Shown piece by piece: positions 1-54,646 of a stretch of DNA of 54,646 nucleotides. The translations under genes and the position numbers were made by a program. The notes beneath the pieces were generated by a model, which was not told where the DNA came from, made no database searches, and saw nothing but the letters and a program-made list of their open reading frames with translations. Source of the DNA: Candidatus Gastranaerophilales bacterium (GTDB lineage Bacteria; Cyanobacteriota; Vampirovibrionia; Gastranaerophilales; Gastranaerophilaceae); NCBI GenBank assembly GCA_944323275.1, contig CALUSA010000005.1, positions 1 through 54,646 on the forward strand, in the 5' to 3' direction. The first letter of the stretch is position 1. Each line of letters begins with the position of its first letter.

Positions 1-24
1 ATTTGAGCCCTGTGCACCTGCCAT
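1..24 (-). CDS. 5' end of a flagellar gene, probably fliI (cut by the window edge)
   Basis: Only the first eight codons are present (MAGAQGSN). The ATG overlaps the fliH stop codon in a TAATG arrangement, so the two are translationally coupled. A strong Shine-Dalgarno sequence, AAGGAGG, lies about 16 bases upstream inside the 3' end of fliH. Calling it fliI (the export ATPase that FliH regulates) is an inference from the usual order fliF-fliG-fliH-fliI, since no diagnostic residue is visible. Confidence 0.45.
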
Positions 25-800
25 TAGATTTGTTTAAATGCCTCCTTGATTAATTCAAGCTGTGTTTTTATATTTGCATCAATAATTCCGTTTGATGTTT
101 CGATAATAGCAGAGCCTTCTTCTACATCTTTATCGCCGGATACATAAATTTTCGCCTCAAATTGTCCTGAGGACAACAGATTAGGCACTATATCTTTTGT
201 GTATTCAACATCAGTCGGATTTACTTTAAGTATAATTTTATTTTCGTCTTTAGCAAGACTTTTCAATGCATCGTTAACAATTGCGTCAAGTATTGTTCTG
301 TCACTTGCAACTTCTTTTTTGATAATTTTTTCGGCAACTTTTAGAGATATATCCAAAATATCCTCTGAAACTTTTTTATAAACAACATCTTTGTATGTAA
401 AAAATTCTTCAATTGCACGTTTTAACGTTTTTACGGAATCATGAGCCTCTACAAGCCCTTTTTCATAACCTTCTTTACTTGCCTGTTCCTTTATTGCAAT
501 AGCTTCCTGCTGCGCACGGGAAATTAAATTTCTGTCATCAATACGTCTGTACCCCCGTCTTCTGTCGCCACGGCGTCTTTCTGCACGCTGATTGAATTCA
601 ATTTCATCAAAGTTAAAACCTGCAAAAATATCTGTTTTATCTTCTTTTGCTTCCTCTTGCGGTTCCTGTTGTTGTACGGGCATTTCTTCAACAATTTGCG
701 GTTGTTCAACAATTTCCTGCTCAACATTTTGGGCAGGGACCTGAATTTTTTCAGGTTTAGGTTTTATTATTTTTTTCTGATTATGTTTTTTTATTATCAT
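24..800 (-). CDS. fliH: Flagellar assembly protein FliH
   Basis: This 258-residue protein should be the stator-like regulator of the flagellar export ATPase FliI, acting at the cytoplasmic face of the basal body. The C-terminal half fits FliH/YscL: a long helix with the GYEKGLVEAHDS segment around residues 112-124, then VAEKIIKKEV, LKVNPTDVEY, and a closing GSAIIETSNGIIDANI block. The N-terminal 60 residues are low-complexity, rich in Q, E and P. An unusual arginine-rich stretch (about residues 72-90, ERRRGDRRRGYRRIDDR) lies just before the helix and is not part of FliH as I know it. It follows the fliG-position gene by 25 bases and overlaps the next gene by one base, so it belongs to the flagellar operon. 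Confidence 0.88.
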   Translation of the reverse strand: MIIKKHNQKKIIKPKPEKIQVPAQNVEQEIVEQPQIVEEMPVQQQEPQEEAKEDKTDIFAGFNFDEIEFNQRAERRRGDRRRGYRRIDDRNLISRAQQEAIAIKEQASKEGYEKGLVEAHDSVKTLKRAIEEFFTYKDVVYKKVSEDILDISLKVAEKIIKKEVASDRTILDAIVNDALKSLAKDENKIILKVNPTDVEYTKDIVPNLLSSGQFEAKIYVSGDKDVEEGSAIIETSNGIIDANIKTQLELIKEAFKQI

Positions 801-825
801 CCGTTAATTTGTCCTGCAGGTGTTA

Positions 826-1851
826 TTAACGCCGTGTTAGTTTTTCTTCAAGGTGATTGCATATAATTTCTGCAATACGAGGTGTTATGGGCGAATTTCT
901 GTTACCGGAAGAAACGTTAGCAATATAATCACGGACTGCTTTGCGTTCTTTACCCATAATATTAGAAATTTTGGAAATATCCGAATTTTTTACAATATTA
1001 TATAATTTTTGATTAATTCTTACCGGATTAACCTTTTTGGATTTTGGCAGAGAATTTTTTATTTCTTTTAAGCCTTTTGCCACAATCATAGGATCCAATC
1101 TGTTTTCCAAGTCTTCCATTGAGGCATAGTCAATAAGAATTGCCGCATCATTTTCGTCAAATCTTTCAATCAGGCTCTGTCTTTTTTCAGGCGGAAGATG
1201 CCTTAAAACAATCGCAAAAGTTGCAAGTTTTAGAATTTTAGTATCACTTAACTGATCTGCATAACTGTTTGCTGCAGGTTGAGCATTTCCTGCCGCAGGT
1301 TGTGCCTGTTGTTGTTGCGTCTGCGTCTGAGCCTGCTGTTGTGCTTCCTGCTGGGCTGCCTGTTGTGCCATTTCATCAATATTAGAATGACTTAAAGCTT
1401 CTTTAACCTGAGCCTCGGTCAAAGCTCCTCTGTTTTTGAGTTCCTCTAAAGCTTCGTTATAAGCTTTTTTTACCTGAAATTCCACAACAGCAATCATATC
1501 AGGCTGGGGCATATTTTTTATGGTTGCTGTTTTGGCTATTTCAAATATGGTAAATGCTATTTTTTGCAAAATACCATCTCTAAACTGCGGGTCAATATGA
1601 CTTCTTATAATATCAATAGATTTGTGAAACGACCATTCTCCGATAAACTGGGTTATGATAGACGCCTGATGAGCATTAAGCTTTATGGTTGTATCATTTG
1701 CAAGAGCTTCGCCTGCCATATAACAAAAATTATGAACAATATTAATAATATATTGCCGGTCTGCATCGGCAATATCAGAAGGCAATGCAGGACCGACTTC
1801 TGCCGAAATTGCTTTTGCAAATTCTTTATAATCAAAACCTTCTATTGGCAA
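826..1851 (-). CDS. FliG-position flagellar protein, strongly divergent or unrelated to canonical FliG
   Basis: The gene lies between fliF and fliH, where fliG (rotor switch protein binding FliF and the stator) is normally found, and its 341 residues match FliG length. The FliG hallmarks are not visible: there is no EHPQTIA-type motif in the middle domain and no obvious charged torque helix. What is seen is a helical N-terminal domain (1-165), a Q/A-rich linker (about 166-205), a helical middle part with LRHLPPEKRQSLIERFD (about 217-233) and a basic C-terminus that could form a helix-turn-helix-like bundle. The start is a TTG at 1851, preceded six bases upstream by a strong GGGGGAG ribosome site. 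It could be a highly diverged FliG or a lineage-specific C-ring adaptor. The flagellar role is inferred from position only. Confidence 0.5.
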   Translation of the reverse strand: MPIEGFDYKEFAKAISAEVGPALPSDIADADRQYIINIVHNFCYMAGEALANDTTIKLNAHQASIITQFIGEWSFHKSIDIIRSHIDPQFRDGILQKIAFTIFEIAKTATIKNMPQPDMIAVVEFQVKKAYNEALEELKNRGALTEAQVKEALSHSNIDEMAQQAAQQEAQQQAQTQTQQQQAQPAAGNAQPAANSYADQLSDTKILKLATFAIVLRHLPPEKRQSLIERFDENDAAILIDYASMEDLENRLDPMIVAKGLKEIKNSLPKSKKVNPVRINQKLYNIVKNSDISKISNIMGKERKAVRDYIANVSSGNRNSPITPRIAEIICNHLEEKLTRR

Positions 1852-1944
1852 TTTGTTCTCCCCCTGTTTGTTTTAAGCTGATAATATCCATATATTATTT
1901 TGCTTTTACAATTTATTCGTTTTTCCGGTCTTTCAATTCAGAAA

Positions 1945-2094
1945 GCCCTAAAGGCTTCACACCGGCTTACGCCTTTTTTGCTCCTGTGGGCTTCGGACTT
2001 TCGTCCTGCAGTCCTACGTCGCCATCGTTATGTTTTGCCCTCTCTGACTTGACCTGCGTCAAGTCCTTTCGGGCTTCACACCGGCTTACGCCTT
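1945..2094 (-). repeat. GC-rich structured repeat block next to fliF
   Basis: This GC-richer island fills most of the 234-base gap between the fliG-position gene and fliF and runs into the last codons of fliF. A 23-base sequence (GGCTTCACACCGGCTTACGCCTT on the plus strand) occurs exactly twice, at 1953-1975 and 2072-2094. Several short hairpins lie inside: GGAC-TTTC-GTCC at 1995-2006 (GAAA loop on the minus strand), GACTTGAC-CTGC-GTCAAGTC at 2046-2065, and GGC-GTAA-GCC within each 23-base copy. The minus-strand motif GTGTG followed by an AAGCC/GGCTT hairpin resembles the element between groES and groEL. It is probably an interspersed palindromic repeat family, with unknown function. Confidence 0.75.
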
Positions 2095-3714
2095 CTCAAT
2101 CCAGCTTTTTACGTGATCAGCCACATCATCATTTTCAAGTCCTTCGAGTTCTGCAGCTATATCCGCAAGAGTAGAATTGAGTTCGGGTATTATTTGTCTT
2201 GCCTGTTTTTGTTCAAGCATACCCTGTGCCAGCTGAGTTTGTCTTTCAATAAGCTCAGCTGCTTTGAGATTTACATCTCTAATTTGTTTTTCCTGATCTT
2301 GTGTTTTTTCTCTAAGCATTTCAATTTCTTCTTTCTGTTTTTGCTGTGCAGCCTTAACCCTATCAGATAAGAATTTAAGCCCTACACCAAGACCTATTAA
2401 TATTAAAGCAATTGCAATCCACCACGGGTTACCTGTAGAATCAGGTTTTGGCAATGATTCCGGTTTATCACCTGCAAGGAACGGGTCTACGGAATCAGAA
2501 AACGCAATTTCAACATTTTCAGGTCTTGCTTTTGGAGAAGCTGCTTTGGCAATCAAGACTTTTAACTCCTCAAGCGTCATATTGGCAGGAATAGCACTTT
2601 CTTCAAGAGTTACAGCAATAGAAATATCTTCAATTGTACCGGGTTTAACAAGTTCGCTTGTTTGAATTTTAGGTACACCGTACTGTGACTCTCTTGCAGT
2701 TCTTGAGTAGCTTCTGTTTTGTGCTGAATCAGCATTATTGGCGGGCAGTCCGTTAGGCAGGTAAACGCTGACCGCACTGATACCTTTATTTGTATCTCTT
2801 GTCTGGTCGCCTAAACCTTCAGAGAAAGTTTGCTCAGTCAGAGAAGTTTTCTTTGTCGGGTCAAAATCTATAGCATCCTTTTGCATAGGCGATTGTCTTA
2901 AATATGTACTGACAGTAACAGCATAATTGCCTTTGCCTATCAATTTATCAAGCTGAGTTTTGACTTTAGCCTGCATGTACTGGTCATTTTCCTCTAATTT
3001 TGCAAGCATATCATCATCAGCAGACGCTATAGAATCATAAACATTACCGTTTGTATCGGTAATTGAAATATTTTCCGCTTCCAATCCGTTAACGGAACCA
3101 AGCAAGAGGTTTCTTATTGCTTTGACCTTCATATTGTCAAGTTTTTCACCGCTTGGCATAACTATTTGAACAGTTGCGGTAATTGGTTTTTGATCCTGCT
3201 CAAACATTACCTGTTCAGGAATAGAAACAAATACCGAGGCATTTTCTATAGGCGGGATTTTTCTTATTAACCTGGACAGTTCACCGTTGATTGCACGGGT
3301 AAGACGGATTCTTTTATCTTCTTTAGTAGAGGTAAAATCCCCTTTATCAAATATCTCAAGACCTATATTCTGGTCAACAAGACCGCTTTTTACAATTGCT
3401 AAAAGAGCTCTGTCCCTTTGAGTCATTGTATATTTTTTCAAATACAATACGGATTTTTGACCATCCATACGTCTGTCGGCAGTAATACCTTCTCTGGCGA
3501 GCAATGCCTGAATTTCTATGGCTTTACCGAGGTTGTCGGTAGTTAAAAGGTCAAGAGGCTGGTCAATAACTTTTTCTTTTACTGCTTTAGGGGCTCCGGA
3601 ATTATTTGAAGACACAACAATACCCACTGTTATAAACAGTGCAAGAACGACTACGAGTCCTCCTATTATCCCATACAGTAATGGCTTATTTGCGAGTATT
3701 TTCTGAAAATCCAT
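2086..3714 (-). CDS. fliF: Flagellar MS-ring protein FliF
   Basis: The 542-residue protein forms the membrane-embedded MS ring on which the flagellum is built. It shows the expected order: a short cytoplasmic N-terminus, a first membrane helix (about residues 14-34), the YscJ/FliF ring-building domain with typical motifs (LLAREGITADRRMDGQ, RAINGELSRLIRKIPPIENA), the periplasmic FliF domain (QTRDTNKGISAVSVYLPNG and following), a second membrane helix (about 427-447) and a cytoplasmic tail. The last helix (DDVADHVKSWIEKA) looks like the FliG-binding tail, so a FliG-like partner is expected. The stop codon TAA lies inside the GC-rich repeat that follows. It is the first gene of the operon, and its promoter is listed separately. 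Confidence 0.95.
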   Translation of the reverse strand: MDFQKILANKPLLYGIIGGLVVVLALFITVGIVVSSNNSGAPKAVKEKVIDQPLDLLTTDNLGKAIEIQALLAREGITADRRMDGQKSVLYLKKYTMTQRDRALLAIVKSGLVDQNIGLEIFDKGDFTSTKEDKRIRLTRAINGELSRLIRKIPPIENASVFVSIPEQVMFEQDQKPITATVQIVMPSGEKLDNMKVKAIRNLLLGSVNGLEAENISITDTNGNVYDSIASADDDMLAKLEENDQYMQAKVKTQLDKLIGKGNYAVTVSTYLRQSPMQKDAIDFDPTKKTSLTEQTFSEGLGDQTRDTNKGISAVSVYLPNGLPANNADSAQNRSYSRTARESQYGVPKIQTSELVKPGTIEDISIAVTLEESAIPANMTLEELKVLIAKAASPKARPENVEIAFSDSVDPFLAGDKPESLPKPDSTGNPWWIAIALILIGLGVGLKFLSDRVKAAQQKQKEEIEMLREKTQDQEKQIRDVNLKAAELIERQTQLAQGMLEQKQARQIIPELNSTLADIAAELEGLENDDVADHVKSWIEKA

Positions 3715-3741
3715 CTATAGTTTTTTCCTGCCTCATTTTAG

Positions 3742-3775
3742 ATTATACTATCATTTACGGTAGAAGTTAACTTCT
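3742..3775 (-). promoter_or_regulatory. Promoter of the fliF operon with a palindrome over the -35
   Basis: On the minus strand TTAACT (3765-3770) and TATAAT (3742-3747) are separated by exactly 17 bases, and transcription would start near 3735, about 20 bases before the fliF ATG. The -35 is embedded in the perfect 14-base palindrome AGAAGTTAACTTCT (3762-3775), which could be an operator. This looks like a housekeeping sigma-70 promoter, not a sigma-28 or sigma-54 type. Confidence 0.7.
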
Positions 3776-3776
3776 G

Positions 3777-3833
3777 ATGTATGATTTCACATAATTTTCA
3801 TACATTTAGAGGATAAAATCCACTCCTCTAAAT
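3777..3833 (-). promoter_or_regulatory. Two stacked inverted repeats upstream of the fliF promoter
   Basis: ATGTATGA (3777-3784) is matched by TCATACAT (3798-3805). Next to it is a perfect 10-base stem, ATTTAGAGGA (3804-3813) with TCCTCTAAAT (3824-3833). On the plus strand the second stem is followed by a run of eight T (about 3840-3847) and could terminate antisense transcription. On the minus strand there is no T-run, so it may instead be part of an operator array. Function is not established. Confidence 0.45.
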
Positions 3834-3861
3834 TAATGATTTTTTTTATAAAGTCATGTTG

Positions 3862-5022
3862 TTAACCGATTTGCGCAGGAATTTCATTACAAAGACAATG
3901 TATGCCTCCGCCTTCTGTTTCCAGCAGAGTTGCAATTTTATTATCGGTTCCTTCCACAAAATAGATATTTTCTTTTTTTATATAAGGTTCAACACTTTTT
4001 ATAAACATTTTTTCAAAATCAAAATCTATTTTTTCGGAAATTTCTTTTGAAAGCCCGTAAATGTCATTAAGCCCTGATTTATTTGTTATAAAAACAAGAG
4101 AACCGTCATTTTTTTTGTGAACAACTGCATTCATATAATTAAGAAAATGAACCAAATCATCCGAATATTTATCAGGTATAACGTAATATATACGTCCCGG
4201 TACCATAATCGGTATATAACCGTTATCTTGCAAAACTTTTGCAATTTCATCGGCTTTTGGATTTTTACCGTGTTTTACATCTTTTTCAAAATTTTTTAAC
4301 AGAGTTTTCAAACCTTTTTTTACTTCATCAATCTCGTCTTTTTCAGCTTTTGTAAAAGCGTTAGAAAGCTTTAATTTGCCGGAACGTTCTATAGCTTTTT
4401 TAATTGCATTTATTGTTAACCTATCATCAGCAACAAGCACCCTTTTATTATCAAGAGGTCTGATAAACATATCCAGATGAAAATCAGCCTGAGGTATAGG
4501 AATTACCTTAGACACTCCATACAATTTTTCTAAACTTTCAAGAGTTTTGTTTCCAAGTTCCTTTGTACCCACAAACAATTCATTTTTACTTCCGTTTTTG
4601 ACAAAAAACAAATTGCCGCCTTCAATAAAATTATCGCAATCAGTGAATTTTGCTTTAGTAAGGCTTGCGATTCTTTTAACAAAGTCTGACTCCAGTCTGT
4701 TCCAGCTCTGCAAAACTCTGTTTTCCGGGGTTAATATAGCCGTATCCTGCGCCCATTTTGAAAAATCAGAGGTGCAAATTTTAAAAAATTTTTTTATGCT
4801 ATCAAGGTTGGCATACAATTTATTTGTCTGGTTTGTAAAATAAAGAGTAAAACCTTCTTTTTTGCCTATGTCAGACATTTGCTTGATTATTTCAAAAGAT
4901 TTTGGTTCATCATTAACAGTCATTACAACAGCTTTTAAAGGTCTGGCGTCATAACCTTTAAAAGACATTCGGTTGCTGTATTTTTGTGTATTATAATCTC
5001 TGTTATTAATGTTTATTTTCAT
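3862..5022 (-). CDS. Agmatine/peptidylarginine deiminase-like (pentein family) hydrolase
   Basis: This 386-residue protein has pentein-superfamily motifs of enzymes that hydrolyse guanidino groups. WAQD lies at 90-93 and EGGN at 134-137. HLD lies at 182-184 as the likely catalytic His. A C-terminal GGGIHC has Cys376 in the position of the nucleophile of agmatine deiminases. The middle part (about 210-260) is a lysine-rich insertion. The exact substrate (agmatine, arginine or peptidyl-arginine) cannot be told. The first 23 residues are polar and end in SFKG, a segment shared with the radical-SAM-like protein at 49682-51112. No secretion signal is evident. It stands alone between the fliF promoter region and a small hydrolase gene, reading the same way. 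Confidence 0.75.
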   Translation of the reverse strand: MKININNRDYNTQKYSNRMSFKGYDARPLKAVVMTVNDEPKSFEIIKQMSDIGKKEGFTLYFTNQTNKLYANLDSIKKFFKICTSDFSKWAQDTAILTPENRVLQSWNRLESDFVKRIASLTKAKFTDCDNFIEGGNLFFVKNGSKNELFVGTKELGNKTLESLEKLYGVSKVIPIPQADFHLDMFIRPLDNKRVLVADDRLTINAIKKAIERSGKLKLSNAFTKAEKDEIDEVKKGLKTLLKNFEKDVKHGKNPKADEIAKVLQDNGYIPIMVPGRIYYVIPDKYSDDLVHFLNYMNAVVHKKNDGSLVFITNKSGLNDIYGLSKEISEKIDFDFEKMFIKSVEPYIKKENIYFVEGTDNKIATLLETEGGGIHCLCNEIPAQIG

Positions 5023-5065
5023 ATACCGGCTAAAACCCGTAAAAAAATAAAATTGCCATTGCTTG

Positions 5066-5833
5066 TTATTTTAATTTTGGCATAACCCAGTTAACAATAT
5101 CTTTGCTCATAGAAGGATTGGCTTTAAGCATAAGCATCCCCATTCCGCCCTGCGGATAAATTTTCAGGTTATATTCCGACTGAGCAAATTTTTTCAATTC
5201 ATTAGCTTCTTTTTTAGAATAGTTATCCCTGTTGCTGGCTATGGACATTATCGGTATATTGCCTAAATTTGTCATTGATATTGGGATATAAAGCCCCTTA
5301 AAATTGCTTGTAGGCGACATAAGCACAAGTGCTTTTGGCTTGTTAACCATTTTTTCACTGACAAGTACAGCCGTATTGGCTCCTATATCAGCACCAACAA
5401 CTGCATATTTAGTTGTTGAAATATCTTTATAATTGCTTGCAAGATATTTTAAAATATCCGTCACATCTTTCGGATAAACAGCAAATTGTTTATCTGAATA
5501 ATATCTCCACGAACGTATCCTGAAATCCGAATCATAAACACTTTGCCCGTGCCCTCTCAAATCGATTACCAGAGCAGCACAACCCGCATCAACAAAATCT
5601 TTTACAAGAGTATTCCAGTATTCACCGGAGTAACCGATTGAATGCAAAAACACAACAACCGGATAAACTTTTGCCTTTTGTTTAGGATAATAAAGTTTTG
5701 ACTTAATGACAAAATTGTCGTCCGTTTCGTAGGTAAGGTTTACATACCCGACCTTTTTTTTAGATGCGGCAAACGAACTTACCGGAGCAAAAAGTATTAG
5801 AACAAGTAATATGGCAAATATTTTTTTTAGCAT
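5066..5833 (-). CDS. Exported alpha/beta-hydrolase-fold protein with altered catalytic residues
   Basis: A clear signal peptide (residues 1-23, ending SSFAA) leads into an alpha/beta hydrolase fold of about 230 residues. Fold markers are VVVFLHSIGYSGEYW (59-73) near the oxyanion site and VIDLRGHGQS (89-98). The nucleophile elbow reads GADIG (147-151), with Asp where most members have Ser. The place where the catalytic His is expected reads GGMGM (229-233), without His. It may use Asp as in dehalogenases or epoxide hydrolases, or it may be a non-catalytic relative. It lies 38 bases after the HD-GYP-like gene and is probably co-transcribed with it. Confidence 0.72.
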   Translation of the reverse strand: MLKKIFAILLVLILFAPVSSFAASKKKVGYVNLTYETDDNFVIKSKLYYPKQKAKVYPVVVFLHSIGYSGEYWNTLVKDFVDAGCAALVIDLRGHGQSVYDSDFRIRSWRYYSDKQFAVYPKDVTDILKYLASNYKDISTTKYAVVGADIGANTAVLVSEKMVNKPKALVLMSPTSNFKGLYIPISMTNLGNIPIMSIASNRDNYSKKEANELKKFAQSEYNLKIYPQGGMGMLMLKANPSMSKDIVNWVMPKLK

Positions 5834-5871
5834 AATTAAATTTTAGTATTTTCTTCTCTTAATAGCTGAAA

Positions 5872-7128
5872 CTATTTGGATAACAGGCATTCCAGAGCAT
5901 TAACAAGCGTCGGATCCCATTTGCTTTCGGATTCTTCTTTAATAATATTTAAAGCTTCTTCTTCGCTTTTAGCAGCTCTGTACGGTCTTTCTTCTCTTAA
6001 AGCGCAATAAGCATCCGCAAGAGCAATAATTCTTGACCCGAGAGGAATGCTGTTACCGCTTAAACCTTCAGGTTCTCCTTTACCGTCCCAGCGTTCTTTG
6101 TGGTAATGAATGTATGGAATAACTTCTGACAGGAAATTAATACTCATAAGCAGGCTGACGCCAACATTAGGGTGATTTTGTAAAGCTTCCCAATCTTCTT
6201 TTGAAAGTTTTCCTTTTTTAGTAAATAATTCTTCCGGCAGTGTGATTTTGCCGATATTTTGCAAAAGTCCTGCGTAATAAATCAAATCTTTGGTTTTTTC
6301 ATTCAAGCCGAGATATTCACACAACATTTTTGCCATTTCGGCAACATGCTGCGAATGATTGTTGTGATATTCACTCTTAGCATCAACGGCTTTGGCAAGC
6401 ATTTCAACAAAATTCTGCTGTTCTGCCCCGAGGTCACCTATTACTGCCGTTAATTCCGCACGGTAATGCTGCAGTTCAGAGCTTGTTACGTCAGGGTCTT
6501 CCATAACTTTAGAAGTTTCATCAGTGAGTTTTTGCAAAATCATAGATATTGCAAAAAGCCGTGATGTAACTTTTATAAGTTTTATAAATTCTTCTGAAAT
6601 AGTTTTACCTTCACGGGGTAAAAGCATAATTTCACCGGTGGTTTCCGTACCGTAACGCATTGGAATACGTATTAACGTTGGGTCATTACAATCAATAACC
6701 TCATCAGGACTTACGGAAGAACCGACAAGAACTATTCCGCTCGAATCATGTTCCATGCCTGCGGCATATTCATCCGCTAGAAAAATATGACACGCCTGAG
6801 CATCAATCATCTGTACAACGGTTTTCGCTATAGAGTTATAAATTACATAATCCTCTTTATTGGTAAAACCGAGTACACTCAGAGTATTATTTATAGAATA
6901 AATAGAAATTAATTCTTTTAACTGCTTTTTTAAACTCTCTGATTTATCCTTAGTATCGTGTTGTTTAATTTTTTGAGCAAGTTCATCAGATATCAAATGT
7001 TCGGTCAAAAAATCGCCTAAATTAAGTGCAAAAATTTCCTCCAGAGGATCATCCTCGAGCAGCTCTGCACTTCTTGAAAAAACTGACACTCCGTTTTCAT
7101 CTGATTTGTTAAAGTTCTCTTTTGTCAT
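5872..7128 (-). CDS. GAF plus degenerate HD-GYP domain signalling protein
   Basis: The protein has 418 residues. The N-terminal part (about 80-200) looks like a GAF sensor domain. After a linker, residues 230-418 follow the HD-GYP phosphodiesterase layout (cyclic-di-GMP breakdown) down to LADAYCALREERPYR. Key positions differ from the consensus. The metal-binding HD pair is Gln290-Asn291 in LLQNIGK, HHE is HKE (343-345) and GYP is GEP (351-353). It is therefore unlikely to hydrolyse cyclic-di-GMP in the usual way and may bind it, or act through protein contacts. A good promoter lies upstream (7149-7177). The flagellar operon is nearby, but no direct link can be shown. Confidence 0.82.
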   Translation of the reverse strand: MTKENFNKSDENGVSVFSRSAELLEDDPLEEIFALNLGDFLTEHLISDELAQKIKQHDTKDKSESLKKQLKELISIYSINNTLSVLGFTNKEDYVIYNSIAKTVVQMIDAQACHIFLADEYAAGMEHDSSGIVLVGSSVSPDEVIDCNDPTLIRIPMRYGTETTGEIMLLPREGKTISEEFIKLIKVTSRLFAISMILQKLTDETSKVMEDPDVTSSELQHYRAELTAVIGDLGAEQQNFVEMLAKAVDAKSEYHNNHSQHVAEMAKMLCEYLGLNEKTKDLIYYAGLLQNIGKITLPEELFTKKGKLSKEDWEALQNHPNVGVSLLMSINFLSEVIPYIHYHKERWDGKGEPEGLSGNSIPLGSRIIALADAYCALREERPYRAAKSEEEALNIIKEESESKWDPTLVNALECLLSK

Positions 7129-7148
7129 GGCTGAATCCTATTAACTTC

Positions 7149-7177
7149 CGTATATTTATTATCGGCATGACAGTCAA
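7149..7177 (-). promoter_or_regulatory. Promoter of the HD-GYP-like gene
   Basis: On the minus strand TTGACT (7172-7177) and TATACG (7149-7154) are separated by 17 bases, and transcription would start near 7142, about 14 bases before the ATG at 7128. Confidence 0.65.
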
Positions 7178-7246
7178 AAAACTTTATAGTAAAACCCCAA
7201 AATTTATACTTTTGTTTAAAAAACTTAATACTTTTATAAACCTGTA

Positions 7247-8326
7247 CTATACAACAGTTTTAGCATTCGGTGCATTATTTTGATTTTCCTGTTGATTATG
7301 TCCGTTACGATACCCGATGCCGGCACGATATGCGGATACGGAATATAACATAGGCAATACAGGTCCAATCCATTTTAACCCCGAAACAAATCCGACAGAT
7401 GCCACATCATCAAGATGCAAGCTGACATCAAGAGCTTCTGGATGTCTTTCGGAATTAAGATTTTTAATCATTTCTTTAAAAGGTTTGTGTTCATGTTTTT
7501 TGTCTTTATCAAACAGAGGATTAATATAATTTTTACCGATAAAGTTTGCAATAGCATTGCCTGCAACAAGCCCGACACCTAACACGCCCGTTAACATTGC
7601 AACAAACCTTGCTGTCTTAGACTTAACATTAAATGCATTCATTGTTAATGCGCCTAACCCGGCACCTACATTGCAAAGTGCTATATTATTTAAATATTGA
7701 TAAGTACCCTCTTTTACTTTATCTGGGAACTGTTTTTTCCAATCGTCTTTTGTCAGTTTATCACCGACAACGCCGCCTGCTATACCGCCGAGAACAGGTA
7801 TTAACCCGAGCCATGATAATTTTAACAGGTCAGCAAAAGGTGCTTCGCTTTCGGCATCAGGAATTACTTTTGAGATAAGTTTTTCGTCTTTGAATTTTTC
7901 TTTAAATTCTTTCATTAATTCTTTTACTTCACCGAATTTAAGAATCTTTTCATCATTAACTTTTTCCACCAATTGTTTTACTTTTGCGCTTAAAGGTTTT
8001 GTTAAAACCTCGGCAAGCCCTTCTTTATCCGATTCCGGAAGTTCTATGATACCTTCAAAAATTTCTTTGCCTTTTATTTTAAGCCCTCTTGTTGCAAGCA
8101 AAGCAGATGCAACCGTAAAACCTAAAACCGAAGCATTTTTTATTGCTCGTTTTTTCCGCTGTTCATCAGAAGTCTTATAAGTATCATATATACCGTAACC
8201 TGCTGCTGTACCGGTCAAAACTGCAGGCATTGCATCATATAATTTTTCTACGAGTGCAGGCTGATCAAGATATTTTCCAAAAACTTTTGCACCGTTTTTC
8301 AAGCTTGAAACAGGTAATACAGGCAT
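7247..8326 (-). CDS. Glycine/alanine-rich membrane-associated protein of unknown function
   Basis: I do not recognise this 359-residue protein. I start it at the ATG at 8326 (MPVLPVSS) because an AAAGGA ribosome site (about 8335-8341) lies nine bases upstream. A longer reading from 8353 would put that site inside the coding region. Several hydrophobic, glycine-rich segments are visible (about 37-50, 75-90, 175-200 and 235-260), so it is probably membrane-associated. Between them is a charged lysine/glutamate-rich domain (about 95-165). There is no signal peptide. A promoter and a large palindrome (8352-8410) lie directly upstream. No neighbour points to a role. Confidence 0.6.
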   Translation of the reverse strand: MPVLPVSSLKNGAKVFGKYLDQPALVEKLYDAMPAVLTGTAAGYGIYDTYKTSDEQRKKRAIKNASVLGFTVASALLATRGLKIKGKEIFEGIIELPESDKEGLAEVLTKPLSAKVKQLVEKVNDEKILKFGEVKELMKEFKEKFKDEKLISKVIPDAESEAPFADLLKLSWLGLIPVLGGIAGGVVGDKLTKDDWKKQFPDKVKEGTYQYLNNIALCNVGAGLGALTMNAFNVKSKTARFVAMLTGVLGVGLVAGNAIANFIGKNYINPLFDKDKKHEHKPFKEMIKNLNSERHPEALDVSLHLDDVASVGFVSGLKWIGPVLPMLYSVSAYRAGIGYRNGHNQQENQNNAPNAKTVV

Positions 8327-8351
8327 TTTACATATCCTTTTAACTAAAAAC

Positions 8352-8410
8352 ATTAATGCAAATGCAAATCATTTGCATTAATATTAAAACACTTTAAAAT
8401 TATTAATCAA
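8352..8410 (-). promoter_or_regulatory. Promoter and 13-base palindrome ahead of the 8326 gene
   Basis: On the minus strand TTGATT (8405-8410) and TAATAT (8381-8386) are 18 bases apart. Overlapping the -10 edge and the likely start site is a perfect inverted repeat with 13-base arms, ATTAATGCAAATG (8352-8364) and CATTTGCATTAAT (8370-8382), separated by five bases. It could be an operator. In RNA it would form a hairpin followed by a short U-run ahead of the ribosome site. Confidence 0.55.
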
Positions 8411-8499
8411 TACATAATAAAAACAAAAATATGTTTAACGATTTATTCTTACACCATAACAATTTTGATAAAAATATTAATTTGTGATAAATCTTTATT

Positions 8500-9174
8500 A
8501 TGAAAAGATTCGGATTTCTTATTACGGTATTATTAATTTTATTTTTAAACATTTTCAGCTGCGTTACTTTACCTGCAATGGCAGATGTTATGCCGTATTA
8601 TACGGGTGCAATAAGCAATGAAACTATCGGCTTTTTACAGGTTCCACAAAAATTCAAACTTTATCTTTACCCCCGTGAAGATTCTCAAAACATTGAAAAT
8701 ATAAGTTGGACAACAACTTCCGTAAAATTAAATAAAAAAGAAATTGAGCCTTCCGCACTATTTGCGGCACAGGTAGAAGCTAAAAATCTTGCATTTTGTA
8801 TGGTTGTTGATATGCAGGAGAACTGGTACAAAATAATTTACGACAAAGACGGCAACAAAACAGGCTGGATAAAAGCAGAAAAAGAAGATGATTTTTGGAG
8901 TTTAAAAGATTTCTATGCGTATTACGGACGTAAGTACGGTCTGTATTATATGAAAAATATTGATTACCGCAAAAGAGGATATTACAGCGGAGCAGATGAA
9001 CTTTCGCAAAAGCTGGGCGGTTTTACATACATACGCTCAATAAAATTAAATAAAATCAGCGGAAACTGGGCACTGGCAACAATACTAGATATGGGCGGTC
9101 AGCTAAAAATAGGCTATATACAATGGAGAGAAAACGACGGTTCTATTGTTCTTTTTCCTAAATTAACAAATTAA
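8500..9174 (+). CDS. Exported protein with SH3-like features, unknown function
   Basis: A signal peptide (about residues 1-28, ending PAMA) precedes a beta-rich domain of about 195 residues. The segment around residues 100-130 (DMQENWYKIIYDKDGNKTGWIKAE) has the W-Y-x-V/I ... G-W-I pattern of bacterial SH3 domains, which often bind cell-wall peptides. I therefore infer an envelope-located binding protein and no enzyme. No Shine-Dalgarno sequence is visible before the ATG. The gene ends convergently with the next one, and their stop codons overlap. Confidence 0.65.
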   Translation: MKRFGFLITVLLILFLNIFSCVTLPAMADVMPYYTGAISNETIGFLQVPQKFKLYLYPREDSQNIENISWTTTSVKLNKKEIEPSALFAAQVEAKNLAFCMVVDMQENWYKIIYDKDGNKTGWIKAEKEDDFWSLKDFYAYYGRKYGLYYMKNIDYRKRGYYSGADELSQKLGGFTYIRSIKLNKISGNWALATILDMGGQLKIGYIQWRENDGSIVLFPKLTN

Positions 9175-12100
9175 ATTTTAATTTTATTTAACTGACAAAA
9201 AGTTTTAAAGGAATTAAAGTTCTTTTGAACATCATCAATTACAGCTTCTATTTCAAGTGTTTCGGCAAGCGATAGTGCTTTTTTGTACACTGTTACCGCA
9301 TTTTGTGCATAAGTAACAGCATTTTTTCGTTTTTTAGAAACCATTTCTTCAAGATACTTGGCATAAAGCTGATAAACCGAAACCTTTAAAAGTTTCATAT
9401 TATATTTTTTAGTAATTCTTAATGCTTTTTCTATATACATTTTTGCCGATTCCATATCACCTTTAATGATATAAATTTCAGCAATAAGTTTTTTAAACAA
9501 AACCATAAAATAATAATTTGAAATTTTGGGACTTTTAGCAACTTCTAACGCCTTTTGTGCGATATGCAAAGATTTTTCGCTTCCGTCAGTTACCAGTGTG
9601 AGTTTGGCTATATAATACCAGCACAAAAACGCACCGGCAGCGATTTTTTCTTTTGCAAACACAGTGATTTGTTCATTAAATATATTTAAGGCTTTAGACA
9701 GGTTGCCTTCTTCCTGCAAAATTTTGCCTAAAAAGACCTTAAGCAGATTTTTCACGAGCACATCATTATAGTTGTTTGCAAAGGTAACAACCGAGAACAA
9801 ATCCGCTTTAATATTTTGCCAGTCATGTCTGTGTAATTTATTTAATATGTTAATAAAATTCCACATAGAAACTACTTCAGGTTCAACAACTTCTTTAGCG
9901 GTTTCCTGTGTTAATGAAATCAAAATATCATCTGATTTTTTCAAACTGCCCTGCATTGAATAAGCCAGTGCTTTAGCCAGCTTAACTCTTTGCAGATAAT
10001 TTTTATTTTCTACATGATTTTTCTCAATAATTTCGTTTATAAGTTTTAATACTTCAAAACTTTTGTTGTTCCCCTGAGATATTAAAGCCATAGCCACAGT
10101 CAAATTGCCTTCAAGCCATGCTTCATAAATAACATCCATAGGAATTCCGTTTGTCGGTATCTCATGCGACAGTGCCTTTTCAACCACCGGTATAATATCA
10201 TTGCTTGCAGTATTATAAATTTCTTCCGCATTACCCAGACAAAACATTGCATTCAATTTTTTCTGTTTAATTAAAGCGCATTCCAGTTTTTTATCAGGAT
10301 TTTCAATTAATTTTAATGCTGTATCAACAGATTCTATAACTCCGTAATAATTACCTGTTAAAGAACAGCTTTTGCTTAAATAACCTGCTAATTCAATAAT
10401 TTTAGGCTTGTTATCCACTTTCATTGCATTGTTAATTGCAGCAGACAAATATGCAATTGCCTCTGAAGGTCTGTTTTGATAAATTAGTTTACCCATGCGC
10501 TCCTGAATATTATTTATAATCAGAGCTTCATTTTCTGGTTTTTCCTCCTGTGCGATTTTTAAACATTGTTTTTGAGAAAGTGTCCACAAATGCTCATCAC
10601 CCAAATATGCACATAGTTTTATATTGTCTGTCCAAATACTTAAGGCAAGGAGTTTCTGATTTAAACTCTGAGCAATAAGAGCTTTAAGCGCATTGCTGGA
10701 AAGTGTAAAAGAATTTATAATATCAAAAATCTTTTCGTTCAACAGAACAAAATCTTTGCTCTGTTTTGCTTTTTCATACACAAAACGCCATAGCAGAGTA
10801 TTTTTAAATTCATAAATATTATTATTAAACTGCGCAATATAAGCAAATGTGCTCAGCATATTAATTATATTTTGAAATTGAGCCGCATCAATTTTCATAA
10901 TAATGCCCAGCAATTTCACATTAAATTTATTACCCATAATTGCTGCTGTACAAAGTGTTTTAAAAGCAAGAGGATATTTTCTTTGCAAATGGTTTAAACG
11001 CAATACAAGAATTTCATATAGATTTTTAGGCGGGTTGAGAGCAATCGGATTTCGATTATATCTGATTTTTCCGCTTTCTTTATAAAACGCTTTGTTTTCG
11101 TTCAATAAAACCGTCATCTGTTCAATATAGGCACTGTTACCGTGTGAAAGATTATAAATTTTTTCAAAAAATTGTTTTGGTAACGGGTTTGACCCGTTTA
11201 AAAATATTTTAATAAGATTATCCGTATCACGTGGCGAAAGTTTGGACAATTTAACATCTTCGTACTGATTTTGTGACAATTTTTCGGAATAAAAATACCC
11301 CTGGGTAATACGGCTGTCTTTGTATGAAATAATAAGTTTTATATTATCTCCGAGGTGCCCTTTGTCAACGAAATACGACAAAAATTCATAAGAAGCCCCG
11401 TCAATCATATCAAAATCATCAATAATCAATATTAATTTTGATTTTTTTGACAGTTCACAGATAAATTTTTCCAGCAGTGCAAAAGTAGCCTCTTTGTTCT
11501 TTAAAATATCCTCAAAGGGAGCGGTCATGCTCGGATACAAAAAGTTAAAAAAGTTTGATATTTCTTCAGGTGTAAAAAATGGCAGACTGTTGGTAAGCAT
11601 GTGTTTTGCCTGACGAATAAAATCACCTGACATGTTTGAAAAATTCGGCATATTAAAAAATGTCAGCACAATTTCCTGAAAAATTCCAAACGGGCTGATT
11701 TGCGAGTTGGCACTGCATTCACCCCACAGCCAGAGGTAATTTTGTTTTAACAAATCGTTAAAAAGATATCTTAAAACAGTAGACTTTCCGTACCCTTCCG
11801 GTGCACTCAGACCTATAATTAATTTTTCGGGATGTTTAACAATAGTATTTAAAATATGATTTTTAGCTTTTATCTGATCATACTCAACCGGTTCGTACGT
11901 CTGAATTTCATCTTCTTCAGGTAAAATTTGCGGGGACATGGAATCCGAGGGAAATTCCGGTTTTAAGACATCTTCGGATTTATTTTTTTTATTATTCCTA
12001 TTTTTTTTAGAGGGCTGAACCTTATCAATAGGAGATTTTTGTGTAAAATTCTCAATATTTTTAACAATCTTTTCTTCCGGCACTACAATATTTGTGTTGA

Positions 12101-12521
12101 TAATAGGTTTATTTTTAGCTGCCAGTTTCTCCTTTTTTAAACCTGCAGAAATTTTGTCATCATTATCCGGAATTGCAAGCAGTTCTTTAGAGATTCCTGT
12201 ATAAATTTTAGCTTTAGGCATATCAACATAAGCAGGAGCATGCGGATTTTTCTTCATTATTGAAAGGTCTGTTATAGATATCTCGGCTTTGTCTTTTACA
12301 AACGGCTGAGCACATTTTCTGCATTTTTTTGCATCTGGAAGGTTTATACTGTTACAATTTTTGCAATGTTTTAAAAGCTGTAATCCGCATCTTTTGCAGT
12401 ATTCAGTCGTTATAGGATTTATCTGTCCGCAAACGGGGCAAACAGATTGAACTTTAGTGTGGCAATAGCTGCATCTCAGCTGATTATCAGGTATAATTTT
12501 TTTACATTTTAGACAGAGCAT
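9171..12521 (-). CDS. Zinc-ribbon / AAA (STAND-type) ATPase / TPR-like regulator
   Basis: This 1116-residue protein begins with three CxxC...CxxC zinc ribbons (Cys3/6-17/20, 28/31-42/45, 53/56-67/70). A disordered, lysine-rich linker follows (about 75-210). Next is a P-loop ATPase domain with Walker A (APEGYGKS, 240-247) and Walker B (LILIIDDFDMID, about 363-374). The remaining 600 or so residues are helical repeats resembling TPRs, including AKMYIEKALRITKKY. This order matches STAND ATPases that act as signal-driven scaffolds, as in MalT or the ATPase modules fused to adenylate cyclases. No output domain is fused here, so the zinc ribbons may supply the contact. It lies 75 bases behind the sigma-like gene, with a TATAAT-like sequence in between. 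Confidence 0.75.
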   Translation of the reverse strand: MLCLKCKKIIPDNQLRCSYCHTKVQSVCPVCGQINPITTEYCKRCGLQLLKHCKNCNSINLPDAKKCRKCAQPFVKDKAEISITDLSIMKKNPHAPAYVDMPKAKIYTGISKELLAIPDNDDKISAGLKKEKLAAKNKPIINTNIVVPEEKIVKNIENFTQKSPIDKVQPSKKNRNNKKNKSEDVLKPEFPSDSMSPQILPEEDEIQTYEPVEYDQIKAKNHILNTIVKHPEKLIIGLSAPEGYGKSTVLRYLFNDLLKQNYLWLWGECSANSQISPFGIFQEIVLTFFNMPNFSNMSGDFIRQAKHMLTNSLPFFTPEEISNFFNFLYPSMTAPFEDILKNKEATFALLEKFICELSKKSKLILIIDDFDMIDGASYEFLSYFVDKGHLGDNIKLIISYKDSRITQGYFYSEKLSQNQYEDVKLSKLSPRDTDNLIKIFLNGSNPLPKQFFEKIYNLSHGNSAYIEQMTVLLNENKAFYKESGKIRYNRNPIALNPPKNLYEILVLRLNHLQRKYPLAFKTLCTAAIMGNKFNVKLLGIIMKIDAAQFQNIINMLSTFAYIAQFNNNIYEFKNTLLWRFVYEKAKQSKDFVLLNEKIFDIINSFTLSSNALKALIAQSLNQKLLALSIWTDNIKLCAYLGDEHLWTLSQKQCLKIAQEEKPENEALIINNIQERMGKLIYQNRPSEAIAYLSAAINNAMKVDNKPKIIELAGYLSKSCSLTGNYYGVIESVDTALKLIENPDKKLECALIKQKKLNAMFCLGNAEEIYNTASNDIIPVVEKALSHEIPTNGIPMDVIYEAWLEGNLTVAMALISQGNNKSFEVLKLINEIIEKNHVENKNYLQRVKLAKALAYSMQGSLKKSDDILISLTQETAKEVVEPEVVSMWNFINILNKLHRHDWQNIKADLFSVVTFANNYNDVLVKNLLKVFLGKILQEEGNLSKALNIFNEQITVFAKEKIAAGAFLCWYYIAKLTLVTDGSEKSLHIAQKALEVAKSPKISNYYFMVLFKKLIAEIYIIKGDMESAKMYIEKALRITKKYNMKLLKVSVYQLYAKYLEEMVSKKRKNAVTYAQNAVTVYKKALSLAETLEIEAVIDDVQKNFNSFKTFCQLNKIKI

Positions 12522-12579
12522 TACAAAAACCGCTTATTGTTTAAGCTTATTATATTATAAAGATTGATTAAATACACAT

Positions 12580-12592
12580 ACCCGCAACGGGT
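12580..12592 (-). other. Short GC hairpin after the sigma-like gene
   Basis: ACCCG (12580-12584) pairs with CGGGT (12588-12592) across a three-base loop, just beyond the stop codon of the sigma-like gene. No T-run follows on the minus strand, so it is a weak terminator or processing site at best. Confidence 0.3.
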
Positions 12593-12596
12593 TGTA

Positions 12597-13193
12597 CTAA
12601 AAATGAGATTTTACTATTTTTAATATTTCTATCAATCTTTTGCTGACTTCGCTCTGAGAGATATTAACCTCTCTGGCAATTTCTTTTTGCTTAAACTCTT
12701 TGATGTATCGAAGGTAAAAGATTTTCAAAAATTCTTTTGAAGGATTTTCCTTTTGTGCAATCAAAACAATATCCACAATTTTTTGCAGAAGATCTTTTCT
12801 GACTACTTTTTCTTCAAAAGAATCTCTCGGGTCAGCAATATCGTAAACAAAAGGTTCGTAAGTAACGACAGGCTCCGGTGTTTTTACAACAACTTCAGGC
12901 TCCTCCTGAACTTTTGCAGGCACAGGATTCACAAGTACTTCATGAGTACTTACATACTTGTTGTCACGACGTCTTACCCTGCCGTTTTGTTTTAATACAG
13001 TCAAAATAGCCGTATTTGCTACTTTAGCTATATAACTTTCTATCTCTTTAATTTTTACGTTATCAAACAACGAGTAGGATCTTTTGTATGTTTCGGAACA
13101 AAAATCCTCGATTAAATCCTCGTTACCTTTGAATTTGTTATTAGATTTAACTAACTTCTCTATAAGCTCTCTTTGTTCGTTTATAGTATCCAA
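12597..13193 (-). CDS. Sigma-70 family (ECF-like) RNA polymerase sigma factor
   Basis: The protein has 198 residues. The N-terminal part (about 1-75) fits a shortened sigma region 2. An extended Pro/Val/Glu-rich linker (about 88-118) follows. The C-terminus is a sigma region 4 with a clear helix-turn-helix (FKQKEIAREVNISQSEVSKRL, about 165-185). The only plausible start is a TTG at 13193, without an obvious ribosome site. It lies 59 bases after the giant zinc-finger protein, with its own TATAAT at 13234-13239. Pairing a sigma-like factor with a protein carrying an HxxxCxxC anti-sigma motif suggests a sigma/anti-sigma couple. Region 2 is weak, so it could also be a sigma-derived DNA-binding regulator. 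Confidence 0.65.
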   Translation of the reverse strand: MDTINEQRELIEKLVKSNNKFKGNEDLIEDFCSETYKRSYSLFDNVKIKEIESYIAKVANTAILTVLKQNGRVRRRDNKYVSTHEVLVNPVPAKVQEEPEVVVKTPEPVVTYEPFVYDIADPRDSFEEKVVRKDLLQKIVDIVLIAQKENPSKEFLKIFYLRYIKEFKQKEIAREVNISQSEVSKRLIEILKIVKSHF

Positions 13194-13233
13194 TTTCGCA
13201 ATCCAATTCTATAAATATAAAATAACTTATTTG

Positions 13234-13239
13234 ATTATA
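13234..13239 (-). promoter_or_regulatory. Possible -10 element for the sigma-like gene
   Basis: TATAAT on the minus strand lies about 40 bases before the TTG start, in the short gap after the giant zinc-finger gene. I could not find a convincing -35 partner, so the sigma-like gene may simply be read through from upstream. Confidence 0.35.
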
Positions 13240-13252
13240 TCATATCATAGAA

Positions 13253-16200
13253 TTAGAAATTAATTATTAACGTTAAGAAATAATCCGATTTATAATTTTG
13301 CAATTTTGGAACACTAACATATTTAAGAGTATTTTTTATGCTTTTTGTAATAATTGCATCTATTTTATCAGACCCGCTTGATTCCAGTACCTGTATGCCT
13401 TTCAAGGTATTATCAGGTGCAATTTCAAACGAAACTTTTACGCTGTTATTAAATGCAACATCCGCAGCATTTGCTAAATCGTTTTGTAAATTTAATTGAA
13501 TATTTTTACCTGCAGTTTGTAAATATTCTTTAACAGAAGGTTCAACTGCAAGTTTTTCATTTACCTGCCATGACAATTTTGTAATTGAAATAGCAGCAGG
13601 TTTATCAGAGAAGGAGTTTGTCATTGATTTATTTATATCCTGCGACACAGCTCCGGAAGATGTATCTTGTTCTTCACCCTGTACTGCGGAATTTTGGAAA
13701 TCAAAAACCTGATTATCCTGCGCTGCATCAGCAGAATCATTATTTACAGCTGCTGTATTTTTCTGATAAATATAATATCCGCCTGCAATGCCGCCTATTG
13801 CTAGTAAGGCAATAAGAGCACCGGCGATTGCCAATTTTTTAGTCTTTTTTACCGCCTCTGCGCTCATTGGTTCCTGAGAAAGATCAAGTTCAACCTGTTC
13901 ACCCTCCTGCGGGGCTTCCTGCTCATCAAACAAATTTTCAATTTCTTCATTTTCTGCAATTTCAGAAGTATGTTCAGTTTCCTGACCTAAAAGTGCATCT
14001 TCTTCTGGCAACACAATCCCGTCTTGTGTTTCGCTATTTTCAGTATCAACAAAAGCAGATGGTTCAGCAGACTGTTCATCCTCTTGATTTTCTTTACCTT
14101 CGGAATCCTCATCAGAAAGCAACGCAAGGAGATCATCATCTAAAAGCTCCTGCAAATCTTCTTCGTCAGAATCTTCGCCCTGAATTTTTGCCTCGGATGC
14201 TGCCGGTACTGAAACATTAATATTTTGCCCGGTTTGCACAGGCTGTTCCTGTGATAAATCCTGTTGTGCAGAAGATTCCGCATTGTCTGTTTGCATATTT
14301 TCATAGTTATAATCAGGAAAATCAAAATCAGAAACATGTTCTTCTGTATCGTTATCAAACGACTCAATAACCGGCTCTTGTTTATTAATATCAAAGACAT
14401 CATCTTCGATAAAGCCTGTTTGATTTTCATTCTGAACAGAAATCTGTTCGGGTTCTTCATCATCATATTTCAACTCAACAGGCTCCTGTGGTTGTGAAGA
14501 CGCAACCCAAACATCTTCGGTAGTATCTTCTTCTTTAAAATCCGTTAATCCATCATCAGATAATCCAAAATCAGAATCAACATTATTTTGCTCTGGTGTA
14601 TTGTCCATATTTAATCCTGCTTGAAAATTATCTTCCTGAGGTTCAATCTCGTCTATAGTTTCCAGATCATCAAGTTCAAGCGAATCGGAACCGTTTAATT
14701 CAGAAAAATCGTCCTCGGAAATAGACAATTCATCAAAATCGGAAATATTCATAGTATCTTGTGCGGATTCTTCAACACTTTTTTCTTCTGCTGATTCTTC
14801 AATTTCATCAAAAGCCGCAAGATTATCCAGCTCCAATGAATCAGAATCGTTTAATTGAGGTAAATCGTCTTCCGGGATTGGTAATTCATCTGAATCGGAA
14901 ATATTAATAGTATCCTGTACAGATTTTTCAGCACTTTTTTCTTCAGCTGGTTCTTCAGTTTCATCAAAAGCCGCAAGATTATCCAGCTCCAATGAATCAG
15001 AATCATTTAATTGAGGTAAATCATCTTCCGGAATCGGCAATTCATCTGAATCGGAAATATTAATAGTATCTTGTACAGCTTCTTCAACACTTTTTTCTTC
15101 CGCTGGTTCTTCAGTTTCGTCAAAAGCCGCAAGATTATCCAGCTCCAATGAATCAGAATCATTTAATTGAGATAAATCATCATCTTCTCCAAGCGTCAAC
15201 TCATCTAAATCAGCAGTGTTAACAATATTCTGAACTGTTTCCTCAACATTTTTTTCTTCTGCGTGTTCGTCTACCGACAATTCTTTCGCTTCTTCTAATT
15301 CTTCGGAAAGAATCTCAGGTTCGTCCATTTTTGAAAAATCTTCCAAATCATCTAATGCCAAAGATTGTTCTGTTTCTATGTCTAAAGAAACACTGTCTTC
15401 CTGCGTTAAAACAGTATTTTCAGAATCATCTGACAATGAATCTAATTGAAGGTCGTCATCAGCGGCTTGCGTATTTTCCTCAAGATTGAGTCCGTCCTGC
15501 GCTGCAGATATTTCATCTTGCGCAAACATATCATCATCGCTTACAGCAAGCGGCTCCGGCTCATCTAAATCCAGAGAAAGCTCATCAGAAAACATCCCTT
15601 CAATAGAAGTTTGTTCATTTAAACTATCTTTAGCCTCAACATCAACAGGCACTTGCGGAACCAAATTTTCTTCTTCACTATCGTCAGAAAGCTGAAGATT
15701 CAAAGGTTCTTCTTCTGATTTCTGAATTTCTTCCGCTTTGTCTTCTGCCACTTCATCATCACTTTCCAACTGCAGCATGTCTTCTAAAGGCTCTCCTGCA
15801 AATTCTTCAATTGATGCGTTTAACTCATCAAAAGAATTTTCAGTTAAGTTGTCTTCAACTAAAAATGAATCCGTTGAAATATCAGCGTTTGAAACCTCCT
15901 GTGACATTTCTTGTTCTTTTGCTGCCGTATCGATAATATTTTCATCAACGGAAAGCTCCGGAACAACAGCATTTTCATTGGCTAACAACAAAGTTGAATT
16001 ACCTGCCTTGGCAGAATTTGTATTATTTGTTTCAACCTCTAAATCAGTATCCTCCAGCAATAAACTTTCCGAAGAATCTAAAGTTTCATCTTGTATATTT
16101 TTATCAGCTATCGTTGTTCCCTGAGAAGATTCAGGGGCATCATACATATTTAAAACCATTGGTTCAAGAGGTTCTTCAGCGGCTTGTGCAGCAAGAATAG

Positions 16201-17077
16201 AATCTGCGGCTTGTCCTGCAGCAGCTGCGCTTAAAGCACCAGACATCGTTACAGATGCGGCTGCTTCTTCCGCTGTTTTTTCTATTTCTTTGATAAAATC
16301 CTCGCTCGCATTTTCAACCAGTGCCATATGAGCGATAGCTGCTTGATCCACCTCCTCTCTGTTCCCTGATAAAACACTTAAAGTGCTGTCATTTAAGAGT
16401 TCGTGGTAATTCTTTAATTGAGAAACAATATCATCAAAGTCATTTATATCGCAGAAGGTATCACGGCATTGAGTACAATTTGCAACATGTTTAATAAAAT
16501 ATATTTTATCAGCTTCATCTGCCTGTTCATCCAGAATGCTGACACACAAAGACAAAATATTATCGTGTTCTTCATCAGAATATTTTTTAGGTGTTATATT
16601 TAACCCTTCTGCATAAGGAATAAATTCTTCAAAAGGTTTAAGCAAATCCAGAGGATATGTGTAATATTCTTGTCCGTTTTTATCATATTCAAGTTCGCTT
16701 TCCGGTATAAAACCTAAAAATTCAAAATCTTTCAGCGAATTGTCGAATCTTACCACAATATAAGCCTGAGGCTTAATATCATATTTGACCTGCAGCTTAG
16801 GCACGGTAAAAGTTTTGTCGTTAAAAGTAACCCTTACATCAAAGCGAGCGTTGTTAGCGTAAATATCGGCAATTTCTATTTCTTTGGCAAATACAGCTGA
16901 TTTATAAAGGCTATGGCTGGAGTGTGTCTTAAGACCGTTTTCCGTCAGATATTTTGCTGTGGCATTTGCTGCAATACCAAGAGCATAAACTCTTTTTCTT
17001 AAATAATCATCTTCGACTTTACAGGCAACAAACTTTGCATTATCAAGAACGTCTTCACCGATATTAATCTTTATCAT
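13253..17077 (-). CDS. DUF1822-like / anti-sigma zinc finger / acidic repeat / TM / TonB-C fusion protein
   Basis: This 1274-residue protein has five recognisable parts. Residues 1-150 resemble the cyanobacterial DUF1822 family (conserved-looking ADIYANNARFDVRV and FLGFIPESEL). Residues 165-215 carry HVANCTQC (His197, Cys201, Cys204), the HxxxCxxC motif of zinc-finger anti-sigma factors. Residues about 260-1075 are extremely acidic and probably disordered, with 52-residue tandem repeats. A single membrane helix follows (about 1082-1104). Residues about 1160-1274 look like a TonB C-terminal domain. The predicted topology puts the zinc finger in the cytoplasm and the TonB-like end in the periplasm, which suits signal transfer across the envelope to the sigma-like factor encoded next. 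The sigma partnership is inferred from motif and position. Confidence 0.75.
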   Translation of the reverse strand: MIKINIGEDVLDNAKFVACKVEDDYLRKRVYALGIAANATAKYLTENGLKTHSSHSLYKSAVFAKEIEIADIYANNARFDVRVTFNDKTFTVPKLQVKYDIKPQAYIVVRFDNSLKDFEFLGFIPESELEYDKNGQEYYTYPLDLLKPFEEFIPYAEGLNITPKKYSDEEHDNILSLCVSILDEQADEADKIYFIKHVANCTQCRDTFCDINDFDDIVSQLKNYHELLNDSTLSVLSGNREEVDQAAIAHMALVENASEDFIKEIEKTAEEAAASVTMSGALSAAAAGQAADSILAAQAAEEPLEPMVLNMYDAPESSQGTTIADKNIQDETLDSSESLLLEDTDLEVETNNTNSAKAGNSTLLLANENAVVPELSVDENIIDTAAKEQEMSQEVSNADISTDSFLVEDNLTENSFDELNASIEEFAGEPLEDMLQLESDDEVAEDKAEEIQKSEEEPLNLQLSDDSEEENLVPQVPVDVEAKDSLNEQTSIEGMFSDELSLDLDEPEPLAVSDDDMFAQDEISAAQDGLNLEENTQAADDDLQLDSLSDDSENTVLTQEDSVSLDIETEQSLALDDLEDFSKMDEPEILSEELEEAKELSVDEHAEEKNVEETVQNIVNTADLDELTLGEDDDLSQLNDSDSLELDNLAAFDETEEPAEEKSVEEAVQDTINISDSDELPIPEDDLPQLNDSDSLELDNLAAFDETEEPAEEKSAEKSVQDTINISDSDELPIPEDDLPQLNDSDSLELDNLAAFDEIEESAEEKSVEESAQDTMNISDFDELSISEDDFSELNGSDSLELDDLETIDEIEPQEDNFQAGLNMDNTPEQNNVDSDFGLSDDGLTDFKEEDTTEDVWVASSQPQEPVELKYDDEEPEQISVQNENQTGFIEDDVFDINKQEPVIESFDNDTEEHVSDFDFPDYNYENMQTDNAESSAQQDLSQEQPVQTGQNINVSVPAASEAKIQGEDSDEEDLQELLDDDLLALLSDEDSEGKENQEDEQSAEPSAFVDTENSETQDGIVLPEEDALLGQETEHTSEIAENEEIENLFDEQEAPQEGEQVELDLSQEPMSAEAVKKTKKLAIAGALIALLAIGGIAGGYYIYQKNTAAVNNDSADAAQDNQVFDFQNSAVQGEEQDTSSGAVSQDINKSMTNSFSDKPAAISITKLSWQVNEKLAVEPSVKEYLQTAGKNIQLNLQNDLANAADVAFNNSVKVSFEIAPDNTLKGIQVLESSGSDKIDAIITKSIKNTLKYVSVPKLQNYKSDYFLTLIINF
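14650..15225 (-). repeat. 156-base tandem repeats inside the acidic region
   Basis: Three consecutive near-identical units are spaced exactly 156 bases apart (for example the GATTATCCAGCTCC segment at 14821, 14977 and 15133), flanked by a diverged unit. Each encodes 52 residues of Asp/Glu/Ser-rich sequence with the core LNDSDSLELDNLAAFDE. In-frame unit length and high identity point to recent expansion, and copy number probably varies between strains. Confidence 0.85.
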
Positions 17078-17264
17078 AAAAATTCCTCTTATTCTGCTCT
17101 CTATTAATACAGATTACAGTTCTTAAAAAAATATTCCAAAACCATGTAAAAAATGTTATAATGTAACAAAATGTTTCATAATTTCAAGCATGATGGATTG
17201 TTATAGCAATAAATTGTTTTCTGCAGTTTTGTATAAACACAGTGTGTAAAAAAGGAGTGTAAAC

Positions 17265-17675
17265 ATGTCAAATAGCTTTTCTACAATTACGCCTATGAAT
17301 CCGGCAACTATTTCAAGAAAACCGACTTATGCTGTAAACAGCCAGCCACAACCGGCAGCAAGCACACCTATAGACGCTCCTGCAGGTCAACCAGCTAAAA
17401 AGAAAAGCCACTGGTTTTTAAAAACTCTTGCAGCAGTTGTTGTTCTCGCAGCAGCAGTAGGTTTGGGAAGAAAATATTTACCTAATACATTTGATCCTGC
17501 AGCAAAATTAGCCGGTACTGAAAACTTTATGCAAAAAGGTTTATATTACACAAAATTAGGCATTGCAAAAGCCGGTGAGTTTGTTAATACATATACCTCA
17601 AAAGCCTGGAATGCCACAAAGAATTTTGTAACCAATCTTTTCGCTAAAAAAGACGGCGGAAATGTTGCATCATAA
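17265..17675 (+). CDS. Small single-pass membrane protein, unknown function
   Basis: This 136-residue protein starts after a good ribosome site (AAAGGAG, nine bases before ATG). It has a Pro/Ala/Thr-rich N-terminus (1-45) and a basic KKKSH segment. One membrane helix follows (about 49-66, LKTLAAVVVLAAAVGLG). The C-terminus is amphipathic and lysine-rich. There is no cleavable signal. It is divergent from the giant zinc-finger gene across a 187-base gap that contains TATAAT at 17157-17162, and it ends in a strong terminator, so it is a one-gene unit. I do not recognise the family. Confidence 0.65.
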   Translation: MSNSFSTITPMNPATISRKPTYAVNSQPQPAASTPIDAPAGQPAKKKSHWFLKTLAAVVVLAAAVGLGRKYLPNTFDPAAKLAGTENFMQKGLYYTKLGIAKAGEFVNTYTSKAWNATKNFVTNLFAKKDGGNVAS

Positions 17676-17700
17676 TTAATTAAAAATAATGAAAAATAAA

Positions 17701-17729
17701 AACGGTACATAAAATGTGTACCGTTTTTT
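17701..17729 (+). terminator. Rho-independent terminator
   Basis: AACGGTACA (17701-17709) pairs with TGTACCGTT (17717-17725) across a seven-base loop, followed by a T-run to 17729. It ends the small membrane-protein gene. Confidence 0.9.
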
Positions 17730-17748
17730 ATTGAATATTCATGCCTGT

Positions 17749-17778
17749 TTGCAATCTGTACGCCTTCACGGGTATAAT
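17749..17778 (+). promoter_or_regulatory. Promoter of the helicase gene, apparently leaderless
   Basis: TTGCAA (17749-17754) and TATAAT (17773-17778) are 18 bases apart. The hexamer ends only six bases before the ATG at 17785, so transcription should start at or next to the start codon. Confidence 0.7.
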
Positions 17779-17784
17779 GTATTT

Positions 17785-19782
17785 ATGGAAAATTTAACAA
17801 CTGAAAAAACTAACCAGGTTGCCGTAAAAAAATACGTTTTAAAAAAACAAAATATACAATCGCAATACAAAATAGATTATGAAAAAGAACTTAATCCTGC
17901 ACAACTCGAAGCTGTTAAAAGCAAAGACGGCTCAATACTCGTTATTGCAGGTGCAGGATCGGGCAAAACCAAAACCCTGACCTACCGTGTGGCAAGATTA
18001 ATAGAAAGCGGAATAAAACCTGACAATATTTTGCTTTTGACATTTACCAAAAAAGCAGCCGATGAAATGCTTAGCCGTGCGGTAATGATTCTTGATTCCC
18101 GCTGCGAGAAAGTTGCGGGCGGAACCTTCCATTCTTTTGCAAACTATATTTTACGCAAATATTCAAACTGCCTTGAGCTTCAAAACAACTTCACCATCAT
18201 AGACCGTGCTGATGCGGAAGATGTTGTAAACCACATAAGAAGTAAAGTAGTTGATAAACATGAAAAACGCTTTCCCCGTAAAAACACCATTCTTGATATT
18301 TATTCCAAAGCAATAAACAAAAATATGTCGGCTCAATCTGTTATACAAACCGAGTACAACCAGTTTGAGCACTGTCTTGAAAAGATTAACGAAATTTCAA
18401 AACAATACATTGCCTACAAAAGACAAAACAGCCTTCTGGATTATGACGACCTGCTTTTGTATTTAAAAACTCTTTTAACGTCCAATGATGAGATAAGAAA
18501 AAAGCTCTCAAATCAATATAAATACATAATGATAGACGAATATCAGGATACTAATGCGCTGCAGGCAGAAATAATTAAACTCCTTGCAAGCGAGCATAAC
18601 AATGTGATGGCTGTCGGTGATGATTCGCAGAGTATTTATTCCTTCCGAGGAGCAAATTTCAGAAATATTCTGGATTTTCCGCAAATTTTCCCTGGTACCA
18701 AAATTATCAAACTTGAACAAAACTACAGAAGTTCTCAAAATATACTTGCTTTAACCAACGAGATTATAAAAAAAGCAAAAGAAAAATACACAAAAAATCT
18801 TTTTTCGGAAATTGTATTTAACGAAAAACCGGCAATTATTGCAACAAATGACATGCAAACAGAAGCGGAATTTATCGCACAGAGGGTAATTGAACTTCAA
18901 GAGGAAGATATTTCTTTAAACGATATGGCAGTACTTTGCCGCAGCGCAAGAATGACGTATAATCTTGAAATTGAACTTGCAAAACGGGCGATTCCGTACA
19001 AAAAATTCGGCGGTCTAAAATTCATAGAAACTGCACACATAAAAGATGTTATTGCTCATTTGAGATTTATCCTAAACCCGAATGACATAATCAGCTTGAA
19101 CAGAATACTTCTGCTTTTAGACGGTGTAGGAAATCAAACGGCAGTGCGGCTTTTGCCAATGCTTTCAAAGGCTGATGTACAGACAGACGAACTTATGCTG
19201 CCGGCTAAAAGCTCTGATAGCATAAAAAAACTGTTTAATACTATTGAAAACCAGCGCAAACTTCTTTTAAACCCTGCCTCAATTGTAGAAAATGTCATTA
19301 CATATTACGAGCCGATTTTAACAGACAAATACGATGATTATAAAAAAAGGTTAAAGGATTTAGAACATTTTGTGTATTTGTCACAGCAATATAAAAGTCT
19401 TGAAAATTTTTTAAGCGACCTTGCACTTGAGCCTCCTGATTCTTCGGTATCAGAAGTTGAAGACGGTGCCGTAAAAGATGAATATTTAACGCTTTCAACA
19501 ATTCACAGCGCAAAAGGTCTGGAATGGAAGGCTGTATTTATTATAGGTGCGGTTGACGGACGTTTTCCGTCTGTGTACTCTTTTAATTCAGAAGAAGAAT
19601 TAGACGAAGAACTGCGCCTTATGTACGTTGCAGCGACAAGAGCAAAAAGCTGGCTTTACATAACATATCCGATTGATATGTTCGACTATTCAACCGGTAT
19701 GGTATTATCCAAACCTTCACGCTTTTTGGATGGAATAAGGGACGATATTTTAGAACGCTGGTCGCTGGAGCTTGAAGAATAG
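17785..19782 (+). CDS. UvrD/Rep/PcrA-type superfamily 1 DNA helicase
   Basis: The 665-residue protein is a 3'-5' DNA helicase of the UvrD group, used in repair and in clearing stalled replication forks. All SF1A motifs are seen: GAGSGKT (56-62, Walker A), LLLTFTKKAADEM, IMIDEYQDTN (Walker B), GDDSQSIYSFRGA, EQNYRS, LSTIHSAKGLEWKAV and LRLMYVAATRAK. It is slightly shorter than typical PcrA/UvrD and lacks their long C-terminal tail. I place the start at 17785. The reading frame is open upstream, but that part overlaps a terminator and the promoter. The pepA promoter lies over its last codons. Rep, PcrA and UvrD cannot be told apart by eye. Confidence 0.9.
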   Translation: MENLTTEKTNQVAVKKYVLKKQNIQSQYKIDYEKELNPAQLEAVKSKDGSILVIAGAGSGKTKTLTYRVARLIESGIKPDNILLLTFTKKAADEMLSRAVMILDSRCEKVAGGTFHSFANYILRKYSNCLELQNNFTIIDRADAEDVVNHIRSKVVDKHEKRFPRKNTILDIYSKAINKNMSAQSVIQTEYNQFEHCLEKINEISKQYIAYKRQNSLLDYDDLLLYLKTLLTSNDEIRKKLSNQYKYIMIDEYQDTNALQAEIIKLLASEHNNVMAVGDDSQSIYSFRGANFRNILDFPQIFPGTKIIKLEQNYRSSQNILALTNEIIKKAKEKYTKNLFSEIVFNEKPAIIATNDMQTEAEFIAQRVIELQEEDISLNDMAVLCRSARMTYNLEIELAKRAIPYKKFGGLKFIETAHIKDVIAHLRFILNPNDIISLNRILLLLDGVGNQTAVRLLPMLSKADVQTDELMLPAKSSDSIKKLFNTIENQRKLLLNPASIVENVITYYEPILTDKYDDYKKRLKDLEHFVYLSQQYKSLENFLSDLALEPPDSSVSEVEDGAVKDEYLTLSTIHSAKGLEWKAVFIIGAVDGRFPSVYSFNSEEELDEELRLMYVAATRAKSWLYITYPIDMFDYSTGMVLSKPSRFLDGIRDDILERWSLELEE

Positions 19783-19800
19783 TCACGTTAGGCGTATAAT
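19772..19800 (+). promoter_or_regulatory. Promoter of pepA
   Basis: TTGAAG (19772-19777) and TATAAT (19795-19800) are 17 bases apart. The -35 overlaps the end of the helicase gene. An AAAGGAG ribosome site follows before the ATG at 19834. Confidence 0.75.
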
Positions 19801-19833
19801 TGACCCAAAGATAGCTTTTTAAAGGAGTTTATA

Positions 19834-21336
19834 ATGGCTGAAAAGATAGAATTAAACGTAGAAAAAGGACTTTTAGAAGATACGCCGGCAAACGTACTTG
19901 TTTTAAACCTTTATGAAGGTGTAAAAATCCCATCGGGTGCTACAGGTTCTGTTGATATTGCCCTGAACGGCTTAATCACAAAATTTGTAATCGGTCAGGA
20001 GGGTTTTGACGGCAAATTCGGCTCAATGTACACTTTGCAGACATACGGCAAAATCGGTGCTGAAAAAATCCTTCTTGTCGGTATGGGCAAAGCAAAAGAT
20101 TTTACACCTAACAGATTGAGAGAACTTTCGGCAAAAATTATTAAAAAATGTAAGAAAATGACTAATGCCAAAAGAATAATCTCTGTTCTGCACGGTGCAG
20201 GCATCGGCGGTTATGACCCCGAACTCAGTGCCAGAATGATTACGGAAGGTACTTTGCTGGGTGCATATTCCTTTGACAAATACAAAACAGACAAAAAAAC
20301 TCAAAAAATTAACGAGTTTGTAATTGTTGATATGGATGAAGAAAACTGCAAAAAAGCAAAAGCCGGTATGAAAAAAGGCAAAATTATTTCTTCTGCGGTT
20401 AACTTTACAAGAGATTTGTCAAACGAGCAGCCAGCCTACACAACTCCGACAAAACTGGCTGAAATTGCCCAGAGTTTAAAAGATGTCGAAGTTACCGTTT
20501 ATGACAGAGATGAAATTGCCAAAATGGGTATGGGAGCATTTTTAGGTGTTGCAAAAGGCAGCAGCCAGCCGCCTAAATTTATACATATCAAATATAACGG
20601 CAGCAATCAAAAATTAATTCAAAGAAAAATTGCAATAATAGGCAAAGGCATTTGTTTTGACTCCGGGGGGCTGGATATAAAACCGCCGTCATCAATGCTG
20701 AATATGAAAGATGACATGTCAGGCGCAGCAGCAATTTTAGGTGTGATGAGCGTTATGAAAGACCTAAAACCCTCCTGCGAAGTCCACGGTATTATTGCAG
20801 CATGTGAAAACATGCCGGGTGCTTCCGCTTACAAACCGGGGGACATTTTAACAGCCAAAAACGGAAAGACTATTGAAGTTGACAACACAGATGCAGAAGG
20901 CAGATTGACCCTTGCAGACGCTTTATGTTATGCATGTGAGCTTGATGTTGATGAAGTTGTTGACCTTGCAACACTTACAGGTGCCTGCGTTGTAGCTTTA
21001 GGCAGTGCAGCCTCAGGTATCATGGGCAACCACCAGCCGACCATAGACAAACTGATAAAATGCGCAAACGCCGGCGGTGAAAAGATGTGGCAAATGCCTA
21101 TGTTTGAAGAATACAAAGATTCTTTAAAAAGCGATATTGCAGATATGAAAAACACCGGCTCAAGAATGGGCGGAACACAAATAGCCGGACTGTTTTTGCA
21201 GAACTTTGTCAAAAAAGTCCACTGGGCACACATAGATATTGCAGGCACAGCTTATATTGAAAAACCGCAGAATGAATTCTGCAAAGGTGCAACAGGTGCA
21301 GGCGTAAGAACATTAATAAACTATATTATGTCATAA
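19834..21336 (+). CDS. pepA: Cytosol (leucyl) aminopeptidase, family M17
   Basis: The 500-residue enzyme removes N-terminal residues from peptides in the cytoplasm, using two metal ions in a hexamer. The catalytic C-terminal domain is intact: GKGICFDSGGLDIKP with the metal-binding Lys and Asp, MKDDMSGAA with catalytic Lys, and the family signature NTDAEGRL followed by TLADAL. Length matches the family. Some bacterial PepA proteins also bind DNA, but nothing here shows that. It has its own promoter and ribosome site and ends in a terminator, so it is monocistronic. Confidence 0.95.
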   Translation: MAEKIELNVEKGLLEDTPANVLVLNLYEGVKIPSGATGSVDIALNGLITKFVIGQEGFDGKFGSMYTLQTYGKIGAEKILLVGMGKAKDFTPNRLRELSAKIIKKCKKMTNAKRIISVLHGAGIGGYDPELSARMITEGTLLGAYSFDKYKTDKKTQKINEFVIVDMDEENCKKAKAGMKKGKIISSAVNFTRDLSNEQPAYTTPTKLAEIAQSLKDVEVTVYDRDEIAKMGMGAFLGVAKGSSQPPKFIHIKYNGSNQKLIQRKIAIIGKGICFDSGGLDIKPPSSMLNMKDDMSGAAAILGVMSVMKDLKPSCEVHGIIAACENMPGASAYKPGDILTAKNGKTIEVDNTDAEGRLTLADALCYACELDVDEVVDLATLTGACVVALGSAASGIMGNHQPTIDKLIKCANAGGEKMWQMPMFEEYKDSLKSDIADMKNTGSRMGGTQIAGLFLQNFVKKVHWAHIDIAGTAYIEKPQNEFCKGATGAGVRTLINYIMS

Positions 21337-21360
21337 TTTAAATATTTAAAACAAAATAAA

Positions 21361-21387
21361 AAAGGCTCTTTAAAACAGAGCCTTTTT
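21361..21387 (+). terminator. Rho-independent terminator of pepA
   Basis: AAAGGCTCT (21361-21369) pairs with AGAGCCTTT (21377-21385) across a seven-base loop, followed by T residues. The remaining gap to 21540 is AT-rich and shows only one near-match to a DnaA box (TTTTACACA). Confidence 0.9.
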
Positions 21388-21539
21388 TATTTTGTTTTTA
21401 TGTAATACTCAGTAGAAATTGCCATCTCATACAAAAGGTGTAGTTTTTCATTTTCTTATTTAATTTTTTAAAAATTTACCCGTTATTTTATATGTGAGCG
21501 TTATTTTTACACAGAGAATATACGGAAAAATTTAAACTT

Positions 21540-21899
21540 ATGACTGAATTTTTACACGGACAAGAAGCTTTTTTAAAAGTTGGTAATTATCAAACCGATG
21601 TATTTGAAGCTATTAATGAAGCAAAAGATTATATTTTAAACAATGATTGTCCGTTTTTAAGTATAGATATTTCAGGTTTAAATGTAATAGATGCAATTAA
21701 AGTTTGTGTGCTGTCATCTACTTTCCATTATGCAAAATACTGCAAAGGCAGAATAAGATGGTTTGTTAAAGACAGGAAAATAAAAGATCAAATTTCTCTT
21801 TTAAAATTAGATAATATTGAAATAGAAATAAAACAAACCCGCAGAAATTATGCTGATTTTGGGGAAATACCGTTAAGAAACTTAAGACTTTGTCATTAA
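21540..21899 (+). CDS. Small STAS-like protein, unknown function
   Basis: The product has 119 residues. The pattern ...FLSIDISGLNVIDAIKVCVLSSTFHYAKYCKGRIRWFV (shown only in part here: SIDISGLNVIDAIKV at about 41-55) recalls the strand-helix core of STAS domains, in which a small protein relays a regulatory signal. This is a fold guess, as no phosphorylatable Ser in the usual DSSG context is present. There is no membrane segment. It ends 40 bases before dnaA, and the dnaA promoter appears to lie in that gap. Confidence 0.5.
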   Translation: MTEFLHGQEAFLKVGNYQTDVFEAINEAKDYILNNDCPFLSIDISGLNVIDAIKVCVLSSTFHYAKYCKGRIRWFVKDRKIKDQISLLKLDNIEIEIKQTRRNYADFGEIPLRNLRLCH

Positions 21900-21901
21900 A
21901 T

Positions 21902-21932
21902 TTGGAAACTTCATATTATTTTGATGTAAAAT
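21902..21932 (+). promoter_or_regulatory. Possible dnaA promoter, leaderless type
   Basis: TTGGAA (21902-21907) and TAAAAT (21927-21932) are 19 bases apart, and the -10 ends seven bases before the dnaA ATG. There is no ribosome site before the ATG. Confidence 0.45.
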
Positions 21933-21939
21933 TAAATAT

Positions 21940-23322
21940 ATGAGTCAGGTTAATATTATTGAAGTTTGGAATGCGGTTTTGGATATTCTGGAGAAACAAA
22001 TCTCCGAGTCTACTTTTGCTACATGGATTTTGCCGCTGGAACCGCAATATTATGATGACAGTTGTTTTGTCGTACACACCGGTCAGGCATTTGCTGTAAA
22101 CCTTTTAAGGGGCAATCATTACAACCAGATTGCCGCTGCAGTAAAGACGGTTCTTAATAAAGACCTCGAAATAAAAATTATTTTTGATGAAGAACTTCAA
22201 AAAAAGATAGAAAAGAAATCCAAAGCACGTGCAGCCGCTACCCAAACAGCAGAACAGCCTCAAAAACCAAAATATGACAGTCTTACACAGATGCAGTCAT
22301 CGAACTTAAATTTAAAATATAAGTTTGAAAACTTTGTTGTAGGCTCCAACAACAAACTTGCATACGTAACAGCCCAGACAGTTGCTCAAAAACCCGGCGA
22401 AAAATACAACCCGTTGTATATATACGGCGGTCCTGGGCTTGGAAAAACGCACATAATGCAAGCAATAGGACATTACATAATAAAAAACAGTCCTGACTTA
22501 AAAGTACTTTTTATTACTGCGGAAGAATTTGTCAATGACGTTGTAAACGCACTTGCCAGAGGCGATGAAAAAACTAAAAACATGAACAAATTCCGCAAAA
22601 AATACAGAGAAGTTGATGTACTGCTAATTGATGATATCCAGCTCATTGCCGGTAAAACAAGGACTGAAGAAGAAGTTTTTAATACTTTTAACACACTTCA
22701 CGGGGCAGGCAAACAAATTGTACTGACATCAGACAGAACACCTAAAGAAATTCCCTCACTGTCAGACAGGCTTGTAAGCCGTTTTGAATGGGGATTGATG
22801 GCAGATATACAGCCGCCGGATATCGAAACAAGAATGGCTATTTTGTCTAATCTTGCAAAAGATTCTAACATAGAGGTACCAAACAATATTATAGAATTTC
22901 TTGCGACAGTATATGCTAGCAATATAAGAGAACTTGAAGGTGCTTTTAACAGGGTAACGGCTTATGCAAGTATTAACGAAACACCATTAACAATTGAAAA
23001 CGTCAAAAAAATCATAAACTACGAAGAAAAAGAAAATACCTATACCTTTGACGGAATAGTAAATGAGGTTGCATCCTATTATAATATTTCTGCCAAAGAC
23101 ATAAAGGGGTCAAGCCGCAGCGCAAAAATTGCACAGGCAAGACAGGTCGCAATTTATCTTTGCCGTGAACTTACAAAACAAAGTCTGCCTGCTATAGGTG
23201 ATTTTTTCGACAAAAAGCATACAACTATTTTGTATTCGTACGACAAAATGAAAGAAGAATTAAAAACCAGCAATTCTCTTGTCCACAGTGTTGAAACGAT
23301 TGAAAAACGACTTAGCGATTAA
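21940..23322 (+). CDS. dnaA: Chromosomal replication initiator protein DnaA
   Basis: The 460-residue protein initiates replication by binding DnaA boxes and opening the origin. All four domains are present: a helical domain I (VLDILEKQISESTFATWI and following), a short Gln/Lys-rich linker (about 90-115), an AAA+ domain with Walker A GGPGLGKT and Walker B VLLIDDIQ, and a DNA-binding domain IV ending in the basic helix and the KKHTTILYSYDKM signature. dnaN is not adjacent. The next gene reads the other way and ends 12 bases after dnaA. I find no cluster of DnaA boxes nearby, so the origin is probably elsewhere. Confidence 0.97.
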   Translation: MSQVNIIEVWNAVLDILEKQISESTFATWILPLEPQYYDDSCFVVHTGQAFAVNLLRGNHYNQIAAAVKTVLNKDLEIKIIFDEELQKKIEKKSKARAAATQTAEQPQKPKYDSLTQMQSSNLNLKYKFENFVVGSNNKLAYVTAQTVAQKPGEKYNPLYIYGGPGLGKTHIMQAIGHYIIKNSPDLKVLFITAEEFVNDVVNALARGDEKTKNMNKFRKKYREVDVLLIDDIQLIAGKTRTEEEVFNTFNTLHGAGKQIVLTSDRTPKEIPSLSDRLVSRFEWGLMADIQPPDIETRMAILSNLAKDSNIEVPNNIIEFLATVYASNIRELEGAFNRVTAYASINETPLTIENVKKIINYEEKENTYTFDGIVNEVASYYNISAKDIKGSSRSAKIAQARQVAIYLCRELTKQSLPAIGDFFDKKHTTILYSYDKMKEELKTSNSLVHSVETIEKRLSD

Positions 23323-23334
23323 AAATTCTTTGCG

Positions 23335-24156
23335 TTATGAATTCAAAAGTTTTAATGACATAACAACTGTTTCAAACTGTTGAATAATGTCTTTTATAAA
23401 ATCCTCGTCATTAAAATTGTTTTTAAAATCAAACCATCCGTGTTCAGTATAAGTCGATTCTGTTTCTGCAGAACTTAATACAACATATAGATTATTGTTC
23501 AATATTGCAAATGACACATTGCAGTTATACTTTTTAATAATCGTGCATATTTTTTTACACAAACTATCATCTGAAAAATTTTTCTGGTCGAGTTTGTTTG
23601 TAAAAGTAATGTGATAATTAGCATTTACAACATCGCAGTAGGTTTCGCCTTTACGCAAAACCGACTTTTCTATAATATCCTCATATTTTTTTTTGTTAAA
23701 AATCAACTTTACCGTATCAGGCGTATCTAAGCTTAATCCCTTTTTTTTGAAGAATATTTTGCCAAAAGTTTTTGCATAATATTGTGTTGAAACAAGAACA
23801 CCGTTAAAAACCCTGACATCTTTTCTTCCGTCATTTTTATAAAGCTCTATTGACTTTGCATCAAAAGCCTTGCCTGCACTGTTGCCTGTAAAACAACCGT
23901 TATATTTTACAGTAAAAAAATCAGGAAAAAGTCTTAATTCTTTTAAAAATTCATGCGTACCTTCAACGGATTTAGCTTCATAAGGAGCAAAACGCCCTAA
24001 AATATCACATGTAAGACTAAAAGCCTTCAATGCTGCAGCTTGATTCTTCCAGGGTAATACTTTTTTCTTTGATAATTCAAGCAATTCCGGTGCAAGCCGT
24101 GACTGATAAAATTTTTCAAATTCTTCAATATTATAAGTATATTTAAAACCGCCCAT
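23335..24156 (-). CDS. DUF3137-like protein, unknown function
   Basis: The product has 273 residues. The opening (EEFEKFYQSRLAPELLEL) and the mid-part (VFNGVLVSTQYYAKTFGKIFF) resemble, from memory, the DUF3137 family. Members of that family often have two membrane helices near the N-terminus, which are absent here, so this would be a soluble version. A slightly hydrophobic helix lies at about 40-56 (NQAAALKAFSLTCDILG). It is the last gene of the folD group (12 bases after folD) and converges on dnaA. Confidence 0.5.
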   Translation of the reverse strand: MGGFKYTYNIEEFEKFYQSRLAPELLELSKKKVLPWKNQAAALKAFSLTCDILGRFAPYEAKSVEGTHEFLKELRLFPDFFTVKYNGCFTGNSAGKAFDAKSIELYKNDGRKDVRVFNGVLVSTQYYAKTFGKIFFKKKGLSLDTPDTVKLIFNKKKYEDIIEKSVLRKGETYCDVVNANYHITFTNKLDQKNFSDDSLCKKICTIIKKYNCNVSFAILNNNLYVVLSSAETESTYTEHGWFDFKNNFNDEDFIKDIIQQFETVVMSLKLLNS

Positions 24157-24168
24157 TTAAATTCCTTT

Positions 24169-25014
24169 TTAATATTTATTTTGTATTTTATACAAGTCAA
24201 AAGTATTTTGCATCAAAGAACAGATTGTCATAGGACCTACACCGCCGGGAACAGGCGTTATAAAAGATGCCTTTTGTTCAACATTATAAAAGTCGACATC
24301 ACCGCACAGCTTGCCTTCTTCAGTTCTGTTCATACCGACATCCACAACAACGGCACCTTCTTTAATCATATCTGCCTTCAATAAATTTTTTTGTCCAACT
24401 GCTGAAATTATAATATCTGCAGTTTTTGTAATATCTGCAAGATTTTTTGTTTTGCTATGACAAATTGTAACAGTAGCATTTTCATTCAAAAGCATCTGTG
24501 CCACCGGTCTGCCTACAATATTGGAACGCCCTATCACAACTGCATGTTTACCTTCTATATTAATATTATAATATTCCAGCAGCCTTATAATCCCCTTAGG
24601 CGTGCACGGATACACATAGGGCTTTGTACCGGTTGCAATACGTCCGACATTATAGGGATGGAAGCAATCAACATCTTTTATCGGATTAATTTTTTCCAAA
24701 ACAGCTTTAGTATCAATATGTTCAGGCAGCGGTAGCTGTACAAGTATTGCGTTTACACTACTATCGTTATTGAGCTGTTCGATTTTATTAAAAAGCTCTT
24801 GTTGGGAAGTATCGGCAGGCATTGGCTCGACTATAGATTTTATCCCGAGTTCAAAAGCTTTTTTCTTTTTTAAATTAACATAAATTTGGCTTGCCGGGTC
24901 TTCACCAACAATTATGACAGCAAGACAGGGTTTTTTATCAAGAAATAAAATTTCGTCTGAAAGATTTTCAAGTATTTTTTTTGAAACAAGTTTGCCGTCA
25001 ATATGTTGTGCCAT
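24169..25014 (-). CDS. folD: Bifunctional methylenetetrahydrofolate dehydrogenase/cyclohydrolase FolD
   Basis: The 281-residue enzyme interconverts methylene-, methenyl- and formyl-tetrahydrofolate in the cytoplasm with NADP(H). Family motifs are intact: VGEDPASQIYV with the nearby catalytic Lys in KKKKAFE, QLPLPEHI, DVDCFHPYNVG, the nucleotide-binding VVIGRSNIVGRPVA, and the closing TPVPGGVGPMT. Size is typical. It follows the CooC-like gene by 15 bases and, with the core-MetE-like gene, forms a small one-carbon group. Confidence 0.96.
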   Translation of the reverse strand: MAQHIDGKLVSKKILENLSDEILFLDKKPCLAVIIVGEDPASQIYVNLKKKKAFELGIKSIVEPMPADTSQQELFNKIEQLNNDSSVNAILVQLPLPEHIDTKAVLEKINPIKDVDCFHPYNVGRIATGTKPYVYPCTPKGIIRLLEYYNINIEGKHAVVIGRSNIVGRPVAQMLLNENATVTICHSKTKNLADITKTADIIISAVGQKNLLKADMIKEGAVVVDVGMNRTEEGKLCGDVDFYNVEQKASFITPVPGGVGPMTICSLMQNTFDLYKIQNKY

Positions 25015-25029
25015 AATTATTACCGTTTG

Positions 25030-25779
25030 TTATCTCACCTGAGGAAGATTAAGCCTGAAATAAAATCCTTTAATAGCATCTTCTACGATTTGTGAATTTT
25101 TATCAATAGAGTGTTGAATTAAATTTTTGTCTTCAGGTATTATACCAAGAACTTCAAGGCTGTATTTTTCCAAATATTCATGAACTTTGTTATGCTCATC
25201 ATTATTTACACTGTTCAACACGAGTGCCATCTGCCCGCCTGCCGCATATTTTGCAGAAAATTCTTCTATTCTTTGAGCAAGAAATATAGATTCTTCTGTC
25301 GGTCTTGCAACAATCAAAGTCACATCCATTGGGATATCGACAAGCTGATGAAGATATTTTAAATCAAATTCACAATCAAAAACAACTATATCATATCTGT
25401 CGATAAGTTTTTTTACCGCATAAGTAATCTGCCCCGTAATAGGACAACGGCAATCTTTAGAAGGAACAAGCCACGATACTATTAAATCAACATTTTCTTC
25501 TATTTCCACAATAATATCTTCTAACGCCCATTCAATGTATTCCTGTTTTGTCATTCGTGACGGAATACCTGTTTTATATTCGTGTTTACCGCTTCTGATA
25601 CCGTATATGGTGTTTCTTACATCCATTCCGTAACTGTGTGCAAGTTCGGTTGAAAGGTCATTATCAAAAAGCAGGATTGATTTATCGGGGTATGTTTCTT
25701 TCAGTACTTTTACAAAATTTTTTGTTATGGTTGTTTTACCGCTTCCGCTTTTACCTGTAATTGCAATTGATAATGTCAT
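25030..25779 (-). CDS. CooC-family metal-insertion ATPase
   Basis: This 249-residue P-loop ATPase belongs to the MinD/SIMIBI class. The deviant Walker A is GKSGSGKT (9-16) with signature Lys10. A CxC motif (Cys110-Arg-Cys112, in DCRCPI) sits where CooC proteins bind nickel or zinc at the dimer interface. IVVFDCEFDLKYL supplies the acidic Walker B. CooC proteins load metal into carbon monoxide dehydrogenase or related enzymes, or act on corrinoid proteins. None of those targets is in the window. Its start codon overlaps the stop of the core-MetE-like gene by one base (TAATG), so the two are tightly coupled and may serve one pathway. Confidence 0.75.
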   Translation of the reverse strand: MTLSIAITGKSGSGKTTITKNFVKVLKETYPDKSILLFDNDLSTELAHSYGMDVRNTIYGIRSGKHEYKTGIPSRMTKQEYIEWALEDIIVEIEENVDLIVSWLVPSKDCRCPITGQITYAVKKLIDRYDIVVFDCEFDLKYLHQLVDIPMDVTLIVARPTEESIFLAQRIEEFSAKYAAGGQMALVLNSVNNDEHNKVHEYLEKYSLEVLGIIPEDKNLIQHSIDKNSQIVEDAIKGFYFRLNLPQVR

Positions 25780-26867
25780 TAATTCTCCCCGTATTTTAAC
25801 TGCATAGCGTCTGACAGGTCATTAACAAGCTTCATAGCCTTTTGTGCAAGGTTCATAGGCAAAGACCCGGCACCGCAAGAAGGAGTAAAAAAGCTCTGTT
25901 TAATAACAAGTTCTCTGTCAATTTTGCCTTTAGATTTTTTTATAAGGTCGTCCACTGCCGCCTCGTATTTTTGACACAAATCCTCAAGATTCGTTTTTTC
26001 AAGAGCATCTTTATCCAGAGTAGGAACAAGCCCCCAGGCTATATAACCGCCGTTTTTAAGAAAATCTTCCATTTCGCCGGCATAAGCCCCCAGACTTTTG
26101 GCATAAGCAAATGCATCGAAATTAATTATATTCACACCGGCAGACGTTAAAACAGACCAATCAGACTTACCGCAGCAATGAACAGCACTTAATGCTCCAA
26201 AATCCTGTATTACATTTGAAATTTCTGCAAGAGCCTCTATAACTTCTTCTTTTTTTACGGTGATAAAAGCAGAGGTGCCGAACTGCGACATAACAGGTTC
26301 GTCCATAAACATAATGGTCGTTGCATCAGGACTGACTTTTTTCACTTGTTGAATCTGCCAAACCGCCTTTAAAGTCAAACCTTTTACGAGCACTTCTCTG
26401 TAGGTTTCATCATAAAAAGCACACAAATTATTAATATCACACAAACTTGTTCCCCAGGTAAAAGGACCTATTATATGGCATTTTGCAAAATCATACTTGC
26501 CATTTTTCAATTTTTCCAGATACAAAGGAATAACTGAAGTAAAAGGGCTTGTTATAGCATATTTATCCAGATTTGTGAAATTTTTTTCATTAACTATTGC
26601 CTCATAATCCATAAAAAATTCTTCCAATGCTTCAAAAAACTCATCGGATTGTGAATCATAGCAGTATTTACAGTTATCTTCATCATAAATTATACCCGGT
26701 ATCCCCTGAAGATACTGCACAGTCATTTCTTCATGTTTATCTACTCCAGCCAGCTGAGGCCAGAACGGAATTTCCTTAAACTCGTTAAAAATCAAATCTA
26801 TAGCTTCTTTAGGATTTTTATGCGGAAGACTACCGACTGCTGTAGCTTTTAGTGTTAATGTTTTCAA
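25779..26867 (-). CDS. Core-MetE / UROD-like methyltransferase
   Basis: This 362-residue protein corresponds to the catalytic C-terminal barrel of cobalamin-independent methionine synthase. The start TVGS-like motif of the family appears as TAVGSLPHK near the N-terminus. The zinc ligands are visible as His230 and Cys232 in HCC, and Cys331 in PSCGAGS. The folate-binding N-terminal half of full MetE is missing, as in 'core MetE' enzymes that take methyl groups from a corrinoid protein instead of folate. I choose the TTG at 26867, which has GGGGTGA just upstream and gives the expected N-terminus. A GTG at 26924 would start inside a hairpin. Coupling to a CooC-like gene supports a corrinoid or metal link, which is inference. 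Confidence 0.72.
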   Translation of the reverse strand: MKTLTLKATAVGSLPHKNPKEAIDLIFNEFKEIPFWPQLAGVDKHEEMTVQYLQGIPGIIYDEDNCKYCYDSQSDEFFEALEEFFMDYEAIVNEKNFTNLDKYAITSPFTSVIPLYLEKLKNGKYDFAKCHIIGPFTWGTSLCDINNLCAFYDETYREVLVKGLTLKAVWQIQQVKKVSPDATTIMFMDEPVMSQFGTSAFITVKKEEVIEALAEISNVIQDFGALSAVHCCGKSDWSVLTSAGVNIINFDAFAYAKSLGAYAGEMEDFLKNGGYIAWGLVPTLDKDALEKTNLEDLCQKYEAAVDDLIKKSKGKIDRELVIKQSFFTPSCGAGSLPMNLAQKAMKLVNDLSDAMQLKYGEN

Positions 26868-26928
26868 AAAATCACCCCGTGTATAAAATTTAGTCGTATA
26901 TAATTCTACTAAAAATATAAACACGGGG
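26866..26928 (-). promoter_or_regulatory. Long hairpin with U-run just before the core-MetE-like start
   Basis: On the minus strand CCCCGTGT (complement of 26921-26928) pairs with ACACGGGG (complement of 26875-26882). An inner TTTAGT/ACTAAA stem extends the structure. It is followed by TGATTTTTTG, so it has the form of an intrinsic terminator. The 3' arm also contains the GGGG ribosome site and the T-run leads straight into the TTG start. It may end the upstream operon, act as an attenuator, or hide the ribosome site. Confidence 0.55.
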
Positions 26929-26948
26929 CAATTTGTTTAATAAATATT

Positions 26949-27386
26949 TTATCTTTCTATACTGAAAGATGTTGGTTTTTCGTCTTTTATCCATTGATTA
27001 TTGATAAGGTTATAGCCGGTACAGGGAACTGTCATGTAATTTTTGCTGCCCGTATTACTTTGTGACTTAGAAGCTTTTTTTAATTTTGAATAATATAAAG
27101 CCTCCTGCTGTTGCGAATTTAAGTCACAAATCATTCCCTTGGTTTCTCCGCTCTGATAATGATATTCAACTACGTATCTGCATTTGCCGTTTACATATCC
27201 TTCAACTTTTTCTTTTACCTTGGTGCTTCCGGTATTTTGATTATTGACAAACGAATATGTACGAAAATAAGTACAGTTTTTTACACTTTCCGCCAGTTTA
27301 TCTTTATTCATATTCACTGCACAAAAAGCAGGAATTGCTGTTGCTATAACGAAAACCGGTATTAAAAACAATGATATTTTTTTCAT
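26949..27386 (-). CDS. Small exported protein, unknown function
   Basis: A signal peptide (about residues 1-22, ending PAFCA) precedes a mature part of about 123 residues with four cysteines (Cys38, 69, 87 and 122, by eye), which could form disulphides in the periplasm. The pattern of alternating beta strands (KVEGYVNGKCRYVVEYHY) hints at a small beta sandwich, but I recognise no family. It lies nine bases after the pepT-like gene and is the last gene before the hairpin that precedes the core-MetE gene. Confidence 0.6.
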   Translation of the reverse strand: MKKISLFLIPVFVIATAIPAFCAVNMNKDKLAESVKNCTYFRTYSFVNNQNTGSTKVKEKVEGYVNGKCRYVVEYHYQSGETKGMICDLNSQQQEALYYSKLKKASKSQSNTGSKNYMTVPCTGYNLINNQWIKDEKPTSFSIER

Positions 27387-27395
27387 AATTACTCC

Positions 27396-28655
27396 TTATT
27401 TGTTGAAAATTATAAAGGATTCTTTCAAAAATTCATACCCTTTTAAGAAAGATTCTATATTAACCATCTCATCGCTTGAATGCATGTTATAAATATCAGC
27501 AAGACCGAGAAGATACGGTTTTAAAACCTGACCGTGTTTGTTTTTTTCATGGGCATAAATATGTGTTTCCGCACCTGCATGGAAAGAAGAAACATCACCT
27601 TTTATACCAATATTTTCACATGCCTGCACACAAATTTTTTGTATTGTTTCATCACCTGATTTTTCAAAAGCTTTCATTTTTGATTGTGCAACAAATTCCG
27701 CATGCGCAAGACCATCATATTTTTTATTAAATATTTCGACAATTTGTTTAATATCATTTATAAGCTGTTGTTCATTGGCTTCTTCGGAACTTCTTATAGA
27801 ATATTTTGCCATTGCTTTTGTGTTGATAATATTTGTCAAACAATTATCGGCAACGTATTCTATATAGCTGTCTGCTTTTATGCCTTTTTGTGCAATTTTT
27901 TGTATAACCGGCTCAACTCCTCCGCCGACTATACAGCCTATGTTAATAGAAGTCACCGTGCCGTATTCATCACGTTTATATTCACCCTGCGGAATTTCAT
28001 TAACCAGCTCGCCAATTAATTTTACTGCGTTTAATCTGGTTTTATCACCAATATCAATACCTGAATGTCCGCCTTTAGGAGTTGTAACGGTAAGGGTGCC
28101 ATTTGTATAACTTGCCCCTGAAATTTGAATCTGCCCTAGTTTGTCAGCATCAAGCACAAGAACATACTCAGAATCTATTTCATCAAATTTTACGTTATGA
28201 ATGCCAGTCATATTCTGTTCTTCATCTTTTGTAAAAACAAGTTCCAATCCGCCATGCCCGCCTTGAACCATATCGGGATTTTTAGCAAGATTCAGGGCAA
28301 GATAAATCGCTGCCGCATCGCCTACTTTATCATCAGCTCCGAGAGGTCTTGATTTATCTGTTTCTATAAATTTGCCGTCAGCTGAAATTCTTATGTTTAC
28401 AGGCGAAGCATCACCAACAACATCCATGTGCGATGAGAGAAGAAGCGGTTTTTTATTCGGGTTTGTTGCCGGAATTTTTGCCCTTACGTTTTTAAAATGA
28501 TCTTCTTTGGCGTCAATACCGGCTTTTGTCAAAATGTCAACAATCTTAGCCGACACATTATCTTCCTCGCCGGACGGAGAAGGAATCTCGGCAAGTGTAC
28601 AAAATAAATCTATTAACTCATTTTCTTTTCTAAGTTCCGCAATACTTTTAGTCAT
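27396..28655 (-). CDS. M20-family metallopeptidase, PepT-like
   Basis: The 419-residue enzyme belongs to the M20 zinc peptidases, closest by eye to tripeptide aminopeptidase PepT. Metal and catalytic positions are seen: SSHMDVV (His-x-Asp), LGADDKVG (bridging Asp), TKDEEQNMTGI (catalytic Glu-Glu) and VLDADKLG (Asp). The dimerisation insert (KGGHSGIDIG) and the late His in AGAETHIYAHEK are present. It should act on short peptides in the cytoplasm. The start overlaps the end of the DUF4127 gene by four bases (ATGA). The reading is secure for M20, less so for the exact subfamily. Confidence 0.88.
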   Translation of the reverse strand: MTKSIAELRKENELIDLFCTLAEIPSPSGEEDNVSAKIVDILTKAGIDAKEDHFKNVRAKIPATNPNKKPLLLSSHMDVVGDASPVNIRISADGKFIETDKSRPLGADDKVGDAAAIYLALNLAKNPDMVQGGHGGLELVFTKDEEQNMTGIHNVKFDEIDSEYVLVLDADKLGQIQISGASYTNGTLTVTTPKGGHSGIDIGDKTRLNAVKLIGELVNEIPQGEYKRDEYGTVTSINIGCIVGGGVEPVIQKIAQKGIKADSYIEYVADNCLTNIINTKAMAKYSIRSSEEANEQQLINDIKQIVEIFNKKYDGLAHAEFVAQSKMKAFEKSGDETIQKICVQACENIGIKGDVSSFHAGAETHIYAHEKNKHGQVLKPYLLGLADIYNMHSSDEMVNIESFLKGYEFLKESFIIFNK

Positions 28656-30031
28656 AATAAATCCGCCTCTATTTCAAAAAATCTGTTCCACGGGTAAAAA
28701 TATTTTACCCGTGAAAATTGTACATCAAATTTATCTTTTAAAAATCCTTCATAAGGTTTCATTTCTCTTTCCAATTCTTCAACGCTTATTTCTTTTAAAC
28801 GGGATTTAAGAATTTTTCTGACATTTGCCTGATAAGCCCAATCATCAAGGAATCGGACAGTTTGAACTTTTTTAAAAGCGTTGATATCCGGATTTTGCGC
28901 AAAATATTTAACAATTGCGCAGCAAAGTGCACTTCCTAACGAGTTGCCTGTTGTATTCCAGCCTGCATAACCAAGAAAATTATTCCAATCAATTTCTTTT
29001 TCCAGAAGTCGTTTTACAAAGGCGTTATCAGACCCGTTTGCGTTTAAGATGTCGACGACAAGATAAGGCTTTTGAGGAAGTTCAAATTCTGAGTCAAACC
29101 CTTCAACATCAACACCCATAACAAGCTCGCCCTGTTCGTTTTTAAAGTTGTTTACAAGCATAACAATATCCGCATCGTCAGTGTTGTCACTGACTTCACA
29201 GCCTGCAAGCTCAATTTGTCCTTTTACGGATTCGTACACTGACACATCTTCATACTTTGAAATTTTATCAATATAATCCGGCTGTGTGAAAACAGGGGCA
29301 ATTTTTACATGTTTTCCCTCAACAACAGCACGTGCAAAAAGCGTCAAAGGAATTTCATCAGCCCCGGTTTTGATAAGTGCATGTAATTTATGCGCCAGAA
29401 TATTTACGTTTAAAGACCTGGCTTCATATACATTCAAACCAAATTCGGCACAATCGTCTTTTGAAAAAACAAGGGTATTAAAAAAATGTTCTTCTGACCA
29501 CTTTATGTACAGCTTATTAATATCAAAGTTTCTGGTTCTTGTTTTTAAGTAATCACTAAGAATTTCAGACGGAACATCCGTTTTTGCAAAACCGTTTTTG
29601 TGATAATCAAAAGAATATTTGAATATTTTTTTTCCGTAAAGATTCCAGTATTCTTTTTCTTCTTCATTACAGTTGTTGTTTGAAATACGCATTATACTTG
29701 AAAAAGCGTAAACCTCAGAATGTTTTTGCTTTAAAATTGCTTTAAATTTCTCAATACGTTCATCTATCTGTTCAAAAGTATCACTGCATCTTCTGGAGGG
29801 AACAAGACCTCCGTATGCAATAGTATCAAGCGAAACAATTACCTTATCCACATCATGCAAATTTTCAAGCCAGTTTAAAATACCGTCAATATCAGCCTGC
29901 TTTGTTAAATCACCTAATAAATTTCTATCCGGCAAATATAAACGGATATTTTCATCCATTGCTGCAATTTGTTCCGGTAAAGTATAACATACCGGTCTGT
30001 TATCGATGGGAATAAATGCAATCTGTAACAT
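28652..30031 (-). CDS. DUF4127 family protein
   Basis: The 459-residue protein has the DUF4127 hallmarks: an opening IPIDNRPV, then LDTIAYGGLVPSRR around residues 69-82, and a late AGWNTTGNSLGSALC segment. The family has no established biochemical role that I can name. The conserved Asp, Arg and His residues suggest an enzyme. It starts three bases after ilvN and overlaps the M20 peptidase, so it is part of the ilvBN transcription unit. No signal peptide or membrane helix is seen. Confidence 0.8.
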   Translation of the reverse strand: MLQIAFIPIDNRPVCYTLPEQIAAMDENIRLYLPDRNLLGDLTKQADIDGILNWLENLHDVDKVIVSLDTIAYGGLVPSRRCSDTFEQIDERIEKFKAILKQKHSEVYAFSSIMRISNNNCNEEEKEYWNLYGKKIFKYSFDYHKNGFAKTDVPSEILSDYLKTRTRNFDINKLYIKWSEEHFFNTLVFSKDDCAEFGLNVYEARSLNVNILAHKLHALIKTGADEIPLTLFARAVVEGKHVKIAPVFTQPDYIDKISKYEDVSVYESVKGQIELAGCEVSDNTDDADIVMLVNNFKNEQGELVMGVDVEGFDSEFELPQKPYLVVDILNANGSDNAFVKRLLEKEIDWNNFLGYAGWNTTGNSLGSALCCAIVKYFAQNPDINAFKKVQTVRFLDDWAYQANVRKILKSRLKEISVEELEREMKPYEGFLKDKFDVQFSRVKYFYPWNRFFEIEADLL

Positions 30032-30034
30032 GTC

Positions 30035-30559
30035 TTACTCTGTTTTTGTATTCGTAAACTGATTTGAACGTGTTATACCGACTTTGCCGGAGCGGACAAG
30101 CTCTTTTATTCCTATTGGTTTCAAAAGTTCAATAAGTGAACGAATTTGTCTTTCATCACCTATTGCTTCAAGCGTATAGGTTCTTTGGGTAACATCAATA
30201 ATTTTAGCGTTAAAAATTTCCGCAATTCTTAAAATTTCAGACCTGTCTTCATCCTTGGCTATAACCTTGCACAAAATCAACTCACGCTCTATTGATTCCA
30301 CATCGCCTAAATCAACAACTTTTAACACAGGTATAAGCCGGTTAAGCTGTTTGGTAATCTGTTCAATAACGTTTTCATCCCCGCCGGAGGTTTCTATGGT
30401 AATACGGGCATAACCTTTTTCACTTGTCTGAGCAGCAGTAATACTTTCTATATTATAGCCTCTGCCTGAGAATAAACCGCTGACACGTGATACGATACCC
30501 GCTTCATCTTTTACAAGAACTGATATTACATGATTTTTATTATTATTGTTATTGTTCAT
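30035..30559 (-). CDS. ilvN: Acetolactate synthase small (regulatory) subunit
   Basis: The 174-residue protein has an N-terminal ACT domain (ISVLVKDEAGIVSRVSGLFSGRGYNIESI, in part), which binds the feedback inhibitor valine, and the ALS_ss C-terminal domain (ELILCKVIAKDEDRSEI and following). It regulates and stabilises the catalytic subunit encoded 18 bases upstream. An Asn-rich N-terminus (NNNNNNK) precedes the ACT domain. Size is typical. Confidence 0.96.
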   Translation of the reverse strand: MNNNNNNKNHVISVLVKDEAGIVSRVSGLFSGRGYNIESITAAQTSEKGYARITIETSGGDENVIEQITKQLNRLIPVLKVVDLGDVESIERELILCKVIAKDEDRSEILRIAEIFNAKIIDVTQRTYTLEAIGDERQIRSLIELLKPIGIKELVRSGKVGITRSNQFTNTKTE

Positions 30560-30577
30560 CTTAAAAACCTTTGATAA

Positions 30578-32326
30578 CTAATTAACAGGACAGTTGTTGG
30601 ACATGAGCATTTTATTTATCGGGTTACCAGCTAATACCCACGGGTAAACCATTTCATACTCATCAACAACAACATCAATAAATACAGGTTGTTTACACTC
30701 AATAGCCTGTTGCAAGACAGGGATAATTTCTTCTTCTTTTGTAATTCTGAAACCTCGTGCCCCGTATGCTTCCGCTACTTTTACAAAATCAGGTCCGGTA
30801 ATCCTTGTTTCGGAATAATGCTGATGGTACAGTTTTTCCTGCCATTGACGAACCATACCGAGATATCCGTTATTAATGATTACATTAATAACGGGCAGAT
30901 TATACTGAACACAGGTTGCAAGCTCTTGAATATTCATCTGAATACTGCCGTCACCTGCAATATTCAAAACGAGTCTGCCCTTATCAGCTACGGATATACC
31001 CATAGCTGCAGGGAATCCGAAGCCCATTGTCCCCAGCCCGCCGGAAGTGATAAAACGCCTTGGTTTATCGCATTTCCACAACTGTGCAGTCCACATCTGA
31101 TGCTGTCCGACCTCTGTTGTTACTATAGGGTCAAAGTCTTTTGTGTATTCATAAATTTTTTGTATAACCGTAATAGAACTAAGTTTATCAGTGTGCTGTT
31201 CTATTTTTGGACGTTTATTTTTCCATTCGTTAATCTGCTCCAGCCATGATTGCTTAACTTCGTAGTGAATTTCAGGAGTATTATTATTAAATTCTTCAAG
31301 CATCGCTTTTAAAACGTTTTTGGCGTCGCCGATAATCGGAATATCTACCTTAACATTCTTATTAATAGAACATGGATCAATATCGACATGAATAATTTGA
31401 GCATCTCTGGCAAAACGTTTTAAACAGCCTGTGATTCTGTCATTAAAACGTGTTCCTATGGCAAAAAGCACATCACAGTTTGTGACTGCATGATTTGCCC
31501 AGAAATTACCATGCATGCCAAGCATACCAAGGGATTTTTCATCAGTTTCAGGATATACCCCTTTTGCCATCAAAGTATTTGTAACAGGAACATGAAGCTT
31601 GTCTGCAAGTTGTTTCAATTCCTCCATTGCTTGCGAAGCAACAATACCGCCGCCGGCAATAATGACCGGTCTTTCTGACTCACAGAGCAGTTCCAGAGCC
31701 TTGGTTGTTTGTTTGGGGTGCCCGTTGTAATTAGGATTATACCCCGGCAATTTAATATTTTCTGGCCATACAAAATCTGCAGACGCAGTCAAAATATCTT
31801 TTGGCATATCAACCACGACAGGACCAGGTTTGCCTGTTGTTGCTATATGAAACGCCTCTTTTATAATTCTTGGTAAATCTTTTACATCTTTAACCAGATA
31901 ATTATGTTTGCAGCAGGAACGGGTTATACCAATGATATCGGCTTCCTGAAAGGCATCATTGCCTATTTGGTTTACACCCACCTGACCTGTAAACACAACA
32001 ATAGGATAACCGTCATAATAGGCATTTGCAATACCCGTAATACAATTGGTTGCCCCCGGACCTGATGTAACAAGGACAACTCCGGGTTTACCAGTTACAC
32101 GTGCATAACCTTCCGCTGCATGCACAGCCGCCTGTTCATGTCTTACAAGGTAATGTTTAATATCATGATCATTGTATAAAGCTTCATATATAGAAAGAAT
32201 TACACCGCCGGGGTAGCCGAAAATTTCTTTTACACCTTCTTTTTTTAAACATTCCAAAAAAATCTGCGCCCCTGTTAATATATTAGTATTTATATTTGTT
32301 TGCTGTTTAGTTTCAGTACCGCCCAT
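30578..32326 (-). CDS. ilvB: Acetolactate synthase large (catalytic) subunit
   Basis: The 582-residue enzyme uses thiamine diphosphate to join two pyruvates, or pyruvate and 2-oxobutyrate, in the first common step of branched-chain amino acid synthesis. It has the N-terminal pyrimidine-binding domain with the catalytic Glu in RHEQAAVHAAEGYARV. The FAD/central domain follows, then the thiamine-diphosphate motif GDGSIQMN...NN. ilvN follows directly, while ilvC and ilvD are not in the window. No leader peptide or T-box is visible. A palindrome at 32374-32400 may be an operator. Confidence 0.97.
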   Translation of the reverse strand: MGGTETKQQTNINTNILTGAQIFLECLKKEGVKEIFGYPGGVILSIYEALYNDHDIKHYLVRHEQAAVHAAEGYARVTGKPGVVLVTSGPGATNCITGIANAYYDGYPIVVFTGQVGVNQIGNDAFQEADIIGITRSCCKHNYLVKDVKDLPRIIKEAFHIATTGKPGPVVVDMPKDILTASADFVWPENIKLPGYNPNYNGHPKQTTKALELLCESERPVIIAGGGIVASQAMEELKQLADKLHVPVTNTLMAKGVYPETDEKSLGMLGMHGNFWANHAVTNCDVLFAIGTRFNDRITGCLKRFARDAQIIHVDIDPCSINKNVKVDIPIIGDAKNVLKAMLEEFNNNTPEIHYEVKQSWLEQINEWKNKRPKIEQHTDKLSSITVIQKIYEYTKDFDPIVTTEVGQHQMWTAQLWKCDKPRRFITSGGLGTMGFGFPAAMGISVADKGRLVLNIAGDGSIQMNIQELATCVQYNLPVINVIINNGYLGMVRQWQEKLYHQHYSETRITGPDFVKVAEAYGARGFRITKEEEIIPVLQQAIECKQPVFIDVVVDEYEMVYPWVLAGNPINKMLMSNNCPVN

Positions 32327-32373
32327 GTTTTAGTTTTTACTCCAAAATAATAATGTTTTTTTAATATAGTACC

Positions 32374-32400
32374 ATTTTTTGGTTAAAAATACCAAAAAAT
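32374..32400 (-). promoter_or_regulatory. Palindrome in the ilvB promoter region
   Basis: ATTTTTTGGT (32374-32383) and ACCAAAAAAT (32391-32400) form a perfect inverted repeat with a seven-base spacer. On the minus strand TTGGTA inside it and TACTAT downstream are about 18 bases apart, so it overlaps the likely -35 and spacer. It is a candidate operator. Confidence 0.45.
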
Positions 32401-32432
32401 TAGCAAAAATCATGAATCTTTATTAAAAATAT

Positions 32433-32468
32433 AAAAAAACCGGCTGATTTATCAAAAATCCGCCGGCT
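32433..32468 (-). terminator. Rho-independent terminator of metK
   Basis: On the minus strand GAGCCGGC...AGCCGGT with an inner GATTT/AAATC pairing forms a long stem followed by TTTTTTT. It lies 17 bases after the metK stop and separates metK from ilvB. Confidence 0.85.
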
Positions 32469-32484
32469 CTATAAAAAATTTATT

Positions 32485-33759
32485 TTATTTGCAGCCGCAG
32501 CAGCTTAAACCTGCCTGCTCTTTCAATTTTGCTGCTTTATCAGTGTGTTCCCAGGGAACGTCAATGTCTGTTCTGCCCATGTGACCGTACGCTGCCAGCA
32601 ATTGATAAAATTTACCGCCGTTTTTAGCAGGCAAACCTCTTAAGTCAAATTGTTTAATGATTGCAGCGGGTCTGAGGTCAAAATTTTCCTGTACGAGGTT
32701 AGAAATTTCATCATCAGAAATAACCCCTGTACCGAAAGTATCAATCATAACAGAAACCGGCTGAGCTACACCTATAGCGTATCCGAGTTCTACTTCACAT
32801 TTTTGAGCCAAACCTGCAGCTACAACATTTTTAGCAACATAACGTGCTGCATAAGCCGCTGAACGGTCTACTTTTGTAGGATCTTTACCTGAGAAGGCAC
32901 CGCCGCCGTGACGTGAATATCCGCCGTAAGTATCTACGATGATTTTTCTTCCCGTCAAACCTGCATCACCCTGAGGACCGCCTATTACGAATCTTCCCGA
33001 AGGGTTGATTAAATATTTTGTATTTGCATCAGGTTTAATAGCATCGTTTTCAAATACAGGGTTGATAACTTTTTCTATTAAATCCTGTCTGATAATTTCT
33101 TGGACTTCTTTATTATCGGAAACGCCTTTGATTTCAGGATCGTGTTGTGTTGAAAGAACGATAGTGTCGATTCTTGACGGTCTGCCGTCAACGTATTCCA
33201 CAGTAACCTGAGATTTTCCGTCCGGTCTTAAATAGCCTAAAGAACCGTTTTTTCTAACCTGAGCCAGCCTGTGAGCCAATCTGTGAGCGAGGCTGATAGG
33301 CAAAGGCATAAGTTCCGGTGTTTCGTCACAAGCAAAACCAAACATAATACCCTGATCGCCGGCACCAACGTTTTCTGTTTCGCTTGAAGAAGTGTCAGAG
33401 TTGTCACTTCTTGATTCAAGAGCTTTGTTTACACCGCCTGCGATATCTGTTGATTGTTCATCAATAGAAGTAAGAACAGCGCAGTTTTTATAATCAAACC
33501 CGCCGCCTTCCGCACCAGCATAACCGATATTTTTAATAGTATTTCTTACTACTGCGGGAATGTCCACGTAGCAGTCAGATGTAATTTCTCCGCAAACAAG
33601 AGCCATGCCGGTTGTTACGGTAGTTTCTGCAGCAACTCTTGAACTTTTGTCCTTTGTAAGAAATTCATCTAAAATTGCGTCGGAAATTTGGTCGCATACT
33701 TTATCGGGGTGACCTTCAGTAACGGATTCCGACGTAAAAAGAAATCTTTTTGATGTCAT
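32485..33759 (-). CDS. metK: S-adenosylmethionine synthetase
   Basis: The 424-residue enzyme makes S-adenosylmethionine from methionine and ATP. Motifs are intact: [17 protein letters not shown], the hexapeptide-containing [10 protein letters not shown], the P-loop-like [16 protein letters not shown], and [13 protein letters not shown]. It is somewhat longer than the usual 380-400 residues, with a Ser/Asp-rich insertion before GAGDQG (about residues 118-130) and a Cys-rich end (CCGCK). An AAAGGGA ribosome site precedes the ATG. It is divergent from dapF across 183 bases and monocistronic, with a strong terminator. Confidence 0.97.
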
Positions 33760-33804
33760 TTTGTAATGTTCCCTTTCATAATAATATCCGGGTGACTCTC
33801 CGGA

Positions 33805-33810
33805 ATTATA
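33805..33810 (-). promoter_or_regulatory. -10 element of metK
   Basis: TATAAT on the minus strand lies about 45 bases before the metK ATG. The leader from there contains a small hairpin (TCCGG...CCGGA, about 33787-33804) and the ribosome site. No convincing -35 is seen at standard spacing, and no SAM-riboswitch signature is recognisable. Confidence 0.5.
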
Positions 33811-33905
33811 AACATGTTAAAACAAAGGGAAATCAGGGTCAAACAATGCAGCTCAGAGCTTTACATAGCTTAATCTATTAAATGACCGCACTGCATTTAA
33901 TATGC

Positions 33906-33911
33906 TATAAT
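33906..33911 (+). promoter_or_regulatory. Extended -10 promoter of dapF
   Basis: TGCTATAAT is a TGn-TATAAT extended -10. A weak -35 (ATGACC or TGACCG, 33882-33888) lies 17-18 bases upstream. The start would be near 33918, about 25 bases before the dapF ATG. Confidence 0.65.
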
Positions 33912-33942
33912 GCAACGGTACACATAACACGGGAATATTAAT

Positions 33943-34800
33943 ATGACTCAGGTAAAATTTACAAAAATGCAAGGTGCCGGAAATGATTTTATTTTAATGG
34001 AATACAATGAGTATAAAAAAATCGAGGATAAATTCCCTCAAATCGCAGTAAAACTCTGCGACAGACACTTTGGTATCGGGGCTGACGGCATTTTTGTTCC
34101 CGTTGAAAATCCAAAAACCTACTCGGATTTGGAATGGTTATTCTATCAGGCTGACGGCTCAACAGCCCAAATGTGCGGAAACGGTATGAGATGCTTTGCA
34201 CGTTTTTGCTATGATAAAAAAATCGTTAATAAAAAACAATTCACTGTTCATACAGGGGCAGGCAAAATTATTCCGGAAATTCAGGAAGACATGAGAGTTA
34301 AAGTCAATATGGGCAAACCAGTTTTAGAGCCTGAAAAAATTCCTTTTAAAGGAAGCAAAAGCTTAAATTACCCGCTGTGGGACGGAATTAAAAAATTCAC
34401 AGTAAACGCTGTCAGTATGGGAAACCCTCATTGTGTTATCTTTCCTAAAGAAGAAGACGGAGATATCCAAGAACTGGCTAAAAAGTATGGTGACGCAATC
34501 GAACACGACAACTTATTCCCCGAAAAAACAAATGTTGAATTTGTAAAAGTTAAAAGCAGAACCGAAATAGATGTTGCTGTTTGGGAAAGAGGCTGCGGTA
34601 TTACCCTAGCCTGCGGAACAGGAGCCTGTGCAAGTGTTGTTGCAGCAATATTGAACAATCTGTGCGACAGCAAAGTAAATGTCAATCTGCCCGGCGGAGT
34701 ACTTACGATTGAATGGGAAGGCAATTCACAAAATACCGACTTTGATGTATTTATGACAGGTGAAGCGCAATACGTATTTACAGGTGTTATTGATATCTAA
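33943..34800 (+). CDS. dapF: Diaminopimelate epimerase
   Basis: The 285-residue enzyme turns LL- into meso-diaminopimelate for peptidoglycan and lysine synthesis, without cofactors, using two cysteines. Both active-site loops are seen: MCGNGMRCFARF (first catalytic Cys) and LACGTGACASVVAA (second). The opening GAGNDFI is typical. Meso-diaminopimelate fits a Gram-negative-type wall. Its stop overlaps the start of the OppD-like gene (TAATG). Confidence 0.97.
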   Translation: MTQVKFTKMQGAGNDFILMEYNEYKKIEDKFPQIAVKLCDRHFGIGADGIFVPVENPKTYSDLEWLFYQADGSTAQMCGNGMRCFARFCYDKKIVNKKQFTVHTGAGKIIPEIQEDMRVKVNMGKPVLEPEKIPFKGSKSLNYPLWDGIKKFTVNAVSMGNPHCVIFPKEEDGDIQELAKKYGDAIEHDNLFPEKTNVEFVKVKSRTEIDVAVWERGCGITLACGTGACASVVAAILNNLCDSKVNVNLPGGVLTIEWEGNSQNTDFDVFMTGEAQYVFTGVIDI

Positions 34801-35753
34801 TGTCTAAAATATTAGAAGTAAAAAATCTAAATCTCGGCTTTAACCTTTCTGACGGATTCAGACAGGCTATATATAACGTAAGCTTTTCTCTTGAAAAAGG
34901 GGAAACTCTTGCCATTGTAGGAGAATCAGGCTGCGGAAAAACCGTTTCCACTATGTCTGTTCTGCAGCTTTTACCGCCTTCCGCAGAGATAAAAAGCGGA
35001 GAAATTATCTACAACAACAAAAATCTTCTTAGTTTCAATCAGAAACAAATGCAGCAAATCAGAGGCAAAAAGATAGCTCTTATCCCTCAAGACCCTATGA
35101 CATCCTTAAATCCGCTCTATACAATAGGCAACCAACTTTTAGAAGTAATTGAATTGCATCAGGGATTAAAAGGACAAGAAGCTTTTGAGGTTGCAATAAA
35201 AGCACTTGAAAGAGTAAAAATCCCTGACGCAAAAGAAAAAATGAAAGCTTATCCGCACGAATTTTCCGGCGGGATGAAACAGCGTGTTATCATTGCAATG
35301 GCACTTGCCTGCAAAGCTGAAATTATTATTGCGGATGAACCTACCACCGCTCTTGATGTTACTGTTCAGGCTCAAATTATGGATATTTTAAAGGAAATTA
35401 AAGAAAAATACGGAATTTCAATAATTTTAATCACGCATGACCTCGGTATAGTTGCCCAAAATGCAGATAAAATTGCCGTAATGTACGCCGGACGCATTGT
35501 TGAATATTCAGGTAACAAAGAACTCTTTGACAACCCCAAACATCCGTACACCAAAGCTCTGTTAAATGTAATTCTTGATATAAATACCGATGAGGTGCAG
35601 ACAATAGAAGGTCATCCGCCTTCTATTACAGATAACATATCAGGCTGCCCCTTCCACCCGAGGTGCAAAGAGTGTATGGAAATTTGCGCACAAAAAGCCC
35701 CTTGTTTGAAGTCTGCAGGAGATTCTTTGGTAGCCTGCCATTTATTTGATTGA
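34800..35753 (+). CDS. Oligopeptide/dipeptide ABC transporter ATP-binding protein (OppD/DppD type)
   Basis: The 317-residue protein is an ABC ATPase of the peptide-importer class: Walker A GESGCGKT, signature SGGMKQR, Walker B IIIADEPTTALDV, H-loop LITHDLG. The C-terminal oligopeptide-type extension carries CPFHPRC and later cysteines, which in relatives can hold an iron-sulphur cluster. No permease, binding protein or second ATPase (OppF) is next to it, so it must pair with subunits encoded elsewhere. It is coupled to dapF by one overlapping base, which may hint at recycled wall-peptide uptake. That link is inference. Confidence 0.9.
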   Translation: MSKILEVKNLNLGFNLSDGFRQAIYNVSFSLEKGETLAIVGESGCGKTVSTMSVLQLLPPSAEIKSGEIIYNNKNLLSFNQKQMQQIRGKKIALIPQDPMTSLNPLYTIGNQLLEVIELHQGLKGQEAFEVAIKALERVKIPDAKEKMKAYPHEFSGGMKQRVIIAMALACKAEIIIADEPTTALDVTVQAQIMDILKEIKEKYGISIILITHDLGIVAQNADKIAVMYAGRIVEYSGNKELFDNPKHPYTKALLNVILDINTDEVQTIEGHPPSITDNISGCPFHPRCKECMEICAQKAPCLKSAGDSLVACHLFD

Positions 35754-35763
35754 TGTATTAAAA

Positions 35764-36702
35764 TTAAAAATTGATTCTTTCTTTTTCAACAACAACAGGT
35801 TTTTTATTTACTCTTGTGTAAATTGCACCGATATATTCCCCTAGCACACCTAGGCAAAACAGCTGCACGGACGCAAAGAAAAACAGACTGATTATAATCG
35901 GAGCCATACCGAGTGTAAACTGTTCCCAGAAAATAAGTTTCAATACAAAATACAAAAACGCAATTAAAAGGCTGAGAAAAGAAAAACCAAACCCTAAAAA
36001 TGTCATTATTCTTAAAGGTACTTTAGAGTGTTTTACTATACCAATCATTGCATTGTCATACAGAGTATAGAAGTTATTTTTTGTAATGCCTCTTTTTCTG
36101 GTCGGCTGGGTAAATTCAACAAAAGCTTTTTCGTAACCTATGTCACAAATAAGCCCCCTTAAGTATGGATAAGGATCATCCAGACTTTTTATTATTTCTA
36201 TAACTTTATGGTCATATAACCCGAACCCCGTACAGTTTTTTACAAGCCCCGAGTCATCATCCGCAATATGCGAAATTAGTTCATAATAAGCACTGCGTAT
36301 TAAAAACATAAGTATAGATTCTTCGCTTTTTGTTTTTTTGCCGAGAACAATCTTGTAACCCTGTTCCCATTTTTCGATAAAATCTTTTATAAGCTCAGGC
36401 GGATCCTGCAAATCTGATGCAAGATAAATAACTGCATCGCCGTCTGCCTGTATCATACCGTAATACGGAGAACGTATATGCCCAAAATTTCGAGTATTCA
36501 ATATAACCTTAATTCTGTAATCTTTTTGAGCCAGTTCCCTCAGCTTTTGGGCAGTTTTGTCTATAGAACCGTTATCAAGAAGAATGTACTCAAATTCATA
36601 TTTATCACAAAAAGGTTCAATTGCTTTAATTACCCTTTCATATAAAACATCAATGTTTTCTTCTTCATTGTAACAGCTTGAAACAAGACTAATTTTTTTC
36701 AT
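35764..36702 (-). CDS. GtrB-like polyprenyl-phosphate glycosyltransferase (GT2)
   Basis: The 312-residue protein has a GT2 catalytic domain (VSSCYNEEENIDVLYERV at the start, LDNGSIDKTA, and a ASDLQDPPELI metal/donor motif around residues 95-105). Two C-terminal membrane helices follow (about 230-250 and 265-290). This is the GtrB/dolichol-phosphate-mannose-synthase-like class, which moves a sugar from a nucleotide donor to undecaprenyl phosphate on the cytoplasmic face. It overlaps gtrA by 14 bases. The sugar cannot be read from sequence. It supplies the most likely donor for the membrane glycosyltransferases encoded divergently. Confidence 0.88.
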   Translation of the reverse strand: MKKISLVSSCYNEEENIDVLYERVIKAIEPFCDKYEFEYILLDNGSIDKTAQKLRELAQKDYRIKVILNTRNFGHIRSPYYGMIQADGDAVIYLASDLQDPPELIKDFIEKWEQGYKIVLGKKTKSEESILMFLIRSAYYELISHIADDDSGLVKNCTGFGLYDHKVIEIIKSLDDPYPYLRGLICDIGYEKAFVEFTQPTRKRGITKNNFYTLYDNAMIGIVKHSKVPLRIMTFLGFGFSFLSLLIAFLYFVLKLIFWEQFTLGMAPIIISLFFFASVQLFCLGVLGEYIGAIYTRVNKKPVVVEKERINF

Positions 36703-37063
36703 ATTTAAACACCCAATTTTTATTTAACAAAAACGATATTACTGCGCATACAGCAGTGGAAAACAGTCCGGCAAAATAAAGATTTATATGTGCAAACTCA
36801 GCTATACGCAAAATAATTATACCAAGTATGCAAATTATGGTATATACTGCAACAAATTTAAATATAAGTTTGTTATTTTTATTCTTAAAAACAAGCGTGC
36901 CTGTTGTTTTAAAATTAAAAAGCACACCTGCAATCGTCGACAATATAACAGCAAGCGAATAATGCAAACCTGAAAATATTAAAAGTGCGTAAACAAGATA
37001 CCCGAAGGCTGTGTTTAAAATCCCGACAAGAATAAATTTTACAAAAAGCCAATCTGTTTTCAT
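36689..37063 (-). CDS. GtrA-like flippase
   Basis: The 124-residue protein has four hydrophobic segments, typical of the GtrA family, including FVKFILVGILNTAFGYLVYA at the start and a closing FLLNKNWVFKYE motif. GtrA proteins are thought to flip polyprenyl-phosphate sugars across the inner membrane. It is translated together with the GtrB-like gene. The start codon lies 25 bases from the divergent DUF2142 gene. Confidence 0.88.
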   Translation of the reverse strand: MKTDWLFVKFILVGILNTAFGYLVYALLIFSGLHYSLAVILSTIAGVLFNFKTTGTLVFKNKNNKLIFKFVAVYTIICILGIIILRIAEFAHINLYFAGLFSTAVCAVISFLLNKNWVFKYEKN

Positions 37064-37088
37064 ACATTTATAATATAATAAATCAGAG
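37064..37088. promoter_or_regulatory. 25-base divergent promoter between gtrA-like and the membrane glycosyltransferase array
   Basis: The whole gap is AT only apart from its ends. On the plus strand TATAAT occurs at 37069-37074 and 37074-37079, within 9-14 bases of the ATG at 37089. On the minus strand TATATT lies eight bases before the gtrA-like ATG. Both transcripts would be leaderless or nearly so. The -35 regions would lie inside the opposite genes and are poor. Confidence 0.45.
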
Positions 37089-38462
37089 ATGGAAAAAAGT
37101 TTATTTAAAACAGAGAATTTATTTTTACTGATTTGTATATTTTGGGGTGTTATTTTTATATTAATAAATCCCCCGTTTCAATCCCCTGATGAAATGGAAC
37201 ATCTGTATAAAATGTGGGGTTTTACTGAAGGTACCTTAAGATACCAAATAAAAGACGGAAAATCCGGTCAATATCTGCCGGAATCATTTTACAGACTGCA
37301 TAAATTTTATTCACAGTATTTTTTAACAAAAGATAAAATTTCTGTTGATTCAACTAAAAATTTTTTGAATCTGAAGTTAAACAAAGACCAAAAAATATTT
37401 TTGGAACATGTGCCCACATCATACACGCCGTTATCATATTTCCCGTCATTTTTAATATTATGGTTAATGAAATACTTAAATATAAATCCACTGTTAATAA
37501 TGTATATATTAAGATTCTGTTCATTAATGGTATATCTGGCATTATGCTACTTTGCGATTAAAATTACACCCTGTAAAAAATGGATGTTATTTTTATACAC
37601 ACTTTTACCTGTTTGTGTGCTGCAGGCAGTTTCAGTAAGTACTGACGGGCTGTTTTTCGGAATTCTTGCAATGTTTTTTGCCTACAGTTTGAAACTTGCT
37701 TTTGATAATTCCATAAAAAAAATTACCCGCCGTCATATTATTGTATGGGGAATACTGATTACACTTTTAAGTCTTTTAAAATACGCTTATATGCCTTTTA
37801 TATTAATGTATTTTTTAATTTCAAAAGAAAAATTTGAATGCAATAAAAACTACAACAAAAATTTTTTATATATTTTATTCATTAATCTTGTGTTAACAGG
37901 CATATTTATTTTTTCTGTTATGGTATTTTCTGATGCTTCAGGATATAACAATGTGACAATGTTTAACAAATTTGAACTGATAAAAGGTATAATAATAAAT
38001 CCCTTTGATTATTTAAAATTACTGACAATTTCTGTATTCTCCTCGGCACCGTTTGTTTTAAAAAATATGGTATCGAGCATCGGCGTAAACTTAAATTTCA
38101 CAATGCTTCCTGCTGTTTATATATATACATACTGGTTTGCAATGCTGGTTTCAATTTTTTACGATGATAATAAAAACGATAGTCTGTGTATAATTACCGT
38201 AAAACAAAAAGCCGTAACATTCGGAACAATAGTTTTAACCATTTTTATTATTCTTACTTCTCTTTATCTGGTTTTTCCTACGGAACATTTAACCAAAGGA
38301 ATACAGGGAAGATACTTTACACCTTTGATTTTAGCAGGATTATTATTGTTTAATCCTAAAAATATAAATTTAAAATGGCGTGGAATTCCTGTTTTATTTT
38401 TTATAATTTCGGTATTTCTTTTGCTGTTGACTTCTATTACAATTAGCAACAGGTATTATTGA
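37089..38462 (+). CDS. DUF2142-like polytopic membrane protein (array copy A1)
   Basis: The 457-residue protein has about 10-12 membrane helices. After the first helix comes NPPFQSPDEMEH (Pro33-Asp34-Glu35...His38), the loop-1 acidic motif of DUF2142, a family with GT-C-like layout. In GT-C enzymes such acids in the first outer loop act in sugar transfer from a lipid donor. Paralogues in this array are at 38459 and 44152. A charged motif near the end (LTKGIQGRYFTPLI) is shared by all three. It heads the seven-gene run and overlaps the next gene by four bases. The role in surface glycan transfer is inferred from GtrA/GtrB next door. Confidence 0.75.
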   Translation: MEKSLFKTENLFLLICIFWGVIFILINPPFQSPDEMEHLYKMWGFTEGTLRYQIKDGKSGQYLPESFYRLHKFYSQYFLTKDKISVDSTKNFLNLKLNKDQKIFLEHVPTSYTPLSYFPSFLILWLMKYLNINPLLIMYILRFCSLMVYLALCYFAIKITPCKKWMLFLYTLLPVCVLQAVSVSTDGLFFGILAMFFAYSLKLAFDNSIKKITRRHIIVWGILITLLSLLKYAYMPFILMYFLISKEKFECNKNYNKNFLYILFINLVLTGIFIFSVMVFSDASGYNNVTMFNKFELIKGIIINPFDYLKLLTISVFSSAPFVLKNMVSSIGVNLNFTMLPAVYIYTYWFAMLVSIFYDDNKNDSLCIITVKQKAVTFGTIVLTIFIILTSLYLVFPTEHLTKGIQGRYFTPLILAGLLLFNPKNINLKWRGIPVLFFIISVFLLLLTSITISNRYY

Positions 38463-39832
38463 TGAAAAAGAGTTTATTCAAAACAGAAAATTTATTTTTT
38501 ATAATATGTCTTTTATGGGGGACAATATTTTTGTTTATTAATCCCCCGTTTCAATCACCTGACGAACCCGAACACCTGTTCAAAATGTGGGGTTACACAC
38601 AGGGAACTTTAAGACATCAAATAAAAGACGGGATTAGCGGTTTACAACTGCCTGAAAGTTTTGTGCAAATTTATAATTTTTATGATTATTACAGGAGAGT
38701 AAACACCAAAATTCCGTTTAAAGCAACCATACAGGTTAATAAATTTTCGCTTGAAAAAAATAAAACAGCATTTTTAAATTTTAACCCGTCAAGCTATACA
38801 CCTCTATCTTATTTTCCGTCTTTTATAGTTTTATGGCTTTTAAAATTATTAAATATTAAACCGCTGCTAATGCTTTATATACTGCGTTTTTGTTCGCTGC
38901 TTGTTTATCTTGCATTATGCTATACGGCAATAAAAATTACACCTTGTTTTAAATGGAGTTTCTGGCTGTTTTCACTGCTGCCGGTAAATATTTATCAGGC
39001 AGCCTCTGTCAGTGTGGACGGATTAACCTTCGGATTAATGATTTTATTTTTTGCATACACACTAAAACTTGCTTTTGACGAAAACGTCAAAGATATTAAT
39101 CTGAAACAAATTTTGTTATGGGGAATAATGTTTGTATATATTTGTATTTTAAAATTCGCTTATTTCCCTCTTATAGTTGTATATTTTTTAATACCTGAAA
39201 AAAAATTCAGTGCAAAAAATATATATTTAAAATATTTTTTAAGTACTGCAGCAGCGGCTTTTATTCTAATGGCTTTATTCTTAACGTCTGTAATGAGCAC
39301 ACCGGTTATGAACGAACACACAAAAATATTTTTGATTAACGACAAAACAGACTTAATCAAGCAAATAATAACGTCGCCTGTTGAATATTTAAAAAAAGTA
39401 ATAGAATCAACATACATCTTAAGGGGTTTTTTGTACAGAAATATTATCTCCAGTGTAAGCGTATTTTTTAAACTGATACCGGTATATGCAGTAAATATTG
39501 CTTACATAGCTTTAATTTTATCAATGTTCCATAAAACAATGGAAGAACGGATTTGTAAAATTAATTTTAAACAGAAGACTGCTATTATTGCTGCGATACT
39601 TATCTCTTACTTAATAATTGTTACCTCGGTTTATTTAATTTATAAAAGCGACTCATACATCGTCGGGATTCAGGGAAGATACTTAACCCCGTTACTGTTG
39701 TTTGGCTTGCTTGTTTTTGCGCATCAGGAAAAATTGTATCTAAAAAATAAAATAGCACCGGTCGTCTTATTTTTAGTTTCACAGTTTTTATTATTTCACA
39801 CATTTATTACAATAATTGCAGGATATGAATAA
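38459..39832 (+). CDS. DUF2142-like polytopic membrane protein (array copy A2)
   Basis: The 457-residue protein is a close paralogue of the preceding gene and of 44152-45522. It carries the same FKTEN opening, the NPPFQSPDEPEH loop (Asp35-Glu36, His39), the FKMWGYTQGTLRHQIKD segment and the late VGIQGRYLTPLLL motif. About ten membrane helices are expected. It starts by ATGA overlap with A1 and its stop overlaps the next start (TAATG), so it is strictly co-translated. The soluble loop between about residues 50 and 95, where acceptor recognition is likely, is the part that differs most from A1 and A3. Confidence 0.75.
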   Translation: MMKKSLFKTENLFFIICLLWGTIFLFINPPFQSPDEPEHLFKMWGYTQGTLRHQIKDGISGLQLPESFVQIYNFYDYYRRVNTKIPFKATIQVNKFSLEKNKTAFLNFNPSSYTPLSYFPSFIVLWLLKLLNIKPLLMLYILRFCSLLVYLALCYTAIKITPCFKWSFWLFSLLPVNIYQAASVSVDGLTFGLMILFFAYTLKLAFDENVKDINLKQILLWGIMFVYICILKFAYFPLIVVYFLIPEKKFSAKNIYLKYFLSTAAAAFILMALFLTSVMSTPVMNEHTKIFLINDKTDLIKQIITSPVEYLKKVIESTYILRGFLYRNIISSVSVFFKLIPVYAVNIAYIALILSMFHKTMEERICKINFKQKTAIIAAILISYLIIVTSVYLIYKSDSYIVGIQGRYLTPLLLFGLLVFAHQEKLYLKNKIAPVVLFLVSQFLLFHTFITIIAGYE

Positions 39833-41256
39833 TGGAAAACAAAAAAACTTTAGCGGTTAATATAATTTGCCTTATCATTTATGCGTTATTAACACTTACC
39901 TGTGTTTTGCACCATGAAGTATGGAGAGATGAGGCACAGGTATGGCTGGTGGTAAGAGATTTAGACATCATGGGAATAATAAACCACGTAAGAATGGAAG
40001 GGCATCCTCTGCTGTGGTATTTTCTTGTATTGCCGTTAGCCAAACTGAATCTGCCCGTAATGTCTATGCAAATTTTGAGCTGGAGTTTTATGACTGCAGC
40101 TGCCGGAATCTTTTTATGGAAATCACCTTTTAATCTTATTACAAAACTGTGTATAATCTTCAGTTCCGGTTTTATTTATCATTTAATAGTACTTTCAAGA
40201 AATTATTCTTTGATACCGCTTTTTATATTTTTACTGGCTATACTGTACCCAATCCAAAAACAAAGACCGTTTCTTTATGCAATTACACTTGCCCTGCTTT
40301 CACAGACACATGTATTGATGAGTGCGTTTTGTGTTGCAATGGGGGCTTTGTTCTTTTACGAAAACATTTTTAAAAATAAAATTAATAAAAAAGAATTTAT
40401 TTTTCCTTTTTTAATTATAGTTTTGCCCATAATATTTTTATGTTTATATATTTTTACCTGCCCTTATAAAAACGAAAGCGTTTCGCAATACATAATGCTT
40501 GCTGACAGATTTTTTTCTAAAACATTTATCGTATATATGATTAATCTGTTCGGTGTAATGGGGAATTTAAAAGGAATACTGCTTACCTTTCTATTATTAT
40601 CATCATTTATTGTCATATTTATTGAAAATAAAAAATTGTTCTGCGCTTATCTCATAAATTTTATATATCAATTCTTCATATATAACTATATATGGATGTC
40701 AGCTCCTGAAAAAGTTTGGGCAGGAATAACCGTTATGATATTTTGTTTCTGGATAATATTTACCTGCAATAATTTAAACAGAACAAAAAAAATTGTTTAC
40801 AATTTAATTTTAATTTTATTCTTCGGGTTAAGCATACAGCACGGTCTGCAGCTTAGAACGAACGATATAAAATATGATTATTCAGGCAGTAAATCTACTG
40901 CGGAATTTATAAAAAACAATATTGACAAAAATGATATTATTGTAACAAACAAACCCATCTTTACAAGCAGCATTGCAGCTTATCTCAAAGGATATAAATT
41001 CTATTTTCCGCAAACCGATACTTTTTACACTTACGGATATGACACAAAATATGATGAATATTTAACGTTTGAAATTAATTCAGAAATTCAAAAAAAATTT
41101 AAAGACAAAAAAATATATTACATTTTTAGTTCTCTTGCAATGCCTGAAGAAACAATCCTTTATAAATCCAAAGCAACGACTTTGATTATGACAGAAAGAT
41201 TCTATATTTTAGACAATTTAGACGGTAGTGAAAAATATGTTGAAAACAGAAAATAA
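39832..41256 (+). CDS. GT-C-like polytopic membrane glycosyltransferase (array copy B1)
   Basis: The 474-residue protein has 9-11 membrane helices. The first outer loop carries LHHEVWRDEAQVW (Asp33-Glu34), the acidic motif of GT-C enzymes such as the PMT/ArnT class, followed by a conserved MEGHPLLWYF with an invariant His. The C-terminal 110 residues form a soluble, probably outer-face, domain starting near SGSKSTAEFIKNNI. Paralogues are 41228, 42752 and 45535. It probably transfers a sugar from a polyprenyl-phosphate carrier to an outer-face acceptor. Neither substrate can be read. Its 3' end overlaps the next gene by 29 bases. Confidence 0.72.
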   Translation: MENKKTLAVNIICLIIYALLTLTCVLHHEVWRDEAQVWLVVRDLDIMGIINHVRMEGHPLLWYFLVLPLAKLNLPVMSMQILSWSFMTAAAGIFLWKSPFNLITKLCIIFSSGFIYHLIVLSRNYSLIPLFIFLLAILYPIQKQRPFLYAITLALLSQTHVLMSAFCVAMGALFFYENIFKNKINKKEFIFPFLIIVLPIIFLCLYIFTCPYKNESVSQYIMLADRFFSKTFIVYMINLFGVMGNLKGILLTFLLLSSFIVIFIENKKLFCAYLINFIYQFFIYNYIWMSAPEKVWAGITVMIFCFWIIFTCNNLNRTKKIVYNLILILFFGLSIQHGLQLRTNDIKYDYSGSKSTAEFIKNNIDKNDIIVTNKPIFTSSIAAYLKGYKFYFPQTDTFYTYGYDTKYDEYLTFEINSEIQKKFKDKKIYYIFSSLAMPEETILYKSKATTLIMTERFYILDNLDGSEKYVENRK

Positions 41257-42736
41257 AAAATCTTTAATAATAAATTTGAGTTGCATTTTTTTGTATGCTG
41301 CAGCAACTCTGACAATAGTTTTGCACCATGAAATCTGGGCTGATGAAGCGCAGGTCTGGCTCATCGTAAAAAATCTCGGATTTATAGCTTTGTTCAAACA
41401 TCTTGTGAATGAAGGACATCCTGCATTATTTTATCTTTTAATGATGCCTTTTGCAAAAATGAATGTTTCAATATTCTTTATGCAAATTTTCTGCTGGTTA
41501 TGCTCTTGTGCAGGTGTATTTTTATTACTGACATTTGCGCCTTTTAATAAAATAACAAAATGTGCCATCATAACCAGTGCAGGATTTTTATATTTCTTCC
41601 CTGTCATTGCAAGAAGTTATTCTCTGCTGCCTTTGTTGATTTTTGCCCTCGCTGCTATTTATAAAGACAGACTAAAACACCCGTTATTTTTTTCTATATT
41701 GCTTGCATTAACAGCAAACATCCACGTCATAATGTTTGGCTTTGTTTTTATAACAGGATTGTTTTTTCTTTTAGAAATTTTTAAAGAAAAAAAACTGGGC
41801 AATTCTATTTGTACTTCAGCAATAATTATTACAGGACTTTTGGCTGTAGTCATACAGCTTTGGGGGACAGAAAGTGCAAACAGTATGATAAACTTTTCGA
41901 CGCAAAATATCTGGAGTTCCTGCATAATTGTACCGGTTCAATTTTTTGTGAATGCAGTTGATTTTAATAACGCTCTATATTTTATAATAAATAAATTATC
42001 TTTTGGAACTGTTTTATATGTTTTATTCGGGTTTATATTTTTTATTTTATATATAAACCTGTGCGTTGGTCTGTGGTTTTATGACAAAAAAATATTTGTT
42101 ATAAACTCACTTGGCGTGCTTTTTCAATTTTTTATTTATATATTTGCCTATTCTGCACTAATGTATCCATCAAGAATATTTTGTGCATTTATAATAACAA
42201 TTTTTTGCTACTGGATTGTGTTAGGACAACACCAACATAAAAAAACAAAACTATTTTCCGTTAAAACAATAAATATTATAATAACCGTATTTTTTGCAAT
42301 GACTGTCTTTAACGGAATCAATTACACAATAAAAGATATAACCGGCAATTATTCATCGGCAAAAGAAACCGCCAAATTTATAAAACAAAACATACCGGAA
42401 AATTCTGTACTAATCCCGACAGAAGACGGTTGTGCATTAGGCATATATTATTACCTTCCGGAAAGAAAATTCTGGTCTTTAAGAAGGCAAACATATATAA
42501 AATATATGAAATGGGTAAAAGAAGACAATAATGTTTATGAAGATTATTATTTTACAAAAATACTGGAAAATAATATACAAAAACATAAATTAAAAAATGT
42601 TTATATTATATCGTCAAATTTCATGAATCTTCATCATTTTGAAGACAAGCTACCATCAAAATACAAACTGATTTTTTCTTCTAATAAAGCAGTGGCACTG
42701 GGGGAAAGTTTTAAAATTTACAGATTTAAGGAATAA
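41228..42736 (+). CDS. GT-C-like polytopic membrane glycosyltransferase (array copy B2)
   Basis: This is a 502-residue paralogue of the previous gene. It has the LHHEIWADEAQVW motif (Asp39-Glu40) and NEGHPALFYLLMMPFAKMN, which matches copy B4 (45535) more than B1 or B3. The annotated start is a GTG at 41228. An ATG three codons later (41237) is equally possible, as neither has a clear ribosome site. Its first part is almost identical at DNA level to the start of B3 (41249-41361 against 42755-42867). The C-terminal soluble domain again begins with a SSAKETAKFIKQNIPEN segment. Confidence 0.72.
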   Translation: MKNMLKTENKKSLIINLSCIFLYAAATLTIVLHHEIWADEAQVWLIVKNLGFIALFKHLVNEGHPALFYLLMMPFAKMNVSIFFMQIFCWLCSCAGVFLLLTFAPFNKITKCAIITSAGFLYFFPVIARSYSLLPLLIFALAAIYKDRLKHPLFFSILLALTANIHVIMFGFVFITGLFFLLEIFKEKKLGNSICTSAIIITGLLAVVIQLWGTESANSMINFSTQNIWSSCIIVPVQFFVNAVDFNNALYFIINKLSFGTVLYVLFGFIFFILYINLCVGLWFYDKKIFVINSLGVLFQFFIYIFAYSALMYPSRIFCAFIITIFCYWIVLGQHQHKKTKLFSVKTINIIITVFFAMTVFNGINYTIKDITGNYSSAKETAKFIKQNIPENSVLIPTEDGCALGIYYYLPERKFWSLRRQTYIKYMKWVKEDNNVYEDYYFTKILENNIQKHKLKNVYIISSNFMNLHHFEDKLPSKYKLIFSSNKAVALGESFKIYRFKE

Positions 42737-42751
42737 TTGTAATAAAATAAT

Positions 42752-44155
42752 ATGGAAAATAAAAAATCTTTAATAATAAATTTGATCTGCATTTTTTTGT
42801 ATGCTGCAGCAACGCTGACAATAGTTTTGCACCATGAGATCTGGGCTGATGAAGCACAGGTCTGGCTGGTGGTAAGAGATTTAAACTTCAGCGGCATAAT
42901 CTCCCACGTACGTACGGAAGGTCACCCGCTGCTGTGGTATTTTATTTTATTACCATTTGCAAAACTACCCCAAGCCAATGCTGTCATAATGCAATTAATC
43001 AACTGGCTGGTTGTTGTTATATCTGTCAGTGTCCTTTTATTAAAATCTCCGTTTAACCTATTCAGCAAAATTTCTATACTTTTAAGCTCAGGTTTTTTGT
43101 ACTGGTATGCTGCAATATCAAGAAGCTACTGTTTCATTCTTCTGTTTATGTTTTTAATTGCTGCATTCTACAAAAAACAAAAAGAGCATCCTTTTATATA
43201 TGCAACATTAGTAATACTGCTGGCAAATACCCATATAATAATGATGGGTTTTTGCACGGCTCTTGCTATTATTTTCCTGTGGAATAACAGAGATAAAAAA
43301 TCAATAACAGCAGCAGGATTAATGTTTGCTTCTTTTGCCTGCATAACTTTGTATTTGTGGGGCAGTCAGAACGAAAACACAATCATACAAACGGATATAA
43401 CCGGAAACTTTTTAAACAGAACGATTTATGAACTGAACAAAGCAATTTATTGCATATACAACAGTATAAATCCTTTATTCACAGCTATTTTTTATATTTT
43501 TACAGTTTTTGCCGGAATTACTATAGGATTTTTAAACAGACAAATGCTGTTTGTGTATATTTGTAGTACAATTTTTCAATTTATGATTTACATTTGCGTC
43601 TGGGGACAAATTCCGCAGCGAACATTTTTATTATTTTTAGTAATAGTTTTTTGTTTTTGGATTGTTTTTAAAGATTGCTCTCACAAGCTTAAAAATACAA
43701 TTAATATATTAATTATACTTGCATTCTTGCCGTCATTTGCCGGCGGATGGTATTTTATACAAAAAGATATGACCCAGCTTTTTTCCGACGGTAAAAATAC
43801 TGCTGATTTTATTAAAAAAAATATTCCTGAAGATGCATTTATCTTATCAAATTTTCCGTTAACAACGGTTTCCGTAAGTATTTATCTGCCAAAAGACAAA
43901 TGGAAATTTTTCTACCCCGGATATCAAAACTATTATACTTTTGCAGATTTTAAAAAAATAAGTCCGTCAACCGTCCCTTTAGCTCTGACAGAATATTTAA
44001 AACAAAGAAATGACATTTATGTTATCATGAGTGCCGGAACTTTTTATGATGACATAAAACCTGTTTATATTTCGTCAGACAAAGTATTTATGCAACAGGA
44101 AAAATATGCAATTTATCATTTAACCCGAACAGACTTTACGGATAATAAAAAATGA
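42752..44155 (+). CDS. GT-C-like polytopic membrane glycosyltransferase (array copy B3, mosaic)
   Basis: The 467-residue paralogue has LHHEIWADEAQVW (Asp33-Glu34). Its first 38 codons are nearly the same as those of B2. From VWLVVRDL onward it switches to B1-type sequence (GIISHVRTEGHPLLWYF), which suggests gene conversion. About ten membrane helices and a soluble C-terminal domain (from DGKNTADFIKKNIPED) complete it. It starts 15 bases after B2 and overlaps the next gene by four bases. Confidence 0.72.
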   Translation: MENKKSLIINLICIFLYAAATLTIVLHHEIWADEAQVWLVVRDLNFSGIISHVRTEGHPLLWYFILLPFAKLPQANAVIMQLINWLVVVISVSVLLLKSPFNLFSKISILLSSGFLYWYAAISRSYCFILLFMFLIAAFYKKQKEHPFIYATLVILLANTHIIMMGFCTALAIIFLWNNRDKKSITAAGLMFASFACITLYLWGSQNENTIIQTDITGNFLNRTIYELNKAIYCIYNSINPLFTAIFYIFTVFAGITIGFLNRQMLFVYICSTIFQFMIYICVWGQIPQRTFLLFLVIVFCFWIVFKDCSHKLKNTINILIILAFLPSFAGGWYFIQKDMTQLFSDGKNTADFIKKNIPEDAFILSNFPLTTVSVSIYLPKDKWKFFYPGYQNYYTFADFKKISPSTVPLALTEYLKQRNDIYVIMSAGTFYDDIKPVYISSDKVFMQQEKYAIYHLTRTDFTDNKK

Positions 44156-45522
44156 AAAAAAATTTATTATTTAAAACCGAAAATATTTTTTTAATACTTT
44201 GTCTGTTATGGGGATTGATATTTATTTGTGTAAATCCGCCGTTCCAATCACCGGACGAACCGGAACATTTTTTTAAAATGTGGGGATATACACAAGGTAC
44301 ATACAGATATCAAATAAAAGATAATCAAACGGGTCTTTGTATGCCTCAAAGCATAGCATATCTGTATCAGTTTTATAATGTTTACCGCCTTTCAAATAAC
44401 AAAATTCCGTACAAAGCAACTCTCCAATCTTTAGAGCTGCCGCTGGGTAAAGATACGACAACATTTTTAGCACATACACCGACAAGCTATACCCCTGTGT
44501 CTTATTTCCCTTCTTTTATTGTTTTATGGCTGATGAAACTTTTAAATTTTAAACCTCTTTTTATGATGTACATACTGAGGTTTTGTTCGCTGCTTGTTTA
44601 TCTCGCACTTATGTATTGCGCAATAAAAATAGTTCCGTGTCAAAAATTGCTGTTCTGCTTTTTTGCAATGCTGCCGGTTAATATAAGTCAGGCAAGTTCA
44701 ATAAGTACGGACGGTCTGACACTCGGAATTGTTATGCTGTATCTGGCTTACACTTTTAAACTCGCATTTGATGATTCTAAACCCAAAATACATGCCGGAG
44801 AAATATCAATCTGGAGCGGGTTAATAACCCTTATATCTCTTTTAAAATTTGCGTATTTTCCTTTAATTTTATTGTATTTTTTAATACCTGATAATAAATT
44901 TAAAACCGCAAAGGCTTATTATATAAATTTTTGTTTGATAGCGTTAATAAATATCTTTATCACCGGATTATTTTTAATCCCTATTGTAAATTCTCCGCTC
45001 ATAAGTACTTACGGAATGACACAACATTTTATAAACAAATCAATTTTAATTAAAGAAATCATTACTTCCCCTGTTGCTTACGCAAAAACGATTCTTTTAT
45101 CCACAATATTTCTTAAAAACTTCCTGTACCAAAATATGATATCGAGTATAGGTGTAACACTGGCAATGATACCGTTAAAATACACTCATCTGGCGTGGGC
45201 AGGGCTAATCTGTACAATTTTTTATAAAAATAAAAAAGAAAAATGCTGTGATATTAAATTAAAAAACAAACTATGGATATTTACAGCCGTTGTATTGTCT
45301 TATGTAATAATAATGACCTCTGTTTATCTTATATACCAAACAAAGCCATATATAGTCGGCATACAGGGAAGATACTTGACTGCCCTTATACCTGTATTCC
45401 TGTTATTGTTTTATACAAAAAAACTCCGAATGCAAAGCACTGTAATCCCTATAGGTTTATTTGTCATATCGCAGTGCCTGATGATTCAAAATTTGATTAC
45501 ACTTGTTTTGAGATATTATTAA
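44152..45522 (+). CDS. DUF2142-like polytopic membrane protein (array copy A3)
   Basis: This is the 456-residue third DUF2142 copy, with FKTEN, NPPFQSPDEPEH (Asp35-Glu36, His39), FKMWGYTQGTYRYQIKD and VGIQGRYLTALIP. It is closer to A2 than to A1. It is inserted between two GT-C-like genes, which shows that the array was built by more than simple tandem doubling. The variable loop (about residues 53-90) differs strongly from A1 and A2. Confidence 0.75.
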   Translation: MKKNLLFKTENIFLILCLLWGLIFICVNPPFQSPDEPEHFFKMWGYTQGTYRYQIKDNQTGLCMPQSIAYLYQFYNVYRLSNNKIPYKATLQSLELPLGKDTTTFLAHTPTSYTPVSYFPSFIVLWLMKLLNFKPLFMMYILRFCSLLVYLALMYCAIKIVPCQKLLFCFFAMLPVNISQASSISTDGLTLGIVMLYLAYTFKLAFDDSKPKIHAGEISIWSGLITLISLLKFAYFPLILLYFLIPDNKFKTAKAYYINFCLIALINIFITGLFLIPIVNSPLISTYGMTQHFINKSILIKEIITSPVAYAKTILLSTIFLKNFLYQNMISSIGVTLAMIPLKYTHLAWAGLICTIFYKNKKEKCCDIKLKNKLWIFTAVVLSYVIIMTSVYLIYQTKPYIVGIQGRYLTALIPVFLLLFYTKKLRMQSTVIPIGLFVISQCLMIQNLITLVLRYY

Positions 45523-45534
45523 AATATACATTTT

Positions 45535-47070
45535 ATGGAAGATAAGATTATGGAAGAAAGCAAAAAAACACTGTTTAAAAATATAATTTGCACAATACTG
45601 TATGCGGTATTTACTTTAATAATAGTACTGCACCATGAAACCTGGGCTGACGAGGCACAGGTCTGGCTATTGGCAAAACATCTTTCAATATTTGATTTCA
45701 GTCTATTCAAACACCTTGTTAACGAAGGTCATCCCTCATTTTTTTATATATTAATGATGCCTTTTGCAAAAATGAATATGTCCATAATATTTATGCAGAT
45801 ATTCTGCTGGATTTGTATGGTCTGCAGCGTGTTTTTATTTTTGCAGTACTCCCCGTTTAACAAATTTGCAAAATTCTCCATAATAACAAGCGCAGGATTT
45901 TTATATTTCTTCCCCGTAATTGCGAGAAGTTACTCTATATTACCGCTTCTCGTATTTTTACTGGCAATCCTGTACCCGAAATCGAACAAACATCCCTTCT
46001 GGTATGCTGCTTTGATATTTATGCTTGCTAACACTCATATTATAATGCTTGGTTTCTGCGGACTTTTAACACTGGATTTTCTGTATAAAAATCTTATTAA
46101 AATTGAAAAAGAAACAGATAAAAGTACTTTAAAAAAATATGCAGTTGCTTTTGGTGTTATGTGCCTCGGATTGCTGGCTGTTGTTTTACAACTGCACGGT
46201 ACAACCTCAAGCAATGTTGTGATAAAAATTGACACAACAGGTCTTAGTGTAAGCGTATTAAAAGTAATAAGCCAGTTTTTCATAAATTCCGTAGACAACC
46301 AGTGGCCTGATATCGGACAAATAATGTTTCCGTTATTAAACGTACCGTTAATAATGTTATCGGTAATATTGTATATAGTCTTGCTGATTGCACTTTTAAT
46401 TAAAAACACAAAACTGTTTTTAATAGCATTTTTTAGTATTTTATTTCAGCTTATAATTTATATACTTGGCTATAATCACTGGATTTTTGTAACAAGAATT
46501 TTCTGCGCACACATAATTTTAATATTCTGTTTATGGCTTATGCTGCAGCAAGAAAATATATCGGCAAAATTTAAAATTATAATTAATTCGGTTATTACTT
46601 TGTTCTTTATTTTTACCTTAATGAACGGTATAAAATATTCAATACTTGATATCAAATACAACTATTCCGGTGCAAAAGAAACCGCCCAATGGATTAAAAA
46701 CAATATAGACAAAAACACCTCGGTAATAATTACAGACAACGACCCCCATGCAATAAGTGTTGTATATTACTTAAACGGAGCCAATGAAATTTATTCCGCA
46801 CAGCATGAATATAATATTAAATATGTTGTATGGGACAAAAAGATTTTTTATATTCTGGACAAAGACGGATGGGATAAATATGCAAAATTTGTTACAGAAA
46901 CCAACCCTTACTTTAAAAACAAAAAAATATATGCTCTTGTCCCGTTTTTTGATGCAGACAGGTTACACGTAACGGAACTGAAAAATTATAAACCCGTCTA
47001 TGAAAGCCATAGCGCAATAGTTAAACTGGAAGGCTTCAGAATATACGAATATATCGGGGATACAAAATAA
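45535..47070 (+). CDS. GT-C-like polytopic membrane glycosyltransferase (array copy B4)
   Basis: The 511-residue paralogue, closest to B2, has LHHETWADEAQVW (Asp39-Glu40), NEGHPSFFYILMMPFAKMN and SAGFLYFFPVIARSYS. The soluble C-terminal domain is the longest of the four. The start may be the ATG at 45535 or the ATG at 45550. It is the last gene of the array. No clear terminator follows, only AT-rich sequence before groES. Confidence 0.72.
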   Translation: MEDKIMEESKKTLFKNIICTILYAVFTLIIVLHHETWADEAQVWLLAKHLSIFDFSLFKHLVNEGHPSFFYILMMPFAKMNMSIIFMQIFCWICMVCSVFLFLQYSPFNKFAKFSIITSAGFLYFFPVIARSYSILPLLVFLLAILYPKSNKHPFWYAALIFMLANTHIIMLGFCGLLTLDFLYKNLIKIEKETDKSTLKKYAVAFGVMCLGLLAVVLQLHGTTSSNVVIKIDTTGLSVSVLKVISQFFINSVDNQWPDIGQIMFPLLNVPLIMLSVILYIVLLIALLIKNTKLFLIAFFSILFQLIIYILGYNHWIFVTRIFCAHIILIFCLWLMLQQENISAKFKIIINSVITLFFIFTLMNGIKYSILDIKYNYSGAKETAQWIKNNIDKNTSVIITDNDPHAISVVYYLNGANEIYSAQHEYNIKYVVWDKKIFYILDKDGWDKYAKFVTETNPYFKNKKIYALVPFFDADRLHVTELKNYKPVYESHSAIVKLEGFRIYEYIGDTK

Positions 47071-47124
47071 TTATCAAATAATTAATTTTTCATTAATATT
47101 TAAAAAATTTTTTGCATGAAATGA

Positions 47125-47160
47125 TATAAAAGAATAGTAAGTTAGTTGTTTATTAAACAA
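47125..47160 (+). promoter_or_regulatory. groES upstream region with a perfect palindrome
   Basis: A TATAAA at 47125-47130 may be the -10. TTGTTTATTAAACAA (47146-47160) is a perfect 7-1-7 inverted repeat a little downstream, where an operator could block transcription. No CIRCE element (TTAGCACTC-N9-GAGTGCTAA) is present. The -35 is not clear. Confidence 0.4.
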
Positions 47161-47202
47161 AAAATTTATCATATCGATATTTAAATAAAAAAGGAGGACA
47201 TT

Positions 47203-47490
47203 ATGTCAATAAGACCGTTAGGTGACAAAATCGTTATTAAAGTTATCGAAGACACAGAACAAACTTCAGGAGGTATTTTTATTCCTGATTCTGCAAAAGA
47301 AAAACCGCAAAAAGGTGAAGTTGTTGCTGTAGGTCCGGGCAAAACTCTTGATGACGGCAAAAAAGAAGAAATGGAAGTCAAAGTAGGAGAAAAAGTTTTG
47401 TTCGCAAAATACGCAGGCACTGACGTAAAAATGGGCGAAGATATCTTCAAAATCATGTCAGTAAAAGACGTCTTAGGCGTATTAGAATAA
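47203..47490 (+). CDS. groES: Co-chaperonin GroES
   Basis: The 95-residue cap protein of the GroEL chaperonin has the family opening IRPLGDKIVIKV, the mobile loop around residues 16-33 (DTEQTSGGIFIPDSA), VVAVGPG and the closing FAKYAGTDVKM. An AAAGGAGG ribosome site lies just before the ATG. groEL follows 82 bases later across a structured repeat. Confidence 0.97.
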   Translation: MSIRPLGDKIVIKVIEDTEQTSGGIFIPDSAKEKPQKGEVVAVGPGKTLDDGKKEEMEVKVGEKVLFAKYAGTDVKMGEDIFKIMSVKDVLGVLE

Positions 47491-49216
<1,726 letters not shown>

Positions 49217-49250
49217 TTAAAACCTGATTACAAATAACTTTCCACAAAAG

Positions 49251-49279
49251 CAGACTCGAATATTTCGGGTCTGTTTTTT
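49251..49279 (+). terminator. Rho-independent terminator of groESL
   Basis: CAGACTCGAA (49251-49260) pairs with TTCGGGTCTG (49264-49273), including one G-T pair, with a three-base loop and six T residues after it. Confidence 0.9.
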
Positions 49280-49333
49280 AATAAATTATAAAAAATATTT
49301 AGAAATTTTAGTGAAACGGAAAATACATTAATA

Positions 49334-49375
49334 ATTACATGTATGTAATATGTTAAATTTTAAAATAAATATAAT
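49334..49375 (+). promoter_or_regulatory. Promoter and operator-like palindrome of the Xre gene
   Basis: ATTACAT-GT-ATGTAAT (49334-49349) is a perfect inverted repeat. TATAAT (49370-49375) ends seven bases before the ATG at 49383, so the transcript would be leaderless. The palindrome covers the -35 area, as expected for autorepression by an Xre protein. Confidence 0.6.
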
Positions 49376-49382
49376 TACGTAT

Positions 49383-49631
49383 ATGGAATTATCAGAAGAA
49401 ATTATTAGAAAAAAACTAGGAAATTATCTAAAATCATTAAGAGAGGACAAAGGCATCTCCCTTAATATCTTTGCATACGAAAACGACATGACCACTGCAA
49501 CCGTCAGCAGAATTGAAAACGGTCTGGTTGATACAAAATTTTCTACACTCATTAAATATGCAAGGGGCTTAGAAATCCCTCTTGAAAATATCATAGTTCA
49601 TCTTAACATAGATTATACAAACGAAGATTAA
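49383..49631 (+). CDS. Xre-family helix-turn-helix transcriptional regulator
   Basis: The 82-residue protein is almost all one Cro/CI-type domain: LGNYLKSLREDKGISLNIFA, then NDMTTATVSRIENGLVDTKFSTL with the recognition helix. It has no sensor domain. I start it at 49383, right after a TATAAT. An upstream ATG at 49350 would overlap the palindrome and the -10. It reads in the same direction as the radical-SAM-like gene 50 bases later and may control it and itself. Confidence 0.85.
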   Translation: MELSEEIIRKKLGNYLKSLREDKGISLNIFAYENDMTTATVSRIENGLVDTKFSTLIKYARGLEIPLENIIVHLNIDYTNED

Positions 49632-49681
49632 AAATTTTTAACAATATAACAAAAAATTTTTTTATAGTTTTTATAACAAGT

Positions 49682-51112
49682 ATGTTTATAAAAAATATAT
49701 CTATTCCGTTTACATATAAAAATAATAGTAATATCTCAGACAGCAACATCAATAATCGCATTTTTTATGACAAAAAATTGGCAACAGATACGGTTTCATT
49801 TAAAGGAAACAAAGAATTATCTGATGTAGAAAAATACGAAAGAGCGATAGATATTGTCGATTGTTTTTCAAAAAAACAAATACAAAATATGGATGACTTT
49901 GACCAAAAACACCTTGAAGGTATCCAATACGGTTTAAAAACTTTTGAAGATTTGAGTTTTCCTCAAATATATTTTCTGCTTTCAAATATGGGGGAAATTT
50001 CTGTTCCGGTTGTAAGAGATTGCTCAGGAATGTGTCCTGCCTGTAACGTTAACGGCAGACCAAAAGAACGAAATACTGACGCTATATCACGTATGGATTT
50101 TGAAGATTTTAAAAATTTTACAGATGATATAAAGGAAATTTCTCGCAGATTAAACTTTGACTGTGCGGCAAAAAGCCTTGAAAAATTAATAAATGATACA
50201 AAAGAATACGGATATTATACAATGCCGTCTTCTGCTTTATTCTACGACTCTGACGGTAAGGATATCTGGCTCAAAGATGAAAATGGCAAAATCCACGAAT
50301 TCCCCGAGCTAAACAAAATGTTGTATGAAGCAACAGGAATAAAAGGTATTTTTGATACAGCCGGATGGGCACCAAGAAATACTATAGTACAAACCAGAAT
50401 GGAAAAGCTTGTAAACTACTACAGCAAACCCGAAAACCAAAAAGAAATAGACCAGATCAATATTTCACTAAATCCTTATCACGGAATAATGGAAAAGGCT
50501 AATGAATACAAAAACAAAGGTGATATTACTTCTTATACAAGAATGAAAAAAACATACATAAACAATATTGTTAACGCTATGTACACCTGCACTCCGTTAG
50601 TAGACAGTGACTGTTATCAGATTTTGATTAAAGCTGCAGATTCAACACAAGACAATCGATTTAAAGATTATGACCAAGATGTTTGTATTAATTTACTTAA
50701 AGAAATAATAAAAACTCTTTTTGACAGATATTTACAAGACGTACAAGAGGGCAATTACAAATACGCAAAAAACTTTGAAGAAGCACAAATGCTTGCTTCT
50801 AAACAAGTTGCAAAGTGCTCTACTCTTTTAATAAACCTGACTCCGTCTGCAAAAAACAATATATTTTCAACCATAAAAGATAATTACAGTTATGTAAAAA
50901 ATAAGCCAAAAGCTTCTTTTAATGACGTTATGCAGACAAAATTGAATAACCTGCTTGTTGATGTTAACGGGGAAGTTTATATCAATAACGACCATGAATT
51001 ATTTAAAACTGATATTTGTTTAAATTTCAAAAATAAAAACAAAAAAACAAAACAATTATACCCTCTGCCGAACAAAAGAATTCTCAATACAAAAGACAAA
51101 ACTTTTAATTAA
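49682..51112 (+). CDS. Divergent radical-SAM-like protein with N-terminal SFKG segment
   Basis: The 476-residue protein has the spacing CxxxCxxC (Cys114, Cys118, Cys121 in RDCSGMCPAC), which in radical SAM enzymes binds the iron-sulphur cluster. Further on, GIFDTAGWAPRN and INISLNPYHG look like barrel strands of such enzymes, where 'PYH' contexts recall related maturases. The N-terminal 40 residues are polar, low-complexity and end in TVSFKG (37-42), shared with the pentein hydrolase at 3862-5022. The C-terminal 150 residues have no motif I recognise, so the substrate is unknown. It overlaps the 3' end of the convergent YitT gene. The call is from motifs only, and the barrel is not certain. 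Confidence 0.6.
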   Translation: MFIKNISIPFTYKNNSNISDSNINNRIFYDKKLATDTVSFKGNKELSDVEKYERAIDIVDCFSKKQIQNMDDFDQKHLEGIQYGLKTFEDLSFPQIYFLLSNMGEISVPVVRDCSGMCPACNVNGRPKERNTDAISRMDFEDFKNFTDDIKEISRRLNFDCAAKSLEKLINDTKEYGYYTMPSSALFYDSDGKDIWLKDENGKIHEFPELNKMLYEATGIKGIFDTAGWAPRNTIVQTRMEKLVNYYSKPENQKEIDQINISLNPYHGIMEKANEYKNKGDITSYTRMKKTYINNIVNAMYTCTPLVDSDCYQILIKAADSTQDNRFKDYDQDVCINLLKEIIKTLFDRYLQDVQEGNYKYAKNFEEAQMLASKQVAKCSTLLINLTPSAKNNIFSTIKDNYSYVKNKPKASFNDVMQTKLNNLLVDVNGEVYINNDHELFKTDICLNFKNKNKKTKQLYPLPNKRILNTKDKTFN

Positions 51113-51957
51113 ATATAATCATGTCTTTTTACACGACCGCCATCTACTTCATGGACATTTTCTATAGTTATAAATGCAGATTCGTCAACGGATTTCACAA
51201 GCTGTTTAAGTCGTGCTATTTCCATCCTGTTTATTACACAAAAGATAATTTTCTTTTCTGCACCGGAATATCCACCCCGTGCTTTTATATATGTTACGCT
51301 TACATCAAAATTTTCCATAATTGCATTACCGATATCAGTATGTTTTTCAGTAATAATTCTTACGGATTTTGATTCGTTCAAGCCTTCTAAAACAATATCT
51401 ATAACCCTGTAGGCAATAAAGTATGATATCATAGAATACATTGAACTGCGCCAGTCGCTATATACAAAACCTGCTGCCGTAAATATAAACAGATTAAAAA
51501 ACATTATTATCTCACCGACAGAAAACCCCCATTTTTTAGACAGATTTATGGATAAAATTTCCGTACCGTCTAAAGAAGCATTACTTCTCAATACCAGACC
51601 TACTCCTGCACCGAGAATCAAACCGCCGAATATACACGCCAAAAACGGGTCTGATACATGCCTGTGAGAAAGCCACACAGGTATAAAAGAAACCCCGAGC
51701 GACAGTATTGTTACGGCATAAAAAGTGAATGCCACAAACAGTTTGCCCATCTTTTTTAAAGCGAGAAATATAAAAGGTAAATTTAAAAGGAATATACACC
51801 ACCCAAGAGCAAAATTCGTCTTGTAATTGGTCATAATTGCAATACCGAGTATTCCTCCGTCAATAATTTTGTTCGGAATTAAAAAACACTCTAAAGCAAA
51901 TGCGGCAATTAATGCGCCAAGCGTCATTACTAGCAGATTTATAAGATTTTTTTTCAT
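51109..51957 (-). CDS. YitT family membrane protein (DUF161 plus DUF2179)
   Basis: The 282-residue protein has five to six membrane helices with the family motif IIDGGILGIAIM (about residues 31-42) and GLVLRSNASLDGTEIL. A soluble C-terminal DUF2179 domain (about 195-275, ARGGYSGAEKKIIFCVINR) may bind a small ligand. YitT proteins are putative transporters without firmly known substrate. It converges with the radical-SAM-like gene, with overlapping ends. Confidence 0.9.
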   Translation of the reverse strand: MKKNLINLLVMTLGALIAAFALECFLIPNKIIDGGILGIAIMTNYKTNFALGWCIFLLNLPFIFLALKKMGKLFVAFTFYAVTILSLGVSFIPVWLSHRHVSDPFLACIFGGLILGAGVGLVLRSNASLDGTEILSINLSKKWGFSVGEIIMFFNLFIFTAAGFVYSDWRSSMYSMISYFIAYRVIDIVLEGLNESKSVRIITEKHTDIGNAIMENFDVSVTYIKARGGYSGAEKKIIFCVINRMEIARLKQLVKSVDESAFITIENVHEVDGGRVKRHDYI

Positions 51958-52023
51958 AAACCAATGATAACATATCCGGCACTATTTGACAAAGAATTTA
52001 AAAGGTTCAAATATAAGGTGTAT

Positions 52024-52620
52024 TTATTTAACAGGTTTGTATAAACTCATATCGCTGTTAATTATAAAAGTAATTTCCTCACCGGCTCTAAGTACTGTCG
52101 GCTTGCCCTGCTGTCTTATTGTGGTAGGAACAAGCTGCAATGCACCTTTTTTCCAATCCCCCGGATAATGCGGCATTTTTTTATAATAAGCTACCGGTGC
52201 CAGATCACCGCCTATAGTTGTTGAACCATTCCAATATACGTAAGCATCCAGCATATATTCATTTTTAGACGGCGTAATTACCTTATATACCTTTATTTTC
52301 ATAGAGGCATTAATACCCTCAACAGCTTCAAGCACTTCTTCCACACGACCTAAATAAACAGAATCTTTCGGAATTACGTTTGATGTACCGATAAATATAT
52401 CCGCAGGGTTTATAAAATACTGTATATCCCCTACTTTTACAGTTGAAGTTGATATATCTCTAAGGTTTATGGCCTTAAGAAAAGAGCCTTTTGCTATATT
52501 AATAGGTTTATAATTACGCAAACGTGTATCACTTATTGCGGACGGAGCAATGTAATTGATAAACAATACAGCTATAAACAGGGTAATTGTAAGCACAAAA
52601 AATCTTTTCATATATTTCAT
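52024..52620 (-). CDS. Envelope-exported protein with beta-rich C-terminus, unknown function
   Basis: A single N-terminal hydrophobic helix (about residues 6-24) may be an uncleaved anchor or signal. The rest is beta-rich. The end (VPTTIRQQGKPTVLRAGEEITFII) weakly recalls the C-terminal pattern of VirB10/TrbI-type proteins ('...PAGTxLxVxL'), but no type IV secretion genes are nearby and I do not claim that. An ATG three codons in is an alternative start. It is alone, divergent from serS. Confidence 0.55.
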   Translation of the reverse strand: MKYMKRFFVLTITLFIAVLFINYIAPSAISDTRLRNYKPINIAKGSFLKAINLRDISTSTVKVGDIQYFINPADIFIGTSNVIPKDSVYLGRVEEVLEAVEGINASMKIKVYKVITPSKNEYMLDAYVYWNGSTTIGGDLAPVAYYKKMPHYPGDWKKGALQLVPTTIRQQGKPTVLRAGEEITFIINSDMSLYKPVK

Positions 52621-52631
52621 TTTAATTAAAT

Positions 52632-52661
52632 TTGTGGATTTTTCAATTGTTTTTTTATAAA
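52632..52661 (+). promoter_or_regulatory. Promoter of serS
   Basis: TTGTGG (52632-52637) and TATAAA (52656-52661) are 18 bases apart. A GAGGAAG ribosome site lies ten bases before the ATG at 52702. Confidence 0.6.
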
Positions 52662-52701
52662 ATTAAGGCACGAGTATGAAAACAGAGGAAGTGTATTTTT
52701 T

Positions 52702-53967
52702 ATGTTAGATATCAAAATTATCAGAGAAAACCCGCAAAAAGTTAATGAACTTTTAAAGAGAAGAAATCCTGAACTTAGCATTGATGAGGTTCTTGAAATT
52801 GATGTTGAAAGAAGAAAAGTTCAAACTCAGGCAGATGAACTCCGTGCCAAAAGAAAAAACGAATCTCAAAAAATAGGTTTAATGAAAAAAAACGGCGAAA
52901 ATACAGATGCTATACAGGAAGAAGTACGCAAACTCGGTGATGACATAAAAGTACTTGAAGAAAAAGAAGTTGAATTAAACGAAAAACAAAAAAACCTTCT
53001 TTTGAGCATTCCGAACATGCCTGACGAAACTATTCCGATAGGCGCAGACGACAGTGCTAATAAGGTAAAAAAAGTTGTAGGCGAAGTTGTAAAACCTTCC
53101 TTTGAACAAAAACCGCACTGGGATTTGACAGTGGAAAAAGACCTTGTAGATTTTGAAAGAGGTGTTAAAATTTCTCAATCACGCTTTTATATTTACAAAG
53201 GCAAAGGCGCACGTCTTGAAAGAGCAATCATTAACTTCTTCCTCGATGTTCATACAACAAAACACGGCTATGAAGAAATTCTGCCCCCGGTGCTTGTTAA
53301 CGGTGCTTCAATGACCGGTACCGGTCAGCTTCCTAAATTTAAAGAGGATATGTACAAATGCGTAGATGAAGATTTGTACCTGATTCCTACTGCAGAAGTA
53401 CCTGTAACTAATATATACTGTAATGAAATACTCTCAGAAGACGACCTGCCAAAATGTATGACCGCCTATACTCCTTGTTTTAGAAGGGAAGCAGGCTCTG
53501 CAGGCAAAGACACAAGAGGTTTGATACGTGTACACCAGTTTAATAAAGTAGAACTTGTCAAACTTACAACACCGGAACAGGCACCGGAAGAACACGAAAA
53601 ACTTACCCGTGACGCCGAAGAAATGCTCGAAATGCTTGAACTTCCTTATCGAAGAATGGAGCTAAGCACCGGTGATATCGGATTTTCCGCAAGAAAATGC
53701 TATGACCTCGAAGTCTGGATGCCTTCTTACAATAATTACAAAGAAATATCAAGCTGCTCCGTATTCGGAGATTTCCAAGCAAGACGGGCAGGGCTCAAGT
53801 ACAGAAGCAAAGAAACAGGGAAAGTTAACTATTGCTACACTATGAACGGTTCAGGTCTGGCTGTAGGCAGAACTTTTGCAGCAATTATCGAAAACTTCCA
53901 GCAGGAAGACGGAACAATCCTTATTCCGAAAGTATTGCAGCAATACACCGGTTTTGACAGAATATAG
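52702..53967 (+). CDS. serS: Seryl-tRNA synthetase
   Basis: The 421-residue class II synthetase has the N-terminal coiled-coil arm that grips tRNA-Ser (about 27-105), motif 2 ([22 protein letters not shown] region) and motif 3 ([17 protein letters not shown] region). Length is typical. tmk follows 13 bases later and is probably co-transcribed. Confidence 0.97.
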
Positions 53968-53980
53968 CTTTAAATAAATC

Positions 53981-54595
53981 ATGAAAAAAGGCTTGTTTAT
54001 TACATTTGAAGGTGCAGACGGCTGCGGCAAGACCACGCAGTCTAAGCTCGTGCAGGAATATCTTGAACAATCCGGCTACGAAGTAGTTTGGACTCGTGAA
54101 CCCGGAGCAAAAGGACTAGGTCAAAAAATCCGTGAACTTTTGCTGCACTACGATGGCGATGTTGCCCCGATGTGTGAGGCTTTTTTGTTTCTCGCTGACA
54201 GGGCACAGCATATTGAACACCTCATAAAACCGTCTGTCGAATCCGGCAAAATTGTCATTTGCGACCGACATACAGATTCGACAATTGCTTATCAGGGCTA
54301 CGGGCGTGGGGAAGATATAAAACAGCTAAAATACCTTAATGAACTTGCAACAGGGTCAATAAAACCTGATTTAACCTTTGTTTTTGATGTTACAACAGAT
54401 GTTGCACAACAGCGTGTCGGTGATGAAAAAGACCGTATGGAGTCTGCAGGAATAGAATTTCATAAAAAAGTAAGACAAGGTTATCTTGAAATTGCAAAAC
54501 TTGAACCCGAAAGGGTTAAAGTGATAGATGCAAATAACGGCATTGAAAAAGTTTTTGAAGATACAAAAAAGATTTTGAATAACTTTTTAAAATAG
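53981..54595 (+). CDS. tmk: Thymidylate kinase
   Basis: The 204-residue enzyme phosphorylates dTMP to dTDP. It has the P-loop FEGADGCGKTTQ, the TREPGA substrate motif, and DRHTDSTIAYQGYGRG. The lid region reads EKDRMES, with arginine there and not in the P-loop. It is complete. holB, a common partner, is not in the window. Confidence 0.96.
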   Translation: MKKGLFITFEGADGCGKTTQSKLVQEYLEQSGYEVVWTREPGAKGLGQKIRELLLHYDGDVAPMCEAFLFLADRAQHIEHLIKPSVESGKIVICDRHTDSTIAYQGYGRGEDIKQLKYLNELATGSIKPDLTFVFDVTTDVAQQRVGDEKDRMESAGIEFHKKVRQGYLEIAKLEPERVKVIDANNGIEKVFEDTKKILNNFLK

Positions 54596-54646
54596 TAATA
54601 TTTGTTATAGAGCGGATTTGCGGACGACACGACAGAAGTGAGTTAG
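54596..54646. other. Untranslated tail of the window
   Basis: The last 51 bases start AT-rich and turn GC-richer (GCGGATTTGCGGACGACACG). I see no gene, terminator or tRNA in them. They could be the edge of a further repeat or of the next gene. Confidence 0.3.

What the first reader, a model, noticed from the sequence alone, without database searches (positions are those of the whole stretch)
12597..17077. Giant trans-envelope protein joining DUF1822-like, anti-sigma zinc finger, acidic repeats and TonB-C, next to a sigma-like gene
Seen: His197-x3-Cys201-x2-Cys204, an 800-residue acidic tract, one membrane helix near 1082-1104 and a TonB-like C-terminus, followed 59 bases later by a gene with a sigma region 4 helix-turn-helix. 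Known: zinc-finger anti-sigma factors are usually about 200 residues with a short periplasmic part, and TonB-C domains contact outer-membrane proteins. Inference: a signal from the outer membrane or wall could be passed through the single protein to release the sigma factor. The fused layout and the gene order (anti-sigma first) are unusual.
Basis: partly seen in the sequence, partly recalled or inferred. Interest (0 to 1): 0.8.

Follow-up and report, generated by a model that had tools for sequence, protein, structure and literature searches.

The report
Giant membrane anti-sigma, three-gene sigma operon
Gut bacteria related to cyanobacteria carry a conserved three-gene unit in which a very long protein, anchored in the inner membrane, probably holds a gene-switching (sigma) factor inactive until a signal arrives; the parts are familiar but this combination, order and size appear undescribed.

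Summary
Window 17077-13253 (-) encodes a 1274-aa protein, followed 59 bp later by an ECF-type sigma gene. The protein has a DUF1822 domain, a class-I anti-sigma domain (ligands H171/H197/C201/C204), an 815-residue acidic tract, one membrane helix and a TonB/TolA-type C-domain. The same arrangement occurs in all 80 sigma-anchored Gastranaerophilales loci examined. Predicted folds: residues 1-161 restriction-endonuclease-like, 170-241 like anti-sigma RsiW, C-terminus TonB/TolA-like. A DUF1822-sigma link in cyanobacteria is already published. Best reading: an autoregulated sigma/anti-sigma operon. Corrections: the acidic tract is predicted cytoplasmic, not envelope-spanning; no TonB-dependent receptor was found in this genome, which has a separate TonB-ExbB-ExbD operon, so a receptor signal through TonB-C is unlikely. 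Sigma binding, inhibition, signal and release are inferred. New variant of a known kind; interest 0.6.

The parts
17112..17139 (-). Predicted operon promoter TTGGAATATTTTTTTAAGAACTGTAATC (ECF-like -35 GGAATA + T-run, fixed spacer, -10-like TGTAATC), 34 bp before the start codon
   Evidence: 55 of 73 orthologous upstream regions match with <=2 mismatches vs 0 of 1460 dinucleotide shuffles; conserved block in the genus alignment; the only <=2-mismatch site found in this genome
13253..17077 (-). Giant protein gene, 1274 aa, predicted membrane anti-sigma factor
   Evidence: ORF; orthologues across the order
16580..17065 (-). DUF1822 domain (residues 5-166), predicted PD-(D/E)XK nuclease-like fold with a D71-x8-D80-x-R82 motif
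   Evidence: Pfam PF08852 31.7 bits vs 25; AF2 mean pLDDT 88 for residues 1-265; VIA Z up to 8.8; residue conservation
16298..16576 (-). Class-I anti-sigma domain (about residues 168-260), ligands H171, H197, C201, C204
   Evidence: zf-HC2 in 14/22 family members; helices 168-182, 188-200, 202-221, 240-259 (pLDDT about 60 or lower after residue 230); RsiW Z 6.8, RslA Z 6.1; H-x3-C-x2-C in 67/74 and H-x25-H-x3-C-x2-C in 62/74 full-length orthologues
13853..16297 (-). Acidic low-complexity cytoplasmic tract (residues 261-1075), length-variable
   Evidence: 31.9% D+E, net -240; whole-protein lengths of orthologues 764-1805 aa
14682..15178 (-). In-frame 156-bp (52-aa) tandem repeat, 3.2 copies, inside the acidic tract
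   Evidence: TRF score 777
13766..13834 (-). Single transmembrane helix (residues 1082-1104), N-terminus inside
   Evidence: hydropathy peak; K/R higher before than after the helix in 59 of 74 orthologues; KKTKK precedes it
13256..13582 (-). Periplasmic TonB/TolA-type C-terminal domain (about residues 1166-1274)
   Evidence: TonB_2 25.8 bits vs cut-off 22; Foldseek prob 1.00 to H. pylori TonB-CTD; VIA Z 9.1 TonB-CTD, 9.0 TolA
12597..13193 (-). ECF-type sigma factor gene, 198 aa (region 2, Pro/Glu/Val linker, region 4)
   Evidence: TIGR02937 49.3 bits vs 42.9; 23/23 orthologues hit TIGR02937
9171..12521 (-). Third operon gene: double zinc ribbon + AAA_16 ATPase + TPR protein, 1116 aa
   Evidence: Pfam DZR, AAA_16 over cut-off; directly downstream of sigma on the same strand in 74/80 loci, mostly 3-14 bp

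Best explanation
This is an autoregulated envelope-linked ECF sigma operon of Gastranaerophilales. Inferred mechanism: the cytoplasmic class-I anti-sigma domain of the giant protein (residues about 168-260) is sandwiched between regions 2 and 4 of the sigma factor encoded next door and keeps it at the membrane, inactive. The DUF1822 domain just before it (predicted restriction-endonuclease-like fold, probably not catalytic) acts as an input or second docking module. The long acidic tract is a flexible, length-tolerant cytoplasmic tether. The single helix and the TonB/TolA-type domain anchor and sense in the periplasm. A signal through that domain and/or the co-encoded zinc-ribbon/AAA_16/TPR ATPase loosens the complex (by conformational change or proteolysis), and freed sigma transcribes its own operon from the TTGGAATATTTTT-N8-TGYNNTC promoter. 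Shown by computation: the domains, their order, the three-gene linkage, the conserved promoter-like motif. Inferred: sigma binding and inhibition, promoter recognition by this sigma, topology, signal and release.
For: Giant gene directly upstream of sigma, same strand, 80/80 loci, median gap 51 bp. zf-HC2 in 14/22 family members, DUF1822 in 22/22. H171/H197/C201/C204 are conserved together and mostly lost together. AF2 model mean pLDDT 88, residues 170-241 match anti-sigma RsiW Z 6.8 and RslA Z 6.1 (RsiW). Sigma over the TIGR02937 cut-off. C-domain matches TonB/TolA. K/R flanks favour N-in. ECF-like bipartite motif 55/73 vs 0/1460 shuffles. Third gene next to sigma in 74/80. DUF1822 genes also next to sigma genes in cyanobacteria (PMC8195603). 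Class-I anti-sigma domains with or without Hx3Cx2C both occur, and about 65% of such anti-sigma factors have a membrane helix (PMC7406223).
Against: No direct evidence of sigma binding or inhibition; no complex was modelled. This protein itself gives no zf-HC2 hit. Zinc ligands are absent in several lineages. In family f6 (two genomes) and in G024 the two genes lie on different contigs. The promoter-like motif is not found in the f3 and f7 members tested, and the other hits followed up were nearly all inside coding sequence, so no wider regulon is visible. The RsiW superposition has rmsd 5.8 A over 65 residues.
Confidence: 0.7

Rival explanations
1. DUF1822, not the zinc domain, is the main sigma partner: it acts as a sigma-binding chaperone, inhibitor or co-activator inherited from the cyanobacterial sigma-DUF1822 module, and the zinc helical domain is a spacer or secondary contact.
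For: DUF1822 matches 22/22 family members while zf-HC2 matches 14/22; zinc ligands are lost in lineages that keep the gene pair. Cyanobacterial DUF1822 proteins in the alignment lack the Hx3Cx2C motif yet often follow a sigma gene.
Against: The anti-sigma-like helical shape is predicted in the window protein and the ligands are kept in most members; zinc-free class-I anti-sigma domains are common (PMC7406223). Only 6 of 20 cyanobacterial DUF1822 loci chosen across the score range had a detectable sigma gene upstream.
Confidence: 0.3
2. The input is intracellular: the DUF1822 endonuclease-like domain and the co-encoded AAA_16/TPR ATPase sense a cytoplasmic cue (nucleic acid, nucleotide or stress), and the TonB/TolA-type domain is only a periplasmic anchor or cell-wall tether.
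For: Third gene conserved beside sigma in 74/80 loci; endonuclease-like fold; cyanobacterial sigma-DUF1822 operons adjoin CHAT, caspase or CHASE2 genes and were placed among conflict/apoptosis-like systems by Kaur et al. 2021 (PMC8195603); no TonB-dependent receptor in this genome.
Against: The TonB/TolA-type domain is conserved with invariant residues in the 22 C-termini first aligned and in a second set of 56, which suggests a specific partner rather than a passive anchor. CHASE2 in cyanobacteria is an extracytoplasmic sensor (general knowledge).
Confidence: 0.35
3. An outer-membrane receptor signals through the TonB-C domain in the manner of FecA-FecR.
For: TonB-type fold of the C-domain; about 170 residues outside the membrane.
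Against: No PF00593 barrel in this genome, and none in 18 of 21 genomes; the helix lacks the TonB Ser/His energy-coupling residues (sequence; general knowledge); the genome has a separate TonB-ExbB-ExbD-ExbD operon.
Confidence: 0.08
4. The protein is a structural or polar scaffold that happens to share an operon with a sigma factor.
For: Long acidic low-complexity tract with repeats; flagellar-like genes lie about 9 kb away in the window.
Against: Anti-sigma-like domain and order-wide sigma linkage.
Confidence: 0.08

Closest known systems
Class-I (ASDI) zinc anti-sigma factors: RsiW-SigW (PDB 5wuq), RslA-SigL (3hug), ChrR, RsrA
   Same: Helical anti-sigma domain, H-x3-C-x2-C with an extra upstream His, gene next to an ECF sigma gene, membrane helix C-terminal to the domain as in RsiW
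   Different: Domain lies behind a DUF1822 domain rather than at the N-terminus; hundreds to over a thousand residues of acidic tract; TonB/TolA-type periplasmic domain; anti-sigma gene first, sigma second, ATPase third
Cyanobacterial sigma-DUF1822 modules (with CHAT/caspase or CHASE2 genes; Kaur et al. 2021, PMC8195603)
   Same: DUF1822 protein beside a sigma-70-family gene
   Different: Sigma gene first; DUF1822 is a separate 280-480 aa protein, without Hx3Cx2C in those aligned; different third gene
TonB / TolA
   Same: Predicted inside-N, outside-C single-helix topology and C-terminal fold
   Different: No TonB-type Ser/His in the helix, no nearby ExbB/ExbD, no TonB-dependent receptor found in the genome; giant acidic cytoplasmic part
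FecR-type transmembrane sigma regulators
   Same: One protein linking periplasm to an ECF sigma factor
   Different: No FecR or STN domain found; no receptor gene in the operon
PD-(D/E)XK nucleases (I-Ssp6803I, Hjc, SPARDA nuclease subunit)
   Same: Predicted fold of residues 1-161 (VIA Z up to 8.8)
   Different: D71-x8-D80-x-R82 with Arg where the catalytic Lys would be; activity not expected

Membership tests
ECF sigma factor | Score over the sigma70-ECF model cut-off | tested here: met
   TIGR02937 49.3 vs 42.9 bits; 23/23 orthologues match
ECF sigma factor | Directs RNA polymerase to a specific promoter | not testable with these tools
   Only a conserved ECF-like motif upstream of the operon
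Class-I anti-sigma factor (ASDI) | Helical anti-sigma fold | tested here: met
   AF2 helices 168-259; RsiW Z 6.8 over 65 residues (rmsd 5.8), RslA Z 6.1. Moderate scores; last helix low-confidence
Class-I anti-sigma factor (ASDI) | Hx3Cx2C zinc signature (zinc-binding subset) | tested here: met
   H197-x3-C201-x2-C204 plus H171; 67/74 full-length orthologues
Class-I anti-sigma factor (ASDI) | Pfam zf-HC2 match of this protein | tested here: not met
   No hit for the window protein at E <= 0.1; 14/22 family members hit, best 8.6e-7
Class-I anti-sigma factor (ASDI) | Cognate ECF sigma gene adjacent | tested here: met
   80/80 loci; on different contigs in G029, G034 and G024
Class-I anti-sigma factor (ASDI) | Binds and inhibits its sigma factor | not testable with these tools
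   No complex could be modelled
DUF1822 (PF08852) | Score over the family cut-off | tested here: met
   31.7 vs 25 bits, residues 5-166; covers model positions 2-170 of 370 only
TonB/TolA C-terminal domain | Pfam cut-off and fold | tested here: met
   TonB_2 25.8 vs 22 on the last 200 aa (20.6 on the whole protein); Z 9.1 to TonB-CTD, 9.0 to TolA
TonB energy-transducing protein | Ser/His motif in the helix and nearby ExbB/ExbD | tested here: not met
   Helix LAIAGALIALLAIGGIAGGYYIY has neither Ser nor His; ExbB/ExbD lie elsewhere with another TonB-C protein
TonB energy-transducing protein | TonB-dependent outer-membrane receptor in the genome | tested here: not met
   No PF00593 match in G000; genome estimated 96.8% complete
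PD-(D/E)XK nuclease | Fold | tested here: inconclusive
   VIA Z 8.8 and a run of nuclease rows, but Foldseek E 1.8e-2 at best
PD-(D/E)XK nuclease | D ... (D/E)-x-K catalytic residues | tested here: not met
   D71 64/64, D80 62/64, but R82 in place of Lys in 60/64; residue mapping onto the fold inferred, not superposed

The most novel reading that the evidence does not exclude
A previously undescribed signalling unit in which a catalytically dead, restriction-endonuclease-like DUF1822 domain sits beside an anti-sigma domain in one membrane protein, so that nucleic-acid or nucleotide binding inside the cell and a periplasmic TonB/TolA-type contact jointly control one sigma factor, together with a co-encoded zinc-ribbon/AAA_16/TPR ATPase. 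It would be the Gastranaerophilales branch of the cyanobacterial sigma-DUF1822-caspase/CHASE2 systems, fused into a single fixed chromosomal operon.
Probability: 0.15. Interest if true: 0.85.

Novelty: new variant of a known kind. Interest (0 to 1): 0.6.

Why it matters
Gastranaerophilales are mostly uncultured gut relatives of cyanobacteria; the library searched holds no paper joining them (or Melainabacteria) with sigma or anti-sigma factors under the terms tried. A fixed operon with its own conserved promoter gives a concrete handle on their signalling. The system also offers a functional context for DUF1822, a domain of unknown function, and shows an anti-sigma domain placed between a DUF1822 domain and an acidic tether in a protein family that tolerates a more than two-fold change in length.

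Tried and rejected
Scanning the whole protein with Pfam missed DUF1822 and put TonB_2 under its cut-off; scanning the ends alone fixed both. The first alignment was too diverse for a collection search, so a closer sigma alignment was used. Looking for a wider regulon with the promoter motif: in 20 fetched regions around secondary hits nearly all sites fell inside coding sequence. The idea that the split sigma genes of f6 and G024 keep the same promoter was rejected: they lack it, while the f6 giant genes keep a match or near match. TonB-dependent-receptor signalling was rejected as main reading. One M50 protease was found, which permits but does not support proteolytic release. Paper searches for a TonB-fused anti-sigma factor or a Melainabacteria anti-sigma factor gave nothing relevant. 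Covariation between the two proteins was not attempted with about 75 pairs.

Full report
Observation. The H197-x3-C201-x2-C204 motif, the acidic tract (residues 261-1075, 31.9% D+E, 2.5% K+R, net -240), the helix at about 1082-1104 and a TonB-like end are all present. Scanning the first 260 residues gives DUF1822 at 31.7 bits (cut-off 25; same place in a six-frame genome search). Scanning the last 200 gives TonB_2 at 25.8 bits (cut-off 22). The full-length scan had hidden or weakened both. The second gene passes the NCBIfam ECF sigma model (49.3 vs 42.9 bits).

Conservation. In 40 genomes drawn from the order, 39 match the giant protein and 40 match sigma, with one strong match per genome. A collection search seeded with sigma returned 80 loci, most of them labelled Gastranaerophilales. 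In all 80 the giant gene, or its 3' part at a contig end, lies directly upstream of sigma on the same strand. The 74 full-length proteins are 764-1805 aa, median 933; the median gap to sigma is 51 bp. Because the search was seeded with sigma, this does not measure solitary giant genes. In the 40-genome set the two genes lie on different contigs in G024, G029 and G034, which in draft assemblies shows only that they are not close neighbours.

Anti-sigma domain. zf-HC2 hits 14 of 22 N-termini though not the window protein. H-x3-C-x2-C is present in 67 of 74 full-length orthologues and H-x25-H-x3-C-x2-C in 62; the ligands mostly disappear together. AlphaFold2 on residues 1-265 (64 sequences, mean pLDDT 88) gives helices 168-182, 188-200, 202-221 and 240-259, the last with low confidence. 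Residues 170-241 align to anti-sigma RsiW (Z 6.8, rmsd 5.8, 65 residues) and 169-226 to RslA (Z 6.1). Zinc-free class-I domains are common and can be mixed with zinc ones within a group (PMC7406223), so the lineages without ligands do not count strongly against the assignment.

DUF1822 domain. Residues 1-161 resemble PD-(D/E)XK enzymes: homing endonuclease I-Ssp6803I Z 8.8, Hjc 8.2, SPARDA subunit 8.4, with a run of nuclease rows below; Foldseek alone is weak (best E 1.8e-2). D71 is invariant in 64 sequences, D80 is kept in 62 and R82 in 60. If these occupy the D and D/E-x-K positions, the catalytic Lys is replaced by Arg, so a dead nuclease-like module is the likelier reading. Kaur et al. call DUF1822 a TPR protein and place it with an ECF sigma gene and EACC2-caspase genes (PMC8195603).

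Membrane and C-terminus. K/R counts are higher before than after the helix in 59 of 74 orthologues and lower in 4, so the acidic tract is most likely cytoplasmic and 164-254 residues are outside. The C-domain model (residues about 1166-1274, pLDDT mostly above 90) matches TonB-CTD (Z 9.1) and TolA (Z 9.0). No TonB-dependent receptor barrel was found in this genome, and only 3 of 21 genomes have one. The genome has a separate operon with a clear TonB-C protein, ExbB and two ExbD genes. The helix has no Ser or His. So a TonB-like shape does not mean TonB-like energy coupling here.

Third gene. The 1116-aa protein at 12521-9171 has double zinc ribbons, an AAA_16 ATPase domain and TPRs. Its orthologue follows sigma on the same strand in 74 of 80 loci, most often 3-14 bp away; it is missing beside sigma in L146, L147, L153, L154, L207 and L211. 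The unit is therefore, in most members, a three-gene operon.

Promoter. A 28-bp motif TTGGAATA(T/A)TTTT-N8-TGYNNTC lies upstream of the operon (window 17112-17139). It was noticed in the genus alignment and then found in other families. Of 73 upstream regions, 55 match with at most 2 mismatches, 45 with none, against 0 of 1460 shuffles; the pattern was drawn from part of the same data, and many of the 73 are from related species, so the counts are somewhat favoured. GGAATA plus a T-run at fixed spacing is ECF-like (general knowledge). It is absent in the f3 and f7 members tested and at the split sigma genes, while f6 giant genes keep a match or near match. Genome-wide hits other than the operon were nearly all inside coding sequence where followed up. 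Autoregulation is the simplest reading; a wider regulon was not found.

Cyanobacteria. PF08852 occurs in 130 of 194 genomes of the phylum sampled (that count includes members of this order). Of 12 cyanobacterial loci, mostly top-scoring, 9 have a sigma gene directly upstream of DUF1822; of 20 more spread over the score range, 6 have a detectable one. Annotated plasmids show sigma-DUF1822-CHAT, caspase-sigma-DUF1822 and sigma-DUF1822-CHASE2. So the DUF1822-sigma link reaches beyond the order and is already noted in print. The fusion to an anti-sigma domain, tether, helix and TonB/TolA domain, and the reversed order with an AAA_16 gene, are what appears new here.

Mechanism. Shown by computation: domains, order, operon conservation, promoter-like motif. 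Inferred: the helical domain binds sigma; DUF1822 and/or the periplasmic domain and/or the ATPase provides input; released sigma transcribes its own operon. I put 0.7 on an anti-sigma/sigma operon of this kind, and much less on any single input route. The confidences given for the rivals overlap with it, since two of them differ from it only in which module binds sigma or receives the signal.

Noticed in passing
window 17162-17178: Imperfect inverted repeat TGTAACA-AAA-TGTTTCA just downstream of a TATAAT (17157), strongly conserved in the genus between the giant gene and the divergent gene at 17265; possibly a repressor site for the divergent gene.
   Followed up: partly
window 17265-17675 (+): Divergent 136-aa protein with a hydrophobic stretch and no Pfam or NCBIfam hit, conserved next to the operon in 27 loci.
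   Followed up: partly
window 24-3714 (-): Proteins that look like FliH, FliG and FliF flagellar genes; the FliG-like ORF gives a weak TonB_C hit, probably chance.
   Followed up: no
L306 5953-8828 (G000 contig C12): TonB-C protein, ExbB and two ExbD genes although no TonB-dependent receptor barrel was found in the genome; what this TonB serves is unclear.
   Followed up: partly
L112 6111-10503 (G033): Giant gene split over two overlapping frames within the acidic tract; an assembly error or a frameshift in repeats.
   Followed up: no
L120-L131, L307-L326, L212-L215: Most cyanobacterial sigma genes beside DUF1822 are long (up to about 560 aa) and some score under the ECF cut-off; several upstream genes of 216-476 aa have no hit and may be diverged sigma factors.
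   Followed up: partly
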